The notes below the pieces were generated by a model. The model searched no databases. It had not been told where the DNA came from and saw only the letters and a list, made by a program, of their open reading frames with translations. From Pseudomonadota bacterium (lineage in GTDB: Bacteria; Pseudomonadota; Gammaproteobacteria; Pseudomonadales; Pseudohongiellaceae): a stretch of 64,000 nucleotides of DNA. Made by a program: the position numbers and the translations under genes. The stretch is taken from NCBI GenBank assembly GCA_027623555.1, contig JAQBSZ010000008.1, forward strand, positions 1 through 64,000, read 5' to 3'. This document shows, one piece after another, positions 1 to 64,000 of this stretch (position 1 is the stretch's first letter; each line of letters opens with the position of its first letter).

Positions 1-66
1 TCGGAAAGATCCAGAATGGGTGATCGGATTAAACCAGAATCAGTGATCGGAATGGGCCAGAATATG
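1..66. repeat. Tandem 23-bp repeats, possible IS21-type end
   Basis: Three head-to-tail 23-bp units run from the window edge: a partial unit at 1-20, then 21-43 and 44-66. Each has the core TGATCGGA followed by CCAGAAT. Spaced subterminal repeats of this kind are typical of IS21-family ends, and the core resembles those I know. The transposase genes would lie outside the window, so this is inference. The repeat stops four bases before the DUF3307 stop codon. Confidence 0.4.
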
Positions 67-70
67 CACG

Positions 71-805
71 TTACAACAAATCAAGAACCAGTTTGGCTCC
101 AGCGCCAATAAACAACGTAAGCAATAAACTCAAAAATGTTCCCATAAGCAAATATTCAGTCTTTGGGTGCTCACCAGTGTCTTTAAATCGATACGCTGCT
201 TTTAGTGCCAGTACTACACCTATTGCCATGTACTCATCGGCAAATATAAATGTCAGAATCAAAACGCGTTCCAGGTAGCCGATTACTGTTCCAGCTTGCG
301 CTAGTGACGAATCCCCATTTTTTATCTGCTGTATCCAGGGATCCAGAAACGTTCGAATTAGTACAGACACGGGCCGTAACACCAGAACATAAGCAAGCGC
401 TACAGTAAGCAACTTTGGTGACATCAAAGCAGCAAGCACTTCCGGTATTATCTGCCCTCCAGTTTGAAACACGCCAATTGAAAGAATAACAACCGCATGC
501 AATGCTTGCCCAATTGCAAAAGATGCAAAGCTATCTGTGGCGATGTAAGACCTTGCTATATTAATCAGCCAATGGGATAGCAATATAACTACACCACCTG
601 CCAGTGCAAGCCACGCTGATGAAGTGAATAGAAGCAATATTGTCGCGGCGGCCAAGCCCTGAATAGCGGCATGAGTAACCCAACGACTCCCGCGTTCGGT
701 TCTTTGCCGAATTTTGCTCCAGCCAGACAGTTGCGGCAAAAAATCGATTACGAAATGAAGCAACAAGAGTACCAACAACATTTCCGCAGTATTAGTGTTT
801 GACAA
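71..805 (-). CDS. DUF3307 integral membrane protein
   Basis: A 244-residue, very hydrophobic protein with about seven predicted membrane segments. The N-terminal pattern LLLLHFVIDFLPQ and a following positively charged loop are typical of DUF3307. The function of the family is unknown. Its start overlaps the end of the SatD-like gene by 14 bases, so the two are translationally linked. The same pairing is common in other bacteria, which suggests the membrane protein is the effector or sensor controlled by the upstream regulator. Confidence 0.75.
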   Translation of the reverse strand: MSNTNTAEMLLVLLLLHFVIDFLPQLSGWSKIRQRTERGSRWVTHAAIQGLAAATILLLFTSSAWLALAGGVVILLSHWLINIARSYIATDSFASFAIGQALHAVVILSIGVFQTGGQIIPEVLAALMSPKLLTVALAYVLVLRPVSVLIRTFLDPWIQQIKNGDSSLAQAGTVIGYLERVLILTFIFADEYMAIGVVLALKAAYRFKDTGEHPKTEYLLMGTFLSLLLTLFIGAGAKLVLDLL

Positions 806-1424
806 ACAGCCCCCTTAACCGTGTCATGTCTGTGATGTAACGATCTATCAAATTGTATCGTGCACGCTGCAAAGAGAGGGTAACGGTAGATCTGGTTTTA
901 CCCAAACGCTCGGCAATGGCCTGATGGCTCTCTCTGCCCTGCAGGTACTCAAACAGAGTTTGCGCCTCGACCGCAGTCCAATTATCTATCAGGTCATCAA
1001 CAAACGCGGTTGCGATATTCGCTGCAAGCTGGAACGACTCCGGCTCCCCCACTACGACCATGTGTTCCTTTTTCATGCCGTCCAGGGCGCGGCCTGATTG
1101 TATGAATACTGTACTGTTCTGCTCTTCTATTACTGCATCATGTTCTCCCAAAGCCATGGCAACGCGAGCATCCCAACGTTCGGCCCTGTCAGGACTTCCT
1201 GCTATCAGCCCCGCGCGTAAATAAATTGTAGCCTCGAAAACGCAATCTCGCCGAGTCAGGGATATCTGAAAACCATCTCCTCTATAGATACTGGTTTTGG
1301 CCCCGTATTTCTTTGTCATGCCAGCCAAAATGGACTTCAGAAGCGCCCTGAACCGCTGCCCGTTTTCCACCCGCGTGGAATTGATCAAATCACCCGTAAT
1401 AACAGCAAGTTGCGACATTCCCAT
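792..1424 (-). CDS. SatD-like protein with C-terminal helix-turn-helix
   Basis: 210 residues. The first half has AVITGDLINS near residue 7 and a YRGDGFQ motif near residue 47, matching the SatD family; the spacing recalls a cyclase-like alpha/beta fold, with no catalytic claim made. The last 60 residues (AIAERLGKTRSTVTLSLQRA) form a sigma-70-region-4 or MarR-like helix-turn-helix. It is probably a ligand-responsive regulator of itself and of the overlapping DUF3307 gene. A second ATG two codons in (1418) is an alternative start. A 25-bp palindrome lies about 40 bp upstream. Confidence 0.7.
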   Translation of the reverse strand: MGMSQLAVITGDLINSTRVENGQRFRALLKSILAGMTKKYGAKTSIYRGDGFQISLTRRDCVFEATIYLRAGLIAGSPDRAERWDARVAMALGEHDAVIEEQNSTVFIQSGRALDGMKKEHMVVVGEPESFQLAANIATAFVDDLIDNWTAVEAQTLFEYLQGRESHQAIAERLGKTRSTVTLSLQRARYNLIDRYITDMTRLRGLFVKH

Positions 1425-1464
1425 GGCCCTCGAATGGTACTGAGTGCATCACGGTAGCCCAAAT

Positions 1465-1489
1465 AGGCAACATATGCAATATGTTTCCT
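1465..1489. promoter_or_regulatory. 25-bp palindrome upstream of the SatD-like gene
   Basis: Arms AGGCAACATAT and ATATGTTTCCT pair with one mismatch around a 3-bp centre. The site lies 41 bp upstream of the start of the SatD-like gene, which encodes a helix-turn-helix, so an autoregulatory operator is the simplest reading. No binding data exist here; the role is inferred from symmetry and position. Confidence 0.5.
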
Positions 1490-1590
1490 ATAAAAGCAAC
1501 AATTGGAATAAGTAGCCTTTTTAGACAACTATTGAGACGGAGGACCTGGTGTTCGTGGGGATGAAGTTGGCGGCGGTCGTACGAGACTAA

Positions 1591-1890
1591 TCAAATCTTC
1601 ACCGAGTCCAGATACAAGGTATCCGGACAAATATCCTGCTCTTGGGGCCATACCACGGTTCCGTCCACGACACTGACGCGCTGGAAATAGCGATCATCCT
1701 TCAATTCCTTGAACACTCCGAATTCAAGCAAAGGTGTACAGTCGTACCGCCCACGCTCACCGCTGCTAAACTCAAGCAACAGCTTATAGCCAGGTAGTGG
1801 TGACACTGATTTAACTCGAGGGTTCATAAATAACTTCAACGCCGCAATTCTAAAGGGTGGTTCTCCGGAAACAGCCAACTGCCAGTTCAC
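1591..1890 (-). CDS. DUF2442 domain protein
   Basis: About 99 residues. The segment RVKSVSPLPGYKLLLEF through WPQEQDICPDTLYLDS is a full DUF2442 domain, a small beta-rich family usually paired with DUF4160 or other toxin-antitoxin-like partners. I chose the GTG at 1890 because a strong AAGGAGG lies 8 bases before it; a GTG seven codons further upstream would put that ribosome site inside the gene. An ATG at 1827 would give the bare domain. No partner is adjacent, but a degraded DUF4160-like reading frame lies at 4869-4989. Confidence 0.7.
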   Translation of the reverse strand: MNWQLAVSGEPPFRIAALKLFMNPRVKSVSPLPGYKLLLEFSSGERGRYDCTPLLEFGVFKELKDDRYFQRVSVVDGTVVWPQEQDICPDTLYLDSVKI

Positions 1891-1944
1891 AATCAATTCC
1901 TCCTTATGCACTGCTCACATAAACGATTACAAGGGTGACACAAT

Positions 1945-2121
1945 CTACGCAGCACTGGGTTTGATTGTTGGCTTTCGGGGAGGAAATGATACTAATTCAG
2001 CTCCTTTTTTTGCTTGGTGTTGTTGCGCGTCTTCAAATATAGCATTGAGATCATACTTCAATCTTTTTGCATATTGGTCCCTAAGCTCACGGGTTTCCTT
2101 AACAACAGGATCTTGCCACAT
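1945..2121 (-). CDS. 58-residue antitoxin-like partner of the PIN protein
   Basis: A small gene: ATG at 2121, TAG at 1945, GGAG nine bases upstream. It starts three bases after the PIN gene's stop. The protein opens MWQDPVVKETRELRDQYA, is rich in charged helix, and ends in the short tail SFPPRKP. I recognise this pattern (MWxDPIVEExR...YD...SxPPRxP) as a widespread family of about 60-residue proteins adjacent to PIN toxins. A role as antitoxin is inferred from this pairing. Confidence 0.7.
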   Translation of the reverse strand: MWQDPVVKETRELRDQYAKRLKYDLNAIFEDAQQHQAKKGAELVSFPPRKPTIKPSAA

Positions 2122-2124
2122 AAC

Positions 2125-2619
2125 TCAATTCTCCATTAGTTCCTGAGGTGTACAAATGACCGGAGGTTCAAAGCCGCAGCCGCGGCATGTAGCCTCAATT
2201 TTTGGACGCATTATAGCATTAGCGATATGAGTGCAATTCCAGGTGAGCAGATACTCAATACCATTTACCGCAGCAATTGCAATATGAAACGCATCAATCT
2301 CCGCTTTCCTGGGAATTGACCCTTCCACAATTAGTGCCTTTCCAAGTGTTTCGACGTCGGCTGTAATCTCAAGTCTGGATATATTCTCGATAATTTCGAT
2401 TCTTCTCGCTGCTGCTTCTGGATCACCTAGAGCCACTTCAATTTCAACAAACGCCGAGATATAAAGATCAAATCCTGGTTTACGAATTTCCCACCATTCT
2501 GTGGTTATATCCTGATTGGCTGCAGCACGAAGGTCATTGCTTGGTTTTGCAGCAAGGTAACTGATTATGGACGTTTCCAAGTAAACCTTTGGTCTGTGTT
2601 TTTGGTTCTTCATGCTCAA
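2125..2619 (-). CDS. PIN-domain protein (VapC-like toxin)
   Basis: 164 residues with the PIN pattern: an N-terminal acidic site in VYLETSIISYLA (D replaced by E, as in this subfamily), a mid-protein EIEVALGD, KAEIDAFHIAIA with the second acidic pair, and LLTWNCTHIANA near the end. PIN proteins of this kind are Mg-dependent ribonucleases. It is the upstream gene of a two-gene unit with the 58-residue protein, the reverse of the usual VapBC order. Activity on RNA is inferred from the family. Confidence 0.8.
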   Translation of the reverse strand: MSMKNQKHRPKVYLETSIISYLAAKPSNDLRAAANQDITTEWWEIRKPGFDLYISAFVEIEVALGDPEAAARRIEIIENISRLEITADVETLGKALIVEGSIPRKAEIDAFHIAIAAVNGIEYLLTWNCTHIANAIMRPKIEATCRGCGFEPPVICTPQELMEN

Positions 2620-2676
2620 GGAATCGATTCTGATATTTGGGGAATGATTAGTATATAAGGAAATACCAGTTCATTA

Positions 2677-3033
2677 TCAAGCCGCATCACGCACCGGCGC
2701 GTGAATGACGATCTCATCAAAAGGCGCAGAAAGAGCGCCCGCCTCGCTTTTGTCCAACAGACCCAGTTCAACCAGCGCTTTCACATCCTGATAAACATTC
2801 TTGTAGTTGCGCTCGAGATGTTGCGACAGTTGTCGCGTATTCATTTCTCCGTGCGCGGCTACAAAGCGAATCATTTCCAGACGTTTCTGTGTGATCGCTG
2901 AGAACAATTCCTTCATGCTTCCGAAAGCAAGCCGAGGAACAGTGCTCTCTCCAGACTCAAGTTGATTCCAGGTGCGGGAAAACGACTCCAGCGCGGAACC
3001 CGGTGTCATTACCTCTATTTCAATGCGATTCAT
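2677..3033 (-). CDS. TumA-like (HVO_A0114 family) antitoxin, orphan
   Basis: 118 residues from the ATG at 3033, chosen because GGAGGT lies 7 bases upstream; a longer frame starting at 3066 has no such site. A winged helix-turn-helix spans roughly residues 40-95 (RFVAAHGEMNTRQLSQHLE, NVYQDVKALVELGLL). The ending DEIVIHAPVRDAA is typical of the HVO_A0114 family, the antitoxins of TumE-type (DUF6516) toxins. No TumE gene can be read in the 360 bases upstream, so it appears to be an orphan. A copy of its C-terminal tail sits at 3395-3466. Confidence 0.65.
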   Translation of the reverse strand: MNRIEIEVMTPGSALESFSRTWNQLESGESTVPRLAFGSMKELFSAITQKRLEMIRFVAAHGEMNTRQLSQHLERNYKNVYQDVKALVELGLLDKSEAGALSAPFDEIVIHAPVRDAA

Positions 3034-3394
3034 CACGACCACCTCCAACCTGCCAGACGAGTGCAATCCTTTCTAAAATCCGAGACCAGCATTTCCTGCT
3101 GTGCTTTGTAGTGGAAGAGCTTCCTTGCTCTCACGCGGAAGAATCCTAATCTTTTAGAGTTATGGTGTCAAAGACCATACCACCGGAATCAATCCGGCTT
3201 CCAGTATCAGTGTAGTCTCGAGAAAGGCATTTCGCTCTAAGTCCACTTAGATATCTGCCTGCGCAATCAAGCCCGGCAAACAGGACTGCAAGAGGGGGTG
3301 TTGGCGCCGCGGGAACGTGATTCTGGATCCGAAAGGAGTATGGGGTAAATCAATTTTGATTCTCGGCGCCGAGTCTATGTACTCGTGCTGAGGA
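3034..3394. other. Non-coding stretch upstream of the orphan antitoxin
   Basis: I see no credible reading frame on either strand. A toxin gene would be expected here for the downstream antitoxin, but no DUF6516-like frame can be recognised. The presence of a duplicated antitoxin tail at the far end suggests deletion or recombination removed it. Confidence 0.4.
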
Positions 3395-3466
3395 TTACGC
3401 CGCATCAAGTATCGGTGCATGTATCACGATCTCGTCAAAAGTCGCGAGAGCGAGCGTATCCGCTGC
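3395..3466 (-). pseudogene. Remnant C-terminus of a second TumA-like antitoxin
   Basis: Read on the minus strand in the frame ending TAA at 3395, this encodes ATFDEIVIHAPILDAA, nearly the same as the last residues of the antitoxin at 2677-3033 (APFDEIVIHAPVRDAA). The DNA is also closely similar. The rest of this second gene is absent. The remnant overlaps, in another frame, the last residues of the nucleotidyltransferase, so that gene's stop codon may lie in foreign sequence. Confidence 0.65.
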
Positions 3467-4134
3467 CATAAAACAGACTTGGGCAAACGTATGTCCAACG
3501 CAGTTATGCACCTGTCGAGCCAAAATTCCCGTTCTTGAAATCGACGGATAGCGTTGTCAAGGTCTTCGAGAATCGATGTGCCGTAGGCTTGCTGCGCTTT
3601 CTCGACGGCTTGCTGTAATAGCTTCGAAGATGCACGCATCATCGCCAGATCAATCAGGTCGCGATTGAAGATTCCGTCATCTGCCCATCGGTCTGAGTTT
3701 GCCAATAGCTTACCCGCTGCCATGTCCAGCGGGCAGAGTGTGGACACATTGCCTATCTGATCCGTGCGTTTCGGCGGCTGCAGATCCAGGCGGCCCTCGG
3801 CGATGATCTCAAATTTGATCTGGGCCTCCTCAGCCTGCAGCATTGTTCTAATCCCGTATTGGTCGATCCTGACATCGCGCGCCAACAGAAGTGGCGGCGC
3901 ATCATCGCGTACTAACGCTGCGATACCTCTCTCGCGGATCAGTTGGCGGAGGTTCCGGTAGCAACTGGAATCAGATACCAGAAAATCCATGTCAACGGAC
4001 TCACGATACTCGCCGAAGCGCATTGCCATTGCGGTGCCGCCACCAAACCAACAGCGATTCTCTCGCAGCAGTGTTCCGTTGAGCGACAGTAATATTTGCG
4101 CGATGGATTGATGATGCTCACGTTGAAATAGCAT
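3424..4134 (-). CDS. Nucleotidyltransferase, AbiEii/AbiGii-toxin-like
   Basis: About 236 residues from the ATG at 4134. The motif WFGGGTAMAMRFGEYRESVDMDFLVSD carries the GG-(T/S) and DxD signature of the AbiEii/MenT nucleotidyltransferase fold; PLDMAAGKLLANSDRW and NRDLIDLAMM follow as in the family. Type IV toxins of this family transfer nucleotides to tRNA or other targets. Its start lies 17 bases inside the end of the XRE gene. The final residues run into the antitoxin remnant, so the C-terminus may be altered. Confidence 0.7.
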   Translation of the reverse strand: MLFQREHHQSIAQILLSLNGTLLRENRCWFGGGTAMAMRFGEYRESVDMDFLVSDSSCYRNLRQLIRERGIAALVRDDAPPLLLARDVRIDQYGIRTMLQAEEAQIKFEIIAEGRLDLQPPKRTDQIGNVSTLCPLDMAAGKLLANSDRWADDGIFNRDLIDLAMMRASSKLLQQAVEKAQQAYGTSILEDLDNAIRRFQEREFWLDRCITALDIRLPKSVLWQRIRSLSRLLTRS

Positions 4135-4612
4135 GGCTCTGATTTCCAAAGGCCAATCGCAGTGCAAGCAACAATTGCCGTTCGTGTTCCTGCAAGTGTT
4201 CAACATCCAGATGCCGCCGATTGCGCTCGTAAATGTCGAATGCTTCCTGCGGCGACAGGGTTGAGACACCTCTCACATGCCAGGATAATTTTTTGAGCTG
4301 AGGGAAGTCTTCCAGGGAAATACGCGCAGGAATCCATTGTTCACGGTCCAGGCTCGGCTGAGCAGTCTTCTGTGCCGCAGTTGACACATGGCATTCCAGC
4401 TCAAGAACATCCATTGCGGCGAAGTAGGCACCCATCGTGACAGAGGGCTCGCCCTTCTCAAGCCGATACCAGGTCACCCGTGACATTCCCGCAGACTCGG
4501 CCGCTGCGATTGCACTGACGCCAAGGTCCTTGCGCCTGTCACGAATAGAGGCACCGAAGGCTCTGGCTCGCTGCGCTGTAGTAGGCGTATTGGCTGGTGA
4601 TTTGGCTGGCAC
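4118..4612 (-). CDS. XRE-family regulator, putative antitoxin of the nucleotidyltransferase
   Basis: 164 residues from a GTG start preceded by GGAG. Residues 18-70 form a Cro/C1-type helix-turn-helix (ASIRDRRKDLGVSAIAAAESAGMSRVTWYRLEKGEPSV). The C-terminal half (SLEDFPQLKKLSWHVRG, EAFDIYERNRRHLD) recurs in regulators placed before AbiEii-like genes. The overlap with the next gene supports a two-gene toxin-antitoxin-like unit. Whether it neutralises the partner or only represses transcription cannot be told. Confidence 0.7.
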   Translation of the reverse strand: MPAKSPANTPTTAQRARAFGASIRDRRKDLGVSAIAAAESAGMSRVTWYRLEKGEPSVTMGAYFAAMDVLELECHVSTAAQKTAQPSLDREQWIPARISLEDFPQLKKLSWHVRGVSTLSPQEAFDIYERNRRHLDVEHLQEHERQLLLALRLAFGNQSHAIST

Positions 4613-4868
4613 GGCACTATCCTCTCCATGAAAATGTTTCTCATTATGGACTAATCTATCATAAAGTCAATATTGAGATACGTTTTTATGCGGATAAATC
4701 CCAAGCCCGGTGTAGCGATGACTACTGCCTCGGTAGAAAGCAGTTTGTTCCAGCCTGGTTTATGCAATATTTAAGTTGAACTTCCATATTGCACAGAAAT
4801 CCCTGCCCACAAGATCAAAAGAGCGATCGAACCCGAGCTGCACCGCTCACTCAGCGAATACCCCGTGG
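4613..4868. other. Non-coding stretch
   Basis: No credible gene on either strand. The part next to 4613 should hold the promoter of the XRE/nucleotidyltransferase pair (minus strand), but I see no clean dyad. Confidence 0.3.
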
Positions 4869-4989
4869 TTACCCTGCTGAGCCCCAGGCCTGTAAAAGTT
4901 TCATTTTGCGATTTGGGATCGTTCCCTCCAACACTAATCCATCCGGGAAAGAGACTACGACCTCATCGTCTTGATATCTAACGTGAACA
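4869..4989 (-). pseudogene. DUF4160-like remnant downstream of hicB
   Basis: The minus frame ending TAA at 4869 reads HVRYQDDEVVVSFPDG, then LEGTIPNRKMKLLQAW. This resembles the core of DUF4160 (PHFH-V-Y..., G-LP-R--KLV-EW). There is no start codon; the frame runs into hicB in a different register. DUF4160 genes are often paired with DUF2442, and a DUF2442 gene is at 1591-1890, so both may descend from one module. The match is short and made by eye. Confidence 0.4.
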
Positions 4990-5430
4990 TTATGCGCCAC
5001 ACTGCATCTTCTGATCTTCAATAATCAGACCATGCCCGATAGCAACAAGTGCAGCAACAATTCCATCCAGGCGAGACGCATGATCAGGGTCGATCAGGCG
5101 TCGAACTACGCCCTCGGAAACATTCAGTAATTGCGCCAACGCCACATTGGTGATTGCCTTCTCTCGCATGGCCGAACGCAGCGCCAGTTTCGCCGCGACC
5201 AGAGGTGCCACTGGAACCAGAAATTCGTGACGCTTGGCCACAGAGGGTCGCGGTAAATCGCGTCCTTCTTTGGAATAACCTGCCAATGCCACACCCAGAG
5301 CTTCACCCATCTCAAGCAGAGCCTCGCCTACAGTCTCAGCATCAATGAGGGCTTCTGGCACGTCTCGTACTGTTGCGACATACAAGCCATTCTTGTCTTG
5401 TTCAAGTTTGACCGGATAGACATAGCGCAT
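4990..5430 (-). CDS. hicB: HicB-type antitoxin
   Basis: 146 residues from the ATG at 5430 (MRYVYPVKLEQDKNGLYVATVRDVPEALIDAET), which has AGGA upstream and follows the hicA stop by 11 bases. Residues 1-60 form the HicB partial RNase-H-like fold that masks HicA. The C-terminal part has a helix-turn-helix (NVALAQLLNVSEGVVRRLIDPDH) for operator binding. The order hicA-hicB is standard. A longer frame to 5478 would overlap hicA and is less likely. Confidence 0.8.
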   Translation of the reverse strand: MRYVYPVKLEQDKNGLYVATVRDVPEALIDAETVGEALLEMGEALGVALAGYSKEGRDLPRPSVAKRHEFLVPVAPLVAAKLALRSAMREKAITNVALAQLLNVSEGVVRRLIDPDHASRLDGIVAALVAIGHGLIIEDQKMQCGA

Positions 5431-5441
5431 CTTGCTGATTC

Positions 5442-5651
5442 CTACAATTCTCTCGGATCGATCTTTAGTTGCGAACACATAGCCTTCAACAAACCTACAC
5501 CTATCTCTTTCTTCCTGTCTTTCAGGGTCGTGAAACGGTCACCATAATACAAACGGCCGTGGCTGCCTTTGCCATGAGGCTCAAAGCGTACTGGCACATT
5601 TTTATGTCGACCCAATGATCGAACTCGCCTTTCGAATTCCTTACCGGTCAT
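5442..5651 (-). CDS. hicA: HicA-type mRNA interferase toxin
   Basis: 69 residues from the ATG at 5651 (MTGKEFERRVRSLGR), the usual HicA start. The motif GKGSHGRLYYGDRFTTLKDRKKEIG contains the catalytic histidine of the dsRBD-like HicA fold; HicA cleaves mRNA independently of translation. An upstream ATG at 5687 is open in frame but lies inside a palindrome that looks like the operator, so I prefer the shorter form. Neither start has a good Shine-Dalgarno sequence. Confidence 0.8.
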   Translation of the reverse strand: MTGKEFERRVRSLGRHKNVPVRFEPHGKGSHGRLYYGDRFTTLKDRKKEIGVGLLKAMCSQLKIDPREL

Positions 5652-5680
5652 ACCTGGGCATCCGTGCCGCAATACAGCTT

Positions 5681-5696
5681 CGTACATATGTGTACG
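5681..5696. promoter_or_regulatory. 16-bp perfect palindrome upstream of hicA
   Basis: Arms CGTACA and TGTACG around TATG. It sits 30 bp before the preferred hicA start and covers the alternative upstream ATG. HicB has a helix-turn-helix, so this is a reasonable hicAB operator. Inferred from symmetry and position only. Confidence 0.45.
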
Positions 5697-5820
5697 ATAA
5701 TCAACTTACTTCAAAACTGGAGGATATTCAAGGTTAGACTAATTCTGGGAAATTACTGAATCAGCTGAGGATATGCCTTAGTCATTTTCGAATTCGTGGC
5801 ATACGACGCCCGCCCCCTGA

Positions 5821-6072
5821 TTGAGTAGCACCGGGACAAGCTTCGGGCTGGATTTCGCGATTATTGAAGACCCGGTGGAAGCGGAGAGTTATTCCAAGGG
5901 CGAGTACTACTGGGGCGGTGCTGCGGAGACGTGGTTCTGGATTGATCCGGTGGAGGATATTGTATTCGTGGGGATGATTCAACAGTTTGGCGGCTCACAA
6001 CCGGTGCCGGATGTTAGGGGGAAGTCGCGGCAGATGGTGTATCAGTCTATTCTTGAGCCGAAGGGAGTTTAG
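5821..6072 (+). pseudogene. C-terminal fragment of a class C beta-lactamase-family serine hydrolase
   Basis: The frame reads SFGLDFAIIEDP, YYWGGAAETWFWIDPVEDIVFVGM and IQQFGG, then ends properly at TAG. This is the last 75 or so residues of the beta-lactamase/transpeptidase-like hydrolase family, containing the WGG region near the KTG-equivalent strand. The SxxK and YxN parts are missing and nothing upstream restores them. A broken copy left by deletion. A much shorter similar stretch (EDLVFVGM) occurs on the plus strand near 1540. Confidence 0.7.
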
Positions 6073-6076
6073 TAAG

Positions 6077-6625
6077 CTATTTAGTTGACTGCATAACTTG
6101 CTCGAGGGCATGCAACATGTCCAGAGCAAGTTGGCGTCGGTCGTACTGCTTTGCCGCGCTGCGGCAATTCTCACGCAGTGCATTGCGTTTCGCCGGATCT
6201 GCAATCAGTTGATTGATTGCCGCAACCAGGCTCTCCGTATTTTCCGGCTCGAATACGATTCCCGCATTGTTTTGTTCAACCAGCGCAGTTGCCTCCCCTT
6301 TGGGTACACCAGTAAGCACGGGTAGACCCATCGCGAAACTCTCAAATATTTTCGATGGAATTACCTTGCTGAAGAGTGGGGTATTCTTGAGATGCACGAC
6401 GGAGACATCGCGCAGGGACCTGACAAAAGAAGCCTGCGATTTGCGCCAGCATCGCACAGAAATTACTGCGGCGATCGACTTCCTCGTCTCGGGCATATGA
6501 ACGACTTGGCTCACCTGAGCTCGACACATAGAAAACAGCAAGATCGCAGGTGTTTTCCTGATAGCGCGTAGCGCTAAGTAGTTTGTCCCGAATGATCGAA
6601 TACTGGGGATTTGATCGGGAAGCAC
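6077..6625 (-). pseudogene. C-terminal fragment of a family 4 glycosyltransferase
   Basis: The last 100 residues (VVHLKNTPLFSKVIPSKIFESFAMGLPVL, then GEATALVEQNNAGIVFEPEN) form the sugar-nucleotide-binding half of a GT4 (WcaI/WbuB-like) glycosyltransferase, with the conserved SKIFE glutamate and the following GEA. Upstream of about 6430 the similarity jumps between frames and fades; the first 70 residues of this frame do not look like the family. The gene is truncated and probably frameshifted. It ends five bases from the serine hydrolase fragment, tail to tail. Confidence 0.65.
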
Positions 6626-6765
6626 TGTCAGGGTGCAGGTATCAATATCTCAGAGGCCATCAGGATTGAAGCATTATCAACAATTCTATTGTGTATAGCC
6701 TCTAGCTGAGGAATAACCCGCCCTATTCCAAGCTATTGTTGACAAAGCAGACTGTTCAACCGTCC

Positions 6766-6975
6766 ATGGATACCAAGACTCACAGCAAATCCTCCACCCT
6801 TGCCAATGATGTCTTCGATCAGATCCGCACAGCCATCGTAAAAGGTGAACTGGCACCTGGTTCCAAGGCCAATGAACCCCAACTAAGCAAGCTATACGGC
6901 ATTTCCAGGGGACCGCTGCGTGAGGCGATCCGGCACCTGGAAGGCTGCACTCGGATTCACCTACTTCGGTATTAG
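6766..6975 (+). pseudogene. Truncated twin of the prp GntR regulator
   Basis: From ATG 6766 the first 60 residues (SSTLANDVFDQIRTAIVKGELAPGSKANEPQLSK, GISRGPLREAIRHLEGC) are nearly the same as those of the GntR regulator at 9571-10305, and the DNA is closely similar too, including ATTGTTGACA before the start. Similarity stops abruptly after GGAAGGCTGCA, before the effector domain. It looks like a partial duplication of the regulator cut by a rearrangement. A short DNA-binding-only protein could still be made. Confidence 0.7.
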
Positions 6976-7052
6976 GCGGGGCGCTTCGGGCGTTCCGGTC
7001 GACTGTCTGAGCGGTCACTCCCGGGCACTGATGTCTAAAACGGCATTGCTTT

Positions 7053-7105
7053 AATGACTATAATAATCTACCTTAACCGAATTATTGATTAGAATTATGG
7101 TCATT
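7053..7105. promoter_or_regulatory. Inverted repeat upstream of hipB
   Basis: AATGACTATAAT at 7053-7064 and ATTATGGTCATT at 7094-7105 pair with one mismatch across 29 bp, with a nested AATAAT/ATTATT pair between them. The right arm ends four bases before the hipB ATG, overlapping the likely promoter. HipB proteins bind such paired operators to repress hipBA. Role inferred from position and symmetry. Confidence 0.5.
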
Positions 7106-7109
7106 ATCT

Positions 7110-7475
7110 ATGTCACGTCAACATCAGGAGCTACCCCTTCCGGTACAGCGGTTGCTGCGTAAGCTTGGCAGAGACCTGCGTGAGGCACGTCTGCGTCGGC
7201 GCCTATCCACCACGCTCATGGCGGCCCGCGCCTCTATCAGTCGCACGACGCTGGGCAAAATTGAAAAGGGAGACGCCGGAGTGTCGCTGGGCAGCTATGC
7301 CACCGTGATGTTCGTACTTGGCCTGGCGGACAACTTTGGCGAGGTCGCCGATGCCCGTAACGACGCGGTGGGCCTGGAGCTGGCCGAAGAGCAGCTCCCC
7401 CAACGCATTCGCCAGCGCCACGCCAGCAAAGCCGCCCTGGATCAGGGCCGCCCCAGGGGCAAAAGCGAGAGCTAG
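7110..7475 (+). CDS. hipB: HipB-type antitoxin (XRE helix-turn-helix)
   Basis: 121 residues. A Cro/C1 helix-turn-helix lies at about residues 15-70 (LGRDLREARLRRRLSTTLMAARASISRTTLGKIEKGDAGVS), followed by a HipB-like SYATVMFVLGL helix and a charged tail. Antitoxin and repressor of the following toxin gene, from which it is separated by 4 bases. The Shine-Dalgarno sequence is weak, common in autorepressed antitoxins. An inverted repeat lies just upstream. Confidence 0.85.
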   Translation: MSRQHQELPLPVQRLLRKLGRDLREARLRRRLSTTLMAARASISRTTLGKIEKGDAGVSLGSYATVMFVLGLADNFGEVADARNDAVGLELAEEQLPQRIRQRHASKAALDQGRPRGKSES

Positions 7476-7479
7476 ACTC

Positions 7480-8730
7480 ATGAACACAGAAGCATTGGTA
7501 TATGCAGACATCGGCGGCCAGCCAGTATTGGTCGGCAGGCTGTGGACTCGTGTGCGCAAAGACCGGGAAAGTGCCTCATTTGAATACGACGAACAGTGGC
7601 TGACACACCCCGACCGGTTTGCAATGGAACCGGCGCTGGCGTTGGGTCCTGGCGCGTTTCATACCCCCGCCGGACAAGTACTCTTTGGCGCTCTGGGAGA
7701 CTCCGCGCCTGAACGTTGGGGTAGAGTGTTGATGCGCCGGGCGGAGCGCCGCCGTGCCGAACTTGCCCGGGAAACACCGCGCTCGCTGCGCGAGATTGAC
7801 TACCTGCTTGGTGTGAATGACCTGTCACGTCAGGGTGCTTTGCGCTTTACCCAGGATTCGCAAGGGCCCTTCCTCGCCGACACGGCCCAAGCCATTCCAC
7901 CCCTCCTCGAGTTGCCGCGGCTGCTGTCCGCCGCCGACCGCTTTGCCAGCGAAACTGATAATGATGACGACCTGCGGTTATTGCTTGCCCCCGGATCTTC
8001 GCTGGGCGGTGCGCGCCCGAAGGCTTCCATCATCGACCGCGAGGGCCACCTGGCTATTGCCAAATTTCCGCATAGCAACGACGAGATAAACACGGTGCGG
8101 TGGGAAGCCGTCACACTGCAACTCGCTCAGGCAGCCGCTATTCCCGTGCCGGTGTGGCGGCTGGAAACTGTGGAGGACAAGACAGTGCTCATCGTGCGCC
8201 GATTCGATCGTGCCGGGACCTTGCGTATTCCGTTTCTGTCCGCTATGAGCCTGTTGGGCGCGAAAGACAATGAGATGCACAGCTACCTCGAATTTGTCGA
8301 TGCCCTGCGCCAGTTCGGGGCCTCCCCACAAGCTGACATGCAACAGTTATGGCGACGGATCGTGTTCAACGTGCTTGTTTCCAACACCGATGATCACCTG
8401 CGTAACCACGGCTTTCTGTACGCCGGGCCTGAGGGTTGGCGCCTGTCCCCGGCTTACGACCTCAACCCGGTGCCGATAGATCTGAAACCGCGTATGCTTA
8501 GCACCGCCATCACCGAAGACGATAATAGCGCCTCGCTGCAACTCGCTCTTGGGGTAGCCGCGTATTTTGGGCTGAAGCAAGTGAAAGCCGAGGAAATCGC
8601 GCGCGAGGTGGCTGCTACCGTGTCAACCTGGCGGCAGGTTGCTGCCAAGCTGGGCCTGTCGGCGGCTGAGATTGAGCGCATGGCCTCGGCTTTCGAACAC
8701 GTCGACCTGCAGGAGGCGTTGGCACTGTAA
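7480..8730 (+). CDS. hipA: HipA-family serine/threonine kinase toxin
   Basis: 416 residues from the ATG at 7480, four bases after hipB. HipA kinases phosphorylate aminoacyl-tRNA synthetases or other targets and cause growth arrest. The N-terminal subdomain (FGALGDSAPERWGR) is followed by the Gly-rich loop PGSSLGGARPK at 171-181, the AIAKF lysine near 195, the catalytic SNTDDHLRNHGF at 301-312 and SPAYDLNP with the metal-binding Asp near 327. All key residues are present, so the kinase is probably active. A longer frame from 7318 overlaps hipB and is not the start. Confidence 0.88.
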   Translation: MNTEALVYADIGGQPVLVGRLWTRVRKDRESASFEYDEQWLTHPDRFAMEPALALGPGAFHTPAGQVLFGALGDSAPERWGRVLMRRAERRRAELARETPRSLREIDYLLGVNDLSRQGALRFTQDSQGPFLADTAQAIPPLLELPRLLSAADRFASETDNDDDLRLLLAPGSSLGGARPKASIIDREGHLAIAKFPHSNDEINTVRWEAVTLQLAQAAAIPVPVWRLETVEDKTVLIVRRFDRAGTLRIPFLSAMSLLGAKDNEMHSYLEFVDALRQFGASPQADMQQLWRRIVFNVLVSNTDDHLRNHGFLYAGPEGWRLSPAYDLNPVPIDLKPRMLSTAITEDDNSASLQLALGVAAYFGLKQVKAEEIAREVAATVSTWRQVAAKLGLSAAEIERMASAFEHVDLQEALAL

Positions 8731-9137
8731 ATACCCCTCCGTTGCCGCTGTCGATGTCAGACTACAGCAATAGTGCTGAATCCTGTTGATTGGTGATTTG
8801 GTCTATTGTTAACAACAGAGAACCGCTAAGGAGGCTCTATACTTCTTGCATTGGTAACGCTGACCGTATGATTTTTATGAATATATACTCCCCCGAGTTC
8901 AACAGGTAGGCGGCCAATGCCATGCTGGCCAAAAAGATCAGTTGCAGCAATGAAATCGCCAACTCAGCTGAAAAGCCTGGTGCGGATGAGGTGCACGTGC
9001 AGCGCGAGAATGGCCGCACTGAAGCGCACCGGACTTCGATGGGATTAAATCCAAGCTAAAAAGCAAGCAAGACCAAACCCTAGCAGGTGCGACAATAAGA
9101 GCAGTACTTGTAAAATACCGGCTCACTGGAGAAATTG
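8731..9137. other. Non-coding stretch between hipA and the solo hicB
   Basis: No supported gene on either strand. A short minus-strand frame around 8837-9019 contains a hydrophobic run but no start signal or family resemblance. A HicA partner for the downstream HicB is not present here. Confidence 0.35.
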
Positions 9138-9350
9138 ATGTTCAAGTACGAAACAACCATCTACTGGAGTTCAAGCGACGCGTGTTTTATCGCCGAAATA
9201 CCTGAGTTGCCGGGGTGTATGGCGCATGGAGATTCCTATGAAATGGCGTTGAGAAACCTTCAGGAAGCCGCGCAACTGTGGATTGAAACTGCCAAAGAAT
9301 GTGGCGAGGTAATTCCCGAACCGCGAGATCATCGATTACTCCAAGCCTGA
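9138..9350 (+). CDS. HicB-family antitoxin, solo
   Basis: 70 residues from the ATG at 9138, with GGAG 6 bases before it. The motif YWSSSDACFIAEIPELPGCMAHGDSYEMALRNLQEAAQLWIETA is the compact HicB partial RNase-H fold; there is no C-terminal DNA-binding domain. The sequence closely follows the very common solo HicB type. No hicA lies next to it on either side, so it may act in trans, or its toxin was lost. Confidence 0.8.
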   Translation: MFKYETTIYWSSSDACFIAEIPELPGCMAHGDSYEMALRNLQEAAQLWIETAKECGEVIPEPRDHRLLQA

Positions 9351-9354
9351 TCCG

Positions 9355-9377
9355 CCGGCCAGTCATCGCCTGGCCGG
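9355..9377 (+). terminator. GC-rich hairpin after the solo hicB
   Basis: Arms CCGGCCAG and CTGGCCGG form an 8-bp perfect stem with a 7-base loop, 5 bases after the hicB stop. There is no T-run, so it is at best a weak terminator or an mRNA-stabilising hairpin. Confidence 0.3.
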
Positions 9378-9487
9378 GCATCATTCTGGCTCGGTCGTTA
9401 GCCACTTCGATTCGACTTATAGCGAGTCATTTAGACTTCTGACAGGCAACCCTGGTTCGCTTCACTTGGCTCAAATTAATACCCGAA

Positions 9488-9560
9488 TTGTTGACAATGC
9501 GCTTGAATTAATCGCCTTACCTCCGCATAATCGGCATCTTATTCGAATAATTGTTGACAT
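9488..9560. promoter_or_regulatory. Paired TTGTTGACA dyads before the GntR gene
   Basis: TTGTTGACAA at 9488-9497 and TTGTTGACAT at 9551-9560 lie 63 bp apart, near six helical turns, just before the GntR start. The same TTGTTGACAA precedes the truncated GntR twin at 6736-6745. The half-sites TTGT and ACAA around two bases are the sort of short dyad bound by GntR/FadR-type proteins. An autoregulatory operator is inferred; the element also contains a TTGACA -35-like hexamer. Confidence 0.4.
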
Positions 9561-9570
9561 ATTGCAGATT

Positions 9571-10305
9571 ATGGAAAGCGGCGCACCTCTAAAATCCAGC
9601 ACCCTCGCCGACTCCGTCTTCGACCGGCTCCGCACCGCCATCGTCAAAGGCGAACTCCCTCCCGGCTCCAAGGTCAACGAACCCCAACTCAGCAAACAAT
9701 ATGGCATCTCCAGGGGGCCGCTGCGTGAGGCGATCCGGCGCCTGGAAGGCTGCAAGCTGGTGGAGATTAAACCTAATGCAGGCGCTAAGGTCATCTCTCT
9801 AAACAGAGAGCAAGCCATTGAAATATATGAGATAAGGGAATCATTGGAAGGCCTGGCCTGTCGCCTGGCGGCGGCCAAAGCGTCGGCAGACGACTGCCTG
9901 GCGCTGCGCGAATTGCTGGCCAAGCACGAGCAGCAGATTGAATCAGCCGATGGGCGGCTCTACTACCAGAAAGAAGGAGATCTCGATTTTCATTACCTGA
10001 TTATCCAGCTAAGTGGCAATACTCGCCTGTTTAACCTGCTCTGCGGCGAGCTGTATCACCTGCTGCGGCTCTACCGCGTTCAAACCAGCAGTGAACCCTC
10101 CCGTCCGGTGCAGGCTTTCAAGGAACACCACCAGATTGTGGATGCCATCGAGAATCAGGATGCGGAACTGGCAGAGCTTTTGATGAAGCGGCATATCGCC
10201 CACGCCAGGCATGCCTTGATGACCAGGCTGGATACTGACCCGGTGTCTGGGAAGTACCAGGACTCAGCGATTACCAGGATTAAGGTGGCCGGCGGTGAAG
10301 TGTGA
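9571..10305 (+). CDS. GntR-family (FadR type) regulator, likely of the prp genes
   Basis: 244 residues from the ATG at 9571. Residues 12-75 are a GntR winged helix (VFDRLRTAIVKGELPPGSKVNEPQLSK, ISRGPLREAIRRLE). The rest is an FCD effector domain with the metal-binding pattern: Asp/His in GDLDFHYLI, His in KEHHQIVDAI and His in MKRHIAHARHA. It is divergent in role from the sigma-54 PrpR of enterics but matches the GntR regulators placed before prpBC in Pseudomonas-like bacteria. Probably responds to a methylcitrate-cycle intermediate. The effector is inferred from context. Confidence 0.82.
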   Translation: MESGAPLKSSTLADSVFDRLRTAIVKGELPPGSKVNEPQLSKQYGISRGPLREAIRRLEGCKLVEIKPNAGAKVISLNREQAIEIYEIRESLEGLACRLAAAKASADDCLALRELLAKHEQQIESADGRLYYQKEGDLDFHYLIIQLSGNTRLFNLLCGELYHLLRLYRVQTSSEPSRPVQAFKEHHQIVDAIENQDAELAELLMKRHIAHARHALMTRLDTDPVSGKYQDSAITRIKVAGGEV

Positions 10306-10489
10306 GTAACATCACAAAATTTTTTTTCATTTATTACAGTAGGTTATAATTCAATTTTAAAATAAATAGTACGAATATTAGCAAGATAGTGAATCTTGGG
10401 CAGATTAGAGGGTTGAGAGCGGCAACTAACAGGCCTACGCCCGTATTTAGTGGCCTACAGGCGGCCCGGCCATGAGCCAGAGAATAAAA

Positions 10490-10505
10490 TGTGATGCCAA
10501 TCACA
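10490..10505. promoter_or_regulatory. CRP/Vfr-type binding site upstream of prpB
   Basis: TGTGA-N6-TCACA, a perfect match to both half-sites of the CRP consensus, centred 74 bp before the prpB start in an AT-rich leader. The distance suits class I or II activation depending on where transcription starts. Suggests that propionate catabolism here is under cAMP control. Prediction by consensus only. Confidence 0.55.
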
Positions 10506-10571
10506 ACTATTTACCAGTTTAAAATCATATAGTTAAAGGAATAACCTGAGACTTGAATCAAGAGAAGAGCA

Positions 10572-11456
10572 ATGAGTACACCATCACCCGGCCTGAGCTT
10601 TCGCCAGGCCCTTGCAAAGCACAAGCCGCTGCAGATTGTGGGGGCCATCAACGCCTACTGCGCCATGCTGGCCGAAGATTCCGGCCACGACGCCATCTAT
10701 CTGTCCGGCGGTGGCGTTGCCAATGCCTCCTATGGTCTGCCGGATCTGGGGATTACCAGCCTCAATGACGTCATTACCGATGTCGAACGCATCTGCAATG
10801 CCACCGATATCCCGCTGCTGGTTGATATAGACACTGGCTGGGGTGGCGCCTTCAATATCAGCCGCACGATCAAGGCCATGGAAAAAGCCGGCGCGGCAGC
10901 AGTGCACCTGGAAGACCAGGTCGCCCAGAAACGCTGTGGCCACCAGCCGAATAAGGCCATCGTCAGCCAGGCGGAGATGGTAGATCGAGTCAAGGCAGCT
11001 GTTGATGCTAAGATTGACACGAATTTCGTGGTAATGGCGCGGACCGATGCACTGGCCGTGGAAGGCATCGAGGCCGCCATTGCGCGAGCCATCGCCTGTG
11101 TTGAGGCCGGTGCTGATGCGATCTTTCCGGAGGCGGTTCTGGAGCTGGATCAGTACCGGCAATTCGTCGAGGCCGTGAACGTGCCGGTGCTTGCCAATAT
11201 CACTGAATTTGGCCAGACCCCGCTGTTTAATTGCGCCGAATTGGCCAACGTGGGTGTGGCCATGGTGCTCTACCCGTTAAGCGCGTTTCGGGCCATGAGC
11301 AAGGTGGCGCTGGAGGTGTACCAGACAATCGCGATTAATGGCGATCAGAAGGCGGTAGTGGATAAGATGCAGACCCGCTCTGAGCTTTATGAGGTGCTGG
11401 GATACCATGCTTATGAGGCCAAACTTGATGATTTGTTTGCAGAAGAAACTGAATAA
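10572..11456 (+). CDS. prpB: 2-methylisocitrate lyase
   Basis: 294 residues, the usual PrpB length. Cleaves 2-methylisocitrate to pyruvate and succinate, the last step of the methylcitrate cycle, in the cytoplasm. Visible are [16 protein letters not shown] near the N-terminus, [10 protein letters not shown] with the Mg-binding Asp, and the catalytic QKRCGH loop at about 118-123 typical of this subgroup of the isocitrate lyase superfamily. First gene of prpB-prpC-prpD, downstream of the GntR regulator. Confidence 0.93.
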
Positions 11457-11558
11457 TTTCATAGTGTAAGAGACTTAATTAACTCCTAAATGATAAAAAG
11501 AATAACCATCACCTGCGCAGGCTGGTGATCAAGTGAAGAACCCAATCGGAGACTGACG

Positions 11559-12683
11559 ATGGCAGATAAAAAACTCGGCGGCGCGGGCCTCAGGGGTCAG
11601 GTAGCCGGAGAAACCGCCCTCTGTACCGTGGACAAGACCGGTTCCGGCCTGACTTACCGCGGCCTGGACATCAGTGTGCTGGCGGAGCACGCGAAATTCG
11701 AGGAAGTGGCCCATTTACTGCTCAAAGGGCACCTGCCCACGCAGAAAGAGTTGGACGCTTATATCAGTAAAATCATCTCGTTACGTGATCTTCCTCAGAA
11801 GCTGAAAGACGTGCTTGAGCGAATTCCGGCCAGCGCCCATCCCATGGATGTCATGCGCACGGGCTGCTCCATGCTGGGCAATCTGGAGGGTGAAGCTGAC
11901 TTCTCCGAACAGGATGAGGTCGCCGACCGCCTGCTGGCGGCTTTGCCCTCGATCATCTGCTATTGGTACAAGTTCTCTCACGAGGGCACGCGCATCGATA
12001 CCGCCCTGGCGGATGTCTCCATCGGCGTCCATTTTTTGCATATGTTGAGCGGCAAAGCACCGAATGAGTTGTTCTCGCAGGTGATGAACGTGTCCCTGGT
12101 CCTGTATGCCGAGCACGAGTTCAATGCCTCGACCTTTGCGGCCCGGGTGTGCGCCTCCACCCTGTCGGACATGCATTCCTGCATTACCACGGCCATCGGC
12201 ACCCTGCGCGGGCCACTGCATGGCGGCGCCAACGAGGCCGCCATGGACATGATCGAAAACTGGTCGAGCCCGGATGAAGCCGAGAAAGCGCTGCTGGGCA
12301 TGCTGGAGCGGAAAGAGAAGGTAATGGGCTTCGGCCATGCCGTGTACAGCAAATCGGATCCGCGCAACGCCATTATCAAGGGCTGGGCCGAGAAACTGGC
12401 CGCACAGGCCGGCGATAAGGTGCTTTACCCGGTTTCGGTGCGCTGTGAGGAGGTGATGTGGCGGGAGAAGAAGCTGTTCTGCAATGCCGACTTCTTTCAT
12501 GCGCCGGCTTACCATTTCCTGGGCATTCCAACGAAGCTGTTCACACCGATCTTCGTCATGTCACGAGTGACAGGTTGGGCAGCGCACGTGAAGGAGCAAC
12601 GGGCGGACAACCGCATTATTAGGCCGAGTGCAGACTATATAGGACCTGAGACGGCTGAGTGGGTGGATATTCAGGATCGATAG
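11559..12683 (+). CDS. prpC: 2-methylcitrate synthase
   Basis: 374 residues with GGAG before the ATG. Condenses propionyl-CoA with oxaloacetate. Citrate-synthase fold: GLTYRGLDI near residue 29, the GPLHGGANEAAMDM segment with a catalytic His, MGFGHAVY with the second His, and SVRCEEVMW/FFHAPAYHFLGIP near the C-terminal Asp/Arg region. Short, propionyl-type length rather than the longer GltA. It lies 102 bases after prpB with no terminator between, so it is probably co-transcribed. Confidence 0.93.
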   Translation: MADKKLGGAGLRGQVAGETALCTVDKTGSGLTYRGLDISVLAEHAKFEEVAHLLLKGHLPTQKELDAYISKIISLRDLPQKLKDVLERIPASAHPMDVMRTGCSMLGNLEGEADFSEQDEVADRLLAALPSIICYWYKFSHEGTRIDTALADVSIGVHFLHMLSGKAPNELFSQVMNVSLVLYAEHEFNASTFAARVCASTLSDMHSCITTAIGTLRGPLHGGANEAAMDMIENWSSPDEAEKALLGMLERKEKVMGFGHAVYSKSDPRNAIIKGWAEKLAAQAGDKVLYPVSVRCEEVMWREKKLFCNADFFHAPAYHFLGIPTKLFTPIFVMSRVTGWAAHVKEQRADNRIIRPSADYIGPETAEWVDIQDR

Positions 12684-12741
12684 TGGTCATAACTGATTGA
12701 TTCAGAGTGCTTTTCGGATTTGTCCAACCTTCGGATTAAGG

Positions 12742-12792
12742 GGTACCGGTGGGCATTTCCCCGCAAGCGGGGCCCCTTTTCCCACCGGCACC
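12742..12792. repeat. Nested hairpin element between prpC and prpD
   Basis: Outer arms GGTACCGGTGGG (12742-12753) and CCCACCGGCACC (12781-12792) pair with one mismatch; inside is a second hairpin, CCCCGC and GCGGGG with an AA loop (12759-12772). A single copy in this window. It could act as a transcript-end or processing signal for prpBC, or be a small mobile repeat. No T-run follows, so it is not a standard terminator. Confidence 0.55.
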
Positions 12793-13100
12793 ATCACGAG
12801 ACTGGAACGGGAGTGGTTTCGCTCTGCTCTGGGATCAGTTCCCTGGCAGCGTGCCAAGTTGGCGCTGACCCAAACTTGGGGAGAGAATGCTGTGAAATGG
12901 CCCGTTGAGGCCCATTCCTCGGCTGTTGACACGTGATGGCCGTGGGTTTTGATGATGGGTTTCGATGACGGGTTTCGATGCGAGAGATTTGGGATAATGC
13001 CACGCGGGATTGCTGGAAGCTGCTTGGTGATGATTTAGTGTTGATTTATTAGATAACTGTTTGAAATAAATAGAATTAAGATGAGTGGGTGTGCAATAGC
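12793..13100. other. Non-coding stretch before prpD
   Basis: Together with the hairpin element this makes a 417-base gap between prpC and prpD, unusually long inside a prp operon. No gene seen. GGGTTT(C/T)GATG units are repeated at 12953-12980. A separate prpD promoter may lie here. Confidence 0.35.
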
Positions 13101-14549
13101 ATGACAAGTAATGTTGATTTAAATACCCGTCCCGAGCCAGATCAGGTGCTCGTGGACATTGCGAATTATGTGTGTGACTACAAGATCACGTCCGCTGAGG
13201 CTTACAACACAGCCCGCAACTGCCTGATGGATACGCTGGGCTGTGGTTTCCTGGCGCTGAGATTCCCTGAATGCACGAAATTACTGGGCCCGCTGGTGCC
13301 AGGCACCGTGGTGCCCAACGGCGCCAGGGTGCCTGGCACCCAGTTTCGGTTGGATCCGGTGAAGGCGGCCTGGGATATTGGCTGCATTATTCGCTGGCTG
13401 GACTATAACGACACCTGGCTGGCCGCCGAATGGGGCCATCCTTCCGATAACCTCGGCGCTATTCTGGCGGTGGCCGATTACCTGTCGCAGCAGCGGGTCG
13501 CGGCCGGTAAAGCGCCCCTGACTATGCGGGACGTACTGACCGCGATGATCAAAGCCCATGAGATTCAAGGGGTTATCGCGCTGGAGAACAGTTTTAATCG
13601 GGTCGGGCTCTGCCATGTCCTGCTGGTACGGGTGGCCTCTACGGCTGTGGTGACGCGAATGCTGGGCGGCACGCGTGAGCAGATCATTGATGCCCTGTCC
13701 CAGGCCTGGCTGGACGGCTCCAGCCTGCGTACTTATCGCCATGCCCCGAATGCCGGGCCCCGTAAGTCCTGGGCGGCCGGCGATGCTACCGCCCGGGCGG
13801 TGCGCCTGGCCGACCTGACCCTGCGGGGCGAGATTGGCTATCCGAGCGTACTTACTGCTCCTACCTGGGGCTTCTATGATGTGTCATTCAATGGTAAATC
13901 CTTTTCATTTACAAGATCTTATGAAAGCTATGTGATGGAGAATATTCTATTCAAGATCTCCTTTCCGGCCGAGTTTCATGCCCAGACTGCCGCCGAGGCC
14001 GCCGTGCACTTGCACCCGGAGGTGAAGAACCGCCTGCATGAGATCGCCAAGATCGTCATTCATACCCATGAGTCCGCCATCCGCATCATCTCCAAGGTGG
14101 GGCCGCTGAATAACCCGGCCGACCGGGATCACTGCCTGCAATATATGACGGCGGTGCCGCTGGCTTTCGGCAATCTGGTGGCTGAACACTATGAAGACGG
14201 CTTCCATGCGGCTCACCCCATCATCGATGAACTGCGCAAGAAGATGGAAATCCACGAGAATCCGACCTATACCAAGGAATACCTGGAGCCGCGCAAGCGC
14301 TCTATTGCGAACGCTTTGCAGGTCTACTTCAAGGACGGCAACAGCACCAAACAGGTGGAAATCGACTACCCGGTGGGCCACCGACGCCGTCGGGAAGAAG
14401 GCATACCCCTGCTGGAAGAGAAATTCCAGGCCAACCTGGCCACCCGCTTCCCCGCCAGGCGCAGTGCGCAGATCTATGCGCTGTGCAAGGATCAGGCGCG
14501 GCTCGAGCAGACTGCCGTTAACGAATTCATGGAATTGCTGGTGATTTGA
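13101..14549 (+). CDS. prpD: 2-methylcitrate dehydratase
   Basis: 482 residues from the ATG at 13101; a GTG four codons earlier is possible. MmgE/PrpD family: [24 protein letters not shown] at the start and [23 protein letters not shown] near residue 100 are hallmarks of true PrpD. Dehydrates 2-methylcitrate to 2-methyl-cis-aconitate without an iron-sulfur cluster. No acnD or prpF is present, so this is the PrpD-type cycle and an aconitase from elsewhere must rehydrate the product. Its last 23 bases overlap a decayed vapC frame on the other strand. Confidence 0.92.
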
Positions 14550-15041
14550 GCCTGATTTTGACTAAATCGAGTATGTGTAGACAGTAGAGCGATCGATAGC
14601 GACAAGAAGATGGTTTATGAAGCCAGGGCCTGTTAACCCTGAAATCGCCATTGCAAGCTTCCAGTTTGCCCAGGTGATCTACAAAGGGCTGGAAGTCCCT
14701 GTCAGAGAAGAGCAGCGGGAGTCCTCGCTCAATACAGAACGTAGCGATGATTACAGCCGCTGTCTTTCGAATAGTGATGCCTTTTTTACGCAGAAACCGG
14801 TAGTTTTCGGCACTTTTCAGAGCCATCTCTTTACCAAGTATTTCAAAGAGTTGCAATTCATTCAGTAACATCTTTGCCAGCTTATAGTCCCTGTCAGTCC
14901 TGAAGCCCAGCAGCACTTCTTAAGACTTAGATCGCCGATAAAAAGCGGTTGTTTTCCAAGCAATACATCCAATCTGCTGGTTTGCGCGGTCTGCCTGCCA
15001 ATGAAGAAGTCAATCCAGACACTGGAATCCACCAGGATCAA
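14527..15041 (-). pseudogene. vapC: Frameshifted VapC PIN toxin
   Basis: The N-terminal part in one frame, from TTG 15041 after GGAGG, reads LILVDSSVWIDFFIGRQTAQTSRLD and then FIGDLSL. The family continues (T)EVLLGFRTDRDYKLAK, found in the next frame from about 14919. One base appears to be missing near 14920. The second frame keeps the later acidic residues (AAVIIATFCIE, LLFSDRDFQPF) but has no stop at the usual place and runs into prpD. Most likely inactive. A programmed frameshift or assembly error is less likely but possible. Confidence 0.75.
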
Positions 15042-15232
15042 GGCGAGCCTCCCATTTCATCGAGATTTCCCTGCCACTGCAGCTGTCCCTTTTAGGCCTT
15101 AATTTTTTCCTGTTTCTTAAGTTGAATCAGTGTCTTTAGCCCCAATTCAACGGCGGCTTTTTTTGTGGAAAGCCCGGTAATTTCCAACGCTTCACCCATA
15201 AGGGCGTCATCAATATCAATATTGGTACGCAT
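15038..15232 (-). pseudogene. vapB: VapB antitoxin with premature stop
   Basis: ATG 15232 opens MRTNIDIDDALMGEALEITGL, the ribbon-helix-helix type VapB start, and TKKAAVELGLKTLIQLKKQE follows. A TAA at 15092-15094 ends the frame after 46 residues, yet the same frame goes on with KGQLQWQGNLDEM, the normal toxin-binding tail of this family, to a TGA at 15038 that overlaps the vapC start. One codon has become a stop. The DNA-binding half may survive and still bind the operator upstream. Confidence 0.75.
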
Positions 15233-15274
15233 GTCATCCACCCACCTTTAACTGCTCCAGTTTACATTGCAGTG

Positions 15275-15304
15275 ATGTGTATAATTACTCGCTGGTATAC
15301 ACAT
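15275..15304. promoter_or_regulatory. Inverted repeat upstream of vapB
   Basis: ATGTGTATA (15275-15283) and TATACACAT (15296-15304) are perfect 9-bp arms around 12 bp, 43 bases before the vapB start. Position and symmetry fit a VapB operator. It remains intact although both genes are damaged. Confidence 0.5.
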
Positions 15305-15804
15305 AATTATCGGTGCCTGGATTATTAGGGTGAACCCAGCAAGGAGTAAGTTTAGGAGAACACGCCGCTTCCTGCTCACTTTACCGCTGCTATACCCTCT
15401 GCAACCGCTTCTTTGTCTATAGCTCAGGCGAATACCAATGTAGAGTGGCAATACACACCAGCGACTTCACTGCTGCGCAATAATCGGCCCTGCGTAAAAT
15501 CCCTAAAGCTGAGCGGCCGATCTGCCGTTATTGTCTAGTAAGTCGATTAGACAGTGGCAGCCCAGGCGGAATCCCCAATCATCCCCTCAGGGTTTCCGTC
15601 AGGTCTCCTAACAGGCATTATCAGGCTACCGCTCAACTAAGTATTTACTAACCATTTCGAACTAATATGTTGAAGTGGAGAGTCTCTTTTTGAATATAAC
15701 ACCTTAACACCTCATCGTTTTTCCGTAACTCGCCTAGAATTTACTTTAAGTATTAGTGTGATGCACTTCACATTAGTGCCCACGCCACTTCCGGGTTCGC
15801 GAAC
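15305..15804. other. Non-coding stretch
   Basis: No gene, RNA or clear repeat can be supported on either strand in these 500 bases. Confidence 0.35.
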
Positions 15805-16167
15805 ATGGATTTGAAGTGGAAAAAGGCGCTGATTAAACCCATCGAAAACTTGCCCCGACCAAAAATAATGAGCCTGGTGTTGTGGGGCAGCTTTACTTTG
15901 TTCCTCGGCAATTTATACAAAGCAACAACCTCCACGTCACTGGATTGATTCGCTGCCAACCTTGCCCTAGACAGTCTAATTGCCCGCCACCTTGAAGCCC
16001 GGCTAGCCATCCCCATATTAGTCCTCGTAGCAAGCGTTCCAGCTGGAAGCTTGCTGGTTCGCCCGATCACTGTGATGGGCGCTTTACTTCACATATTGCT
16101 TGAAAGCCTGCTATTCCGGGTCATTTTTCCGATTTGCACCCGACTCAGGCACAAGATGAGGATATGA
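15805..16167 (+). pseudogene. Interrupted hydrophobic reading frame before the heat shock gene
   Basis: From ATG 15805 a frame of 120 codons runs to TGA 16165 with a single internal TGA at 15946. The parts are membrane-like (IMSLVLWGSFTLFLGNLY, then AIPILVLVASVPAGSLLV and VMGALLHILLESLLFRVIF). I do not recognise a family. It ends three bases before the Hsp20 start. It could be a former small membrane protein gene, or chance. Confidence 0.25.
16099..16129 (+). promoter_or_regulatory. Possible sigma-32 (RpoH) promoter for the Hsp20 gene
   Basis: CTTGAAA at 16099-16105 matches the RpoH -35 element; after 12 bases GGGTCATTT partly matches the CCCCATNT -10 element. It lies about 45-70 bp upstream of the small heat shock gene. 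The -10 match is imperfect. Confidence 0.4.
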
Positions 16168-16170
16168 GCT

Positions 16171-16647
16171 ATGCGTAATTTTGATTTTTCTCCCTTATAC
16201 CGAACTACCGTGGGCTTTGACCACCTGTCCAACCTGCTGGACGCGGTGAACCGTGGCGATACCACTGCCAATGGTTACCCCCCTTACAACATCGAATTGC
16301 TGGACAAGGACCAGTACCGCATCACCATGGCGGTGGCTGGATTCATCGAGAGTGAGCTCGACATTCAGCACGAGAAACAAACACTTACAGTAAAAGGCAA
16401 GAAACTGGATGAGGAGGCAGGACGCAATTATCTGCACCAGGGTATTGCTGGGCGCAATTTCGAGCGCCGCTTCCAGTTGGCCGACCATGTAGAGGTTAAA
16501 GGCGCACGACTGGAGAATGGCCTGCTGCATATCGACATGGCCCGCGAGATACCGGAAGCCATGCAACCCAAGTCAATTCCTATCGGCACAGCGCCGAGCA
16601 AGCTGATTGACGTGAGTAAAGAAGCAGCGAGCCAGGACGCCGCCTAA
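16171..16647 (+). CDS. Small heat shock protein, Hsp20/IbpA class
   Basis: 158 residues. The start MRNFDFSPLYRTTVGFDHLSNLLD is typical of class A bacterial sHsps (IbpA). The alpha-crystallin domain spans about 35-130: YPPYNIELLDKDQYRITMAVAGF, then ENGLLHIDMAREIPE with a modified IxI-like tail (KSIPIG). Holds unfolded proteins for refolding by DnaK and ClpB in the cytoplasm. Usually under RpoH; a candidate promoter lies upstream. A strong terminator lies 130 bases downstream, so it is a single-gene unit. Confidence 0.9.
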   Translation: MRNFDFSPLYRTTVGFDHLSNLLDAVNRGDTTANGYPPYNIELLDKDQYRITMAVAGFIESELDIQHEKQTLTVKGKKLDEEAGRNYLHQGIAGRNFERRFQLADHVEVKGARLENGLLHIDMAREIPEAMQPKSIPIGTAPSKLIDVSKEAASQDAA

Positions 16648-16716
16648 GCAGATTCCTGCGGGCCAGGTCACACCTGGAGATTGGCCGCTGATGGCTGCGG
16701 CCACTGCAAGCAATGA

Positions 16717-16743
16717 AAGGGCGTGCTGTCATAAAACGCCCTT
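16717..16743. repeat. Inverted repeat after the Hsp20 gene
   Basis: AAGGGCGT and ACGCCCTT form an 8-bp perfect stem with an 11-base loop. Without a T-run it is probably not the main terminator; a stronger one follows at 16779. Confidence 0.35.
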
Positions 16744-16778
16744 CTGCTAGCCCCTTGGAAACTATTTGAGGTCGATTC

Positions 16779-16813
16779 GCAGTTCCCGCTTAGCGCGGGA
16801 ACTGCAGTTTTTT
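16779..16813 (+). terminator. Rho-independent terminator of the Hsp20 gene
   Basis: GCAGTTCCCGC and GCGGGAACTGC form an 11-bp perfect GC-rich stem with a 5-base loop, followed two bases later by six Ts. A classical intrinsic terminator reading in the direction of the Hsp20 gene. Confidence 0.85.
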
Positions 16814-17343
16814 CTCAATAGCCAGGTATTCCGCGAAAGCACGGCAGGCAAGCCTTCCTCTGCGCGGATATTTCAGCCGGAAACTGTAATTGCCTGTAAA
16901 CCATTTGCTGGTTTGCGGCGTTTAATAAGCAAATGCAGCAAATATATCGCTGTGTACTTAACCGGGATTAACAGTTCGAATAGGAAACAAGATGAACATT
17001 CTCACTGAGACAACCCATCACCTCGCTGATGCCTTCATGCACTACGTGTGCATTCGTATGCAGTTTAGAAGCACGGTGTTGCAAGAAACGTCACTCTGTA
17101 ACAAGTCCGATAAGCGGTTCGACGAGTTTTGCCCAACTAAACACTGAGTAGCTAGCTGGTTGCTGGTTAGTCCTGGAGACTAACCAGCGAGAGCCGTGAT
17201 TCACTGTCTTTTCCTGATTGAATACCCCTGTCGTCTCTAGCCCTTCTCCTTCTCCTTCTCCTTCTCCTTTTTCTGTATCCTATTCGTCTCTCTGCACTGC
17301 TTGGCGCCCAGCAGATTCAGTGGTTCTTCCCCATTTAATCTGT
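16814..17343. other. Non-coding stretch with hairpin and hexamer repeat
   Basis: No gene seen. It contains a perfect 10-bp hairpin, CTGGTTAGTC and GACTAACCAG with a 5-base loop (17163-17187), and four to five copies of the hexamer CCTTCT (17242-17269). The latter is a pure pyrimidine run of a type prone to slippage. It lies about 95 bases upstream of the BrnTA promoter region. Confidence 0.45.
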
Positions 17344-17379
17344 TTGACCAAAGTATAATAAAGGTATATTTTATATACC
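17344..17379 (+). promoter_or_regulatory. Promoter and operator palindrome of brnTA
   Basis: TTGACC (17344-17349) and TATATT (17365-17370) with 15-bp spacing form a plausible promoter. The -10 lies within a perfect 17-bp palindrome, GGTATATTTTATATACC (17363-17379). BrnA proteins bind DNA as ribbon-helix-helix dimers and repress their own operon, so this is the likely operator. Confidence 0.55.
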
Positions 17380-17388
17380 GTTTTTTCA

Positions 17389-17643
17389 TTTGAATTTGAT
17401 GACAGAAAGAGCGAGGCAAACCGCACTAAGCACGGTATCGACTTCGTGGATGCCCGACTTCTCTGGTTTGATCCTGATTTAGTAGAGATACCAGCTATAA
17501 CCCAAGATGAACCGCGGTTTCTGGTAGTAGGGGTGATAGGCCGCAAACACTGGTCTGCAGCTATCACTTATCGCAGTGACAAAATTCGCATTATATCGGT
17601 ACGTCGCTCACGCGACGAGGAAGTGAAACTCTATGAAAGCTAG
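17389..17643 (+). CDS. brnT: BrnT-type ribonuclease toxin, start codon unclear
   Basis: Reading FEFDDRKSEANRTKHGIDFVDARLLW, then DEPRFLVVGVIGRKHWSAAITYRSDKIRIISVRRSRDEEVKLYES, this is a full-length BrnT with the RelE-like fold and conserved His, Arg and terminal Glu-rich segment. The family start falls at the TTTTTTCA run, where no ATG, GTG or TTG exists in frame; the first usable codon is GTG 17446, which would drop 19 residues including the conserved KxxxNxxKHGxxF. Either a rare start is used or the start has been lost. Confidence 0.75.
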   Translation, partial: FEFDDRKSEANRTKHGIDFVDARLLWFDPDLVEIPAITQDEPRFLVVGVIGRKHWSAAITYRSDKIRIISVRRSRDEEVKLYES

Positions 17644-17860
17644 AAAATTCGATTCGGATTTTGAAAATGGCAAAGGTATTACAGGCTCACTCGATCTTGC
17701 CAAGAGCAGAAGGCCAAATCAGGAGCAAAGGAGAGTGAATGTTGATTTTCCAACCTGGATGATTGATTCCCTGGATAAGGAAGCTGCCAGATTGGGTGTA
17801 ACACGGCAGTCAATCATAAAAGTATGGCTGGCAGAGCGGCTGGAAGCTTCTACTCAATGA
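17633..17860 (+). CDS. brnA: BrnA-type antitoxin (CopG/ribbon-helix-helix)
   Basis: 75 residues. The ATG lies 11 bases inside the end of brnT, with GAGG upstream. RVNVDFPTWMIDSLDKEAARLGVTRQSIIKVWLAERL is a ribbon-helix-helix fold at about residues 33-68. It binds and neutralises BrnT and represses the operon. The gene is intact although the toxin start is doubtful, a state expected when a toxin decays first. Confidence 0.82.
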   Translation: MKARKFDSDFENGKGITGSLDLAKSRRPNQEQRRVNVDFPTWMIDSLDKEAARLGVTRQSIIKVWLAERLEASTQ

Positions 17861-17926
17861 TAATCTAATTCTCAAGCGGCTCGGCTCTGGTTTTCGGCCA
17901 AACCCCTCTTCTTTCGCAGCAGGCTC

Positions 17927-19183
17927 TCAGTCGAGCAAATGCACAACCAGTCCACTTCTGAGCTTGGGCTCGAACCAGGTGGATTTCGGCGGCATCACTT
18001 CATTGGCATCGGCGATTGCCATCAGGCTCTCAATTGAGGTCGGATACAGTGCGATCGCTGCCTGCCACTCTCCTGAGTTTACGCGTTTCTCCAGTTCAGC
18101 CAGACCGCGAATGCCACCGACGAAGTCTACCCGCTTGTCAGTGCGTTGGTCTTGGATACCTAACAAGGGAGTGAAGATCGCATTTTGCATGATGCTTACA
18201 TCAAGGCTCTGTACTGGATCATCAGCATTGATCTTTGCTGCCAGGGTTTGATTAACCGAAAGTTTGCGCCATCTCTTTTCGAGAAACACGGCAAACTCTC
18301 TTGCGTTGCGCGGCTTGGCTAAGGCTGCTGATGCAACCTCCTCTATATTGAAATTGCCTGATAGTGCATCGAAAAATTCCTGTGCGGTCATGCCATTCAA
18401 GTCTTTAACGACGCGGTTGTAATCCAGGATCTGCATCTGGTCATCCGGGAACAGCACCACCAGGAAGAAGTTATAGGATTCCTCACCGGTGTGATCTTCA
18501 TTGCGATCCGCGTAGAGATGTTTGACCCGCTGCGCCGCCGCCGAACGATGATGGCCGTCGGCGACATAGAGAACATTAACCTTTTCGAATGCGGATTCGA
18601 TAAGTTTGGAAAGCGCACCGTCGTCTACAACCCAGAACACGTGACGAGTGCCGTCGTCAGCGACGAAATCGTATTCAGGTTCAGTTCGAGTTACCCTGGC
18701 AATAAGCGCGTCGATCTCATCCCGTGCCTTGTAGGTCAAGAATACCGGTCCCACCTGTGCACCGAGAGCATCCATGTGATGCACCCTATCGTCTTCCTTG
18801 TCGGGTCGCGTGAACTCGTGTTTCTTGATCAGGTTCTGCTCGTACGCCTGAACTGAAGCAACCGCTACCAGGCCTACCTGTTCATGCTCGCCCATCACTT
18901 GCTTATAGACATACAGAGACTCTTCCGCATCCTGTTGCAGGATTCCCTCGCCGATAAATCGTTTGAGATTGTCGCTGCCTTTTGCATAGACAGACTTGTC
19001 GTAAACACTTACGGCAGTGTCGACATCGATCTCTGGTTTGTTGATGTGCAGGAAGCTGTAGGGGTTATCCTTGGCAAGCGCCAGGGCTTCCTCACGATTG
19101 AGCACGTCATAGGGAGGCGAGGCCACGCGAGCGGCTAACTCACGGGCAGGTCGTAAGCCTCGGAAGGGTTTTATCAATTTCAT
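17927..19183 (-). CDS. DUF1015 family protein
   Basis: 418 residues beginning MKLIKPFRGLRPARELAARVASPPYDVLNREEA, the conserved DUF1015 start. HEFTRPDKEDDRVHHMDA, a DGHHRSAAA motif near residue 210 and FLVVLFPDDQMQILDYNRVV follow as in the family. Members occur near serine and glycerate metabolism genes in some bacteria, but the biochemical role is unknown to me. Cytoplasmic; no signal peptide. It lies 30 bases after the cyclase gene and may be the last gene of that operon. Confidence 0.8.
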   Translation of the reverse strand: MKLIKPFRGLRPARELAARVASPPYDVLNREEALALAKDNPYSFLHINKPEIDVDTAVSVYDKSVYAKGSDNLKRFIGEGILQQDAEESLYVYKQVMGEHEQVGLVAVASVQAYEQNLIKKHEFTRPDKEDDRVHHMDALGAQVGPVFLTYKARDEIDALIARVTRTEPEYDFVADDGTRHVFWVVDDGALSKLIESAFEKVNVLYVADGHHRSAAAQRVKHLYADRNEDHTGEESYNFFLVVLFPDDQMQILDYNRVVKDLNGMTAQEFFDALSGNFNIEEVASAALAKPRNAREFAVFLEKRWRKLSVNQTLAAKINADDPVQSLDVSIMQNAIFTPLLGIQDQRTDKRVDFVGGIRGLAELEKRVNSGEWQAAIALYPTSIESLMAIADANEVMPPKSTWFEPKLRSGLVVHLLD

Positions 19184-19213
19184 GAATGAGTCCAGTTCAG
19201 TGTCAAGCGGTGG

Positions 19214-21172
19214 CTATTTCTTATCGAAGGTGAACACACCTTGCCAGTCTGCTGCTGGGGGATTGACCTCGAAGAAAGCGATACGGTCCAGGAATACCTG
19301 GCAGAGCAGCTTATTTTCGCATGCCTGTTGCAGTGCTGAAAACTCTTCATTAGCCGCCTTCCAGTTTTTCTGCCGATACAGTGCCAGGGCTGCCTGGAAT
19401 CTATCGATCTCTTCCAGTTGCGCCGCATGCAGTTCTTCGCGTCTGCCCATCAACTCAAACATCTTCACCGACTGCCGCTTGCCTGCTACGCGAACTTCAT
19501 CGATTTCGCGATAGGCATACTGTGGCGCATGCTGCATGCTCTCCTCACTGACGATATTAGGCACGTTGTAGAGCCGTGTCAGACTCTCCAGCCGGGCAGC
19601 AAGATTGACGGCGTCGCCAATGACAGAGTAATTCAGCCGGCTACTGGACCCGAGGTTGCCTGCCACAACCAGGCCCGTATTGATGCCCACGCAGGCCCCC
19701 AGGCTGGAATCCATTTTCTCCAAAGCGCGGATAATTTCCAGCGCCGCCTGCATCGCATTCGGTGCATCATTCTCACTCTGCACTGGAGCGCCGAACAGGG
19801 CCATGACTGCATCGCCCTGGAATTTGTCGACTACGCCATGATGCTTCTCGATGATGTCACTGACAGTACTCAATACCCGGTTCAGCTCCCCCAGGACTTG
19901 CTGAGGTGGCAGACCTTCGCAAAAACTCGTAAACCCACGGATATCAGAGAAAAGCACGGTAACCATGCGTTCCTCTCCTCCCAGCTCGACCGGGTTATTC
20001 AGCAGCTCTTCGGCGATCTGATGCGAGACCACCTTGCCTAACAGATCCCGGACCTTTTCTTTTTCTGCCAGCCCTACCGCCATCGAATTTACCGAAGTGG
20101 CCAGAGCGCCGAGTTCATCTTGTGAGGTTACGGCGGCCTGCATCTGATAATCGCCCGCTTCGATGCGCCTGACGACCTGGGCAAGACGCGTCAGTGGATT
20201 GGCAATGGAGCGCCCCAGTAGCAGCACTGCCAGCAGGCTGACCACCAGGATTACACCGTAGAACCGAATGAGCAGCGCCTCGAACTGCACGACATTTTCA
20301 TTATTCTCGTCATAGGATCTCTGGATTACTGCCAGCACCTGAATCGGCCCGGTACTCTCACCATAGAGTGGCCGTAATAAGGTGGTAAATTCTGCGTCAA
20401 TGAAGTCGATACGCTGCAGGCCGGAAACAGTCGCGCCACTGATTCGCAATTGTTCCCCTAGCATCGCCTGGCGAGACGGTGACAAGGTAGAGGCAATCAC
20501 CTCAAGTCTTGCTGAATTGTCTCTCCCGCCCTCACCGCTTACCCTTACGATACTGACTTCAGAGCGAATGGTTTCCTTTACCTGGCCAACGAAATCACTG
20601 TCCAGGGCAAAGCCACCGATAATCCAGGCTACTTGCCTGGGCAGATAGAGCGGTAAGGCGATCAGTTGAAAGGGATGAGCATCGATCGTGACAATGGCAT
20701 TGGCAATACCGTCAGCACTCTGATCTGCCGTCGCGACCAGGGTAAGCCAGTCTCCTTGCAACTGATCGAATCCTTGTAGCTGTGTATCGATAATTACCAT
20801 CGACTCCAGATCGACGATCATCAACATGTCAACACTGCCCAGGGAACGCTCCAGCACATTCAGTGCCGCGTCAAAGAGCGTGGCTGGAGCATTCGCGCCG
20901 AAAGCAGTCCTGAATCCATAGTCCCAGGTGAGGCTGCTGGTTATCGACTGCAGTGTGCTGGCCTGCTGCGCGCGCGTGTAATCGAAAACATCGGCACCCA
21001 GAGCCAGGTAGGTATTGATGGTCTCTTCGGTGTAATCGGTGTTGTTCGTATTTACGTAGTAGAAAATACCGCCCAACACTGGAATTAGCAGTGCGAGCAG
21101 GAATACAACAAGACGTGTTCTGAAACTTCGAAACGCGAATAGTTGCTTGAAAGAAGTCAAGTGAGTCGACAA
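19214..21172 (-). CDS. Membrane adenylate cyclase (class III) with extracytoplasmic sensor and HAMP
   Basis: 652 residues. Transmembrane segment at 21-40, an extracytoplasmic sensor of about 260 residues, a second at 303-320, HAMP at 321-375, catalytic domain at 400-575. The catalytic set is complete: Asp410 and Asp454 for metal, Lys450 and Asp520 for adenine choice, Asn523 and Arg527 for the transition state. It should make cAMP. The last 70 residues form a TPR-like helical tail. It is the third gene after the barrel and cupredoxin, 4 bases from the latter. It could feed the CRP-type site before prpB. Confidence 0.87.
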   Translation of the reverse strand: MSTHLTSFKQLFAFRSFRTRLVVFLLALLIPVLGGIFYYVNTNNTDYTEETINTYLALGADVFDYTRAQQASTLQSITSSLTWDYGFRTAFGANAPATLFDAALNVLERSLGSVDMLMIVDLESMVIIDTQLQGFDQLQGDWLTLVATADQSADGIANAIVTIDAHPFQLIALPLYLPRQVAWIIGGFALDSDFVGQVKETIRSEVSIVRVSGEGGRDNSARLEVIASTLSPSRQAMLGEQLRISGATVSGLQRIDFIDAEFTTLLRPLYGESTGPIQVLAVIQRSYDENNENVVQFEALLIRFYGVILVVSLLAVLLLGRSIANPLTRLAQVVRRIEAGDYQMQAAVTSQDELGALATSVNSMAVGLAEKEKVRDLLGKVVSHQIAEELLNNPVELGGEERMVTVLFSDIRGFTSFCEGLPPQQVLGELNRVLSTVSDIIEKHHGVVDKFQGDAVMALFGAPVQSENDAPNAMQAALEIIRALEKMDSSLGACVGINTGLVVAGNLGSSSRLNYSVIGDAVNLAARLESLTRLYNVPNIVSEESMQHAPQYAYREIDEVRVAGKRQSVKMFELMGRREELHAAQLEEIDRFQAALALYRQKNWKAANEEFSALQQACENKLLCQVFLDRIAFFEVNPPAADWQGVFTFDKK

Positions 21173-21176
21173 CCGC

Positions 21177-21887
21177 CTAGCGGTATCTTTGCCGATTTGC
21201 CGACGGCGCCCGACGAATCCGCCGATCTCTGGCCAGTTCCAATACCACTTCCTGAACTGTAGTCTCGCCAGCGATGATATCTACGCTTCGAAGTTGGCTA
21301 TCTTCACCGCCGGCTGCCCTGGCATGCCAGACATTGTACTCGTAATTCCCAGGGCTGATGTTTTGTATAAGGGCGATACCAGACTGGTCACTGATCGCAA
21401 CTCTGTCGCTTTCTCCGACGTAAATATACGCAAGCATCCAATCATGAATATTACAGCCAATCTCTATAACGCCCGTTAAAGGGAATTGTTCGGCATAATC
21501 ATTACTATCACCGCGACCATACAGTGGAATGTTGAATGTTCTGGCGCTCGAAAATGAATACACATGATGCAGAATATCATCGCTGTTGGGAAAACTTACC
21601 TGCTCACCGGCTGCTATCGCCGTGACATTCGGTACAAACTCTTTATCGATCTGGTCGATGTCATGTATCCGCGTTGTGGTGCGTTCAGCTTGATTTTGTT
21701 GAGTTGCTACTTGTAGCGCTTCTTGTGGTGCTTCTTGTAGCACTATGAGCTCGGCAACAGCATCCGCTATAGGATTTCCCTCACTGTCTATGATACTGAC
21801 CTGCAGTGTCTGTGCCACGCTTGCGGTGGCGAAGAATAGCGCTAAGCCTATGACTTGAATGGCAGGTTTAAGGAAATGTATTAGCAT
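21177..21887 (-). CDS. Secreted cupredoxin-domain protein ('methylamine utilization'-like)
   Basis: 236 residues with a signal peptide ending near SVAQ (residue 26). A short carboxypeptidase-regulatory-like segment (LQVSIIDSEGNPIADAVAELIV) precedes a cupredoxin domain. Copper ligands of the type 1 pattern are visible: His107 or His108 in DILHHVYSFS, Cys145, His148 and Met151 in GCNIHDWM. A second beta-rich repeat follows. Periplasmic electron carrier or copper/redox sensor. It sits between the barrel and the cyclase with 4- and 9-base gaps, so the three act together. No methylamine dehydrogenase genes are near. Confidence 0.8.
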   Translation of the reverse strand: MLIHFLKPAIQVIGLALFFATASVAQTLQVSIIDSEGNPIADAVAELIVLQEAPQEALQVATQQNQAERTTTRIHDIDQIDKEFVPNVTAIAAGEQVSFPNSDDILHHVYSFSSARTFNIPLYGRGDSNDYAEQFPLTGVIEIGCNIHDWMLAYIYVGESDRVAISDQSGIALIQNISPGNYEYNVWHARAAGGEDSQLRSVDIIAGETTVQEVVLELARDRRIRRAPSANRQRYR

Positions 21888-21896
21888 AGTGAGTTC

Positions 21897-22805
21897 CTAA
21901 AAACTGCGCACAAAAGTAACAGAGACGATTTCATTCTTATAGTTTCGATTACCCCGGGCTTCGATATCCTGCCAGCTATAAGCAATATTGAGCGATGAAT
22001 CCCTGGCTAGTGGAAAACTGACCGCGGCTGACCACTCATTGGTAGCGGATTCCAGCAGGTAGACGTACCAGGGCTCATCAAATGCCGGATCGATATAGAA
22101 GGCCTCGGAGATCTTGTAAAGATGTTGGGTTGGCATGAGGGTGCTTGCCACCGTGTGTCCGTCGATTCGTCGATAAGCCGTACTTAGCAGTATTTCATTG
22201 GCAAAGGCATACTCGATATCTGCAAAGAGGCTGGTAGATTCGTAATCAAATAGTTCGTAAGGCAAGCTATTGTTTTCATCGTAACCGAATTCGGTGAGCA
22301 ACGGATGATGTTCGAGAGATTCGCTGTCGCTTGATTGATAGTCGATTCCCGCAGTGAAGAACCAGCCTGGACTCAGGCGCTGCTGATAATTTATCTCCAG
22401 CGTGGTCAGGTCATTATCCCTGGCCTCGCCTCGAAAATTCTCGCTCCCGAGAGACAGTACGGCCCCCACTCGAGGCGCGTAAGCGCCAAATCCGAAACGA
22501 TGCCCGTAATCAGCAGATACGGCAACACCCAGCTTGTCGAATCCCTGCATCTTGTTATAACGAGTGGCAGCAACAGTCCCGGCCACCGTTATCGTGTCAT
22601 TCAATCCTAATTGATAGAACTTGCCACCGGAAAATTGCGCCTGAAACTTCTCTGATTCCCGCGCGTCCGAGCTAATCAGTCCGCGAGGCACATTGTTCTC
22701 TGAGGCGGCGCCCAGGCTCAACCTGAAAAAAGAATTAGCGATCGCCTGATTACCGAGCAACAGACTAACGAGCAGAATGACCGCTTGCCAAAAACTGAAA
22801 TTCAC
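21897..22805 (-). CDS. Outer-membrane beta-barrel protein, unknown function
   Basis: 302 residues with a signal peptide (FWQAVILLVSLLLGNQAIA). The remainder shows alternating amphipathic strands with aromatic girdles and ends in a terminal Phe (VSVTFVRSF), the outer-membrane insertion signal. I do not recognise a specific family. First gene of the operon with the cupredoxin and cyclase. It could be a channel or surface scaffold for the sensing unit. Confidence 0.65.
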   Translation of the reverse strand: MNFSFWQAVILLVSLLLGNQAIANSFFRLSLGAASENNVPRGLISSDARESEKFQAQFSGGKFYQLGLNDTITVAGTVAATRYNKMQGFDKLGVAVSADYGHRFGFGAYAPRVGAVLSLGSENFRGEARDNDLTTLEINYQQRLSPGWFFTAGIDYQSSDSESLEHHPLLTEFGYDENNSLPYELFDYESTSLFADIEYAFANEILLSTAYRRIDGHTVASTLMPTQHLYKISEAFYIDPAFDEPWYVYLLESATNEWSAAVSFPLARDSSLNIAYSWQDIEARGNRNYKNEIVSVTFVRSF

Positions 22806-22924
22806 TTGACAGTAACTCTCACGAATCGATACCCACTAATGACAGGCGATACTTGTATTCCCTACATGATAGAGCATCCGGAGAGTGCTGTTAATGAAGG
22901 ATTCTACTGTGGCACGGTTTTAAT

Positions 22925-23401
22925 TCAGCTGCTGTAATTCAGCCGGAGTTCCAGCGCTTTGCGAATTTCCAGATTGGAGAAACCCCGGGACTCCAGCAAG
23001 CGCATGATCCTTAAGTGAGGTTTCGAGCCAAAGTCGAGTTTTTCTTCGTGATTTAGCTTTTTCTCGACCAGTTGCTGCGCCAGCTGTTGCCAGTCTTCAT
23101 CATCCTCGAACAGGCAAGTGCTCAAGATCGATTCTTGTACCCGGCGTGTAGCCAGATCAGTCCTGATATGCAAATAGCCAAATCCTCTACTCTTCCGGTA
23201 GCGAATGTAGGATTCGGCAAAACGTTTGTCCGACTGCAGGTTTTCATCGCGCAATCGCTCCATAACTTCTTTGACAAGTTCTGGAGGCGCCTCGGCGAAT
23301 TTAATCAGGAGTTTTTGTTGGAGTTCATAAAAAGAGTGTTCCCGGCGGGCCAAGAAATCCATGGCGGCCCGCCGGAGAACGGGGACATCTTTAGCCTGCA
23401 C
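22925..23401 (-). CDS. recX: RecX, regulator of RecA
   Basis: 158 residues of three-helix repeats: LARREHSFYELQQKL, RFAESYIRYRKSRGFGYLHIRTDL and RLLESRGFSNLEIRKAL are the RecX pattern. Binds along RecA filaments and inhibits ATPase and strand exchange. It lies 65 bases after recA on the same strand, the standard arrangement, and is probably expressed by read-through from recA in the SOS response. Confidence 0.92.
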   Translation of the reverse strand: MQAKDVPVLRRAAMDFLARREHSFYELQQKLLIKFAEAPPELVKEVMERLRDENLQSDKRFAESYIRYRKSRGFGYLHIRTDLATRRVQESILSTCLFEDDEDWQQLAQQLVEKKLNHEEKLDFGSKPHLRIMRLLESRGFSNLEIRKALELRLNYSS

Positions 23402-23466
23402 AGTGCATGCTCATTGTGTCAGTAGTGCTTATGCGGCGCTATGCCGGTTATGCTCTCTTTATATTC

Positions 23467-24564
23467 TCAGGACGCGGTCTTGTTCTTGTTCTTGGCATCG
23501 GCCAGAACCACCACATCGTCGCTGGCGGCGATCGCTGCTTGCTCTTCCTTCTTGGCCTTACTGGCAGGGCCAGCCAATAGCTGCTCTCGAATCGCACTTT
23601 CGACCTCCGCAGCGATTTCAGGATTCTCTTCCAGGTACATGGCAACATTCTTCTTGCCCTGGCCAATCTTCTCGCCCTTGTAGGCATACCAGGCACCGGA
23701 TTTTTCGATCAGGTTCTGCTTCACCCCCAGGTCGATGACCTCACCAAGATGATGAATGCCCTCGCCGTATATGATTTGGAACTCGGCCTGCCGGAACGGA
23801 GGGGCCACCTTGTTCTTCACCACCTTGACGCGGGTCTCATTACCCACCACCTCATCGCCTTCCTTAATAGAACCGATGCGGCGTATATCCAGGCGCACAG
23901 AGGAGTAAAACTTCAGCGCGTTACCACCGGAGGTGGTTTCTGGAGAGCCAAACATCACACCGATCTTCATGCGAATCTGATTAATGAAGATAACCAGCGT
24001 GTTGGAATTCTTGATATTGGCAGTCATCTTGCGCAGGGCCTGGGACATTAGCCGGGCCTGCAGGCCCATGTGGCTGTCACCCATATCCCCTTCGATTTCC
24101 GCCTTCGGGGTTAGTGCCGCCACCGAGTCGATGACCACCACATCGACCGCACCGGAACGTACCACCATGTCGCAGATCTCCAGGGCCTGTTCACCGGTAT
24201 CCGGTTGGCTAACCAGCAAGTTGTCGACATCCACACCCAGGTTACCGGCGTAGATTGGATCCAGGGCATGCTCGGCATCGATAAATGCACAAATGCCACC
24301 GGCCTTCTGTGCCTCGGCGATTACTTGCAGAGTCAGGGTTGTCTTGCCTGAGGATTCCGGCCCGTAAATCTCGACGACACGACCACGGGGTAAACCGCCT
24401 ACCCCCAGAGCGATATCAAGACCTAAAGACCCGGTCGAGATGGCCGGTATATGCTCTCGCTCGGTATCACCGAGCCGCATCATGGAACCTTTGCCGAATT
24501 GCCTTTCGATTTGCGACAGCGCCGCTGCCAGTGCTTTCTCTTTGTTGCCGTTATCTTCAATCAT
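23467..24564 (-). CDS. recA: Recombinase RecA
   Basis: 365 residues. Walker [10 protein letters not shown] near 68-76, the catalytic Glu region, Walker [11 protein letters not shown], loop L1 [18 protein letters not shown] and L2 with [20 protein letters not shown] are all present; the acidic-lysine tail is short. Forms filaments on single-stranded DNA, drives recombination and LexA cleavage. AAGGA lies 8 bases before the ATG. The SOS boxes lie over 530 bp upstream, much further than usual. Confidence 0.98.
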
Positions 24565-25096
24565 AATTATTTCCTTGGTAGTGCCTGATACAACTGAAGC
24601 CTTGTTCCCTGAGTATCCTAGTTGTCCGCGAAGTATCGCTACGAGTTATCCGCATAGTATCGTTCGTGGTAACCGCGACGAGTCGCTAACTTGCCCAGCT
24701 GCCTGAGCCCCTAATGGTAGCCTGTCCCCAGCTACCTGCTAAATTTTGGCCGGAATCTTTAAGCAGACCGCGTCTGGATTCCTGATACCTATTTATTGTT
24801 AGTCTTATATGTTGGCCACCTGAATATTGACCAGGGATGCCCAATTGGTCGGCTAAGTTGAATATTGGCCTCTGCTTGCACCGTCCTTCGCCTCACCTTT
24901 CAGTTTACTGCTTTCAGTTTACTGCTTGGGTCTACCGCTTGCAGCTTGCGCCCGGTCGGTGGGCTGTAAGGCACAGGGGACAATATCCAACCCAGCCATA
25001 TTCATTAATTCTTCGGTCTGTATATCTGTTCCTTGTTCCTTGTTCCTTCTTGCCAGCCCGACTATTTGTCAGTTCTTGCCGGCTTCTTGCCAACTA
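24565..25096 (-). other. Long repeat-rich leader of recA
   Basis: No gene on either strand. It holds short direct repeats: TTTCAGTTTACTGCT twice in a row near 24898-24927, GTTCCTT three times near 25028-25050, and several GTATC(G/C) words near 24614-24665. If recA is transcribed from the SOS-box promoter, all of this is 5' untranslated RNA. Origin by insertion or repeat expansion is inferred. Confidence 0.45.
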
Positions 25097-25150
25097 CTGT
25101 ATATATAAACAGTAAAGATTAAAACAAAAAAATACTGTACATACAACCAG
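25097..25150 (-). promoter_or_regulatory. Two LexA (SOS) boxes
   Basis: CTGTATATATAAACAG (25097-25112) is an exact CTGT-N8-ACAG LexA site; CTGTACATACAACCAG (25135-25150) is a near match. They are 38 bp apart, between pncC and recA. They most likely control recA-recX, whose first ATG is 533 bp away. They could instead mark another SOS transcript. Confidence 0.75.
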
Positions 25151-25214
25151 TATATTGGCAAAAAATCAGTTTCCTTTAGTTTTTTATTTGCTGAGTCTGA
25201 ACCATCTGGAAATG

Positions 25215-25724
25215 CTAGCTCACCAGTGCCAGGCTACCTTCCAGGGCCGCAACTACCGTAGCCAGACGCACTGCTTCTCTATCCCCGCTGAACTGAAAGC
25301 ACCGGGCCAGCGCCTTGTCTTCCCACTGCCAGGCAATCCATACAGTGCCAACCGGCTTGTCCAACGTCCCGCCATCGGGCCCGGCAATCCCGCTGACAGC
25401 CACCGCGACATTGGCGCGACTGTTATCCAATGCACCCTGAGTCATGGCCAGCACCGTCGCTTCACTCACCGCTCCGGGGCCTTCGAAATCGAAGAGAGCA
25501 GCGGGTACATTCAACAGGCGCTGCTTGGCCTCGTTGGAATAAGTGACAAAGCCAGTGTCAAACCAGTTAGAACTGCCAGCCAGAGCGGTCAATGATTGAG
25601 CAATCCAACCGCCAGTGCAGGATTCGGCCGTCGCGAAGATGAGTTTCCTGGCGAGTAGCCTATCAGCGAGTTGTTGCACCAGATCGGGGATAGCGAAAGC
25701 AGAAGGCGCTGCTGTATCGGTCAT
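25215..25724 (-). CDS. pncC: Nicotinamide-nucleotide amidohydrolase (CinA C-terminal domain)
   Basis: 169 residues from the ATG at 25724 (MTDTAAPSAFAIPDLVQQLADRLL). FATAESCTGGWIAQSLTALAGSS with the catalytic Ser and the GIAGPDGGTLDKPVGTVWIAW motif identify the stand-alone PncC/CinA-C enzyme, which turns NMN to nicotinate mononucleotide in the pyridine nucleotide salvage cycle. A longer frame to 25811 runs through a palindrome and is unlikely. Upstream neighbour of recA, as in Pseudomonas. Confidence 0.9.
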   Translation of the reverse strand: MTDTAAPSAFAIPDLVQQLADRLLARKLIFATAESCTGGWIAQSLTALAGSSNWFDTGFVTYSNEAKQRLLNVPAALFDFEGPGAVSEATVLAMTQGALDNSRANVAVAVSGIAGPDGGTLDKPVGTVWIAWQWEDKALARCFQFSGDREAVRLATVVAALEGSLALVS

Positions 25725-25786
25725 AGGGCTATGGTAGCTGTACGCAAGTGTTGAAGGAATAGATGTAGAGAAAGAAAGGAAAGAAT

Positions 25787-25812
25787 GGTGCCAGGCACCG
25801 GTGCCTGGCACC
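25787..25812. repeat. 26-bp perfect palindrome followed by a T-run
   Basis: Arms GGTGCCAGGCACC and GGTGCCTGGCACC abut with no spacer; six Ts follow on the plus strand. As a terminator it would read rightward, but no plus-strand gene ends here. It lies 63 bases before the pncC start. The core word GGTGCCAGGCACC occurs in many proteobacterial intergenic regions, so it may be a dispersed repeat. Confidence 0.5.
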
Positions 25813-26002
25813 TTTTTTGTGTCCGACGTTGACAGGGAATTGCCAGGTGATATTCAGCACGACTAAAGAAGGGATTGATTCCTGGAACCGAGCAATTTAA
25901 AACAGGGGCGGAGGGGCTCACTGGCCGGCGAATATGACCAGAGCAACACACGAAAGAGCTACTAGATAGCTGCTCTGATCCCGACTCCCCCGTTCACACC
26001 GT

Positions 26003-27049
26003 CTACAACATTGCCAGATCAACGTTGGCGAAGTCTTTATCGTAGTCAGACATGTAGGCTACTTTGCGTTCCAATGCGTCGAGTACGCCTTGATTAAAAT
26101 CGACTTTTTCGAAGCGCTGTGCACTGCCCAGTCCACCGGGAGAGAACACGTTTATTTCCATAAGTTTATCGCCCACGATGTCCAGACCCACCAGAAACAT
26201 TCCGTCCTGAACCAGTTTGGGCCGCACAATTTCCGCAAGCTTCAATGCCGCGTCGCCAATTTCGGCGCGGGCCAGCTTACCTCCGGCATGAATATTACTG
26301 CGCATATCATCGCCCTTGCGTAAGCGGCGAAAGGCGGCATAGTGGCCCCGATAACGCAGCGGCCGACCGTTCATCAGGAACAGGCGCGTATCACCTGCTT
26401 CGGCAGCCTTGAGGTATTCCTGGACTATCACATAACCATTGAGTGTGAGTGAATTAATCATCTGGTTGAGGTTTGATTTATCCTCCACTTGCACCAGAAA
26501 CACACCTGCTCCACCGGAACCCTGTAATGGTTTCATTACCGCATTGCCACCTAAATCGGCGATAAATGCGCGGATGTCGCTACGGTTCTGGGAAATTAGT
26601 GTTCTTGGCCGTACCTCTTCCGGGAATAACTGAAAGTACATTTTATTCATGGCCTTATTAAGACCTTCAGGGTCATTGACCACGATGACACCGCGACGCA
26701 TGGCCACGCGGCCAAAGGTAATGCCCGCAGTTTGGGCCCAGGATCGTATGCCACTCTCTGTCGATGGGTCTGAGCGCAGCATTAATATATCGAGATCGTC
26801 TACTTCGATCCTGGTTCGAATCGCTCGCGGGCCCTGCAAGTCTGCCAGGTAAGCTTTCGTTGTGGTGTATTTTTTATTTCGCACAGAACGGGCATTCGCA
26901 TATACGCGGTTATCGCTACCGACGGCGAAATCTGCGGCGCCGATCAGCCACACTTCGTGACCTCGATTCACTGCAGCCATTCCGAGACGAGTGGTCGTGT
27001 AACCCGCTTGTTCGCTCATTACATCATTGATAAAAAAAGCCAGACGCAT
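26003..27049 (-). CDS. ATP-grasp ligase A, GshB/RimK-like
   Basis: 348 residues from the ATG at 27049, with AGGA 9-12 bases before it. GshB-like layout: N-terminal Rossmann-type part (MRLAFFINDV), central VMKPLQGSGGAGVF nucleotide-binding loop near 171-184, QEYLKAAEAGDTRLFLMNGRP, and VGLDIVGDKLMEINVFSPGGLG at 287-308. All three Mg ligands of E. coli GshB are matched (Asp290, Glu298, Asn300), so it should be an active carboxylate-amine ligase. The substrate is unknown. The partner gene upstream encodes a collinear 348-residue paralogue. Confidence 0.78.
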   Translation of the reverse strand: MRLAFFINDVMSEQAGYTTTRLGMAAVNRGHEVWLIGAADFAVGSDNRVYANARSVRNKKYTTTKAYLADLQGPRAIRTRIEVDDLDILMLRSDPSTESGIRSWAQTAGITFGRVAMRRGVIVVNDPEGLNKAMNKMYFQLFPEEVRPRTLISQNRSDIRAFIADLGGNAVMKPLQGSGGAGVFLVQVEDKSNLNQMINSLTLNGYVIVQEYLKAAEAGDTRLFLMNGRPLRYRGHYAAFRRLRKGDDMRSNIHAGGKLARAEIGDAALKLAEIVRPKLVQDGMFLVGLDIVGDKLMEINVFSPGGLGSAQRFEKVDFNQGVLDALERKVAYMSDYDKDFANVDLAML

Positions 27050-27062
27050 TGTTCTAGTCCTG

Positions 27063-28109
27063 TTATAGCGTTGCCATATCGACATTGTCGAAACGGCGTT
27101 TATAAAAACTCACGTAATCGACTTTGTGCTCAATCTCTTCAATAACCCTTTGAGAGAAGTTTACTTTCTCGAAAGCCTGGGCATTGCCCAAGCCTCCCGG
27201 GCTGAACACATCAATATCCAACAGTTTGTCTCCGGCGATCTGCAAGCCGACAAAAAACATGCCGTCCTGCACCAACCGCGGTCGAACTGCTTCTGCGATT
27301 CGCATATGGGTGTCGGTAAGCTTTACTTGTTTTGTCGATCCGGCCACATGGATATCCTGCCGCAAACTGTCTTCCGTTCGATCCCATTGAAAGGCGGCAT
27401 ATTTGCCTTTAAAGCGCAGGGGTTCACCGTTGACCAGAAACATTCTGGTTAGCGAGTGATCTGCTGCGTCCAGGTATTCCTGGGCGATGACATAACCATC
27501 CCGTGAAACTGCTTCGATCATCTGATTTACATTCGACTTGTTCGACGGTGTGGCTCTGAATATGGATCGATCTCCAGAACCCTGTAATGGTTTCAGAACA
27601 GCATTACCCCCTACCTCTTTGACAAATGCTTTCAGTTCGTCTGCATCGAGAGAAATTACACTACGAGGTCTCACCGCTTCGGGAAGTAATTGCAGATACA
27701 TCTTGTCCATAGCCAGCGCCAGGGCATTAGGATCATTCAGCACGATAACGCCACCGAGTAAGGCAACCCGACCAAAGTTTATTCCTGCTGTTCGAGCCCA
27801 TGCGCGCCGCTCACTCTCCGATGCAGGGTTGTTGCGTAACATCAATACATCCAGGTCGTCAACGACGATCCGCTCTACATGCGCCTTGTCCGAGTGTATC
27901 GCTTTCAAGAACGTAGCGGGTGAACTGTATTTTTTGCCCGGCGCGGATCTTGCCCATGCGTGTACGCGGTCATCGGCATCGAGGGCAAAATCCGATGCGC
28001 TTAAAAACCATACCTCATGCGCCCGATTGACTGCGGTCATGCCGAGGCGAGTTGTCGTATATATAGCCTTCTCAGTTGCAATATCGTTTACTACAAACCC
28101 GATCTTCAT
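27063..28109 (-). CDS. ATP-grasp protein B, probable catalytically altered paralogue
   Basis: 348 residues, aligning with ligase A end to end without a gap (MKIGFVVNDI / MRLAFFINDV, YTTTRLGM, AVLKPLQGSG / AVMKPLQGSG, VFSPGGLG). The metal-binding positions differ: Asp290 is Gln, Glu298 is Asp, Asn300 is Asp (VGLQIAGDKLLDIDVF). The ATP loop reads GSGDRSIF rather than GSGGAGVF. It may be a weak or inactive partner that forms a mixed dimer with A. The start overlaps the DUF1704 stop by 4 bases (ATGA). Confidence 0.78.
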   Translation of the reverse strand: MKIGFVVNDIATEKAIYTTTRLGMTAVNRAHEVWFLSASDFALDADDRVHAWARSAPGKKYSSPATFLKAIHSDKAHVERIVVDDLDVLMLRNNPASESERRAWARTAGINFGRVALLGGVIVLNDPNALALAMDKMYLQLLPEAVRPRSVISLDADELKAFVKEVGGNAVLKPLQGSGDRSIFRATPSNKSNVNQMIEAVSRDGYVIAQEYLDAADHSLTRMFLVNGEPLRFKGKYAAFQWDRTEDSLRQDIHVAGSTKQVKLTDTHMRIAEAVRPRLVQDGMFFVGLQIAGDKLLDIDVFSPGGLGNAQAFEKVNFSQRVIEEIEHKVDYVSFYKRRFDNVDMATL

Positions 28110-30022
28110 CTTTTTAACCTTTTTACTAGATCCATTATGCTCATGCCTGCCCTGACTTCATCCAGCCTTTGCCTTGCGGCTGGATTGTCCAGGTAACTCG
28201 GTCGCACCGGTGCCGGGCCTAATATGCGCCGCAACTTCAATTCTTCAATAATAGGGACGTGCTCGAGATTGAATTTTCCTATGAGAAGCGAATCAAAGTG
28301 TCCGCCGTCTTGAAGGTGCTTCAAAACCTGAATCAAGCCCCTGAGATACACCGCATCCTTGGTGAATCCGCCTCCCCGGAATACCCGCATCGTAACAATA
28401 AACGCACTGCGTTGGGTGAACTTATGGTCGTTACAGAGTTCCTGGAATACGTCGATAAAGCTCGCACCTCCTACCATGCGGGCAACCGCAACTACCCTGG
28501 CAGCCAGTAAGCGAATGCGGTTGCTATCCAGCCCACCAGCCAGATATTCCGACAGGCAGGCGATACCTTCCTGAAATTCCTCATAGCCAGGCAGGCCCAC
28601 GTAGAGTTGCCTGAACGGTTGCATGCGGGCATTTATATAAGTCACCATATGGGTACCTACCTCATGGGCGAGCGATGCCGGTACCCGTTCCGGGGCAATA
28701 GACAGGGATTTTCCGATTAACAGATTCCCGCGAGAAACCATTAGCCCTACGACATCCTTTCGTATCACCGCGCGGCTAGTGATATCAGGCAGCGTTCTTT
28801 TCAGATAATCGAGTTCCTCATTAGCGTAGGCCGCAAACATCTCTGCATTTACGGTGCCTACAGTTTCTCGCCGACGGGGTGGTTTTACCGTCTCCAACAA
28901 ATTGAAAGCCTGGTTAACTATTTCACTGTCCATTCGACCAAATAGTTGCAGGCTGGTTAAGGTGAAATTGGGTGTGCCCCGCTCCGCCAGTAAGGATATT
29001 TTACGGTCGAGGTCCAACTGCTGGGCAAGAAACAGGTCGCCAAGAGTGGGGTCTTCTATCTTCTCCAGAGGAACCGAGAACAGCCTTCTTTTTAAAAGAG
29101 ACGGATCCAGAAGCAAGGGTCGATAGCGGAAGTCAGGCACACTCGAGAATTTACTCTTGCGAAACGACTGCCAGGCTTCTTCGGAATTGATAGGAGTTAC
29201 TGCAAGTATGAGGTCGAATGTATTACTGATTTCTGCCAGTTGCTGATCAACTTGCCACACTGCCTTGACCATCGCTCTCGGACCAAGCGCCAGAAAATGG
29301 GGAGGCCGGTGTGTCGTATGGCGCCGCGTAAAATCGTAGAACCCGCGCTTGGTAGCCCGGGCTATTCTGCCACACAGGGCGCGATGAATCATCGGATAGA
29401 GCTCACCACTTTTCGGGTTTCGATACGTGGGAAGAACCTCGATGCCCATCAAATGAATGCCTTCTTTTGCGGCTGTTGCTGCTGTCATCAGCGCCGGCAG
29501 ACCTGGAGGGGAGAATCGTGCGACTTCAATAACGACCACATCATCATCGTCCTCGTCCGGCTGCTCACTTACCAGCGCTTGTTCGAATGCCGAGACGGTC
29601 GATCCGATTTTATGGGATTTGGGCATGATAATTCGAAACGTGTCGCCACCATTTGCATCTCTTGCACTCCAGACCTCCACGATTAACACAGAGCCAAATG
29701 CCTGTTTCAGTGTTCGCGCGACTTCCAGTACCAGCTTGGACAAACCTTTATTCTGCTTAGCATCACCGGTTGCCATAAGGTATGACGCCTCTCCCATTAC
29801 CAGCAATTCAGTGCCGGCGTCTTCGGTTGCTTGCGGTTTTCGATACACCATTATAAAAGGCAATTGCCGGTCGATGTGAATCCGCCCCCATTTGGGCAGA
29901 GTACGACGAACGCGTTGTCCGGTAGCTACCCGTTGGCAAACCGTGCCAATAAACGCTTTCCTAATTAGGGGTTCGCGCCTGGCGCCAACGGTGCGGATTG
30001 TCGGTTCATGCTTACCTGCCAT
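28106..30022 (-). CDS. DUF1704 (QEGLA-motif) zinc metallopeptidase, MATCAP-like
   Basis: 638 residues. HEVGTH at 453-458 is the HExxxH zinc site and QEGIA at 484-488 is the family's 'QEGLA' motif, whose Glu is a plausible third ligand. Bacterial members carry the database name 'flavohemoglobin expression-modulating QEGLA motif protein'. The animal member KIAA0895L/MATCAP removes the C-terminal tyrosine of tubulin, so a carboxypeptidase role is the best guess. The N-terminal 250 residues form a separate domain I do not recognise. Overlaps both neighbours by 1-4 bases, so expression is tightly coupled. Confidence 0.78.
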   Translation of the reverse strand: MAGKHEPTIRTVGARREPLIRKAFIGTVCQRVATGQRVRRTLPKWGRIHIDRQLPFIMVYRKPQATEDAGTELLVMGEASYLMATGDAKQNKGLSKLVLEVARTLKQAFGSVLIVEVWSARDANGGDTFRIIMPKSHKIGSTVSAFEQALVSEQPDEDDDDVVVIEVARFSPPGLPALMTAATAAKEGIHLMGIEVLPTYRNPKSGELYPMIHRALCGRIARATKRGFYDFTRRHTTHRPPHFLALGPRAMVKAVWQVDQQLAEISNTFDLILAVTPINSEEAWQSFRKSKFSSVPDFRYRPLLLDPSLLKRRLFSVPLEKIEDPTLGDLFLAQQLDLDRKISLLAERGTPNFTLTSLQLFGRMDSEIVNQAFNLLETVKPPRRRETVGTVNAEMFAAYANEELDYLKRTLPDITSRAVIRKDVVGLMVSRGNLLIGKSLSIAPERVPASLAHEVGTHMVTYINARMQPFRQLYVGLPGYEEFQEGIACLSEYLAGGLDSNRIRLLAARVVAVARMVGGASFIDVFQELCNDHKFTQRSAFIVTMRVFRGGGFTKDAVYLRGLIQVLKHLQDGGHFDSLLIGKFNLEHVPIIEELKLRRILGPAPVRPSYLDNPAARQRLDEVRAGMSIMDLVKRLKR

Positions 30023-30798
30023 TAGATGCGCGCTCCGAGTTCTTTCAGCGAATCCGTCAGACCGACAAACGTGGCACTGAGGGCTTGGCCGAGAGCATGG
30101 TGAGCCGCGGTATCCAACTCACCTGTCCATTCATTCATGAATGTCTTTTTGAATTCCACCGACAAGACGCAGACCGAATCCGGAAATGCAGAATGGGCCC
30201 AGCTGCCATGTTGGCGACCAATGAATTTCACGTTTTCTCGCACATCCAGATCGCCCGCTTCACCCAATTCAGTGATGAATTTGTCGACGAGAAGGCCCCA
30301 CCGGCTGCGAATCATGGTGCCTGTGCCGATATTGACTTCCGGGTTGCTTTTGGGGTCAGCTGGAGCTCCCGACGGGCCATCGCGGAGATGGTTGTAACTG
30401 TGCAAATCCAGCACCACGACTCTGCCAAACTGTTTGACCTTCTGGCGATAAGCTTTTTCTAAATTGGCGTAAAATTCGACATGTTCTGCCATAGCTCGCT
30501 CGACACTTGATGCGGACGGTTTCTCATGCCACATGTCGAGACCCCAGGCATCTTTCGGCTCCTTATAGACCGCTTCCCAAAGTGCTCTGTTCAGATCGAC
30601 CTGGAATCTGGAATTTTTCGCGATGATATGCGTTGGCACAAGCCGGGCCCAGTCGCCAGTAAATGGATCCTCCTCCCTTAGTCGATCGGCCTTCGGAAGT
30701 TTCATATTTGCAGCGACCTCGTCGCTCAGTCCATGGCCATCGTGAATCGCGGTCGCGATAATTGGCCCTTCTCCGATTTTAATTTCCCAAGATTTCAT
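30022..30798 (-). CDS. N-formylglutamate amidohydrolase-like zinc enzyme
   Basis: 258 residues, first gene of the four-gene operon. Family marks: IHDGHG near 18-23, FQVDLNRALW at 65-74, VVLDLHSYNH at 128-137 and SVEFKKTFMNEWTG at 213-226. In histidine breakdown such enzymes split N-formylglutamate; no hut genes are near, so another N-acyl or peptide substrate is likely here. The last base of its stop codon is shared with the next gene's start. Confidence 0.78.
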   Translation of the reverse strand: MKSWEIKIGEGPIIATAIHDGHGLSDEVAANMKLPKADRLREEDPFTGDWARLVPTHIIAKNSRFQVDLNRALWEAVYKEPKDAWGLDMWHEKPSASSVERAMAEHVEFYANLEKAYRQKVKQFGRVVVLDLHSYNHLRDGPSGAPADPKSNPEVNIGTGTMIRSRWGLLVDKFITELGEAGDLDVRENVKFIGRQHGSWAHSAFPDSVCVLSVEFKKTFMNEWTGELDTAAHHALGQALSATFVGLTDSLKELGARI

Positions 30799-31007
30799 AG
30801 GGTTACTTTAGATTGTCATGAATTACACAACCCTCTATTGTATACGAAGAGGGCATTTTTTGAGCTAAGTATTTGTACTATCCAGGGATATGCTGTCACT
30901 TGGTCTTCAATTTCAATCAATTCCTGATATGTCAAATTGTTGTTTCGATCCTTTTACCTGCGATCTTGGGTAGAGTGCACAATACCCGCTTCAGGAGACA
31001 CTAAAAA
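30799..31007. other. Divergent upstream region of the ATP-grasp operon
   Basis: AT-rich and free of recognisable genes. It should hold the promoter of the minus-strand operon. I see no clear operator. Confidence 0.3.
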
Positions 31008-31127
31008 ATGAGACAATCGCGCGGAAGTGTATCTACTGATAAAAAATCTAAGCTATACCGGGCAATCAAGTTTGAAAAAAAAGTAGGCTTACGTAAATCA
31101 GACGACCAATCTGCCGCTAAAAGGTAA
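31008..31127 (+). CDS. Possible 39-residue basic protein
   Basis: ATG 31008 with AGGAGA 10 bases upstream; reads MRQSRGSVSTDKKSKLYRAI and then KFEKKVGLRKSDDQSAAKR to TAA. Lys/Arg-rich and hydrophilic, no family recognised. The good ribosome site and compositional bias support it; short length and lack of context argue against. About 240 non-coding bases separate it from mutS. Confidence 0.35.
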   Translation: MRQSRGSVSTDKKSKLYRAIKFEKKVGLRKSDDQSAAKR

Positions 31128-31367
31128 CTTGCAATATTGTCATTTTTAAAATTCGATAAAACAATTCAGGATATTGTGGATTTGAAGGATTGGACGGTGG
31201 GGCGTCCGAACTAGCAGGCTATTACACATAAGCAGAATGATCGATTATATCCAGCGCACTGAACGTTTTATATCAGAAGAACATAAATCATAAAGCGGTC
31301 GCCACAATTTGATCAGGTAAGCACTATGTTGTTTTATAAGGATAATATTCAATAAAAATAGTAAATT

Positions 31368-33986
31368 ATGAGCGAATCAATTACGCACACCCCGATGATG
31401 CAGCAGTTTTTGCGCATCAAGGCTCAGCATCCCGATAACCTCTTGTTCTACCGCATGGGAGATTTCTACGAACTCTTCTATGACGATGCCCGGCGCGCGG
31501 CAAACCTGCTCGACATTACCCTGACCGCGCGCGGCAAGTCAGCCGGTGAACCCATTCCGATGTGCGGCATCCCTTTTCATGCCGTGGACCGCTACCTGAT
31601 CAAGATCGTCGAGGCCGGCGTCTCGGTGGCGATCTGCGAACAGATTGGCGACCCGGCCACCAGCAAGGGACCGGTTGAGCGCCAGGTGGTTCGAATCATC
31701 ACACCAGGTACTGTCAGTGATGAAGCCCTCATGGATGAACGGCGCGACAATAGCTTGCTGGCGATCAACTCAGGAAATGCCACTACCAGAAAGTCAGAAC
31801 ATCAGAAGACCAGCTACGGAATCGCCTTCATGAACGTCTCCAGCGGACGCTTCGTACTCAGCCAGGTCAACGGTGAAGAAGCGTTATTTACCGAGCTTGA
31901 ACGCATCAAGCCAGCAGAGATTCTGTTTAGCGAAGAGTTGACCCGGGTCGATGCCATGTTGAAGCACCCGGCTAAGCGCAAACGTCCGGTGAGGGAGTTT
32001 GAACTGGATAATGCAGTGCGTACTCTCACTCAGCATTTCAATACAAAAGACCTGTCCGCCTTCGATTGCCAGGACATGCCTGTCGCCCTCCAGGCGGCCG
32101 GTTGTCTGTTGCAGTATGCGCGAGAGACACAGAAGTCAGAGCTGCCCCATATCCACAGCATTCAGGTAGAGCAGTTACGCGACAGTGTCATCCTCGACGC
32201 CGCCAGCCGCCGCAACCTGGAGCTGGACACCAATCTCTCCGGCGGGCGGGACAACACGCTGCTGCAAGTGCTGGACGGCACAGCGACAGCGATGGGCAGT
32301 CGACTGTTATTGCGCTGGATCAATCGACCGCTGCGCGATCACAAGCAGTTGCAACAACGCCAACAAGTGGTAGCGGCACTCATTGATGACTATCGCTTCG
32401 AAAAACTTCACGAACAGTTGCAGAGCATCGGTGATCTGGAGCGGATTCTCGCCCGGCTGGGATTACGCTCGGCGCGACCTCGTGACCTGGCGAAGTTGCG
32501 GGACAGCCTGGCACAGCTCCCTTCTGTGCAGGTGCTACTGAAAGACATCAATGTCGCATCACTGCAGGGTATCGCGGTACGCATCGCCGAGTTCCCTTCG
32601 CAGACCGCACTCCTTGCCCAGGCCATTGAAGAGAATCCGCCCGTGGTGATTCGCGAAGGTGGTGTAATCGCTGCGGGTTATGATGGGGAACTGGACGAGC
32701 TGAGAAACCTCAGCAGTAATGCAGGCCAGTACCTGGTAGACATGGAATTGAGAGAACGCGAGCGCACGCGGCTCAGCACGCTCAAGGTCGGCTATAACCG
32801 CGTGCACGGTTATTACATCGAGGTGAGCAAGGGACAGGCCGTGAGTGAATTGCCCGCCGAATATGTGCGTCGCCAAACCCTCAAAAACGCCGAACGATTT
32901 ATCACCCCCGAACTGAAGGAGTTTGAAGACAAGGTACTCAGTTCCAGGAGCAAGGCGCTGGCGCGAGAGAAACAGCTCTACGACGCCCTGCTGGAAACAT
33001 TAGCGAAAGAATTAGCCGCCATGCTCGCCTGTGCCGAGGCGATTTCTGAACTGGATGTGCTGAATAATTTTGCCGAACGCGCCGTCAATCTGGATTATTG
33101 TCAGCCGCAACTGGTGGATGCTCCTGGCATCGTGATCGAGAACGGTCGCCATCCTGTTGTGGAGCGAGTCACGGAAGACAGCTTTGTAGCCAACGATCTC
33201 TGTCTGACTGAACAGCAGAAGATGTTGATCATCACCGGCCCGAATATGGGAGGCAAGTCCACTTATATGCGGCAGACCGCCCTGATCGTCCTGCTGGCCC
33301 TGTGTGGTAGCTGGGTGCCAGCCAGTGCGGCACGCATTGGACCAATTGATAGAATCTTCACCCGCATCGGTTCGTCTGATGATCTGGCCGGTGGACGCTC
33401 TACATTCATGGTGGAGATGACCGAGACTGCCAATATTCTGCACAATGCCACGCCCATCTCTCTGGTGCTGATGGACGAGATTGGTCGTGGCACCAGCACG
33501 TTCGATGGTCTGTCACTGGCCTGGGCCGCCGCCGTCTATATCGCCGAGAAACTCCAGGCCTATACGCTGTTCGCTACCCATTATTTCGAGCTCACGAGCT
33601 TACCGGAAAGCTATCACAACATCGCCAACGTCCACCTTGATGCTATCGAGCACGAACAGGGCATCGTGTTCCTGCATTCGGTGAAAGCCGGTCCTGCCAA
33701 CCAGAGCTACGGCCTCCAGGTGGCACAACTGGCCGGCATTCCAGCCAATGTCATCGATCGGGCGCGAGACAAACTGAGCCAGCTCGAAACAGAAGCGGTG
33801 GTTCACAGCCAGCAAGCGCCAATTGAGAAGCCGGTCCGGCAATCCGCCACACCCGGACAGGGCGACCTGTTCGGCGGCGCTCCGCACCCGGCGGTTGACT
33901 ATTTGCAGCGCCTCAACCCGGATGAGATAACCGCCAAGGAAGCGCTGGCGATTCTGTATGAACTCAAGAACAAAACGGCCAGGTGA
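31368..33986 (+). CDS. mutS: DNA mismatch repair protein MutS
   Basis: 872 residues. The mismatch-recognition Phe-x-Glu is at 33-35 ([11 protein letters not shown]). Connector, lever and clamp domains follow. The ATPase has Walker [10 protein letters not shown] near 625, signature STFMVEMTE, Walker [14 protein letters not shown] and the C-terminal helix-turn-helix dimer region, ending with a DLFG-type tail of the beta-clamp motif kind (QGDLFGG). Recognises mispairs and recruits MutL. Weak ribosome site. A REP-like repeat follows. Confidence 0.97.
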
Positions 33987-34027
33987 GTGAGAAAATAGCC
34001 AAAAAAGCTGGTAGAATGCCTGCCGGT

Positions 34028-34132
34028 AAATAGGGACAGATAGATTTTCCTGATCTACTTTGCTGGTCTATTGTTCATGCTGTTCAAGCCCTTCCAGCGC
34101 TGCAGGGCATGAATAATAAATCTGTCCCTATT
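34028..34132. repeat. REP-like element, copy 1
   Basis: About 105 bases bounded by AATAGGGACAGAT and ATCTGTCCCTATT as terminal inverted repeats, with TTTTCCTGAT, GCTGTTCAAGCCC and GGCATGAA inside. The end word matches AATAAATCTGTCCCTATT seen with REP-associated (IS200-like) tyrosine transposases. A diverged second copy lies on the other side of fdxA, in the same orientation. Confidence 0.7.
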
Positions 34133-34174
34133 CACTGATTACTCAATGTTTTAGCGTAAGATGGAAGAATTCAG

Positions 34175-34498
34175 ATGACATTCATAGTTGGTGATAATTG
34201 TATTCGCTGTAAGCACACAGACTGTGTTGAGGTTTGCCCGGTAGATTGTTTCTATGAAGGCCCCAATTTCCTGGTAATCCATCCAGATGAGTGCATCGAT
34301 TGCGCCCTCTGCGAACCTGAATGTCCAGTGGACGCAATCTATGCTGAAGATGAACTACCGGAAGACCAGCAAGTTTTTCTAAAGCTGAATGCTGAGTTAG
34401 CAGAAAACTGGCCGAATATCACAGAAAAGAAAGACCCCATGCCGGGCTACCAGGAATGGACTGACACGCCGAACAAGTTGCAATACCTGGAGAGGTAA
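34175..34498 (+). CDS. fdxA: Seven-iron ferredoxin FdxA
   Basis: 107 residues. [18 protein letters not shown] and [16 protein letters not shown] supply ligands for one 3Fe-4S and one 4Fe-4S cluster; the length and C-terminal extension ([17 protein letters not shown]) fit the Azotobacter FdI-like family. A low-potential electron carrier, in its usual place after mutS. Flanked on both sides by copies of one repeat. Confidence 0.95.
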
Positions 34499-34593
34499 AA
34501 TGGGACAGCTTTTATTTTCCTGATTTATCTTCCTTGCTGTTCAAGCCCAGCCAGCACCGATTGGCATGAAAAACAAATCTGTCGCTATTTACA
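34498..34593. repeat. REP-like element, copy 2, in the rpoS position
   Basis: Starts at the fdxA stop codon and fills the whole gap to nlpD. Shares with copy 1, in order, GGGACAG, TTTTCCTGAT, GCTGTTCAAGCCC, CCAGC, GGCATGAA and AAATCTGTC-CTATT, with several substitutions. In Pseudomonas rpoS occupies this gap; here only the repeat is present. Confidence 0.65.
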
Positions 34594-35511
34594 CTATCTA
34601 CGGGGTAGAAACCCGGTGGGATCGACGGATGCGCCGTCAACACGAATCTCGAAATGCAACATGGCAACACCGTTCGGACTATTGCCTACCTCGGCTATCT
34701 TCTCACCAGCCTGCACGTGGCTTCCCTCGCCCACCAGCACTGCACTGTTATGGGCATAGGCACTTAGATAGCGATCACTGTGCCGGATGATGATCAGGTT
34801 ACCACTACCCTGCACGCCGCGGCCTGAATAAACCACATCGCCAGAGCTGGCGGCCAGCACGGGGTCGCCGATCTGCCCACTGATGTCGATGCCCTTGTTC
34901 GAATCGGTCTGGAATCCCCTTAAGACTCGCCCCGTATGCGGCCATTCCCAATTCGGCGTACCGCCAGATCCGCCAATGGTTTGGCGAATCAGACCGCCAG
35001 TACGGGAGACACTGCCCTGTGTTCTAGCCACCGAGTTGTTATCAACCGGTGTGCCGATATTGCTGCCAATGCTGGATTGATTACGACCAACGCGTTCCAT
35101 ATCCAGATTAATGTCATTGCCGACGAAGATGGTATAGGGCGGGTTCAAATCATTGGCAATGGCGACGCTGCGAAAATCCAGATCGTATTGAAACGCAATC
35201 GAGAACAGCGTATCGCCGGCTCTCACTGTGTGGCTTCTGGAATTGGCCACGCTAGTGGAGCTAACAAGGGCTGGCCGCGAACTGCTTGAAGTTGAAGGCG
35301 ATGAAGAAATTACCACGACAGAATTTCGTGGTGCATTGAGCGCGCCGCTGGGTGATGAACTGTCGACAATCAGTGGTGCTCTAACGATCTGCCGTTCGCT
35401 CTGCTCGGTGACAGGCGCCTGGTAGCCGCCACCACAGGCAATCATCAGCACAGGCAATAATCCGATAGACAGCCTGACAGATGAATTCAATACCTTCGTT
35501 CGCATCAGCAT
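34594..35511 (-). CDS. nlpD: NlpD-type lipoprotein, LysM plus degenerate M23 domain
   Basis: 305 residues. Signal with lipobox LMIAC near residue 26, so it is lipidated and outer-membrane anchored. A Ser-rich linker, one LysM (HTVRAGDTLFSIAFQYDLDFRSVAIANDLNPPY) near 94-140 and an M23/LytM domain at 195-303. In active LytM enzymes the zinc is held by HxxxD and HxH; here these read NKGID and MLH, so two ligands are gone. That fits NlpD's role as a non-enzymatic activator of an amidase in cell division. rpoS is missing next to it. Confidence 0.92.
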   Translation of the reverse strand: MLMRTKVLNSSVRLSIGLLPVLMIACGGGYQAPVTEQSERQIVRAPLIVDSSSPSGALNAPRNSVVVISSSPSTSSSSRPALVSSTSVANSRSHTVRAGDTLFSIAFQYDLDFRSVAIANDLNPPYTIFVGNDINLDMERVGRNQSSIGSNIGTPVDNNSVARTQGSVSRTGGLIRQTIGGSGGTPNWEWPHTGRVLRGFQTDSNKGIDISGQIGDPVLAASSGDVVYSGRGVQGSGNLIIIRHSDRYLSAYAHNSAVLVGEGSHVQAGEKIAEVGNSPNGVAMLHFEIRVDGASVDPTGFLPRR

Positions 35512-35535
35512 CGCTAGCTCATCATAAAACCGCTT

Positions 35536-36531
35536 CTATTCTTGCGACACTCTTGAATAGAAAATTCTGCGTAACAGCAACACCGCCGCTATGCCAAGGG
35601 CAAAACTGAGCAGTGCACTCACCAGCAAGGGTTGGTTTCCGGTAACCTCTGTATAGTTTAACGGCAGCAAATTGCTAGTTTGTAGTGGATGGACTTCCCC
35701 ATCATTGTCGACGAACGAGATGAGCACTTGCTTCCAGGGCCACAGAATGAACAGTGAGCCCAACAATAGGCCGGTTATAAAGCCATAGCTAAGCTGGTGG
35801 TAGTATTTCAGTAACCAGGCCAACACCCTGGAAAACACCAATAAGCCGATGACACAGCCGCCCCCGAATACCAGGATCGTGACCAGTTCGAACTCGGTCA
35901 ACGCCGTGAGCATGTACTGGTAGACACCCAGTAGCAGCAGTATAAAAGCCCCCGACAGACCCGGCAGAATCATGGCGCTGATTGCAATCATGCCACTGAA
36001 GAAGATATACAGCAGACTGAGATCCGCTATACGCGGATCGATGCCACTGGCCAGCCATGTGCAGAGAAATCCTGTCAGCACAGCAAGGAGATTCTGCTTT
36101 CGCAGGTAGTCGAACTCGTCCTTCAGCAACCAGGTTGAGGCCAGCACCAACCCGACAAAAAATGCCATCAGTACCTCATAGTGATTCGCCAACAGGTATA
36201 AAACCGTACTCGCTGAAATAAGCAGGCCACTAAGCAGACCGAGACCGAGTATGAGTAGAAAGGTGCCATCGATGTGCCGCCACATCTGACCGCAGCGACC
36301 GGTGACTAACAGTCTTAAGGCCTGAAGATCCACTGCCTTGATGGCAAAGATCAAGCGATCATAGATACGGGTTATCACCGCGATCGTGCCTCCGGATACC
36401 CCGGGAACAGAATCACCGAGACCCATGGCCAGGCCTTTAAAATACAGTGTCAGCAAATACCTGGCACTTTCACCTCGGGAAATCGCTGTCTCGATTGGCT
36501 GTACTGATCGCTTATCCGAATGCTCTGGCAT
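35536..36531 (-). CDS. DUF368 family membrane protein
   Basis: 331 residues with about nine membrane segments. GLAMGLGDSVPGVSGGTIAVITRIYDRLI near residue 35 is the DUF368 signature; a related GLSGAFILLLLGVY recurs later. The fold resembles a two-repeat transporter. Recent work links bacterial members (PopT) to undecaprenyl phosphate recycling, which would suit the nearby envelope genes; assignment here rests on the family alone. Inserted between pcm and nlpD compared with Pseudomonas. Confidence 0.85.
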   Translation of the reverse strand: MPEHSDKRSVQPIETAISRGESARYLLTLYFKGLAMGLGDSVPGVSGGTIAVITRIYDRLIFAIKAVDLQALRLLVTGRCGQMWRHIDGTFLLILGLGLLSGLLISASTVLYLLANHYEVLMAFFVGLVLASTWLLKDEFDYLRKQNLLAVLTGFLCTWLASGIDPRIADLSLLYIFFSGMIAISAMILPGLSGAFILLLLGVYQYMLTALTEFELVTILVFGGGCVIGLLVFSRVLAWLLKYYHQLSYGFITGLLLGSLFILWPWKQVLISFVDNDGEVHPLQTSNLLPLNYTEVTGNQPLLVSALLSFALGIAAVLLLRRIFYSRVSQE

Positions 36532-36579
36532 AGTTTGTTGCTGGTCTGATTGCTATTGGCGAGAAAATCAATTCTCCTG

Positions 36580-37251
36580 TTAGTGTTGCACCTGCCCCTT
36601 TAAGAGTGGGACGAATCGCACCAGGTCGAGGATGTCTTCGGTGTATTCACTACCACTGCGGGTAATGAGTTTCAATTCCTGATGCCCCTCAGCTCCTACT
36701 GGAATCACCAGCCTGCCACCATCGGACAGTTGCTTCAGCAGTTCCTTCGGCACTGTCTGGGGAGCGGCGGTTGTGATGATGGCATCGAAGGGTGCTTTTT
36801 CAGCCCAGCCCAGGGTGCCGTCACCGTGTTTGTATTCGATGTTTTTGAGCCCCAGAAGTTTCAGGCTCTTCTTCGCACGATCCAGCAAGGGCTTGATGCG
36901 TTCTATCGTGTATACCTGTTTTGCCAGTCGCGCCAGAATCGCCGTCTGGTAACCGCAGCCTGTCCCGATCTCCAGAACCCTGTCCAGGGAGCCCGAAGTG
37001 ACGATCGCTTCCGTCATGCGGGCTACAACATAAGGTTGGGATATCGTCTGATTGTGGCCGATGGGCAGCGCCACGTCTTCGTACGCGCGGTGGGCCAGTG
37101 CCTCGTCGAGAAAAATGTGCCGCGGAGTGGAGCGCATGACGTCAAGCACTTCCATGCTCTTGATTCCCTGGTCCATCAAACGACCTAACAAACGTTCACG
37201 GGTTCGTTGCGAAGTCATGCCGATGCCACTTAAGTTATGTTTACTACTCAA
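36580..37251 (-). CDS. pcm: Protein-L-isoaspartate O-methyltransferase
   Basis: 223 residues. RHIFLDEALAHRAYEDVALPIGHNQTISQPYVVARMTE is the substrate region, VLEIGTGCGYQTAILARL the SAM-binding motif I, and FDAIITTAAPQTVP motif II. Repairs isoaspartyl residues in aged proteins. The usual neighbour surE is absent: only 55 bases separate pcm from truD. Confidence 0.95.
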   Translation of the reverse strand: MSSKHNLSGIGMTSQRTRERLLGRLMDQGIKSMEVLDVMRSTPRHIFLDEALAHRAYEDVALPIGHNQTISQPYVVARMTEAIVTSGSLDRVLEIGTGCGYQTAILARLAKQVYTIERIKPLLDRAKKSLKLLGLKNIEYKHGDGTLGWAEKAPFDAIITTAAPQTVPKELLKQLSDGGRLVIPVGAEGHQELKLITRSGSEYTEDILDLVRFVPLLKGQVQH

Positions 37252-37306
37252 TGCCTGGTTCCGTCATTCAGTAAATAACCAAATAAAACGTTCAATAAAG
37301 AGTTCA

Positions 37307-38440
37307 TCAATTTGTTATACACAACTCGCGTAGCAGGCTCGTTGCATACGCTCCTCTGGGCAGTGTGAATTCCAGTTTCAACTCCCCGGGTGAAAGCCAT
37401 TGCCAGGCAAGATTCTGAGGATTGAAGCGCATTGGCCGGCGCCCGCTCTGCAATCCATAGGCTTTAAGCCCTCTAACCAGCTCCGTAAATTGCGCGAGCA
37501 CGGCATCTTCAATATCGGCCGCTTCAGAAAGAGATGCATAGCGGTCTTTCGGATCCGTGACACCCGCCAGAGGGCCGGTGATGTGGATATCGAAGCTCTC
37601 CAGGCGTTGTTGCAACTGGGCATCCCAGGCACCTGCCTCCACCGTAAAATATCGCGCGGTGTCATCAAGGTTCAGCACATCCCCAGCCACATACGCGCTC
37701 CAGCTCCCTCGCTGGATGCGTTCGGACAAGACCTGGTTAAACAGGTAGGCCCGAGCAGCCGAGAACAACATGCCGCGCGTATGGCTGCCCTTCCCGCGGC
37801 GAGAGGCGTTTACCTTCTCGCCGCCGGAAATCGCCCGCTGTTCAGCCGCAAACAGCTGCACGATCTGAGCAAGATTTCCCATATCCCTGCCGAAACGTTG
37901 AGAACCGAAGTAATTCGGAACACCGCCGCGTTTGATGCTGTTGAGCTTCTCTTCGAACCCTGCCGGTTCGCCGCTGCACTGGCGCAGTAGAATTTCAAAA
38001 TAGTTGCGCTTGTGACTGCCAATTTTCAGCTTGCGGCTATTACGCCTGGTCTCTAGTATCTCCAGGGTCGGATCCTCCAGTTCCACCAGTAAGCGCTCAT
38101 CGGTGCTAGCCAGCGGCACACTGAACCACTGAGTGCATTCCCCGCGCCTGTCCTTCATCCCGGAATAACCGATGTGCCGAAGACTCAAGCCGGACACCGC
38201 GGCCAGGCGGCGGGCTACATCGGTAGTAGTCACGTCGGTCTTCCTGACGCGCACAAACAGATGATCACCGGACCCGGTCAGGGAGAAACCGAGTTCTTCA
38301 TTCACCCTGAAATCGGTCAATTCCTGTTTAAGCAGGGCGCTGTTTTCGGGTTTGCCATTAACATAGCTCAACTGCTCCAATTGAATAAAGTCGTCATAGA
38401 TGCTGCCGCTGGTGTTCGACTCGCTCACCGACTCATGCAT
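37307..38440 (-). CDS. truD: tRNA pseudouridine(13) synthase
   Basis: 377 residues. The catalytic motif GYSGMKDRRGECTQWFSV lies near 93-110 with the nucleophilic Asp; PNYFGSQRFGR near 180 and the TRUD insertion domain follow. Makes pseudouridine 13 in tRNA-Glu. Starts 8 bases inside the end of ispF. Confidence 0.95.
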   Translation of the reverse strand: MHESVSESNTSGSIYDDFIQLEQLSYVNGKPENSALLKQELTDFRVNEELGFSLTGSGDHLFVRVRKTDVTTTDVARRLAAVSGLSLRHIGYSGMKDRRGECTQWFSVPLASTDERLLVELEDPTLEILETRRNSRKLKIGSHKRNYFEILLRQCSGEPAGFEEKLNSIKRGGVPNYFGSQRFGRDMGNLAQIVQLFAAEQRAISGGEKVNASRRGKGSHTRGMLFSAARAYLFNQVLSERIQRGSWSAYVAGDVLNLDDTARYFTVEAGAWDAQLQQRLESFDIHITGPLAGVTDPKDRYASLSEAADIEDAVLAQFTELVRGLKAYGLQSGRRPMRFNPQNLAWQWLSPGELKLEFTLPRGAYATSLLRELCITN

Positions 38441-38936
38441 CGGATTGCATCAACACCACGGCATGGCAGGCCATGCCTTCTTCCCGTCCGATATATCCCA
38501 GGCGCTCGGTGGTGGTCGCCTTCAGATTTACCCGATCCGAATCGATAAGCAGCAGGCTGCAGAGACTGGACAGAAGCTCTTGCCGATAAGGACTCAATTT
38601 GGGTATCTGGGCAATGACGGTGACATCGATATTCACCAGGCGAAACTGTTTCTTGTCTGCCAGTTGCAGCACCTGATCCAACAGCAGTGCACTATCGATA
38701 CCCGCCAATGCCACATCGTCATCGGGAAAGTGCTCTCCAATGTCGCTCGCTGCCATGGCACCGAGGATGGCGTCACACACCGCATGCAATATCAGATCAC
38801 CATCTGAGTGAGACTGCAGGCTTAACTGCTCCGGAATCACGCAGCCAGCCAGCTTCAGCGGCTTGTTAGCGTCAAATTTTTCGGCGAATCGATGCACATC
38901 GAAACCGTGCCCGATTCGCATGCTGTCCGCTTTCAT
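38433..38936 (-). CDS. ispF: 2-C-methyl-D-erythritol 2,4-cyclodiphosphate synthase
   Basis: 167 residues; GHGFDVHRF with zinc ligands Asp/His and HSDGDLILHAVCDAILGA with the third His are clear. Fifth step of the non-mevalonate isoprenoid pathway. It overlaps ispD by ATGA and truD by 8 bases. The family often starts at the inner ATG five codons later (MRIGHGFDVHRF); the overlap favours the outer one. Confidence 0.96.
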   Translation of the reverse strand: MKADSMRIGHGFDVHRFAEKFDANKPLKLAGCVIPEQLSLQSHSDGDLILHAVCDAILGAMAASDIGEHFPDDDVALAGIDSALLLDQVLQLADKKQFRLVNIDVTVIAQIPKLSPYRQELLSSLCSLLLIDSDRVNLKATTTERLGYIGREEGMACHAVVLMQSDA

Positions 38937-39658
38937 TGTGGCACCTCTTCTGCTGTAGCCTGTCGCTTGAGAATCATGGCCGCTAGCTCGAGATCGGCGT
39001 CATGGGTGATTTTGATATTCAATTTGCTGCCTTCTACAATTTTAGGGCGGTTACCCATCAGTTCCATGGCGGCGGCCTCGTCAGTTATGGCAAGCTTGTC
39101 AGCCACGACTTTTTCCATCGCGGCCTTCAACAGTCCATAACGAAACATCTGGGGTGTCAGGGCATTCCAGTAGCGACTGCGATCGACGGTGGACGTGACC
39201 CGCAGACTCTCATCCACCTGTTTCAGCGTGTTATCCACAGGCGTAGCCAACAAGCCACCTACGGCATCTGACTGTAGACTCCCTATGAGCCTTTCGATGT
39301 CCGCCGACTCCACACAGGGCCTGACGGCATCATGCACCAGCGCCCAGTCATCATCCTGGGCGAGTCTATCCAGTGCGCGCAGTCCATTTAACACCGACTC
39401 CTGACGCTCATCCGCGCCAGTGGTGCTGGCAATTCGGGGCTGTCTATCCAGGAACTGCTTGGCAATTTCGAGAGCCTCCCAATGGGAATCCCGGGGATGG
39501 AGCACGACGACGATCCTGGCTATGGACTCGACCGCTGCAAGGCGCTGCAGCGTTAGCGCGATAACGGGTACACCGTTCACGAGCAGGTACTGTTTGGGTG
39601 TGCTCGATCCCATGCGGCGACCGATGCCAGCGGCTGGCAGAATAGCCCAAATTGTCAT
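38933..39658 (-). CDS. ispD: 2-C-methyl-D-erythritol 4-phosphate cytidylyltransferase
   Basis: 241 residues from the ATG at 39658 (MTIWAILPAAGIGRRMGSSTPKQYL), the family start; an upstream frame to 39691 adds an unlikely Arg/Cys-rich leader. VHDAVRPCV and the Thr/Lys in ITDEAAAMELMG are the other CTP- and substrate-binding motifs. Third step of the non-mevalonate pathway, fourth-gene neighbour of ftsB and eno. Confidence 0.96.
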   Translation of the reverse strand: MTIWAILPAAGIGRRMGSSTPKQYLLVNGVPVIALTLQRLAAVESIARIVVVLHPRDSHWEALEIAKQFLDRQPRIASTTGADERQESVLNGLRALDRLAQDDDWALVHDAVRPCVESADIERLIGSLQSDAVGGLLATPVDNTLKQVDESLRVTSTVDRSRYWNALTPQMFRYGLLKAAMEKVVADKLAITDEAAAMELMGNRPKIVEGSKLNIKITHDADLELAAMILKRQATAEEVPQ

Positions 39659-39715
39659 AATAAATTCTTCTGCGCACCGGGGTCGACGCAACGCACATCC
39701 CCAGAACGAATGTTA

Positions 39716-39985
39716 TTAGTCTATCAGCAGATAGTAAGTCTCATCCTTGCCGATCATACCCAGTTCAGACCTGGCCCGCTCTTCTACGGCCTCAACGCCA
39801 TTCTTCAGGTCCAGCACCTCGATTTCCAGCAGACGGTTACGCGCTTCCAGTTCCTGGTTTACAGAACGTTGGGCTTCGAGTTCAACCTCCAGCATATTAA
39901 GCGCACGCACGCTGTTATCGCCAAGCCACAACCTATATTGCAGCATCAGCACAATGACCCCCAGCGTGACATACAAGAATTTCAT
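39716..39985 (-). CDS. ftsB: Cell division protein FtsB
   Basis: 89 residues: one N-terminal membrane helix (FLYVTLGVIVLMLQYRLWLG), then a leucine-zipper-like coiled coil (residues 28-70) and a short acidic tail containing ELGMIGKDETYY. Links FtsQ and FtsL in the divisome. It is in the standard place between eno and ispD. Confidence 0.93.
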   Translation of the reverse strand: MKFLYVTLGVIVLMLQYRLWLGDNSVRALNMLEVELEAQRSVNQELEARNRLLEIEVLDLKNGVEAVEERARSELGMIGKDETYYLLID

Positions 39986-40022
39986 GGTCGATCAGTTCTT
40001 TCCCTGCCTTGTCCTGATTGAT

Positions 40023-41330
<1,308 letters not shown>

Positions 41331-41389
41331 TTAAGAGGGCTATTTAGACTAATATCTAACCTTAACGAACGGCTTTGTTCAGAGGCTCC

Positions 41390-42244
41390 CTAGGCTGTAT
41401 CAATAGTGGGAAGGGACTTGGTCAACTCATCAATTGCCTGCATCTGTTCCAGGAAGGGTCGCAGGTTATCCAGGCGCAGGGCGCAGGGCGCATCACAGAG
41501 CGCCTGATCAGGATTCGGGTGCGCCTCCAGGAAGAGCCCGGCAATGCCCTGGCTCAGGCCTGCCCTCGCCAAGGCAGTAACATCGGCCCGGCGCCCGCCG
41601 GCACCAGTGGCCAGCGCCCCTGGTTGTTGCAGGGCATGGGTGACATCGAAAACCAGCGGATAGCCAAACTGCTTCATCACGGTGAAGCCCAGCATGTCCA
41701 CCACCAGGTTGTTGTAACCAAAACTACTGCCACGCTCGCACAGCATGAGACGCTCGTTGCCGGCCTGCTCGAACTTCTTGAGAATATGCCCCATCTCCTG
41801 TGGTGCCAGAAACTGGGCTTTCTTGATATTGATGGCGGCACCGGTCTTTGCGAGCGCTATTATCAGGTCGGTCTGCCTGGACAGAAACGCCGGCAGCTGC
41901 AGAATATCGGCGACTTCACTCGCGGCAGCTGCCTGGGCTGGCTCGTGTATGTCGGTAATAACCGGCAGCTCAAACCGGGTCTTTATCTCGCTCAGCCATT
42001 TCAAGCCTTCCTCCAGGCCGGGGCCACGAAACGAGTCAGCCGATGAGCGATTGGCCTTATCGAAAGAGGCCTTGAAGATATACGGAATCTTCAACCGGTC
42101 AGTCTCTTCTTTAAAACGCTCGGCAACCGCCATGGCCAGGTCCCGGCTTTCCAGCACATTGAGGCCGCCCAGCAAGACAAAAGGCTGATCGTTGCCAACA
42201 GTAATGCCCGCAACAGCTATCGGCTTATGGGTCATGGCGCTCAT
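41390..42244 (-). CDS. kdsA: 3-deoxy-D-manno-octulosonate 8-phosphate synthase
   Basis: 284 residues of TIM-barrel fold. [55 protein letters not shown] and [19 protein letters not shown] are all KdsA motifs. Makes KDO-8-phosphate from PEP and arabinose 5-phosphate for lipopolysaccharide. The stop is followed at once by the recurring motif GGAGCCTCTGA. Confidence 0.97.
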
Positions 42245-42280
42245 TCAGGCAATGGAGTGAGTGGGCTGGAAGTTTACGGT

Positions 42281-43990
<1,710 letters not shown>

Positions 43991-44103
43991 TTACTGCGAA
44001 TCAGCTGGGCGCTGGCTCATACAGATGGAGTTACACCTTACCAGAAGCCCTCCTTCAGAACAAACGGAACCTTGCTGCCGATCGCAATTGACTCTTTGGA
44101 GCC

Positions 44104-45648
44104 TCAAGCAGGAAGTTCGAAAGATGGGCACTGCCAACTGATCACCAGACCAGGCTCACCGGGTTGGGCGGCGCAGCATTCGGCGACGCCAATGCCGGGA
44201 ATGCAGGCCAGCTCGGTACCGGCGTAGACCAGCGGCAGGCGATTGCGTAACCACGGCAGCACGTCGTTTTCCTGCAACAACTTCTTCAGCGATTTCGTGG
44301 GTCTGCCGCTGAGCTGGCAGGATTCTCCGCCCTGTCGGTAACGAACCTGCAGGGCAGGCCCGAGGTCGGCGCGAATCCCCGCGCTGACGCTGGCTACCGC
44401 CTGGAGACTGCCGTTACCCGGAAGCTGCAGAGTGGATTGCTCATCACCAGGCCAGTCCATTTGTTGACTGTTCTGAGGCAATTCGAGATCTCTCAATGCG
44501 AACAGCTTGTTCTTGAAGCGCTGCAGCAGGACACCATCCACTCGCAGCGCCGCATTACTGTCAGCACCGGCAGCAATCACTTCATGACTCAGCTGCTGCA
44601 AGCGATTCCAACCGAGCTCACTTACTCCGAGACCAGCCAACCAGAGTCGCAGCGTATTGCGCCTGCGGGCCTCGGAAAGCTGCAGCAGGCGCTCGATATC
44701 AATGCGTTGAGACAGATCAGGTGAAGCCATTCCGGAAGCCAGGGGCTCTTTATCGTATAAGGGCTCCTTATTAGCTGAAGGCTCCTTATTAGCTGAAGGC
44801 TCTTTATTCGCTGAAGGCTCTTTATAAGCTGAAGGCTCTTTATTCGCTGAGGGCTTTTTATCAGCTGAAGGCTCTGTATCAGCTGAAGGCTCCTTATTCG
44901 CTGAAGGCTCTCTGATCTGCGCAAGGTCGAGCTCGGCGAGCTCGGTCAGCAAACCATCGGCTTCACCGAGCAGGGCCAGTGATTTACTCCAGCTGTCACG
45001 ATAGCCGGGCCAGCGCTGCTGAATAAGCGGCAACAGCTCATGCCGGCAATAGTTGCGGTCGAATCGGGTGTCGCGATTCGAGTCGTCTTCAATCCACTCC
45101 AACTTTTCGCCGCGAGCATAGTCTTCCAGCGATGTTCGGGAAAAATTAAGTAAGGGGCGAAACAGAAAGCTGTCACCTAACAGGCGATATTTGGGAATGC
45201 CGGACAGTCCGCGAGGCCCGGCGCCGCGCATCAAGCGCAGCAAAAAGGTTTCCAGTTGATCATCGAGGTGATGGGCGAGCAAGAGTGCTTCCTTATCCAG
45301 CAGTGCCCCTGCAAATGCCCGGTAACGCGCATCACGAGCCGCATTCTCCAGGCCTACAACGCTTCCAGGCTCGCTTATTTCCACGTGCACTTCACAGGTT
45401 TGTAAGGGAATCTGTAATTCCGCACAGAAGCTCTCGCAGAACGCTTGCCAGTCATTGGCATCCATCTGCAAGCCGTGATGCACGTGCACAGCCCGCAGAG
45501 AAAACCGAAGCTGTGATTGTGACTGCAGGGCGTGGAGTGCGTGCAACAATACGACAGAATCCAAACCACCACTGAATCCTGCTAATACCGAGTCACAGGG
45601 CTGCATAGACTCCAGAGCCTCAGCGAATTGTTCCAGAGTAAATTGCAT
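44104..45648 (-). CDS. tilS: tRNA(Ile)-lysidine synthase with an inserted hexapeptide repeat
   Basis: 514 residues, longer than the usual 430-450. The PP-loop SGGLDSVVLL at 26-35 and HHLDDQLETFLLRLMRGAGPRGLSG identify TilS, which makes lysidine at C34 of the CAU-anticodon tRNA-Ile. Between the catalytic and C-terminal tRNA-binding parts (about residues 247-306) lies a run of ten EPSANK-type hexapeptides, 18 bases each. This accounts for most of the extra length. Copy change would keep the frame. The gene is essential in most bacteria, so the insert must be tolerated. Confidence 0.95.
   Translation of the reverse strand: MQFTLEQFAEALESMQPCDSVLAGFSGGLDSVVLLHALHALQSQSQLRFSLRAVHVHHGLQMDANDWQAFCESFCAELQIPLQTCEVHVEISEPGSVVGLENAARDARYRAFAGALLDKEALLLAHHLDDQLETFLLRLMRGAGPRGLSGIPKYRLLGDSFLFRPLLNFSRTSLEDYARGEKLEWIEDDSNRDTRFDRNYCRHELLPLIQQRWPGYRDSWSKSLALLGEADGLLTELAELDLAQIREPSANKEPSADTEPSADKKPSANKEPSAYKEPSANKEPSANKEPSANKEPLYDKEPLASGMASPDLSQRIDIERLLQLSEARRRNTLRLWLAGLGVSELGWNRLQQLSHEVIAAGADSNAALRVDGVLLQRFKNKLFALRDLELPQNSQQMDWPGDEQSTLQLPGNGSLQAVASVSAGIRADLGPALQVRYRQGGESCQLSGRPTKSLKKLLQENDVLPWLRNRLPLVYAGTELACIPGIGVAECCAAQPGEPGLVISWQCPSFELPA
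44731..44910 (-). repeat. Ten 18-bp tandem repeats inside tilS
   Basis: Ten in-frame units encode variants of Glu-Pro-Ser-Ala-Asn-Lys: EPSANK, EPSADT, EPSADK, KPSANK, EPSAYK, three EPSANK, then EPLYDK and EPLASG. DNA units differ by few bases, which points to recent expansion, the two at the downstream end being most worn. A charged, proline-spaced linker is expected. Confidence 0.9.
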
Positions 45649-45732
45649 GGCGCGCTTGTTAAGGGTAGTGAAGGATTGGTGTGATCGTTCGGTTTAAGAA
45701 TTGCACAATAGCCGGCAACAGAGAAGCGATTT

Positions 45733-46695
45733 TCAACTAGTTGGGGTACTAAGGCCGTAGTTCATCAGACGCTGGTAGCGGCGCTCCACCAGTTCGTCCC
45801 TGTCCATGGCCATCAGGCGATCCACTTGTTCCAGCAAGGCTGCCTTGATGTTGGCCGCCGTGGTGGCTACATCCCGATGTGCACCACCCAGAGGCTCCGG
45901 GATTGTCTGGTCAACGATGCCCAGTTCCTGCAGACGCTTTGAGGTCACGCCCATGGCCGCCGCGGCGGCGGCGGCATGTTCGGAAGACTTCCAAAGGATG
46001 GTGGCGCAGCCCTCCGGAGTGATGACTGTGTAGGTAGAGTATTGCAGCATATTGAGATGATCGGCGATCCCGATGGCGATTGCGCCACCGGAGTTTGCCT
46101 CACCGGTGACGGTGGCAATCAGCGGAGTGCGAATGAGTGACATCATCGCCATATTCTCAGCAATTGCCTCATTGATACCCCGTTCTTCCGAATCCATTCC
46201 GGGATAGGCGCCAGGTGTATCTATAAAACTTAACACGGGAATATGATATTTTTCTGCGAGTCGAATCAGTCGACGGGCTTTACGATAACCCTCCGGTCTT
46301 GGCATGCCGAAGTTATGCCGTACTTTCTCTTTGGTACCCCTGCCCTTTTGGTGCCCGATGATCATTACTGGCCGACCATCGAGTCTGGCCAGGCCACCAA
46401 TCAATGCCTGATCATCGGCGAACAGGCGATCGCCATGCAACTCGTCGAAGTTGGTAAAAATGTGCTCGATAAAATCCAGTGTATAGGGACGCAGTGGGTG
46501 TCTGGCAACCTGTGAAATCTGCCACGGCGAAAGATTGGAGTAAATCTTCTCCGTGAGCTTGGTGCTCTTGAGCTTGAGATTCTGGATTTCTTCGTTGATG
46601 TTCAACTCATTGTCAGATCCCACCAGTCTCAACTCGCCGATCTTGGCTTCCAACTCTGCAATGGGTTGTTCAAATTCGAGATAATTCGGATCCAT
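45733..46695 (-). CDS. accA: Acetyl-CoA carboxylase carboxyltransferase subunit alpha
   Basis: 320 residues from the ATG at 46695 ([19 protein letters not shown]); a TTG two codons earlier is unlikely. [45 protein letters not shown] and [13 protein letters not shown] are AccA motifs. With AccD it transfers carboxyl from biotin to acetyl-CoA. Between dnaE and tilS, as in related bacteria. Confidence 0.97.
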
Positions 46696-46719
46696 TGACA
46701 AACTCAGTCTCTTTCTATG

Positions 46720-46750
46720 TTCACTAATTGAGGTTCACTAATTGAGGTTA
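46720..46750. repeat. Short tandem duplication over the dnaE stop
   Basis: The word TTCACTAATTGAGG occurs twice in a row. On the coding strand this copies the end of dnaE (CTCAATTAG) just after itself, giving a second in-line stop. It is a small slippage duplication between dnaE and accA. Confidence 0.7.
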
Positions 46751-49700
46751 CCCGGCCGCCGGTAGTGCAGGCGAACCGTATTCTTGCCGTAACTGATCTT
46801 CAAGCGTTGCAATAAATCATGAGAAGGTGTTACTGCCCACTCCTGACCCAGGATTATACACCCTTTGGAGACGGGGCGTTCGAGATTGACCACAACCTCA
46901 CAGCCCTCATTGGAAGAATCAATCGGCCCATTGGCCTCATTTGCAAGTCCCGCGTCACCAGTGCCAGTATTTTCCAGCTCTACCACGTTTGTGGCAGTCG
47001 CCACTCGTCGATACGGTTCAAGGATGGTTGCCAGATGGTCGCAAAATCCAGCCTGCAGCTCGGCAGCCTTGAGATTCAATTCAATCCTGTGGGCGTATTT
47101 TTCACGTGCCTGATCGAGTGTCATGGCTTGTTTAGTACGACCTCGCATACCGCCACTGCGTTCATCGACGCTCACAGTACACTCCATCAGAAGAATCTCA
47201 TCGTGCAACATCAAATCACGGTACTTCTCAAATTCCTTGTTATTGAGCAACAATTCGAAGCGACCGCTCCTGTCATCCAGGGTAATAAATGCCATCGTGT
47301 CACCCGCTTTACTCTTCATCGTCCGAAAACTATGCACGAGTCCATAAACGAGTTGGGTGCGGCGTTCTGGCCGTAAACTGGCCAGGCGATTCTTGGTTAT
47401 TTTGACCAGTTCCGGCAGGAATTCATCGATGGGGTGACCTGAAAGAAACAGTCCAAGCACTTCTTTCTCGGCCTTCAGCCGCTGCTGTTCTGTCCAGGGC
47501 TGAAACTTTTGTTGTGATCGCTGCACACCTTTTTTATCCGGCTCCATTGGCGTAATGTCACCAAACAGATCGTCTACTCCGCTGGCCACGTTGCGGCTAC
47601 TTTGTTCTGCAGCCTGCACCGCTTCTGGTAACATTATTGTCAGCATGGCTCGGGAATGATCGATATCGCCCTCTACCAGTTTGTCCAGCGCACCGGATCG
47701 TATCAAGGCTTCCATAGTACGCTTGTTAACCGATTGCGCATCGACGCGCAGACACATGTCGAGCAAATCCTTAAACGGTGCCTCTTCGCGTGCCTTGAGA
47801 ATACTTTCTACCGGGCCCTCTCCCAATCCTTTAATAGCTCCCAGTCCGTAGACGATTTCCCCTGCCTCATTCACTGTAAAGTTGAACTGCCCGACATTTA
47901 CATCCGGGGGTACGATGTTCAGACCCATCTGATGACACTCATCAATCAAGGTGACGATCTTGTCAGTGTTTTGCATATCCGCGGTAAGCACAGCGGCCAT
48001 GTAAAACGCCGGATAATTCGATTTGAGCCAGGCGGTCTGGTAGGACACCAGAGCGTAAGCTGCCGAGTGTGACTTGTTAAATCCATACCCGGCAAATTTT
48101 TCCATCAGGTCGAAGATGGATTCCGCGACTGCGGCATCGATGCTACGGGCTTCGGCACCCTGCATGAAGGTTTGCCGTTGCCTGGCCATCTCGTCAGGGT
48201 CTTTCTTACCCATGGCCTTACGCAGGATGTCAGCACCACCGAGTGTGTAGTTGGCCAGCACTTGCGCGATCTTCATCACCTGCTCCTGATACAGGATCAC
48301 GCCGTAAGTATTGGAGAGCACTGGTTCCAATTCCGGATGCGAATACACCACCGGCGTCCTGCCGTGCTTACGGTCGATGAAGTCATCGACCATTCCCGAT
48401 TGCAACGGCCCGGGCCGGAATAGCGCCACCAGGGCGATGATGTCCTCGAAGCAGTTCGGCACCTGGCGCTTGATGAGTTCCTTCATGCCCCGGGATTCGA
48501 GTTGGAACACTGCCGTGGTCTCGCCGCGTTGCAGAAGCCGGTAGACAGCTTCGTTATCGAGCGGCAGAGTGTTGATATTGACCGGCGCTTGGCCCTCGTC
48601 CAATTGGGCATTGATCATCTTCACTGCCCAGTCGATGATCGTCAGCGTACGCAGTCCGAGAAAGTCGAATTTAACCAGGCCTGCCGTTTCTACGTCATTC
48701 TTGTCGAACTGGGTCACCAGACCATGTCCTGACTCATCGCAGTACAGCGGCGTGAAATCAGTCAACTTGGTAGGCGCGATTACCACGCCTCCAGCGTGCT
48801 TGCCTACATTGCGGGCGATCCCTTCCAGCTTGTAGGCCATCTCCATGATTTCCTGGGCGTCCTCGTCCCCGTCGACAAATTCCCCTAACAGTGGTTCTAC
48901 GGCAAAGGCTTTCTTAAGTGTCATGCCTGGCTCGAAGGGAATCAATTTCGACAATTTGTCTGCCAAGGCATAGGGCTTACCCTGCACGCGAGCGACATCG
49001 CGTACTACCGCCTTGGCTGCCATCGTTCCAAAGGTAATGATCTGGGAGACCGCGTCTTTACCATAGAGCTCGGCCACATGCTGAATTACCCGATCTCGCC
49101 CTTCCATGCAGAAGTCCACGTCAAAATCAGGCATCGATACGCGCTCGGGATTCAGAAATCTCTCGAACAGCAAATCGTATTTAAGCGGGTCGAGATCGGT
49201 AATGCCCAGCGCATAAGCTACGATCGAACCCGCGCCGGAACCCCGCCCCGGTCCGACCGGAATATCGTTGTCCTTGGCCCACTGAATGAATTCCATAACG
49301 ATTAAAAAATAGCCAGCAAACCCCATCTGGTTGATTATCTTCAATTCGAGTTCGAGTCGATCCAGATAAGGTTTAATGCGTTGTGGAGTTTTGGCGTCTT
49401 CTGCAAACAGCAAATCCAGCCGTTTATGCAATCCCTCAGTGCTGAGTGAAGACAGGTAGTCCTCCAGAGCTATGCCTTCGGGAACCGGGTAATTCGGCAG
49501 ATGGGGAGTGCCAAGCTTCAGGCCCAGGTTGCAGCGCTTGGCGATCTGACGGGCATTTTCGATGGCTTCGGGAATGTCGATAAACAACTCCGCCATTTCC
49601 TCGGAGCTCTTCAGATATTGCTGTTCAGTGTAGTTGTGAAGCCGGCGCGGATCATCCAGGGTACGTCGTTCATTGATGCACACCCGCACCTCGTGAGCAT

Positions 49701-50337
49701 CATAGTCATCGACCAGGATAAAACGCACATCGTTAGTAGCCACTACCGGACAGTGGGTCTCAAGTGCCAGGGAAACGGCGGCTTGAATATATTGCTCTTC
49801 ATCCGCCTTGCCCACCCGCTGCAGTTCGAGGTAAAAATTGTCAGGAAATAGCGCCTGCCATTGCTCGAGCAAGCTTCTTGCCTGGCCGGGTTCACCCGCC
49901 AGCAGCGCCGCGCCGATGTTACTGGATTGCGCCCCCGATAGGGCGATAAGCCCGGCGGATTTGCCCTCCAGCTTCGACATGGGCAGTGCCGGCTCACCAT
50001 GATGCAATTCGTCGGTATAGAGCTCGGATATCAGATAGGTAAGATTCAGATAACCCGCATGATCTTTAACCAGCAACACCAATCGCGTCTGCACGCCAGC
50101 TGCGTCCTGAATCAGCACATCGCAGCCACACACGGGTTTGATGCCTGACTTGATTGAATGGCTGTAAAACTTGATCAGACCGAACAGGTTGGCCAGGTCG
50201 GTAATCGCTACCGCCGGCATACCCAATTCCTGCAGGCGACTGATCAGCGGTGCGATTGTCACCAGGCCATCGCTGATAGAGAATTCGGTGTGTAGTCGGA
50301 GGTGGGGGAACGGTTGAATGGGCGAATTTTCAGACAT
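46738..50337 (-). CDS. dnaE: DNA polymerase III alpha subunit
   Basis: 1199 residues. N-terminal PHP domain (FPHLRLHTEFSISDGLV, AVAITDLANLFG), catalytic palm with PGRGSGAGSIVAYALGITDLDP and the Asp pair in MPDFDVDFCMEGRDRVI near 400, then GVILYQEQVMKIAQ and GYGFNKSHSAAYALVSYQTAWLK, a helix-hairpin-helix, OB fold and C-terminal tau-binding part. Replicative polymerase of the chromosome. Full length, with a GATGN-like stretch near the C-terminus. Confidence 0.98.
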   Translation of the reverse strand: MSENSPIQPFPHLRLHTEFSISDGLVTIAPLISRLQELGMPAVAITDLANLFGLIKFYSHSIKSGIKPVCGCDVLIQDAAGVQTRLVLLVKDHAGYLNLTYLISELYTDELHHGEPALPMSKLEGKSAGLIALSGAQSSNIGAALLAGEPGQARSLLEQWQALFPDNFYLELQRVGKADEEQYIQAAVSLALETHCPVVATNDVRFILVDDYDAHEVRVCINERRTLDDPRRLHNYTEQQYLKSSEEMAELFIDIPEAIENARQIAKRCNLGLKLGTPHLPNYPVPEGIALEDYLSSLSTEGLHKRLDLLFAEDAKTPQRIKPYLDRLELELKIINQMGFAGYFLIVMEFIQWAKDNDIPVGPGRGSGAGSIVAYALGITDLDPLKYDLLFERFLNPERVSMPDFDVDFCMEGRDRVIQHVAELYGKDAVSQIITFGTMAAKAVVRDVARVQGKPYALADKLSKLIPFEPGMTLKKAFAVEPLLGEFVDGDEDAQEIMEMAYKLEGIARNVGKHAGGVVIAPTKLTDFTPLYCDESGHGLVTQFDKNDVETAGLVKFDFLGLRTLTIIDWAVKMINAQLDEGQAPVNINTLPLDNEAVYRLLQRGETTAVFQLESRGMKELIKRQVPNCFEDIIALVALFRPGPLQSGMVDDFIDRKHGRTPVVYSHPELEPVLSNTYGVILYQEQVMKIAQVLANYTLGGADILRKAMGKKDPDEMARQRQTFMQGAEARSIDAAVAESIFDLMEKFAGYGFNKSHSAAYALVSYQTAWLKSNYPAFYMAAVLTADMQNTDKIVTLIDECHQMGLNIVPPDVNVGQFNFTVNEAGEIVYGLGAIKGLGEGPVESILKAREEAPFKDLLDMCLRVDAQSVNKRTMEALIRSGALDKLVEGDIDHSRAMLTIMLPEAVQAAEQSSRNVASGVDDLFGDITPMEPDKKGVQRSQQKFQPWTEQQRLKAEKEVLGLFLSGHPIDEFLPELVKITKNRLASLRPERRTQLVYGLVHSFRTMKSKAGDTMAFITLDDRSGRFELLLNNKEFEKYRDLMLHDEILLMECTVSVDERSGGMRGRTKQAMTLDQAREKYAHRIELNLKAAELQAGFCDHLATILEPYRRVATATNVVELENTGTGDAGLANEANGPIDSSNEGCEVVVNLERPVSKGCIILGQEWAVTPSHDLLQRLKISYGKNTVRLHYRRPGNLN

Positions 50338-50467
50338 GCAAATCGTTTAAAACCAGCTTACGAGCGAAGGAGTGATCGTGCGCATTCTCAAAGACGCAAC
50401 CCGTTTAATAGCACTGTCACAATATACCCTCTTTCGTTCGGTATTGCCTTGGGTTTTTCGCTACCAC

Positions 50468-51073
50468 TTACTTCAACATGTCGGCAACAGGCCGAAAAGT
50501 TCGACGGTGTATCTGGCAGGGTCCGAGTCTCTTCAATGCCGCCAGATGTTCTGTTGAAGGGTATCCCTTGTGGCGAGCGAAACCATAGCCTGGATAGAAT
50601 TCATCACATTCTTGCATCTCCCGATCGCGCGTCACTTTGGCGATGACGGAGGCCGCGGCTATGGAAGGCACCAGGGCATCACCTTTAACAATCGCCTGCG
50701 AAGGATATGACCAATGGGGGCAACGGTTGCCGTCGACATAGACAAAATCCGGTTGCAGGGACAACGCCGCAACGGCGCGATGCATTGCCAATAAACTGGC
50801 TTGCAGAATATTGAGCTGCTCGATCTCGGCGACGCTGGCACGCGCCACTGCCCAGGCCCGCGCCTGATCCATGATACGCGCATAGCAGTCCAGCCGCTTC
50901 CTTTCAGTTAACTGCTTTGAATCAGCCAGTCCCAGGATCGGTCGCTGCGGATCCAGGATAACGGCAGCCGCGACTACCTCACCGGCAAGCGGTCCGCGGC
51001 CGACTTCATCGGTGCCAGCGCTTATCCTGGCAATCTTTTGCTGCGATTCCGCTTCAAATTCAGTGAGTATCAT
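50468..51073 (-). CDS. rnhB: Ribonuclease HII
   Basis: 201 residues. [21 protein letters not shown] near 20-40 holds the DEG-type acidic pair, VYVDGNRCP a further acid, and [15 protein letters not shown] the conserved end. Removes ribonucleotides from DNA. The 130 bases upstream, before dnaE runs the same way, hold no gene. Confidence 0.95.
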
Positions 51074-51104
51074 GGCTATTGAACAGAATTACGAATAGGG
51101 TTTT

Positions 51105-52268
51105 CTAATGGGTTTCCAGTAATTCCTTGATAGCGCTGGCGGCACTGGCGGATGCATCCATTCGCAGCCCACGATGAATCTCATCAAATTCCTGCAACAA
51201 TTGTTGCTGATTCTCATCGCCTGTCTCTATAGCCTTCAAGAAGCTATTGATTTCATTGCCAAGTGCTTCCACCGTGAGGTCATATTGCATAAGTTCCGGC
51301 ACGAGTTGTTTGCCCGCCAATAAATTGGGTAACGCAACATAGGGAATCTTCACCAGGCGAGAAGCAATTGCGTAGGAAATTGCTGCTAACTTATAACAGA
51401 CGATCATTGGCCTGCGCAGCAACATAGCCTCTAGCGTAGCCGTTCCCGAAGCCATAACCACCAGATTGGCAGCACTCATCGCAGCGTGGGAGTCATCAAC
51501 CAGCTGAAATTGATCACTACCCAGGATTCCCGAGCTGTGCAACAGGTTATTGATCTGGATTCTAGCCTCGGCACCGGCGACAGGAATGATGTATTTCAAC
51601 TCGGGAAACCTCTGCAAGGCCTCGACAGCAGCGGCGAGGAATATGGGTCCGAGCCGCTTGATCTCACTCCCACGGCTACCCGGGAGTAGCGCAATGACAT
51701 TGTCCGTGCCTGCCAAACCCAATTTGGCACGGTCAGCGGCTCGCGTGTCCTCAAAGCCTATCTGGTCCGCCAGCGGATGGCCAACGCAGACAACCGCTAT
51801 TTCGTGCTGGTGGTAGATCCCGGTTTCAAATGGAAACAGCGTAAGCATCAGATCGACGGCCTGCTTGATTTTGACAATGCGTTTAGCACGGTAGGCCCAC
51901 ACGCTGGGGCTGACATAGTGCACCGTCTTGATGTGATGTTCGCGAAGCCTGGTTTCCAGGCGCAGATTGAAGTCAGGCGAATCGATGCCAATAAAAGCCG
52001 CTGGGGGGGTTTGAATATAAGCATCTTGCAGGTTGCGCTTCAGCCTTAAGAGTTCCGGCAGGCGACCCAGGGGCTCGACAAAACCCATGACGGACAACCG
52101 TTCCATCGGTACCAGTGACTCGCAGCCCAGCGCGAGCATGGCAGGTCCGCCGACGCCGAAGAACTCCGCAGCAGGGTAATGCAGCCGCAGGGCTTTAATG
52201 AGATCGGCGCCGAGCAGGTCGCCAGATTTTTCACCGGCTACAATGCCGAATCGTAGTGGCTTTGTCAT
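51105..52268 (-). CDS. lpxB: Lipid-A-disaccharide synthase
   Basis: 387 residues. GIVAGEKSGDLLGADLIKAL at the start, FFGVGGPAMLALGCESLVPMERLSVMGFVEPLGRLPEL, and LLPGSRGSEIKRL are classical LpxB segments; GTATLEAMLLRRPMIVCYK closes the GT-B fold. Condenses UDP-diacylglucosamine with lipid X. A peripheral inner-membrane enzyme, grouped here with lpxA, fabZ and lpxD. Confidence 0.97.
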   Translation of the reverse strand: MTKPLRFGIVAGEKSGDLLGADLIKALRLHYPAAEFFGVGGPAMLALGCESLVPMERLSVMGFVEPLGRLPELLRLKRNLQDAYIQTPPAAFIGIDSPDFNLRLETRLREHHIKTVHYVSPSVWAYRAKRIVKIKQAVDLMLTLFPFETGIYHQHEIAVVCVGHPLADQIGFEDTRAADRAKLGLAGTDNVIALLPGSRGSEIKRLGPIFLAAAVEALQRFPELKYIIPVAGAEARIQINNLLHSSGILGSDQFQLVDDSHAAMSAANLVVMASGTATLEAMLLRRPMIVCYKLAAISYAIASRLVKIPYVALPNLLAGKQLVPELMQYDLTVEALGNEINSFLKAIETGDENQQQLLQEFDEIHRGLRMDASASAASAIKELLETH

Positions 52269-52329
52269 AACAGGCTAAGCGCTGTGAGCCAGAGTAGTCA
52301 TAGACTTGATCAGAGGCTCCCTGGGCTCT

Positions 52330-53100
52330 CTATCTATGGATGCCTTTCTCGGAAGACTCCAGCGAATCGATAAGCACCTGCAGTGCATCGCAATTTTCTC
52401 GCATGGCTTTTAACTGGTCGATCGCTTCCTGCAGACTGTAATTGCGTTTGTAGATAATCTTAAAAGCCTCCCTGATCTCAGCGATTACTTTCTTATCGAA
52501 CCCGCGCCGTTCCAGACCAATGGCATTGACACTACGTACCAAAGCTGGCCGCCCACTGACAATCATATAGGCAGGAATATCATTCGTAATATGGGTCATC
52601 CCCCCGACCATGGCATGATCGCCAATCTTGAGGAACTGATTGACACCTGCATAGCCGCCGAGAATCACCCAGTCGCCTACGATGACATGGCCGGATACTC
52701 CAACGTTATTGGCAAATACGCCATAGTCCCCTACCACACAATCGTGAGCGATATGGACATAGGGCATCATCAGGTTGTCACATCCGATGCGAGTTATTCC
52801 ACCGCCCACTCCGGTTCCGCGATGCAGCGTGACCCCCTCTCTGAATATATTGTTGTCACCAACTTCAAGCCAGGTTTCTTCGCCTTCAAATTTCTTGTCT
52901 GCAGGGTCTTCACCAATAGAGCTGAATTGAAAGAAGCGGTTGTTGGCCCCGATACGGGTATTGGAGCGAATCACAATATGTGAATCCAATACGGTACCTG
53001 CACCGATCGTGACGTTTTCTCCGATGATGCACCAGGGGCCAATTTCAGCGCTCGCGTCTATCTCCGCACAAGCGGTAATCTTGGAACTGGGATCTATCAA
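52330..53100 (-). CDS. lpxA: UDP-N-acetylglucosamine acyltransferase
   Basis: 256 residues of left-handed beta-helix: hexapeptide repeats from residue 5 on (CAEIDASAEIGPWCIIGENVTIGAGTVLDSHIVI). HIAHDCVVGDYGVFANNVGVSGHV carries the catalytic His near 125; GGMTHITNDIPAYMIVSGRPALVRSVNAIGLERRGF leads to the helical tail. First step of lipid A synthesis. The start lies one base after the fabZ stop. Confidence 0.97.
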   Translation of the reverse strand: MIDPSSKITACAEIDASAEIGPWCIIGENVTIGAGTVLDSHIVIRSNTRIGANNRFFQFSSIGEDPADKKFEGEETWLEVGDNNIFREGVTLHRGTGVGGGITRIGCDNLMMPYVHIAHDCVVGDYGVFANNVGVSGHVIVGDWVILGGYAGVNQFLKIGDHAMVGGMTHITNDIPAYMIVSGRPALVRSVNAIGLERRGFDKKVIAEIREAFKIIYKRNYSLQEAIDQLKAMRENCDALQVLIDSLESSEKGIHR

Positions 53101-53101
53101 C

Positions 53102-53563
53102 TCACGCGACCTCTACCTGGCGTTCTGCACACATGATATTCATGGTACCAACCAGTTCGTCACCCACCGAGGCTCGTGCGGAAAATTTGTAAATGCCGCG
53201 GCGATTGGTAATGACTTCCACTTCCAGGCGCAGCTGATCTCCAGGTACGACCGGGCGCCGTAATCGCACAGCGTCTGCACCGACGAAATAGTAGAGAAAG
53301 CCATCCTTGGGTTTCTTGCCCTGGCTCTTGAAACCGAGCACACCGGCGGCCTGGGCGCAGGCTTCGATAATGAGTACGCCCGGCATGATGGGCTGATGAG
53401 GAAAATGCCCCTCAAAGAAAGGCTCGTTATTGGTAACATTCTTATAGGCAACAATCGATTTACCAAGTTCCATTTCAACAACCCTGTCGACTAACAGAAA
53501 CGGATAGCGTTGTGGGAGGTATTCCTTGATTTCTTGAATGTCTAATAACATGGTTTGTTTCAT
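53102..53563 (-). CDS. fabZ: 3-hydroxyacyl-ACP dehydratase FabZ
   Basis: 153 residues. [15 protein letters not shown], then [26 protein letters not shown] with the catalytic His and Glu. Hot-dog fold enzyme of the fatty acid elongation cycle; competes with LpxA for hydroxyacyl-ACP, which explains the pairing. An ATG four codons in is an alternative start. Confidence 0.97.
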
Positions 53564-53624
53564 TTTCTATTCCATTGCTTGCAATCCGATTGATAGCCTG
53601 TTGGTTTTTAATGCCCAACCAACG

Positions 53625-54656
53625 CTATTTTTTACCGGTCGCCTTCTCCAATTCTTTAAGTCGCTTGGCGATACTATCCAATTGCTGAAATCTGACGATA
53701 TTGCGTTTCCAGTCTTTGGTTTTCATATGGCCAGTACCGGACGAGTAGATCCCTGGCTCTGTAATAGACTGACTCACCAGTGACATTGCACTTACCTGTA
53801 CCTTGTCGGCTATGGTTATATGGCCCACAGCACCAGATGCCCCTCCCATCACGCAGTATTTTCCCAATTTGACACTTCCTGCAATGGCAGTACAACCGCA
53901 GATTATCGTGTGCTCACCAATATGACAGTTGTGTCCAATCTGTACCTGGTTATCTATCTTCACTCCCTGTTCGATGACGGTGTTATCGATTGCTCCACGG
54001 TCAATGGTAGTGCCGGCACCAATCTCTACTGAATTACCAATGACCACGGTCCCTAACTGGTGAATCTTCACCGATTTCTCGCCGTCGAAGGCAAATCCGA
54101 AACCATCGGCCCCGATTACGGCACCGGCGTGAATAATAACACCGTCACCGATTATTACACCGTGATAGAGCGTTACATTGTTATACAACTGACAGTCTGT
54201 CCCGAGCGTGGCGCCCTCCCCCAGGTAACAACTGGCACCGATGACAGAATTTGCACCGATTGATACATTCGCTTCTATCACCGCGTTTGGTCCCACACAG
54301 ACAGATTCGGCGAGCTGTGCAGATTCATGCACACAGGCTGAAGGATGGATTCCACTTAAATACTGGGGCGTGAGTGCAAACAGCGCGCTGGCTTTGGCAA
54401 AACTCACGTAGGGATTAGCTGAGACAAGTGCGTTGCCTGGGCATGCATCAACAAACTTCTTATCGACGATAACCGCAGAAGCCTTGGTAGTGGCGAGCTG
54501 ATTAATGTACGCGGGGTTACTTAAGAAACTTAACTGGCCAGGACTGGAATTTCCTAATGTGCCCAGCCCCAGTATTTTACATTGGCCGTCACCGACCAGC
54601 TTTAAGTCTAACAGTTCAGCTATTTCCTCAAGGGTATAGCTTTTATTATGTGTCAC
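53625..54656 (-). CDS. lpxD: UDP-3-O-acylglucosamine N-acyltransferase
   Basis: 343 residues. N-terminal uridine-binding part (TLEEIAELLDLKLVGDG), beta-helix with many hexapeptides, and AVIGADGFGFAFDGEKSVKIHQLGTVVIGNSVEIGAGTTIDRGAI with the catalytic His. A helical coiled tail ends the protein (RLKELEKATGKK). Third step of lipid A synthesis. Confidence 0.97.
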   Translation of the reverse strand: MTHNKSYTLEEIAELLDLKLVGDGQCKILGLGTLGNSSPGQLSFLSNPAYINQLATTKASAVIVDKKFVDACPGNALVSANPYVSFAKASALFALTPQYLSGIHPSACVHESAQLAESVCVGPNAVIEANVSIGANSVIGASCYLGEGATLGTDCQLYNNVTLYHGVIIGDGVIIHAGAVIGADGFGFAFDGEKSVKIHQLGTVVIGNSVEIGAGTTIDRGAIDNTVIEQGVKIDNQVQIGHNCHIGEHTIICGCTAIAGSVKLGKYCVMGGASGAVGHITIADKVQVSAMSLVSQSITEPGIYSSGTGHMKTKDWKRNIVRFQQLDSIAKRLKELEKATGKK

Positions 54657-54696
54657 CTGACCCTACCTGATAGGCCATGGATGTCCCTTTAACTTC

Positions 54697-55230
54697 CTAT
54701 TGCTCTTCACCCGTTGAAGCCGCATTAGCCTGATTCAGCTTTGCAGTTACCCTGGCAGTAATATCCAGCACCGGCGCAAAATACGGCGCAGCATCCACGT
54801 TCAGAATCAGATCAAAGCCGCCCTCGGCTACAACATCGGTAACGGCGGCGGCAAGTTCTTCCTGCATGCTCTGCAAGAATTCCTGATTCTTTTCCTGAAG
54901 TGCCTGCTGCACTCTTTCCTGAATGAGTTGAAGTTGCACCTGCAAGTCCTGCGCGTTGGAATTCATACGCCGGATTTCTTCTTGAGACATGACCGCCTCA
55001 TTTTGCCGGTAGCGCTCCTGGAGTGCTGTCAATTGCTCGGCAAGTTCATTGGCGCGCGCCTCATCGTCGCTGAACTCTTGTTCGAGTTCCTCTTGTACGA
55101 TGCGTGCTGCATCTGAGTTGAAAAGCGCTTGCAATGCATTTAGCACGCCTATTTTAGTATCCTGCGCAAAGGCACCTTGGGATACCAGCGCCAGGCTAAG
55201 GCATACAATTAGACTCTTGAATGTGTTCAC
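54697..55230 (-). CDS. skp: Periplasmic chaperone Skp/OmpH
   Basis: 177 residues from the GTG at 55230: GGAG lies 7 bases before it and it gives a clean signal peptide (MNTFKSLIVCLSLALVSQGAFAQ). An ATG six codons upstream would place that ribosome site inside the gene. The mature part is mostly long charged coiled coil (residues 50-130), the tentacles of the Skp trimer. Holds unfolded outer-membrane proteins for BamA, encoded just upstream. Confidence 0.93.
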   Translation of the reverse strand: MNTFKSLIVCLSLALVSQGAFAQDTKIGVLNALQALFNSDAARIVQEELEQEFSDDEARANELAEQLTALQERYRQNEAVMSQEEIRRMNSNAQDLQVQLQLIQERVQQALQEKNQEFLQSMQEELAAAVTDVVAEGGFDLILNVDAAPYFAPVLDITARVTAKLNQANAASTGEEQ

Positions 55231-55333
55231 GTTAATTCTCCAATTCATAAAAATACGCTGAAAGCACTACCTGGCTCAAGCCGGTTTTTCAGCAAATTCT
55301 TTTAATACTTTCTCAGCGCAACTCGCCAACTTA

Positions 55334-58015
55334 TCAGAATCCTGAGCCCACGGTGAAGTCGAAGGTCTTGGTATCGTCACCCGGTCCGTCTCCAAAGGGT
55401 GCCGCCAGGTACATGGTCAATGGGCCAAAGGGCGAGAGATAAGTGATGCTTATTCCCGCCGAGTACCTGAATTCACCAATGTCAAAGTTCGAGCAGTTTC
55501 GCAGCAGGGTCTGTCTTTCCGTGCAATTTGACGAAAAAACGTTTCCAGCGTCAATAAAAAAAGCCGATCTTACTCGACTTGTATCTGGTACGAACGGCAA
55601 GGGAAATATCAGTTCCAGGGTCGCTGCGGCCAGTATATTACCACCAAAACTGTCAAAATCCTTGTCCAGAAAGAAATCCTGCACCGCAAGTGCTATTTCC
55701 GGGTTTCCATTGGCATCCAGCGCGATATTGCCATTGGCGTCCACCAGCAGTTGGGTCTCATAAGCGAACGAATTGAAATTGAGTTGCGCTGAGCCGTCTT
55801 CAAGTCGAACTATATCGCCATTCTCATCACGCAAGAGGCTGACCCCGCGCTGGGTCTGGTAGCGTGATCCAGGGGTACTTTGTGGACCCAGGCTATTCTC
55901 CTCGTAACCCCGCAATCTCCCGCCACCGGATGACAAACCACCGGCAAAGAAATTGTTAAAAAACGGCAACTCCCCATTCTTCCCGTAGCCGATTCCGTAA
56001 CCAAGATTTGTACGCAGACCCACTGCCCATTCCCGGCTCTGACTTAACGGCCAAAAAATCTGGTTCGTGTAGTTAAAACGCGCATATTCCAGGTCACTGC
56101 CAGGTAGAGTCACTTCAATTCCAAAAGTATGCAGCGAGCCGTCATTAGCGAGTTGGCCACGATTCAACGTGTTGCGAATCCAGTTTCCGGTAATAGTGAA
56201 GTTATCGAAGGTGTCGCCGAATTTATCAACAAATCCCTGATCCGGGTTTGTCCCCAATTGGTCCTGGCGTAAGTCAGCGACGTTCCCTAAAACAGAATCC
56301 ACAATCGGGCCATTGAATGGATTGGTGTTTGCCGGAGAAATAAGGTAACCATTAATCTCTGGGAACAATACCGGTGAAGAAACTATTTCCTGTACAGATC
56401 CGATGCCCGCACTCAATTCAGTATGTGTAAACCCGATGTCGAAACCCAGCAACTGAATTTCACTCAATGGATAGCTGAAACTGAAAGAGCCACCATAGCT
56501 CGTGGTATTGAAATTGGACACATTAAAGGGCGAATCAATTTCCTGGGCGAACAGGTTAAAGCCCCTGCTCACACCATCGGCGGTATAGTAGGGATCCAGA
56601 TACTGGAAATTCAAGCCCTTCTGAAAGCGACTCTTGTTAAGGCCAATACCCACGGTTCTGCCAGTGCCGAGGAAATTTTGCGCCTGCAAGCTGGTACTGA
56701 GAAAGAAATTTCCACCGCCACCTGTGCCGATCTGAAAACTTACCGCACCGAAGTTCTGTTCGAGTACATCGTAGTTCACATCGACCTGATCTTGTGTGCC
56801 AGGCACTTCTTCGGTTTCGACCTCCACCGTTTCGAAATATCCGAGTCGTTCCAGGCGCACTTTCGATTGTTCGATTTGCAGGCTCGAGGCAGGTGCACTT
56901 TCCAGTTGACGCATCTCACGTCGCAACACATCATCGGCAGTTGAAGTATTGCCACTGTAATTGATTCGGTTTACATAGGTTCGATTGCCCGGCTGAATAA
57001 AGAACGTCACTTCCACCGTCCGATCATCTTCATTGACTTCAGGCACACCGGTGGCTTCTGCGAAGGCATAACCCAGATTTCCGAGAAACTGCACCATAAT
57101 TTCTTCAGTACCAGTTACCAGTCCCTGGGAATAAATCTGTCCAGGGCGAACGAAGATCGCCGCGCGCAGTAGATTCTCGGCATCAACCAGGTCACCAGCG
57201 AGATCGACAGCACTGACGGTAAATTGATAACCCTCGGAAACGTTAATCGTAATATAGACTTCCTTACGATCCGGAGTGATAGAAATAGGTGTCGAGCTGA
57301 TATCGAATTCGACATATCCATTGTCCAGATAGAACGACTCGAGGCGCTCCAGGTCGCCCGAGAACTGCTCTCTGGAGTACCGGTCTTTGCGACTCAGAAA
57401 CATGTACCAGGGCTTGGTACCTAATTCGAACAGATCGAGCAACACGTCTTCTTCAAAGGCTTCATTGCCGACGATATTGATATGTCGAATTCGGGATTCT
57501 TCGCCTTCATTAATATCCAGGCTGATAGCCACACGGTTTCGTGGCAATTCTTCGACTTCGATCTCAACGGCGGCACCGTAGCGACCACGTGAAGAATAGA
57601 CATCCTGAATACCCTGCCGAATTACTTCGAGAGCGGCGCGCGTGAAGATCTGCCCTTCGGCGATATCAGCCATGGCCATGTTATCCAGAATATCTTCTGT
57701 CTCAAGAACACTGTTGCCCTCAATGGTAATCTCCGCAACAGAGGGTCGTTCAAGTACAGTAATGACGAGTATATTGCCTTCTCTGGAGACTTCGATTTCA
57801 TCGAAATACTCAGACGCGGCCAAGTCCCGGATGATCTGGGCCGGTGTTCCAGCGTTGACTTCATCACCGATACCGACAGGCAACAGGTTATAGATTATGC
57901 CGGGTGAGATGCGCTGATATCCGTCGACAATAATGTCGGCGATTGTGAAATCCTGCGCATTGAGGGTATTTGGTAATCCAAAGACCACCAGCAAACAGAA
58001 AACCAGTTTCTTCAT
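55334..58015 (-). CDS. bamA: Outer-membrane assembly factor BamA
   Basis: 893 residues, longer than the roughly 800 of E. coli. Signal peptide to NAQ (residue 21), five POTRA domains to about 430, and a 16-strand barrel. The L6 loop motif is GRLRGYEEN. The extra length includes a barrel insert around residues 735-800 with Asp/Asn-Gly-rich turns (DENGDIVRLEDG, DANGNIALDANGNPE) that resemble calcium-binding loops. The protein ends in Phe. Inserts barrel proteins in the outer membrane, with skp beside it. Confidence 0.96.
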   Translation of the reverse strand: MKKLVFCLLVVFGLPNTLNAQDFTIADIIVDGYQRISPGIIYNLLPVGIGDEVNAGTPAQIIRDLAASEYFDEIEVSREGNILVITVLERPSVAEITIEGNSVLETEDILDNMAMADIAEGQIFTRAALEVIRQGIQDVYSSRGRYGAAVEIEVEELPRNRVAISLDINEGEESRIRHINIVGNEAFEEDVLLDLFELGTKPWYMFLSRKDRYSREQFSGDLERLESFYLDNGYVEFDISSTPISITPDRKEVYITINVSEGYQFTVSAVDLAGDLVDAENLLRAAIFVRPGQIYSQGLVTGTEEIMVQFLGNLGYAFAEATGVPEVNEDDRTVEVTFFIQPGNRTYVNRINYSGNTSTADDVLRREMRQLESAPASSLQIEQSKVRLERLGYFETVEVETEEVPGTQDQVDVNYDVLEQNFGAVSFQIGTGGGGNFFLSTSLQAQNFLGTGRTVGIGLNKSRFQKGLNFQYLDPYYTADGVSRGFNLFAQEIDSPFNVSNFNTTSYGGSFSFSYPLSEIQLLGFDIGFTHTELSAGIGSVQEIVSSPVLFPEINGYLISPANTNPFNGPIVDSVLGNVADLRQDQLGTNPDQGFVDKFGDTFDNFTITGNWIRNTLNRGQLANDGSLHTFGIEVTLPGSDLEYARFNYTNQIFWPLSQSREWAVGLRTNLGYGIGYGKNGELPFFNNFFAGGLSSGGGRLRGYEENSLGPQSTPGSRYQTQRGVSLLRDENGDIVRLEDGSAQLNFNSFAYETQLLVDANGNIALDANGNPEIALAVQDFFLDKDFDSFGGNILAAATLELIFPLPFVPDTSRVRSAFFIDAGNVFSSNCTERQTLLRNCSNFDIGEFRYSAGISITYLSPFGPLTMYLAAPFGDGPGDDTKTFDFTVGSGF

Positions 58016-58076
58016 TTGTATTGCATACTCAATTTTTTAAGATTAATACTTGGCGGCGGGTATCTTGTAATTCAGT

Positions 58077-59468
58077 TTAAAGAATCCGGGCGAAATCATT
58101 ATAGATGGCTAACACCATTATTCCCGAAATTAATAGCAGACCCAGTTGCAGTCCCCAGGCCTGGATGCGTTCGGGCACCGGCCGCCTGATGACAGCTTCG
58201 ATCATGTAATACAACAAATGTCCTCCATCTAAAACTGGAATTGGCAGTAAGTTAAGCACTCCCAGGGAGATGCTCAGCAGTGCCAGGAATCCCAGATAAA
58301 CTTCGAGACCATAAGTGGCTGTTTCCCCCGCTACCTGCGCAATGGTAATCGGACCATTGATGTTCTTGACTGAAATCAGGCCAATAATCATTTTCTTGAC
58401 TGAATCAAGAACAAAGACCGATTTATCCCACGTCTCTTGCAGTGCCGGTTTAATTGCCGCGATAGGACCAAAATGAATCGCGCGCCGCATCTCGTCAGGC
58501 AAGATTTCAGCCAGGCTGGTATTCTGCACAGAAGCGCCAATACTACCCATTGCGCTACCGTCTTCACCTTCGACTAGCGCAGGCTGAATTAGCAGTCCAG
58601 TCTCACTTCCACCCCGTTGGACAATGACATCCAGTTCGAGTTCCGGGCTGCTCCTGACGACTTCGACCCAGTGCGTCCAACCCAGAATTCTTTCTCCGTT
58701 AACCGAAAGAACCTCATCGCCAGCGAGCAGTCCACCGGATTCGGCCCTACCTCCGGGCAATACCTCGCCGATTCGGGCCGGAATTTCAATGCGCACGATA
58801 CCCAAATCTCTCACTGGATCGGGTTCGGTGGAGCCACCCATCCAGGCACTAATAGGAATTCTGATATCGCGAATACTGCTGGAATCAGCCGGATCGACGG
58901 TGAGTACCAGATCGCCAGTCTCACCGAGCCGGGACAACATCTGTAAGGTCACCTGCTGCCAGATTATGGTCTCCTGGCCGTCAACGGCGAGAATCTCATC
59001 GCCGACTTCGAGACCTGCACGCGCCGCTGCAGAGTCATTAGATACTCCATTAACTATCGGAGATATTCCATTGATTCCATAGGTTAAATGTATTACCCAA
59101 TAAATGAATATGGCGAGCAGGAAGTTAAAAGCAGGGCCAGCGGCAACGATTGCCATACGTTGCCAGAGTGGCTTATAGGCAAAGGATAGATGACGCTGAC
59201 TGGCTGATACCTCGCTGGAATTAGGTACCGTGGTATCTTCCTGGCCCAGCATCTTTACATAGCCGCCCAGGGGTATCGGTGCGATGACATATTCCACACC
59301 GTCTTTACCAACCCAGGTCTTGACGGCTCTGCCGAACCCAATCGAGAATCGTAACACCTTGACGCCACAGCGCCGCGCAACCCAGAAATGGCCAAACTCG
59401 TGAATAGTCACGAGAATGCCCAAGGTTACGATCAGGGCGAGCACACTTACGAGTATTTCAAGCATCAT
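58077..59468 (-). CDS. rseP: Site-2 protease RseP
   Basis: 463 residues. HEFGH at 23-27 is the zinc site in the first membrane helix; GGYVKMLGQED follows; two PDZ domains span about 125-310; NLLPIPVLDGGHLLYYMIEA near 400 has the third ligand Asp. Cleaves RseA after DegS to free sigma-E, and clears signal peptides. Next to dxr and bamA as is typical. Confidence 0.97.
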   Translation of the reverse strand: MMLEILVSVLALIVTLGILVTIHEFGHFWVARRCGVKVLRFSIGFGRAVKTWVGKDGVEYVIAPIPLGGYVKMLGQEDTTVPNSSEVSASQRHLSFAYKPLWQRMAIVAAGPAFNFLLAIFIYWVIHLTYGINGISPIVNGVSNDSAAARAGLEVGDEILAVDGQETIIWQQVTLQMLSRLGETGDLVLTVDPADSSSIRDIRIPISAWMGGSTEPDPVRDLGIVRIEIPARIGEVLPGGRAESGGLLAGDEVLSVNGERILGWTHWVEVVRSSPELELDVIVQRGGSETGLLIQPALVEGEDGSAMGSIGASVQNTSLAEILPDEMRRAIHFGPIAAIKPALQETWDKSVFVLDSVKKMIIGLISVKNINGPITIAQVAGETATYGLEVYLGFLALLSISLGVLNLLPIPVLDGGHLLYYMIEAVIRRPVPERIQAWGLQLGLLLISGIMVLAIYNDFARIL

Positions 59469-59506
59469 GGTTTAGGCTACTTAGAAGCTCTTCCTGACTG
59501 CTTCAA

Positions 59507-60700
59507 TCAATGAAAATCCTTTAATATCAATTCCTTAGATAAGCTTCTAGCCTGCTCATCGGCGTCTTGAATAATAGCGAGACTTAGCGCCGCTTCACAA
59601 GGTATTTTCGACATAACTGCCTCATTAATTAGCGGTATCTGAGTAAAGCTGATGGCTCCATTGAGGAATGCCGCGACCGCTTCTTCATTCGCCGCATTGA
59701 GTAGCGTTGGCACTGTACCCCCCTGTTTTGCCGCCTCGATTCCCAGAGCCAGGCAGGGAAATCGTTCGAGATCGGGAGTTCGAAACTCCAGGACTCCAAT
59801 TTCCGCCAGGTTCAAAGTCGGCGCCCCCGATGGCATGCGCTGCGGATAGGCCAGTCCATAAGCGATCGGGATGCGCATATCGGGGTTGGCCAGCTGTGCC
59901 AGCACGGAGCCGTCCCGATAGTACACCATGGAATGAACAATGCTCTGTGGATGAATTAATACTTCGATCTGAGCTGCCCCCACACCGAACAGGTAACTGG
60001 CCTCGATAAACTCCAGGCCCTTGTTCATCATGGTTGCCGAATCTACTGAAATCTTTTGCCCCATGTCCCATTTCGGGTGATTGCAGGCCTGCTCCGGAGT
60101 AATGCGATTGAGTTGCTCAACCGGTGTATCCAGGAAGGGTCCTCCCGAGGCCGTGAGGACAATTTTATCCACGTCGGTCATTTGAGAACTATCAAGCCCC
60201 CTGGCATTGAGCGGCAGGCATTGAAAGACGGCATTATGCTCACTGTCGATAGGAATGATGGTCGCACCGGAGTTTAGGGCACTGGCCATGAACAGGTCAC
60301 CGGACATCACCAATGATTCCTTATTCGCCAATAACACCCGTTTACCGGCAGCCACTGCTGCCAACGTCGAGGCCAGCCCTGCGCCACCGACGATCGCGGC
60401 CATCACGGCATCAACCTCTGCCGCACTGGCAATCCGCTGCAGGGCATCCGCTGCTGTCAACAGCTCAGTTTGGCATTCAGCGTTGCTGAGTAAGCGGGAA
60501 AACTTTTCTACACTGGCAGCATCGGTCACAACGGCGTAGACAGGATTGTGCTGTTTACATTGCTCCAATAGCAGTTCGACATTCTGATGGGCACTAAGGG
60601 CGTACACTGAATAGGCAGAGTTCTGTTTGAGCACTTCGAGCGTGTTTTGCCCGACCGAACCGGTCGATCCCAGTATGGAGATGAAAGGGGGTTTGCTCAT
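59507..60700 (-). CDS. dxr: 1-deoxy-D-xylulose 5-phosphate reductoisomerase
   Basis: 397 residues. NADPH-binding GSTGSVGQNTLEVLK near 10, ALANKESLV-type segment (LLANKESLVMSG), PIDSEHNAVFQCL with metal-binding Asp/Glu and the loop WDMGQKISVDSATMMNKGLE. First committed step of the non-mevalonate isoprenoid pathway, whose later steps ispD and ispF are also in the window. Confidence 0.97.
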   Translation of the reverse strand: MSKPPFISILGSTGSVGQNTLEVLKQNSAYSVYALSAHQNVELLLEQCKQHNPVYAVVTDAASVEKFSRLLSNAECQTELLTAADALQRIASAAEVDAVMAAIVGGAGLASTLAAVAAGKRVLLANKESLVMSGDLFMASALNSGATIIPIDSEHNAVFQCLPLNARGLDSSQMTDVDKIVLTASGGPFLDTPVEQLNRITPEQACNHPKWDMGQKISVDSATMMNKGLEFIEASYLFGVGAAQIEVLIHPQSIVHSMVYYRDGSVLAQLANPDMRIPIAYGLAYPQRMPSGAPTLNLAEIGVLEFRTPDLERFPCLALGIEAAKQGGTVPTLLNAANEEAVAAFLNGAISFTQIPLINEAVMSKIPCEAALSLAIIQDADEQARSLSKELILKDFH

Positions 60701-60703
60701 GAT

Positions 60704-61567
60704 TCAATCAAGATCGGTGAAGACAAATAACAGGGTAAGCACGAAGCTTGGTATCACAGCAATTAAGCCATCCACCCTGTCAAGAATCCCACCGTGACCG
60801 GGTAGCAACGAACCACTGTCCTTGATCTGACAATTTCGTTTCAACATGCTCTCTACCAGATCACCGGTTACATCGAAGAAAGTAACGGTAAGACTGAGCA
60901 GTACCAGCAAGATTACCTGCAGTGTGGACAACGCCATCAAGTAGGTGTGCAAAATCCAGATAAGTACCAGGCCCAATAACAGACAGAGTGCCAGACCTCC
61001 CCATACACCTTCCCAGGATTTGTTCGGACTCAAGTTGGGCGCCAACCTGGTGTGGCCGAATTTGGTTCCAGCGAAATAGGCACCGATATCCGCCGCAGCA
61101 ACCAGCGCCACCAGGGCGAGCACCAGATACCCCTGAACCAACAGGTATTTCAGTTGTACTATCCCGATCCAGGCTGGCAAAAGTGCCAGTAATCCCATCG
61201 TAGCTATTTTGGACTTATCATTCCACAGCATCGCGTTATCAGGATAATTATTTAGCAGCAGCAAGGCAATAACCCAGAATAGCAACCCCAGGCTGAGAAT
61301 AAGAGAAGTCCGCAGGCTATCGATGGACTCAGCGCTCGGTGTGATACCCAACAAGAAGAACAAGCCTGCCAGCATCACTGCCAGAGTAAGGGTATAGGCG
61401 ATTTTCGATCCAGATCCTTCCAATCCGATAAAGCTACTCCACTCCCAGCCGGCCAGTAGCACCACGACTGAAGTCAAGAGAGCGAAGTTAAAAGAAGATA
61501 GCAGTGTTGTTGCACCAATCAAGCCCAGCATCAATATAACAGCAGTTATGACACGCCGTTTAAGCAC
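60704..61567 (-). CDS. cdsA: Phosphatidate cytidylyltransferase
   Basis: 287 residues with about eight membrane segments. The C-terminal signature is DSGSLLPGHGGILDRVDGLI; FFDVTGDLVESMLKRNCQIKDSG precedes it with the metal-binding Asp residues. Makes CDP-diacylglycerol for all phospholipids. Its start directly abuts the uppS stop. Confidence 0.96.
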   Translation of the reverse strand: MLKRRVITAVILMLGLIGATTLLSSFNFALLTSVVVLLAGWEWSSFIGLEGSGSKIAYTLTLAVMLAGLFFLLGITPSAESIDSLRTSLILSLGLLFWVIALLLLNNYPDNAMLWNDKSKIATMGLLALLPAWIGIVQLKYLLVQGYLVLALVALVAAADIGAYFAGTKFGHTRLAPNLSPNKSWEGVWGGLALCLLLGLVLIWILHTYLMALSTLQVILLVLLSLTVTFFDVTGDLVESMLKRNCQIKDSGSLLPGHGGILDRVDGLIAVIPSFVLTLLFVFTDLD

Positions 61568-62317
61568 TCACACTTCTCCCTGGGACTGCTCGTCGTGACC
61601 ACCGAAGCGGCGCTGTCTGGAAGCAAAATCATCAAGCGCTATCTGCAACTGTTTATTGTCAAAATCGGGCCAAAAACAATCCGTGAAGTAAAGTTCGGTA
61701 TAGGCAAATTGCCAGAGCAGGAAGTTACTCAGACGATTCTCGCCACCGGTTCGTATACAAAGATCGGGATCGGGGTATTCACTCAGACTGGTGTGTTGAT
61801 TAAGCAGGTTGATATCAACCTGGTCGCTGCGCAGCTCGCCTTTCTCAATTTTTTGAGCAATCGCCTTCGTCGCTCTGGTGATATCCCAGCGACCCCCATA
61901 ATCTGCTGCGACTATTACGGTAGTGCCGGTATTGTTCTTGGTTAGCTCTTCAACTTCCTGCATATTAACCTGCAGTTTCCGAGAGAAACCGGAGCGATTT
62001 CCGACGAAATGCAGCCGTACATTTTTCTTATGTAACTGATTGATTTCTTTACGCTTAAGCACTGAGAGAAAGAGCGCCATCAAGCCTTGTACTTCACGAG
62101 TTGGCCGCATCCAGTTTTCGCTGCTGAAGGCAAACAGGGTCAGATATTTAATTTTTCTGTCGATACAGGAATTGACGATTTCCCTTACCGCTTCTGCGCC
62201 GTAACGATGCCCTGATTTCTCCGGCATGCCATTGGTCTTGGCCCAACGATTATTACCATCCATGATGATGGCAATATGTTGCGGACAGATTGAGTCTGAG
62301 TCAGGCGTCATTTTCAA
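61568..62317 (-). CDS. uppS: Undecaprenyl diphosphate synthase
   Basis: 249 residues. IIMDGNNRWAK near 18-28 with the catalytic Asp, GHRYGAEAVREIV, LTLFAFSSENWMRP and DLCIRTGGENRLSNFLLWQFAYTELYF. Builds the C55 cis-prenyl carrier for peptidoglycan and O-antigen. Directly abuts cdsA. Confidence 0.97.
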   Translation of the reverse strand: MKMTPDSDSICPQHIAIIMDGNNRWAKTNGMPEKSGHRYGAEAVREIVNSCIDRKIKYLTLFAFSSENWMRPTREVQGLMALFLSVLKRKEINQLHKKNVRLHFVGNRSGFSRKLQVNMQEVEELTKNNTGTTVIVAADYGGRWDITRATKAIAQKIEKGELRSDQVDINLLNQHTSLSEYPDPDLCIRTGGENRLSNFLLWQFAYTELYFTDCFWPDFDNKQLQIALDDFASRQRRFGGHDEQSQGEV

Positions 62318-62389
62318 ATGTCTAAACTACACACAGACTCCATGAGATGGTGGTACTGCTTTCCTTGAACCGAAAAATCCTGAACGAAT

Positions 62390-62419
62390 CTCTGATCACA
62401 TATGATCAGAGGCTCCTTA
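62390..62419. repeat. Hairpin and recurring motif after frr
   Basis: CTCTGATCA and TGATCAGAG form a perfect 9-bp stem with a 4-base loop. On the transcribed strand the frr stop TAA is followed at once by GGAGCCTCTGATCA, the motif also found right after the stops of kdsA and tsf and just after lpxA. It may act as a transcript processing or stability signal between frr and uppS. Confidence 0.55.
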
Positions 62420-62974
62420 GAAAGAAAGTAAATCCTGTTCCTTTGTCTGATAAGTAGACTCAACGGCAGCAATGTATTTGTCAGTGAGTTTCTGGACCTG
62501 CTCTTCTGCACGGCGATGTTCGTCTTCGCTTATCTCTTTTTCCTTTTCAAGATCTTTGAAGTCGGAATTAGCATCACGCCGGATGTTTCGAATCGCTACT
62601 CTGGCGTTTTCCGTCTCATGCTTTGCCTGTTTAGTAAATTCCCGGCGCGTCTCTTCGGTCAACGGTGGCATTGGCACCCGAATCGTATCGCCATTGTTTG
62701 ACGGGTTTAGGCCAAGATCAGATTTCAGAATGGCTTTTTCTATCTCACTGATTAGCTTCTTCTCCCACGGTGTTATCAAGAGGGAGCGACCTTCCTCTAC
62801 ATTCACATTGGCGAGTTGATTCAGTGGTGTATCGGCACCATAATAGGAGACCATTACTGCATCAAGAATATTGGGATGGGCACGCCCGGTACGAATTTTC
62901 TTAAATGCTTCCTCCAGGGAGTTGACACTCTTCTGCATTCGTTCTTCTGCATCTGCAATTATTTCGTCTATCAT
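62417..62974 (-). CDS. frr: Ribosome recycling factor
   Basis: 185 residues of two-domain RRF: three-helix bundle with EERMQKSVNSLEEAFKKIRTGRAHPNILDAVMVSYYG, the small beta domain (TPLNQLANVNVEEGRSLLITPWEK), and VPMPPLTEETRREFTKQAK. With EF-G it splits ribosomes after termination. In the standard tsf-pyrH-frr-uppS order. Confidence 0.97.
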   Translation of the reverse strand: MIDEIIADAEERMQKSVNSLEEAFKKIRTGRAHPNILDAVMVSYYGADTPLNQLANVNVEEGRSLLITPWEKKLISEIEKAILKSDLGLNPSNNGDTIRVPMPPLTEETRREFTKQAKHETENARVAIRNIRRDANSDFKDLEKEKEISEDEHRRAEEQVQKLTDKYIAAVESTYQTKEQDLLSF

Positions 62975-63003
62975 GTGTGCTTCCTTATTCGTGCACCCGC
63001 TAA

Positions 63004-63720
63004 TTATTCTATCAGCGTTCCGTCCGGCTTACCCAAAACGTTATCGAGCAGAGCGCCGGGCCGGTTCATGTCGAACACCTTGATGGGGATTTGATGATCG
63101 CGACTTAGACATATCGCGGTAAGATCCATCACGGCGAGCTTCTTCTCCAGAACTTCGTCATAGCTGAGCTTATCAAATTTAACAGCATCGGGATGGGTTT
63201 TGGGATCGGCCGAATACACGCCGTCGACTTTTGTTGCCTTAAGGATCAGATCGGCATCGATTTCAATCCCGCGCAAGCAGGCAGCAGAGTCAGTGGTAAA
63301 AAATGGATTGCCGGTCCCCGCCGAGAAAATGACGACGTCACCAGCCTGCAAATGACGAATCGCGGTACGTCTATCGTAGTGTTCTACAACCCCGCTCATC
63401 TGAATGGCCGACATTACACGGGTGAGAATATTTGCCCGTTCCAGAGCGTCCCGCATGGCCAGGGAATTCATGACAGTGGCCAGCATACCCATGTGGTCAC
63501 CGGTCACTCTCTCCATGCCGGCAGCGTGCAGTATGGCCCCGCGAAACAGATTGCCGCCACCGATTACCATACCCACCTGCACACCCAGGCCGACCAGCTG
63601 CCCAACTTCCACAGCGATACGATCAAGAACCTTCGGATCGATGCCAAATTCTGCATCGCCGGTGAGTGCTTCCCCGCTGAGTTTCAGCAGGATCCTGTTG
63701 TACTTGCGTTCTTTCTTCAC
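63004..63720 (-). CDS. pyrH: UMP kinase
   Basis: 238 residues. [75 protein letters not shown] and FDMNRPGAL are all PyrH motifs (amino acid kinase fold). Phosphorylates UMP to UDP; feeds CTP synthase, also encoded in the window. Confidence 0.97.
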
Positions 63721-63818
63721 AATGGCTTCACCAATACTTCTTATCAGGTCGCTGGTTTGAAGACTCGCTTGTCGCTATAAGCCAATATAGTTCGAACAGA
63801 GATTCCAGCAGAGGCTCG

Positions 63819-64000
63819 CTAGGCGTTTACCTGGGCTGCTACTTCCTGCGCAAAGTCCACAGCTACTTTCTCAATGCCTTCTCCGACCTCAAATCGTACA
63901 AAATTTACAATATCCGCGCCGGCTTCCTTTAACAAATCTGAGACTTTGCAGTCGGGGTCCTTGACGAAGGGTTGCTCCAACAGGCTTACCTCGGCAACAA
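63819..64000 (-). CDS. tsf: Elongation factor Ts, C-terminal part
   Basis: The last 60 codons are present, the rest lying beyond the right edge. [51 protein letters not shown] is the C-terminal module of EF-Ts, which exchanges nucleotide on EF-Tu. TAG at 63819 is followed at once by CGAGCCTCTG, a variant of the recurring motif. Confidence 0.95.

Follow-up and report, generated by a model that had tools for sequence, protein, structure and literature searches.

Do the four minus-strand genes located between pncC and mutS in this member of the Pseudohongiellaceae encode one functional system, and if so, what would that system do? The first-pass annotation of the window (the whole stretch of 64,000 nucleotides analysed here) had read them as a candidate undescribed operon in which two ATP-grasp ligases add residues to a peptide or protein C-terminus and two hydrolases trim or deacylate them.

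Organization of the operon

An ORF check of the window found all four minus-strand ORFs at 26003-30798, arranged as one operon:

30022..30798, minus strand: FG, N-formylglutamate amidohydrolase-like metallohydrolase, 258 aa
28106..30022, minus strand: QEG, long-form DUF1704/MATCAP protein, 638 aa
29315..29896, minus strand: residues 43-236 of QEG, an N-terminal domain resembling FG but lacking its metal motifs
28121..29209, minus strand: MATCAP-like metallopeptidase domain of QEG, residues 272-634
28649-28666, minus strand: HEVGTH motif of QEG, residues 453-458
28565-28573, minus strand: QEG motif of the QEG protein, residues 484-486
27063..28109, minus strand: AG1, GshB-type ATP-grasp paralogue with a degenerate active site (putative pseudo-ligase), 348 aa
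26003..27049, minus strand: AG2, ATP-grasp ligase of the GshB type whose active-site residues are intact, 348 aa

The overlaps of 1 base between FG and QEG and of 4 bases between QEG and AG1 were as first described. The same held for the HEVGTH and QEG motifs, for the four family assignments (FGase, MATCAP and twice GSH-S_ATP, all above the Pfam cut-offs), and for the position of the operon, which is flanked by recA and pncC on one side and by mutS on the other. The reported 13-base gap between AG1 and AG2 depends on the start of AG2: it exists only with the internal ATG at 27049, which yields the 348 aa typical of the homologues, whereas the longer ORF at 26003-27085 (360 aa), with an in-frame upstream ATG at 27085, overlaps AG1 by 23 bases.

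The operon was missing from this site in all 29 same-genus mutS loci examined; thus, it was probably acquired horizontally. No compositional sign of transfer was detected, as the GC content of the operon (about 0.50-0.52) resembles that of its surroundings.

Conservation of the gene set across genomes

A survey of the neighbourhoods of DUF1704 homologues showed an AG gene next to the long DUF1704/MATCAP gene QEG, at most 150 bases away, in 42 of the 45 loci of type A, the type of the window, which makes the linkage more than a matter of chance. FG was located within 250 bases of QEG in 31 of these 45 loci; for this count, two rows of L051 with a broken QEG (<150 bits) were left out, the truncated long form L066 was sorted as short, and one S. 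meliloti locus appears twice, as L031 and L034, from two strains. Among the type-B loci, AG lay within 150 bases of QEG in nine of ten, and the type-B proteins themselves carry FGase and MATCAP in a single chain, both above the Pfam cut-offs. In addition, L023 and L030 encode FGase and GSH-S in a single protein. The two kinds of fusion tie FG physically to each of its partners.

The exceptions were few. AG was missing beside QEG in L038, L058, and L008 (the second copy in the genome of the window), as well as beside the type-B QEG of Vibrio sp. HDW18, and FG was not found in L015, L021, and L063, with more than 2.6 kb upstream examined. In L058, the place beside QEG is occupied by an AstE/AspA-family deacylase (PF24827). 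Genes of the Zn_protease (PF05618), 7TM_transglut, and ATPgrasp_ST families, typed on one protein per family, adjoin the operon in L062, L064, and L066.

The linkage spans many phyla, and a three-gene core is found in Rhizobiaceae, Bacteroidota, Acidobacteriota, and others; the gene set is therefore not confined to this organism. In annotated records, Rhizobiaceae plasmids carry FG, DUF1704, and “glutathione synthetase” genes in the same order as in the window, but with a single ATP-grasp gene instead of a tandem pair, and the DUF1704 proteins are 34–36% identical to that of the window. Our literature search found no paper on these Rhizobiaceae operons and none linking ATP-grasp proteins with either DUF1704 or N-formylglutamate amidohydrolase. 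A gene-neighbourhood survey of ATP-grasp amidoligases by Iyer et al. in 2009 may mention part of the FG/DUF1704/AG linkage.

The linkage conserved across phyla and the fusions of FG to both AG and MATCAP indicate that the FG/QEG/AG set is a functional module. A lack of conserved linkage between the four families, named earlier as the result that would count against the first reading, was not observed, and the same evidence rules out a chance row of four unrelated enzymes. An anti-phage defence system was also rejected, since none of the four proteins matched a PADLOC-DB family (E up to 0.001).

The two ATP-grasp proteins

Both ATP-grasp proteins exceeded the cut-off of the Pfam family GSH-S_ATP (PF02955; 164.8 bits for AG2 and 122.9 for AG1). 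The best solved relative of AG2 was E. coli GshB (1gsa; E 1.6e-32, phmmer). A RimK-type protein (5zct) gave a weaker match (E 5.3e-10, phmmer), and although PF08443 was above its cut-off, both proteins stayed below the RimK family cut-off of 143.4 bits (TIGR00768; AG2 81.3, AG1 46.4). AG2 is thus nearer to GshB than to RimK-type glutamate ligases, with which it shares the ATP-grasp. For the “glutathione synthetase” subfamily NF009110 (PRK12458), AG2 scored 455.2 against a cut-off of 408, whereas the AG1 proteins of the window (395.7), L039 (353.1), and L074 (402.5) fell short.

The active-site residues of AG2 are those of E. coli GshB; however, the acceptor loop reads SPGG in AG2 and SPTC in GshB, AG2 is accompanied by a tandem pseudo-copy, and it lies below the cut-offs of both glutathione-synthase equivalogs, TIGR01380 (195.4 vs 299.05) and NF003573 (207.5 vs 272). 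AG1 also scored below them (146.5 and 152.2). The host genome has its own canonical gshB elsewhere (446 bits) together with gshA (603 bits), and AG2 is therefore not needed for plain glutathione synthesis, a role that is disfavoured by the missed cut-offs as well. For the same reasons, and in view of the conserved linkage and fusions, it is very improbable that a second glutathione synthase and unrelated hydrolases were grouped here by accident, even though the database names (glutathione synthetase, N-formylglutamate amidohydrolase, QEGLA protein) read that way.

The tandem copies differ at positions 208, 225, 273, 281, and 283 of E. coli GshB, which we take to be active-site residues. AG2 keeps all five, and D, R, D, E, and N were present in all 52 of the other AG proteins, whereas AG1 of the window has Leu, Trp, Gln, Asp, and Asp and keeps none. 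Active-site residues were lost in AG1 of all three genomes with a tandem pair, compared with 0/52 other AGs; across the three copies, position 273 is Gln, His, or Glu, position 208 is Leu, Ser, and Ser, and position 225 is Trp throughout. The AG1 proteins formed one clade (support 100/99), as did their AG2 partners (100/99), and the pN values of AG1 (0.25–0.30) were below its pS values (0.81–0.84). The loss in all three tandem genomes, the single clade, and the excess of pS over pN point to AG1 as a predicted pseudo-ligase that has long been maintained under protein-level constraint. The earlier reading of two ligases did not hold in this respect, as the lost residues speak against two active enzymes. 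It is unlikely that AG1 still works, whether as a ligase that uses metal differently or as a nucleotide-binding sensor: all three copies retain the ATP-site lysines 125 and 160 along with Arg 210 and 233, and Asp at 281 and 283 could still bind metal, but residues 208, 225, and 273 are changed in the AG1s while being fully conserved in 52/52 other proteins.

The DUF1704 protein and FG

QEG scored 276.4 bits against PF08014 (MATCAP/DUF1704; cut-off 27) and remained below the cut-off of the QEGLA protein family TIGR02421 (322.1 vs 338.65). Its residues 272–634 share Pfam family and fold with human MATCAP/TMCP1 (KIAA0895L), a tubulin tyrosine carboxypeptidase (7z6s; Z 22.7, rmsd 3.2, 291 aligned). 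Both proteins have HExxxH followed by an E-G glutamate motif; phmmer aligned the first with 7z5g as HE(I)GTH and the second as E(E)G, and the HEVGTH and QEG columns were invariant in all 18 rows of alignment A2. In contrast to the human protein, QEG is bacterial, is about 20% identical over the aligned part, has an extra FG-like N-terminal domain, and is encoded in an operon with a ligase; its carboxypeptidase activity is predicted. Animal TMCP/MATCAP proteins are described as C-terminal carboxypeptidases in an excerpt of PMC10499314.

The N-terminus of QEG matched the FG profile (probability 97.8, E 7.9e-13) and the fold of 2q7s (Z 13.8, rmsd 2.8, 179 aligned), although middling fold scores were also obtained with unrelated carboxypeptidases (Z 11.4). 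Where FG has its motif His, 31 of 42 QEG rows have Trp and none has His. By profile and modelled fold, the DUF1704 protein has at its N-terminus a domain resembling FG that lacks the FG metal motifs.

FG itself exceeded the cut-off of PF05013 (FGase; 64.6 vs 28.9 bits), and its predicted structure (pLDDT 92.0) matched the N-formylglutamate amidohydrolase fold of 2q7s (Z 23.6, rmsd 2.7, 238 aligned). The motifs EEDP, D-x-H-[SAT]-Y, and D-x-N-R were found in 32/32 FG rows. Unlike HutG-like deformylases, FG matched no NCBIfam family at E up to 0.1 and has no histidine-degradation context, and some relatives in other genomes are fused to MATCAP or ATP-grasp domains.

Proposed function of the module

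We consider it about evenly balanced whether the AG2 ligase and the two metallohydrolases act on the same substrate, building up and cutting back an acidic, glutamate-like extension with the help of pseudoenzyme partners. AG2, of the GshB/RimK type, would activate a carboxylate of the substrate as an acyl phosphate and add an amino acid, and the MATCAP domain of QEG, of the zinc carboxypeptidase type, would take off C-terminal residues. FG, which resembles M14 metallohydrolases and has an Arg/Asn-Arg set for carboxylate binding, would remove an acyl or aminoacyl group beside an acidic residue. We infer the common substrate, probably acted on in one complex, the direction of the reactions (the extension being added, trimmed, or recycled), and the glutamate; AG2 may add glycine instead. 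AG1 and the FG-like N-terminus of QEG would be non-catalytic copies serving as scaffold, substrate-binding, or regulatory parts. The add-and-trim logic proposed at first thus fits the ligase, the carboxypeptidase-type hydrolases, the linkage, and the fusions, with one active ligase rather than two.

A less probable, though possible, explanation is that the module makes or recycles a glutathione-like or N-acyl-glutamyl peptide for redox, osmolyte, or storage purposes and that no protein is modified. The NF009110 scores of the AGs and the family of FG agree with this. An excerpt of a Photobacterium damselae study (PMC10308900) reports, for 1% vs 3% NaCl, a 38.4-fold induction of A0J47_RS17020 (“GshB”) and a 27.5-fold induction of the neighbouring A0J47_RS17025 (QEGLA protein), which could represent an osmolyte response. 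However, RimK, a protein glutamate ligase, was induced 52-fold in the same study, which fits protein modification equally well, and carboxypeptidases of the MATCAP fold more commonly act on peptides or proteins.

ATP-grasp enzymes are known from the biosynthesis of graspetides and related peptides, and the module could accordingly be a ribosomal natural-product cluster, with AG2 acting on a precursor peptide that the hydrolases would then mature. A blastp comparison of small ORFs over the loci, which like the neighbour clusters rests on a crude ORF caller, revealed no conserved small substrate gene: no group spanned more than four loci, and many consisted of antisense or chance frames. The only group that looked real was a small secreted protein upstream in L052, L059, L063, and L065, and the two members tested (L052 and L063) had no Pfam match. 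With no precursor gene common to the phyla and no conserved exporter among the neighbours, such a cluster is improbable.

The add-and-trim reading has a more specific form, which we regard as unlikely: reversible tail editing in bacteria, in which a cellular protein would gain acidic residues at its C-terminus from the ATP-grasp ligase and lose them again to the MATCAP-type carboxypeptidase, both working in one complex. FG would then clear or cap the acidic end, and the two dead paralogues, AG1 and the N-terminal domain of QEG, would act as built-in regulators or substrate receptors. The likeness to tubulin tail editing is speculation by analogy.

Significance for the DUF1704 family

The operon of the window is one form of a bacterial gene set, widespread but uncharacterised, that seems to pair an amino-acid ligase with cleaving enzymes. 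Across phyla, its members are misnamed as glutathione synthase, flavohemoglobin-modulating protein, and N-formylglutamate amidohydrolase. One type-B AG would even be called a glutathione synthase by the NCBIfam equivalog (276.5 vs a cut-off of 272); thus, published “GshB” expression and phenotype data may concern the FG/QEG/AG module. AG1, as far as its residues tell, offers a clear case of a dead ATP-grasp pseudoenzyme retained beside its active twin AG2. Naming the module as one unit with a ligase/hydrolase logic would provide a biochemical frame for the bacterial DUF1704 family, and tail editing, if true, would place the module beside the animal MATCAP/TMCP family as its prokaryotic counterpart, perhaps even as the setting in which that family arose.

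Organization of the operon and its linkage across genomes

An ORF check confirmed the four minus-strand genes that the first-pass annotation had placed at 26003–30798, together with the 1-base and 4-base overlaps between them. The 13-base gap described there holds only when translation of the second ATP-grasp copy (AG2) begins from the internal ATG at position 27049; AG2 then has 348 aa, a length usual among its relatives. The predicted families of the four products were recovered by Pfam as FGase, MATCAP (PF08014) and, twice, GSH-S_ATP, each over the curated cut-off. In NCBIfam, AG2 scored 455.2 bits with the model of the PRK12458 “glutathione synthetase” subfamily, over its cut-off of 408, the copy adjoining DUF1704 (AG1) remained under that cut-off (395.7 bits), and neither reached the glutathione-synthase equivalog cut-offs.

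A scan of genome contigs yielded 17 relatives from Chloroflexota, Planctomycetota, Verrucomicrobiota, Gemmatimonadota, Acidobacteriota, Actinomycetota, Bacteroidota, Myxococcota, Pseudomonadota, and one unplaced bacterium, the phylum names being partly taken from the tree analysis. DUF1704 was present in 54 of 369 genomes in the class survey and 47 of 398 in the phylum survey, from which 40 stretches were picked by hand, 31 of them at long-form genes and 9 mostly at short-form ones; five plasmid stretches, annotated or unannotated, were added from among 121 matching records. Locus classes were assigned with profiles built from the fetched stretches. Three DUF1704 classes were distinguished: type A, the long form found in the window (45 rows), type B, with FGase and MATCAP in one protein (10 rows), and the short form (13 rows, leaving out a fourteenth, L066, a truncated long form with an ATP-grasp gene beside DUF1704).

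The linkage of the operon genes is conserved. In type A, an ATP-grasp gene lay within 150 bases of DUF1704 in 42/45 rows and the N-formylglutamate amidohydrolase-like gene (FG) within 250 bases in 31/45, with two further rows at 1.4 and 2.0 kb; in type B, the ATP-grasp gene was within 150 bases, upstream of DUF1704, in 9/10 rows, and in the short form in 0/13. The type-A rows without it were L008, the second DUF1704 place of the host genome, L020, whose contig ends within the operon, and L058. Vibrio sp. HDW18 has a type-B DUF1704 without an ATP-grasp gene, which counts against a fixed pairing.

In L058, an AstE/AspA-family deacylase gene (9864–10910) overlaps the type-A DUF1704 gene (7961–9880) in the place expected for FG, with no ATP-grasp gene nearby. 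In L062, L064, and L066 next to the operon are genes for relatives of Zn_protease (PF05618), 7TM_transglut, and ATPgrasp_ST, a second ligase/protease-like cassette; these families were grouped by clustering, with Pfam run on one protein per family. Upstream of four operons lies a gene for a small acidic, apparently secreted protein that carries the motif C-(Y/W)-x-x-ED-x-V, two tested copies of which had no Pfam match:

L052:10910-11269, small acidic protein
L059:4037-4309, small acidic protein
L063:10636-10938, small acidic protein
L065:12774-13495, small acidic protein, two copies

Fusions and the N-terminal domain of DUF1704

Fusions tie the parts of the module together. An FG domain begins the type-B DUF1704 proteins (profile match with FG, E 2.1e-48), and the L057 protein scored over the cut-offs of the FGase and the MATCAP model in Pfam. 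FG is fused to the ATP-grasp in L023 and L030, and apparently in L028, which is cut by the contig end.

The N-terminal domain of type-A DUF1704, the window's included, is a distant FG relative (probability 97.8, E 7.9e-13; a poorer alignment gave 79.1 and 1.6e-5). Fold matches of the AlphaFold2 model of the window protein (pLDDT 86.7, pTM 0.73) agreed with this profile evidence: residues 43–236 matched the N-formylglutamate amidohydrolase 2q7s (Z 13.8; other carboxypeptidase-like folds ~11) and residues 272–634 matched human MATCAP (Z 22.7). The motifs D-x-H-[SAT]-Y and D-x-N-R, whose residues bind the metal and the carboxylate of the substrate in the M14-like fold, were found in 32/32 FG rows. 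In the type-A N-termini, DLHS-type and DLNR motifs occurred in 0/42 and REED in 1/42, and the column of the motif histidine held Trp in 31/42 and His in 0/42.

Tandem ATP-grasps

Tandem ATP-grasp genes were found in only three loci of the set, namely the window, L039, and L074, the latter two from other families of the same class. Judging from its residues, the additional ATP-grasp, AG1, is a putative pseudo-ligase. The copy next to DUF1704 had lost, in 3/3 tandem loci, residues kept in 52/52 other ATP-grasps. In E. coli GshB numbering, and in the order window, L074, L039, the changes were D208 to L/S/S, R225 to W/W/W, and D273 to Q/H/E, and further E281 to D, N283 to D/N/D, and G167 to D/N/S; in the E. 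coli enzyme, 273, 281, and 283 are magnesium-binding residues. The comparison included all ATP-grasps of at least 300 bits, a threshold not biased against degenerate copies, because these score 463–506.

On the tree, the AG1s of the three loci grouped together, as did their AG2 partners (100/99 for either clade); thus, a single duplication was followed by inheritance or transfer of both copies together. The AG1s were 53–61% identical to one another, and AG1 and AG2 of the window 55%. With pN of 0.25–0.30 and pS of 0.81–0.84, at which synonymous sites are saturated, the AG1 protein is evidently under constraint despite loss of the catalytic set.

Occurrence in the host genome and its relatives

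The operon is probably foreign to its chromosomal place. No DUF1704 match was obtained in the 36 other genomes of the host genus, and none of 29 same-genus mutS loci (flank up to 1.5 kb) had operon genes; pncC adjoined mutS in 26 of these, and the remaining 3, with neither pncC nor operon genes, have an uninformative flank. Among 390 genomes of the order, 25 matched the long-form profile, and only the host genome reached the type-A score range, with 879 and 724 bits against 360 for the match that followed. The GC content of the operon was not unusual relative to its surroundings; therefore, the acquisition could also be an old one.

Two DUF1704 genes, 42% identical, are present in the host genome. 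The orphan (L008:1821-3722), a long form adjoining a transporter gene, lies on the 5.6-kb contig C43, which lacks both FG and ATP-grasp genes. In a genome of another family, a broken DUF1704 gene with several stops (L051:2703-3612) lies ~1 kb from mutS-pncC-recA, near the same chromosomal neighborhood as the operon.

Possible function

The host genome has its own gshB and gshA. After N-formylglutamate amidohydrolases, the second-ranking folds for FG were poly-gamma-glutamate hydrolases and carboxypeptidases, tied at Z ~12.

In a study of Photobacterium damselae, the neighboring tags A0J47_RS17020 (“GshB”) and A0J47_RS17025 (QEGLA) were up 38.4-fold and 27.5-fold, and RimK 52.2-fold, in 1% vs. 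3% NaCl; the authors took this “GshB” for the glutathione enzyme (PMC10308900). We infer that the pair is probably a type-B operon, because in the Photobacterium relative L111 an ATP-grasp gene overlaps a type-B DUF1704 gene and because a type-B ATP-grasp (L057:6169-7209) scores 276.5 with the glutathione-synthase equivalog of NCBIfam, above the cut-off of 272, so that genes of its kind may carry a GshB annotation. In Vibrio vulnificus, the neighboring tags VV2_1203 (COG3930) and VV2_1204 (COG0189) appear in PMC3091676 among those specific to clade 2. Directly upstream of three type-B operons lies a DUF413 (maoP) gene, with a divergent LysR regulator:

L013:1258-1608, DUF413 (maoP)
L057:5671-6012, DUF413 (maoP), confirmed by Pfam
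L110:4530-4889, DUF413 (maoP), by annotation

The most economical reading, to which we give an even chance, is that a ligase and two metallohydrolases act on one putative substrate with an acidic end. A version of it with a small-molecule substrate seems rather doubtful, and the bold case, that the operon performs reversible protein-tail editing, is improbable. The three-gene core is already visible in public annotation records; a literature search, with most subscription journals outside its reach, found no paper describing it. What is new is the FG-like domain that DUF1704 carries, together with the tandem of an active and an apparently dead ATP-grasp.
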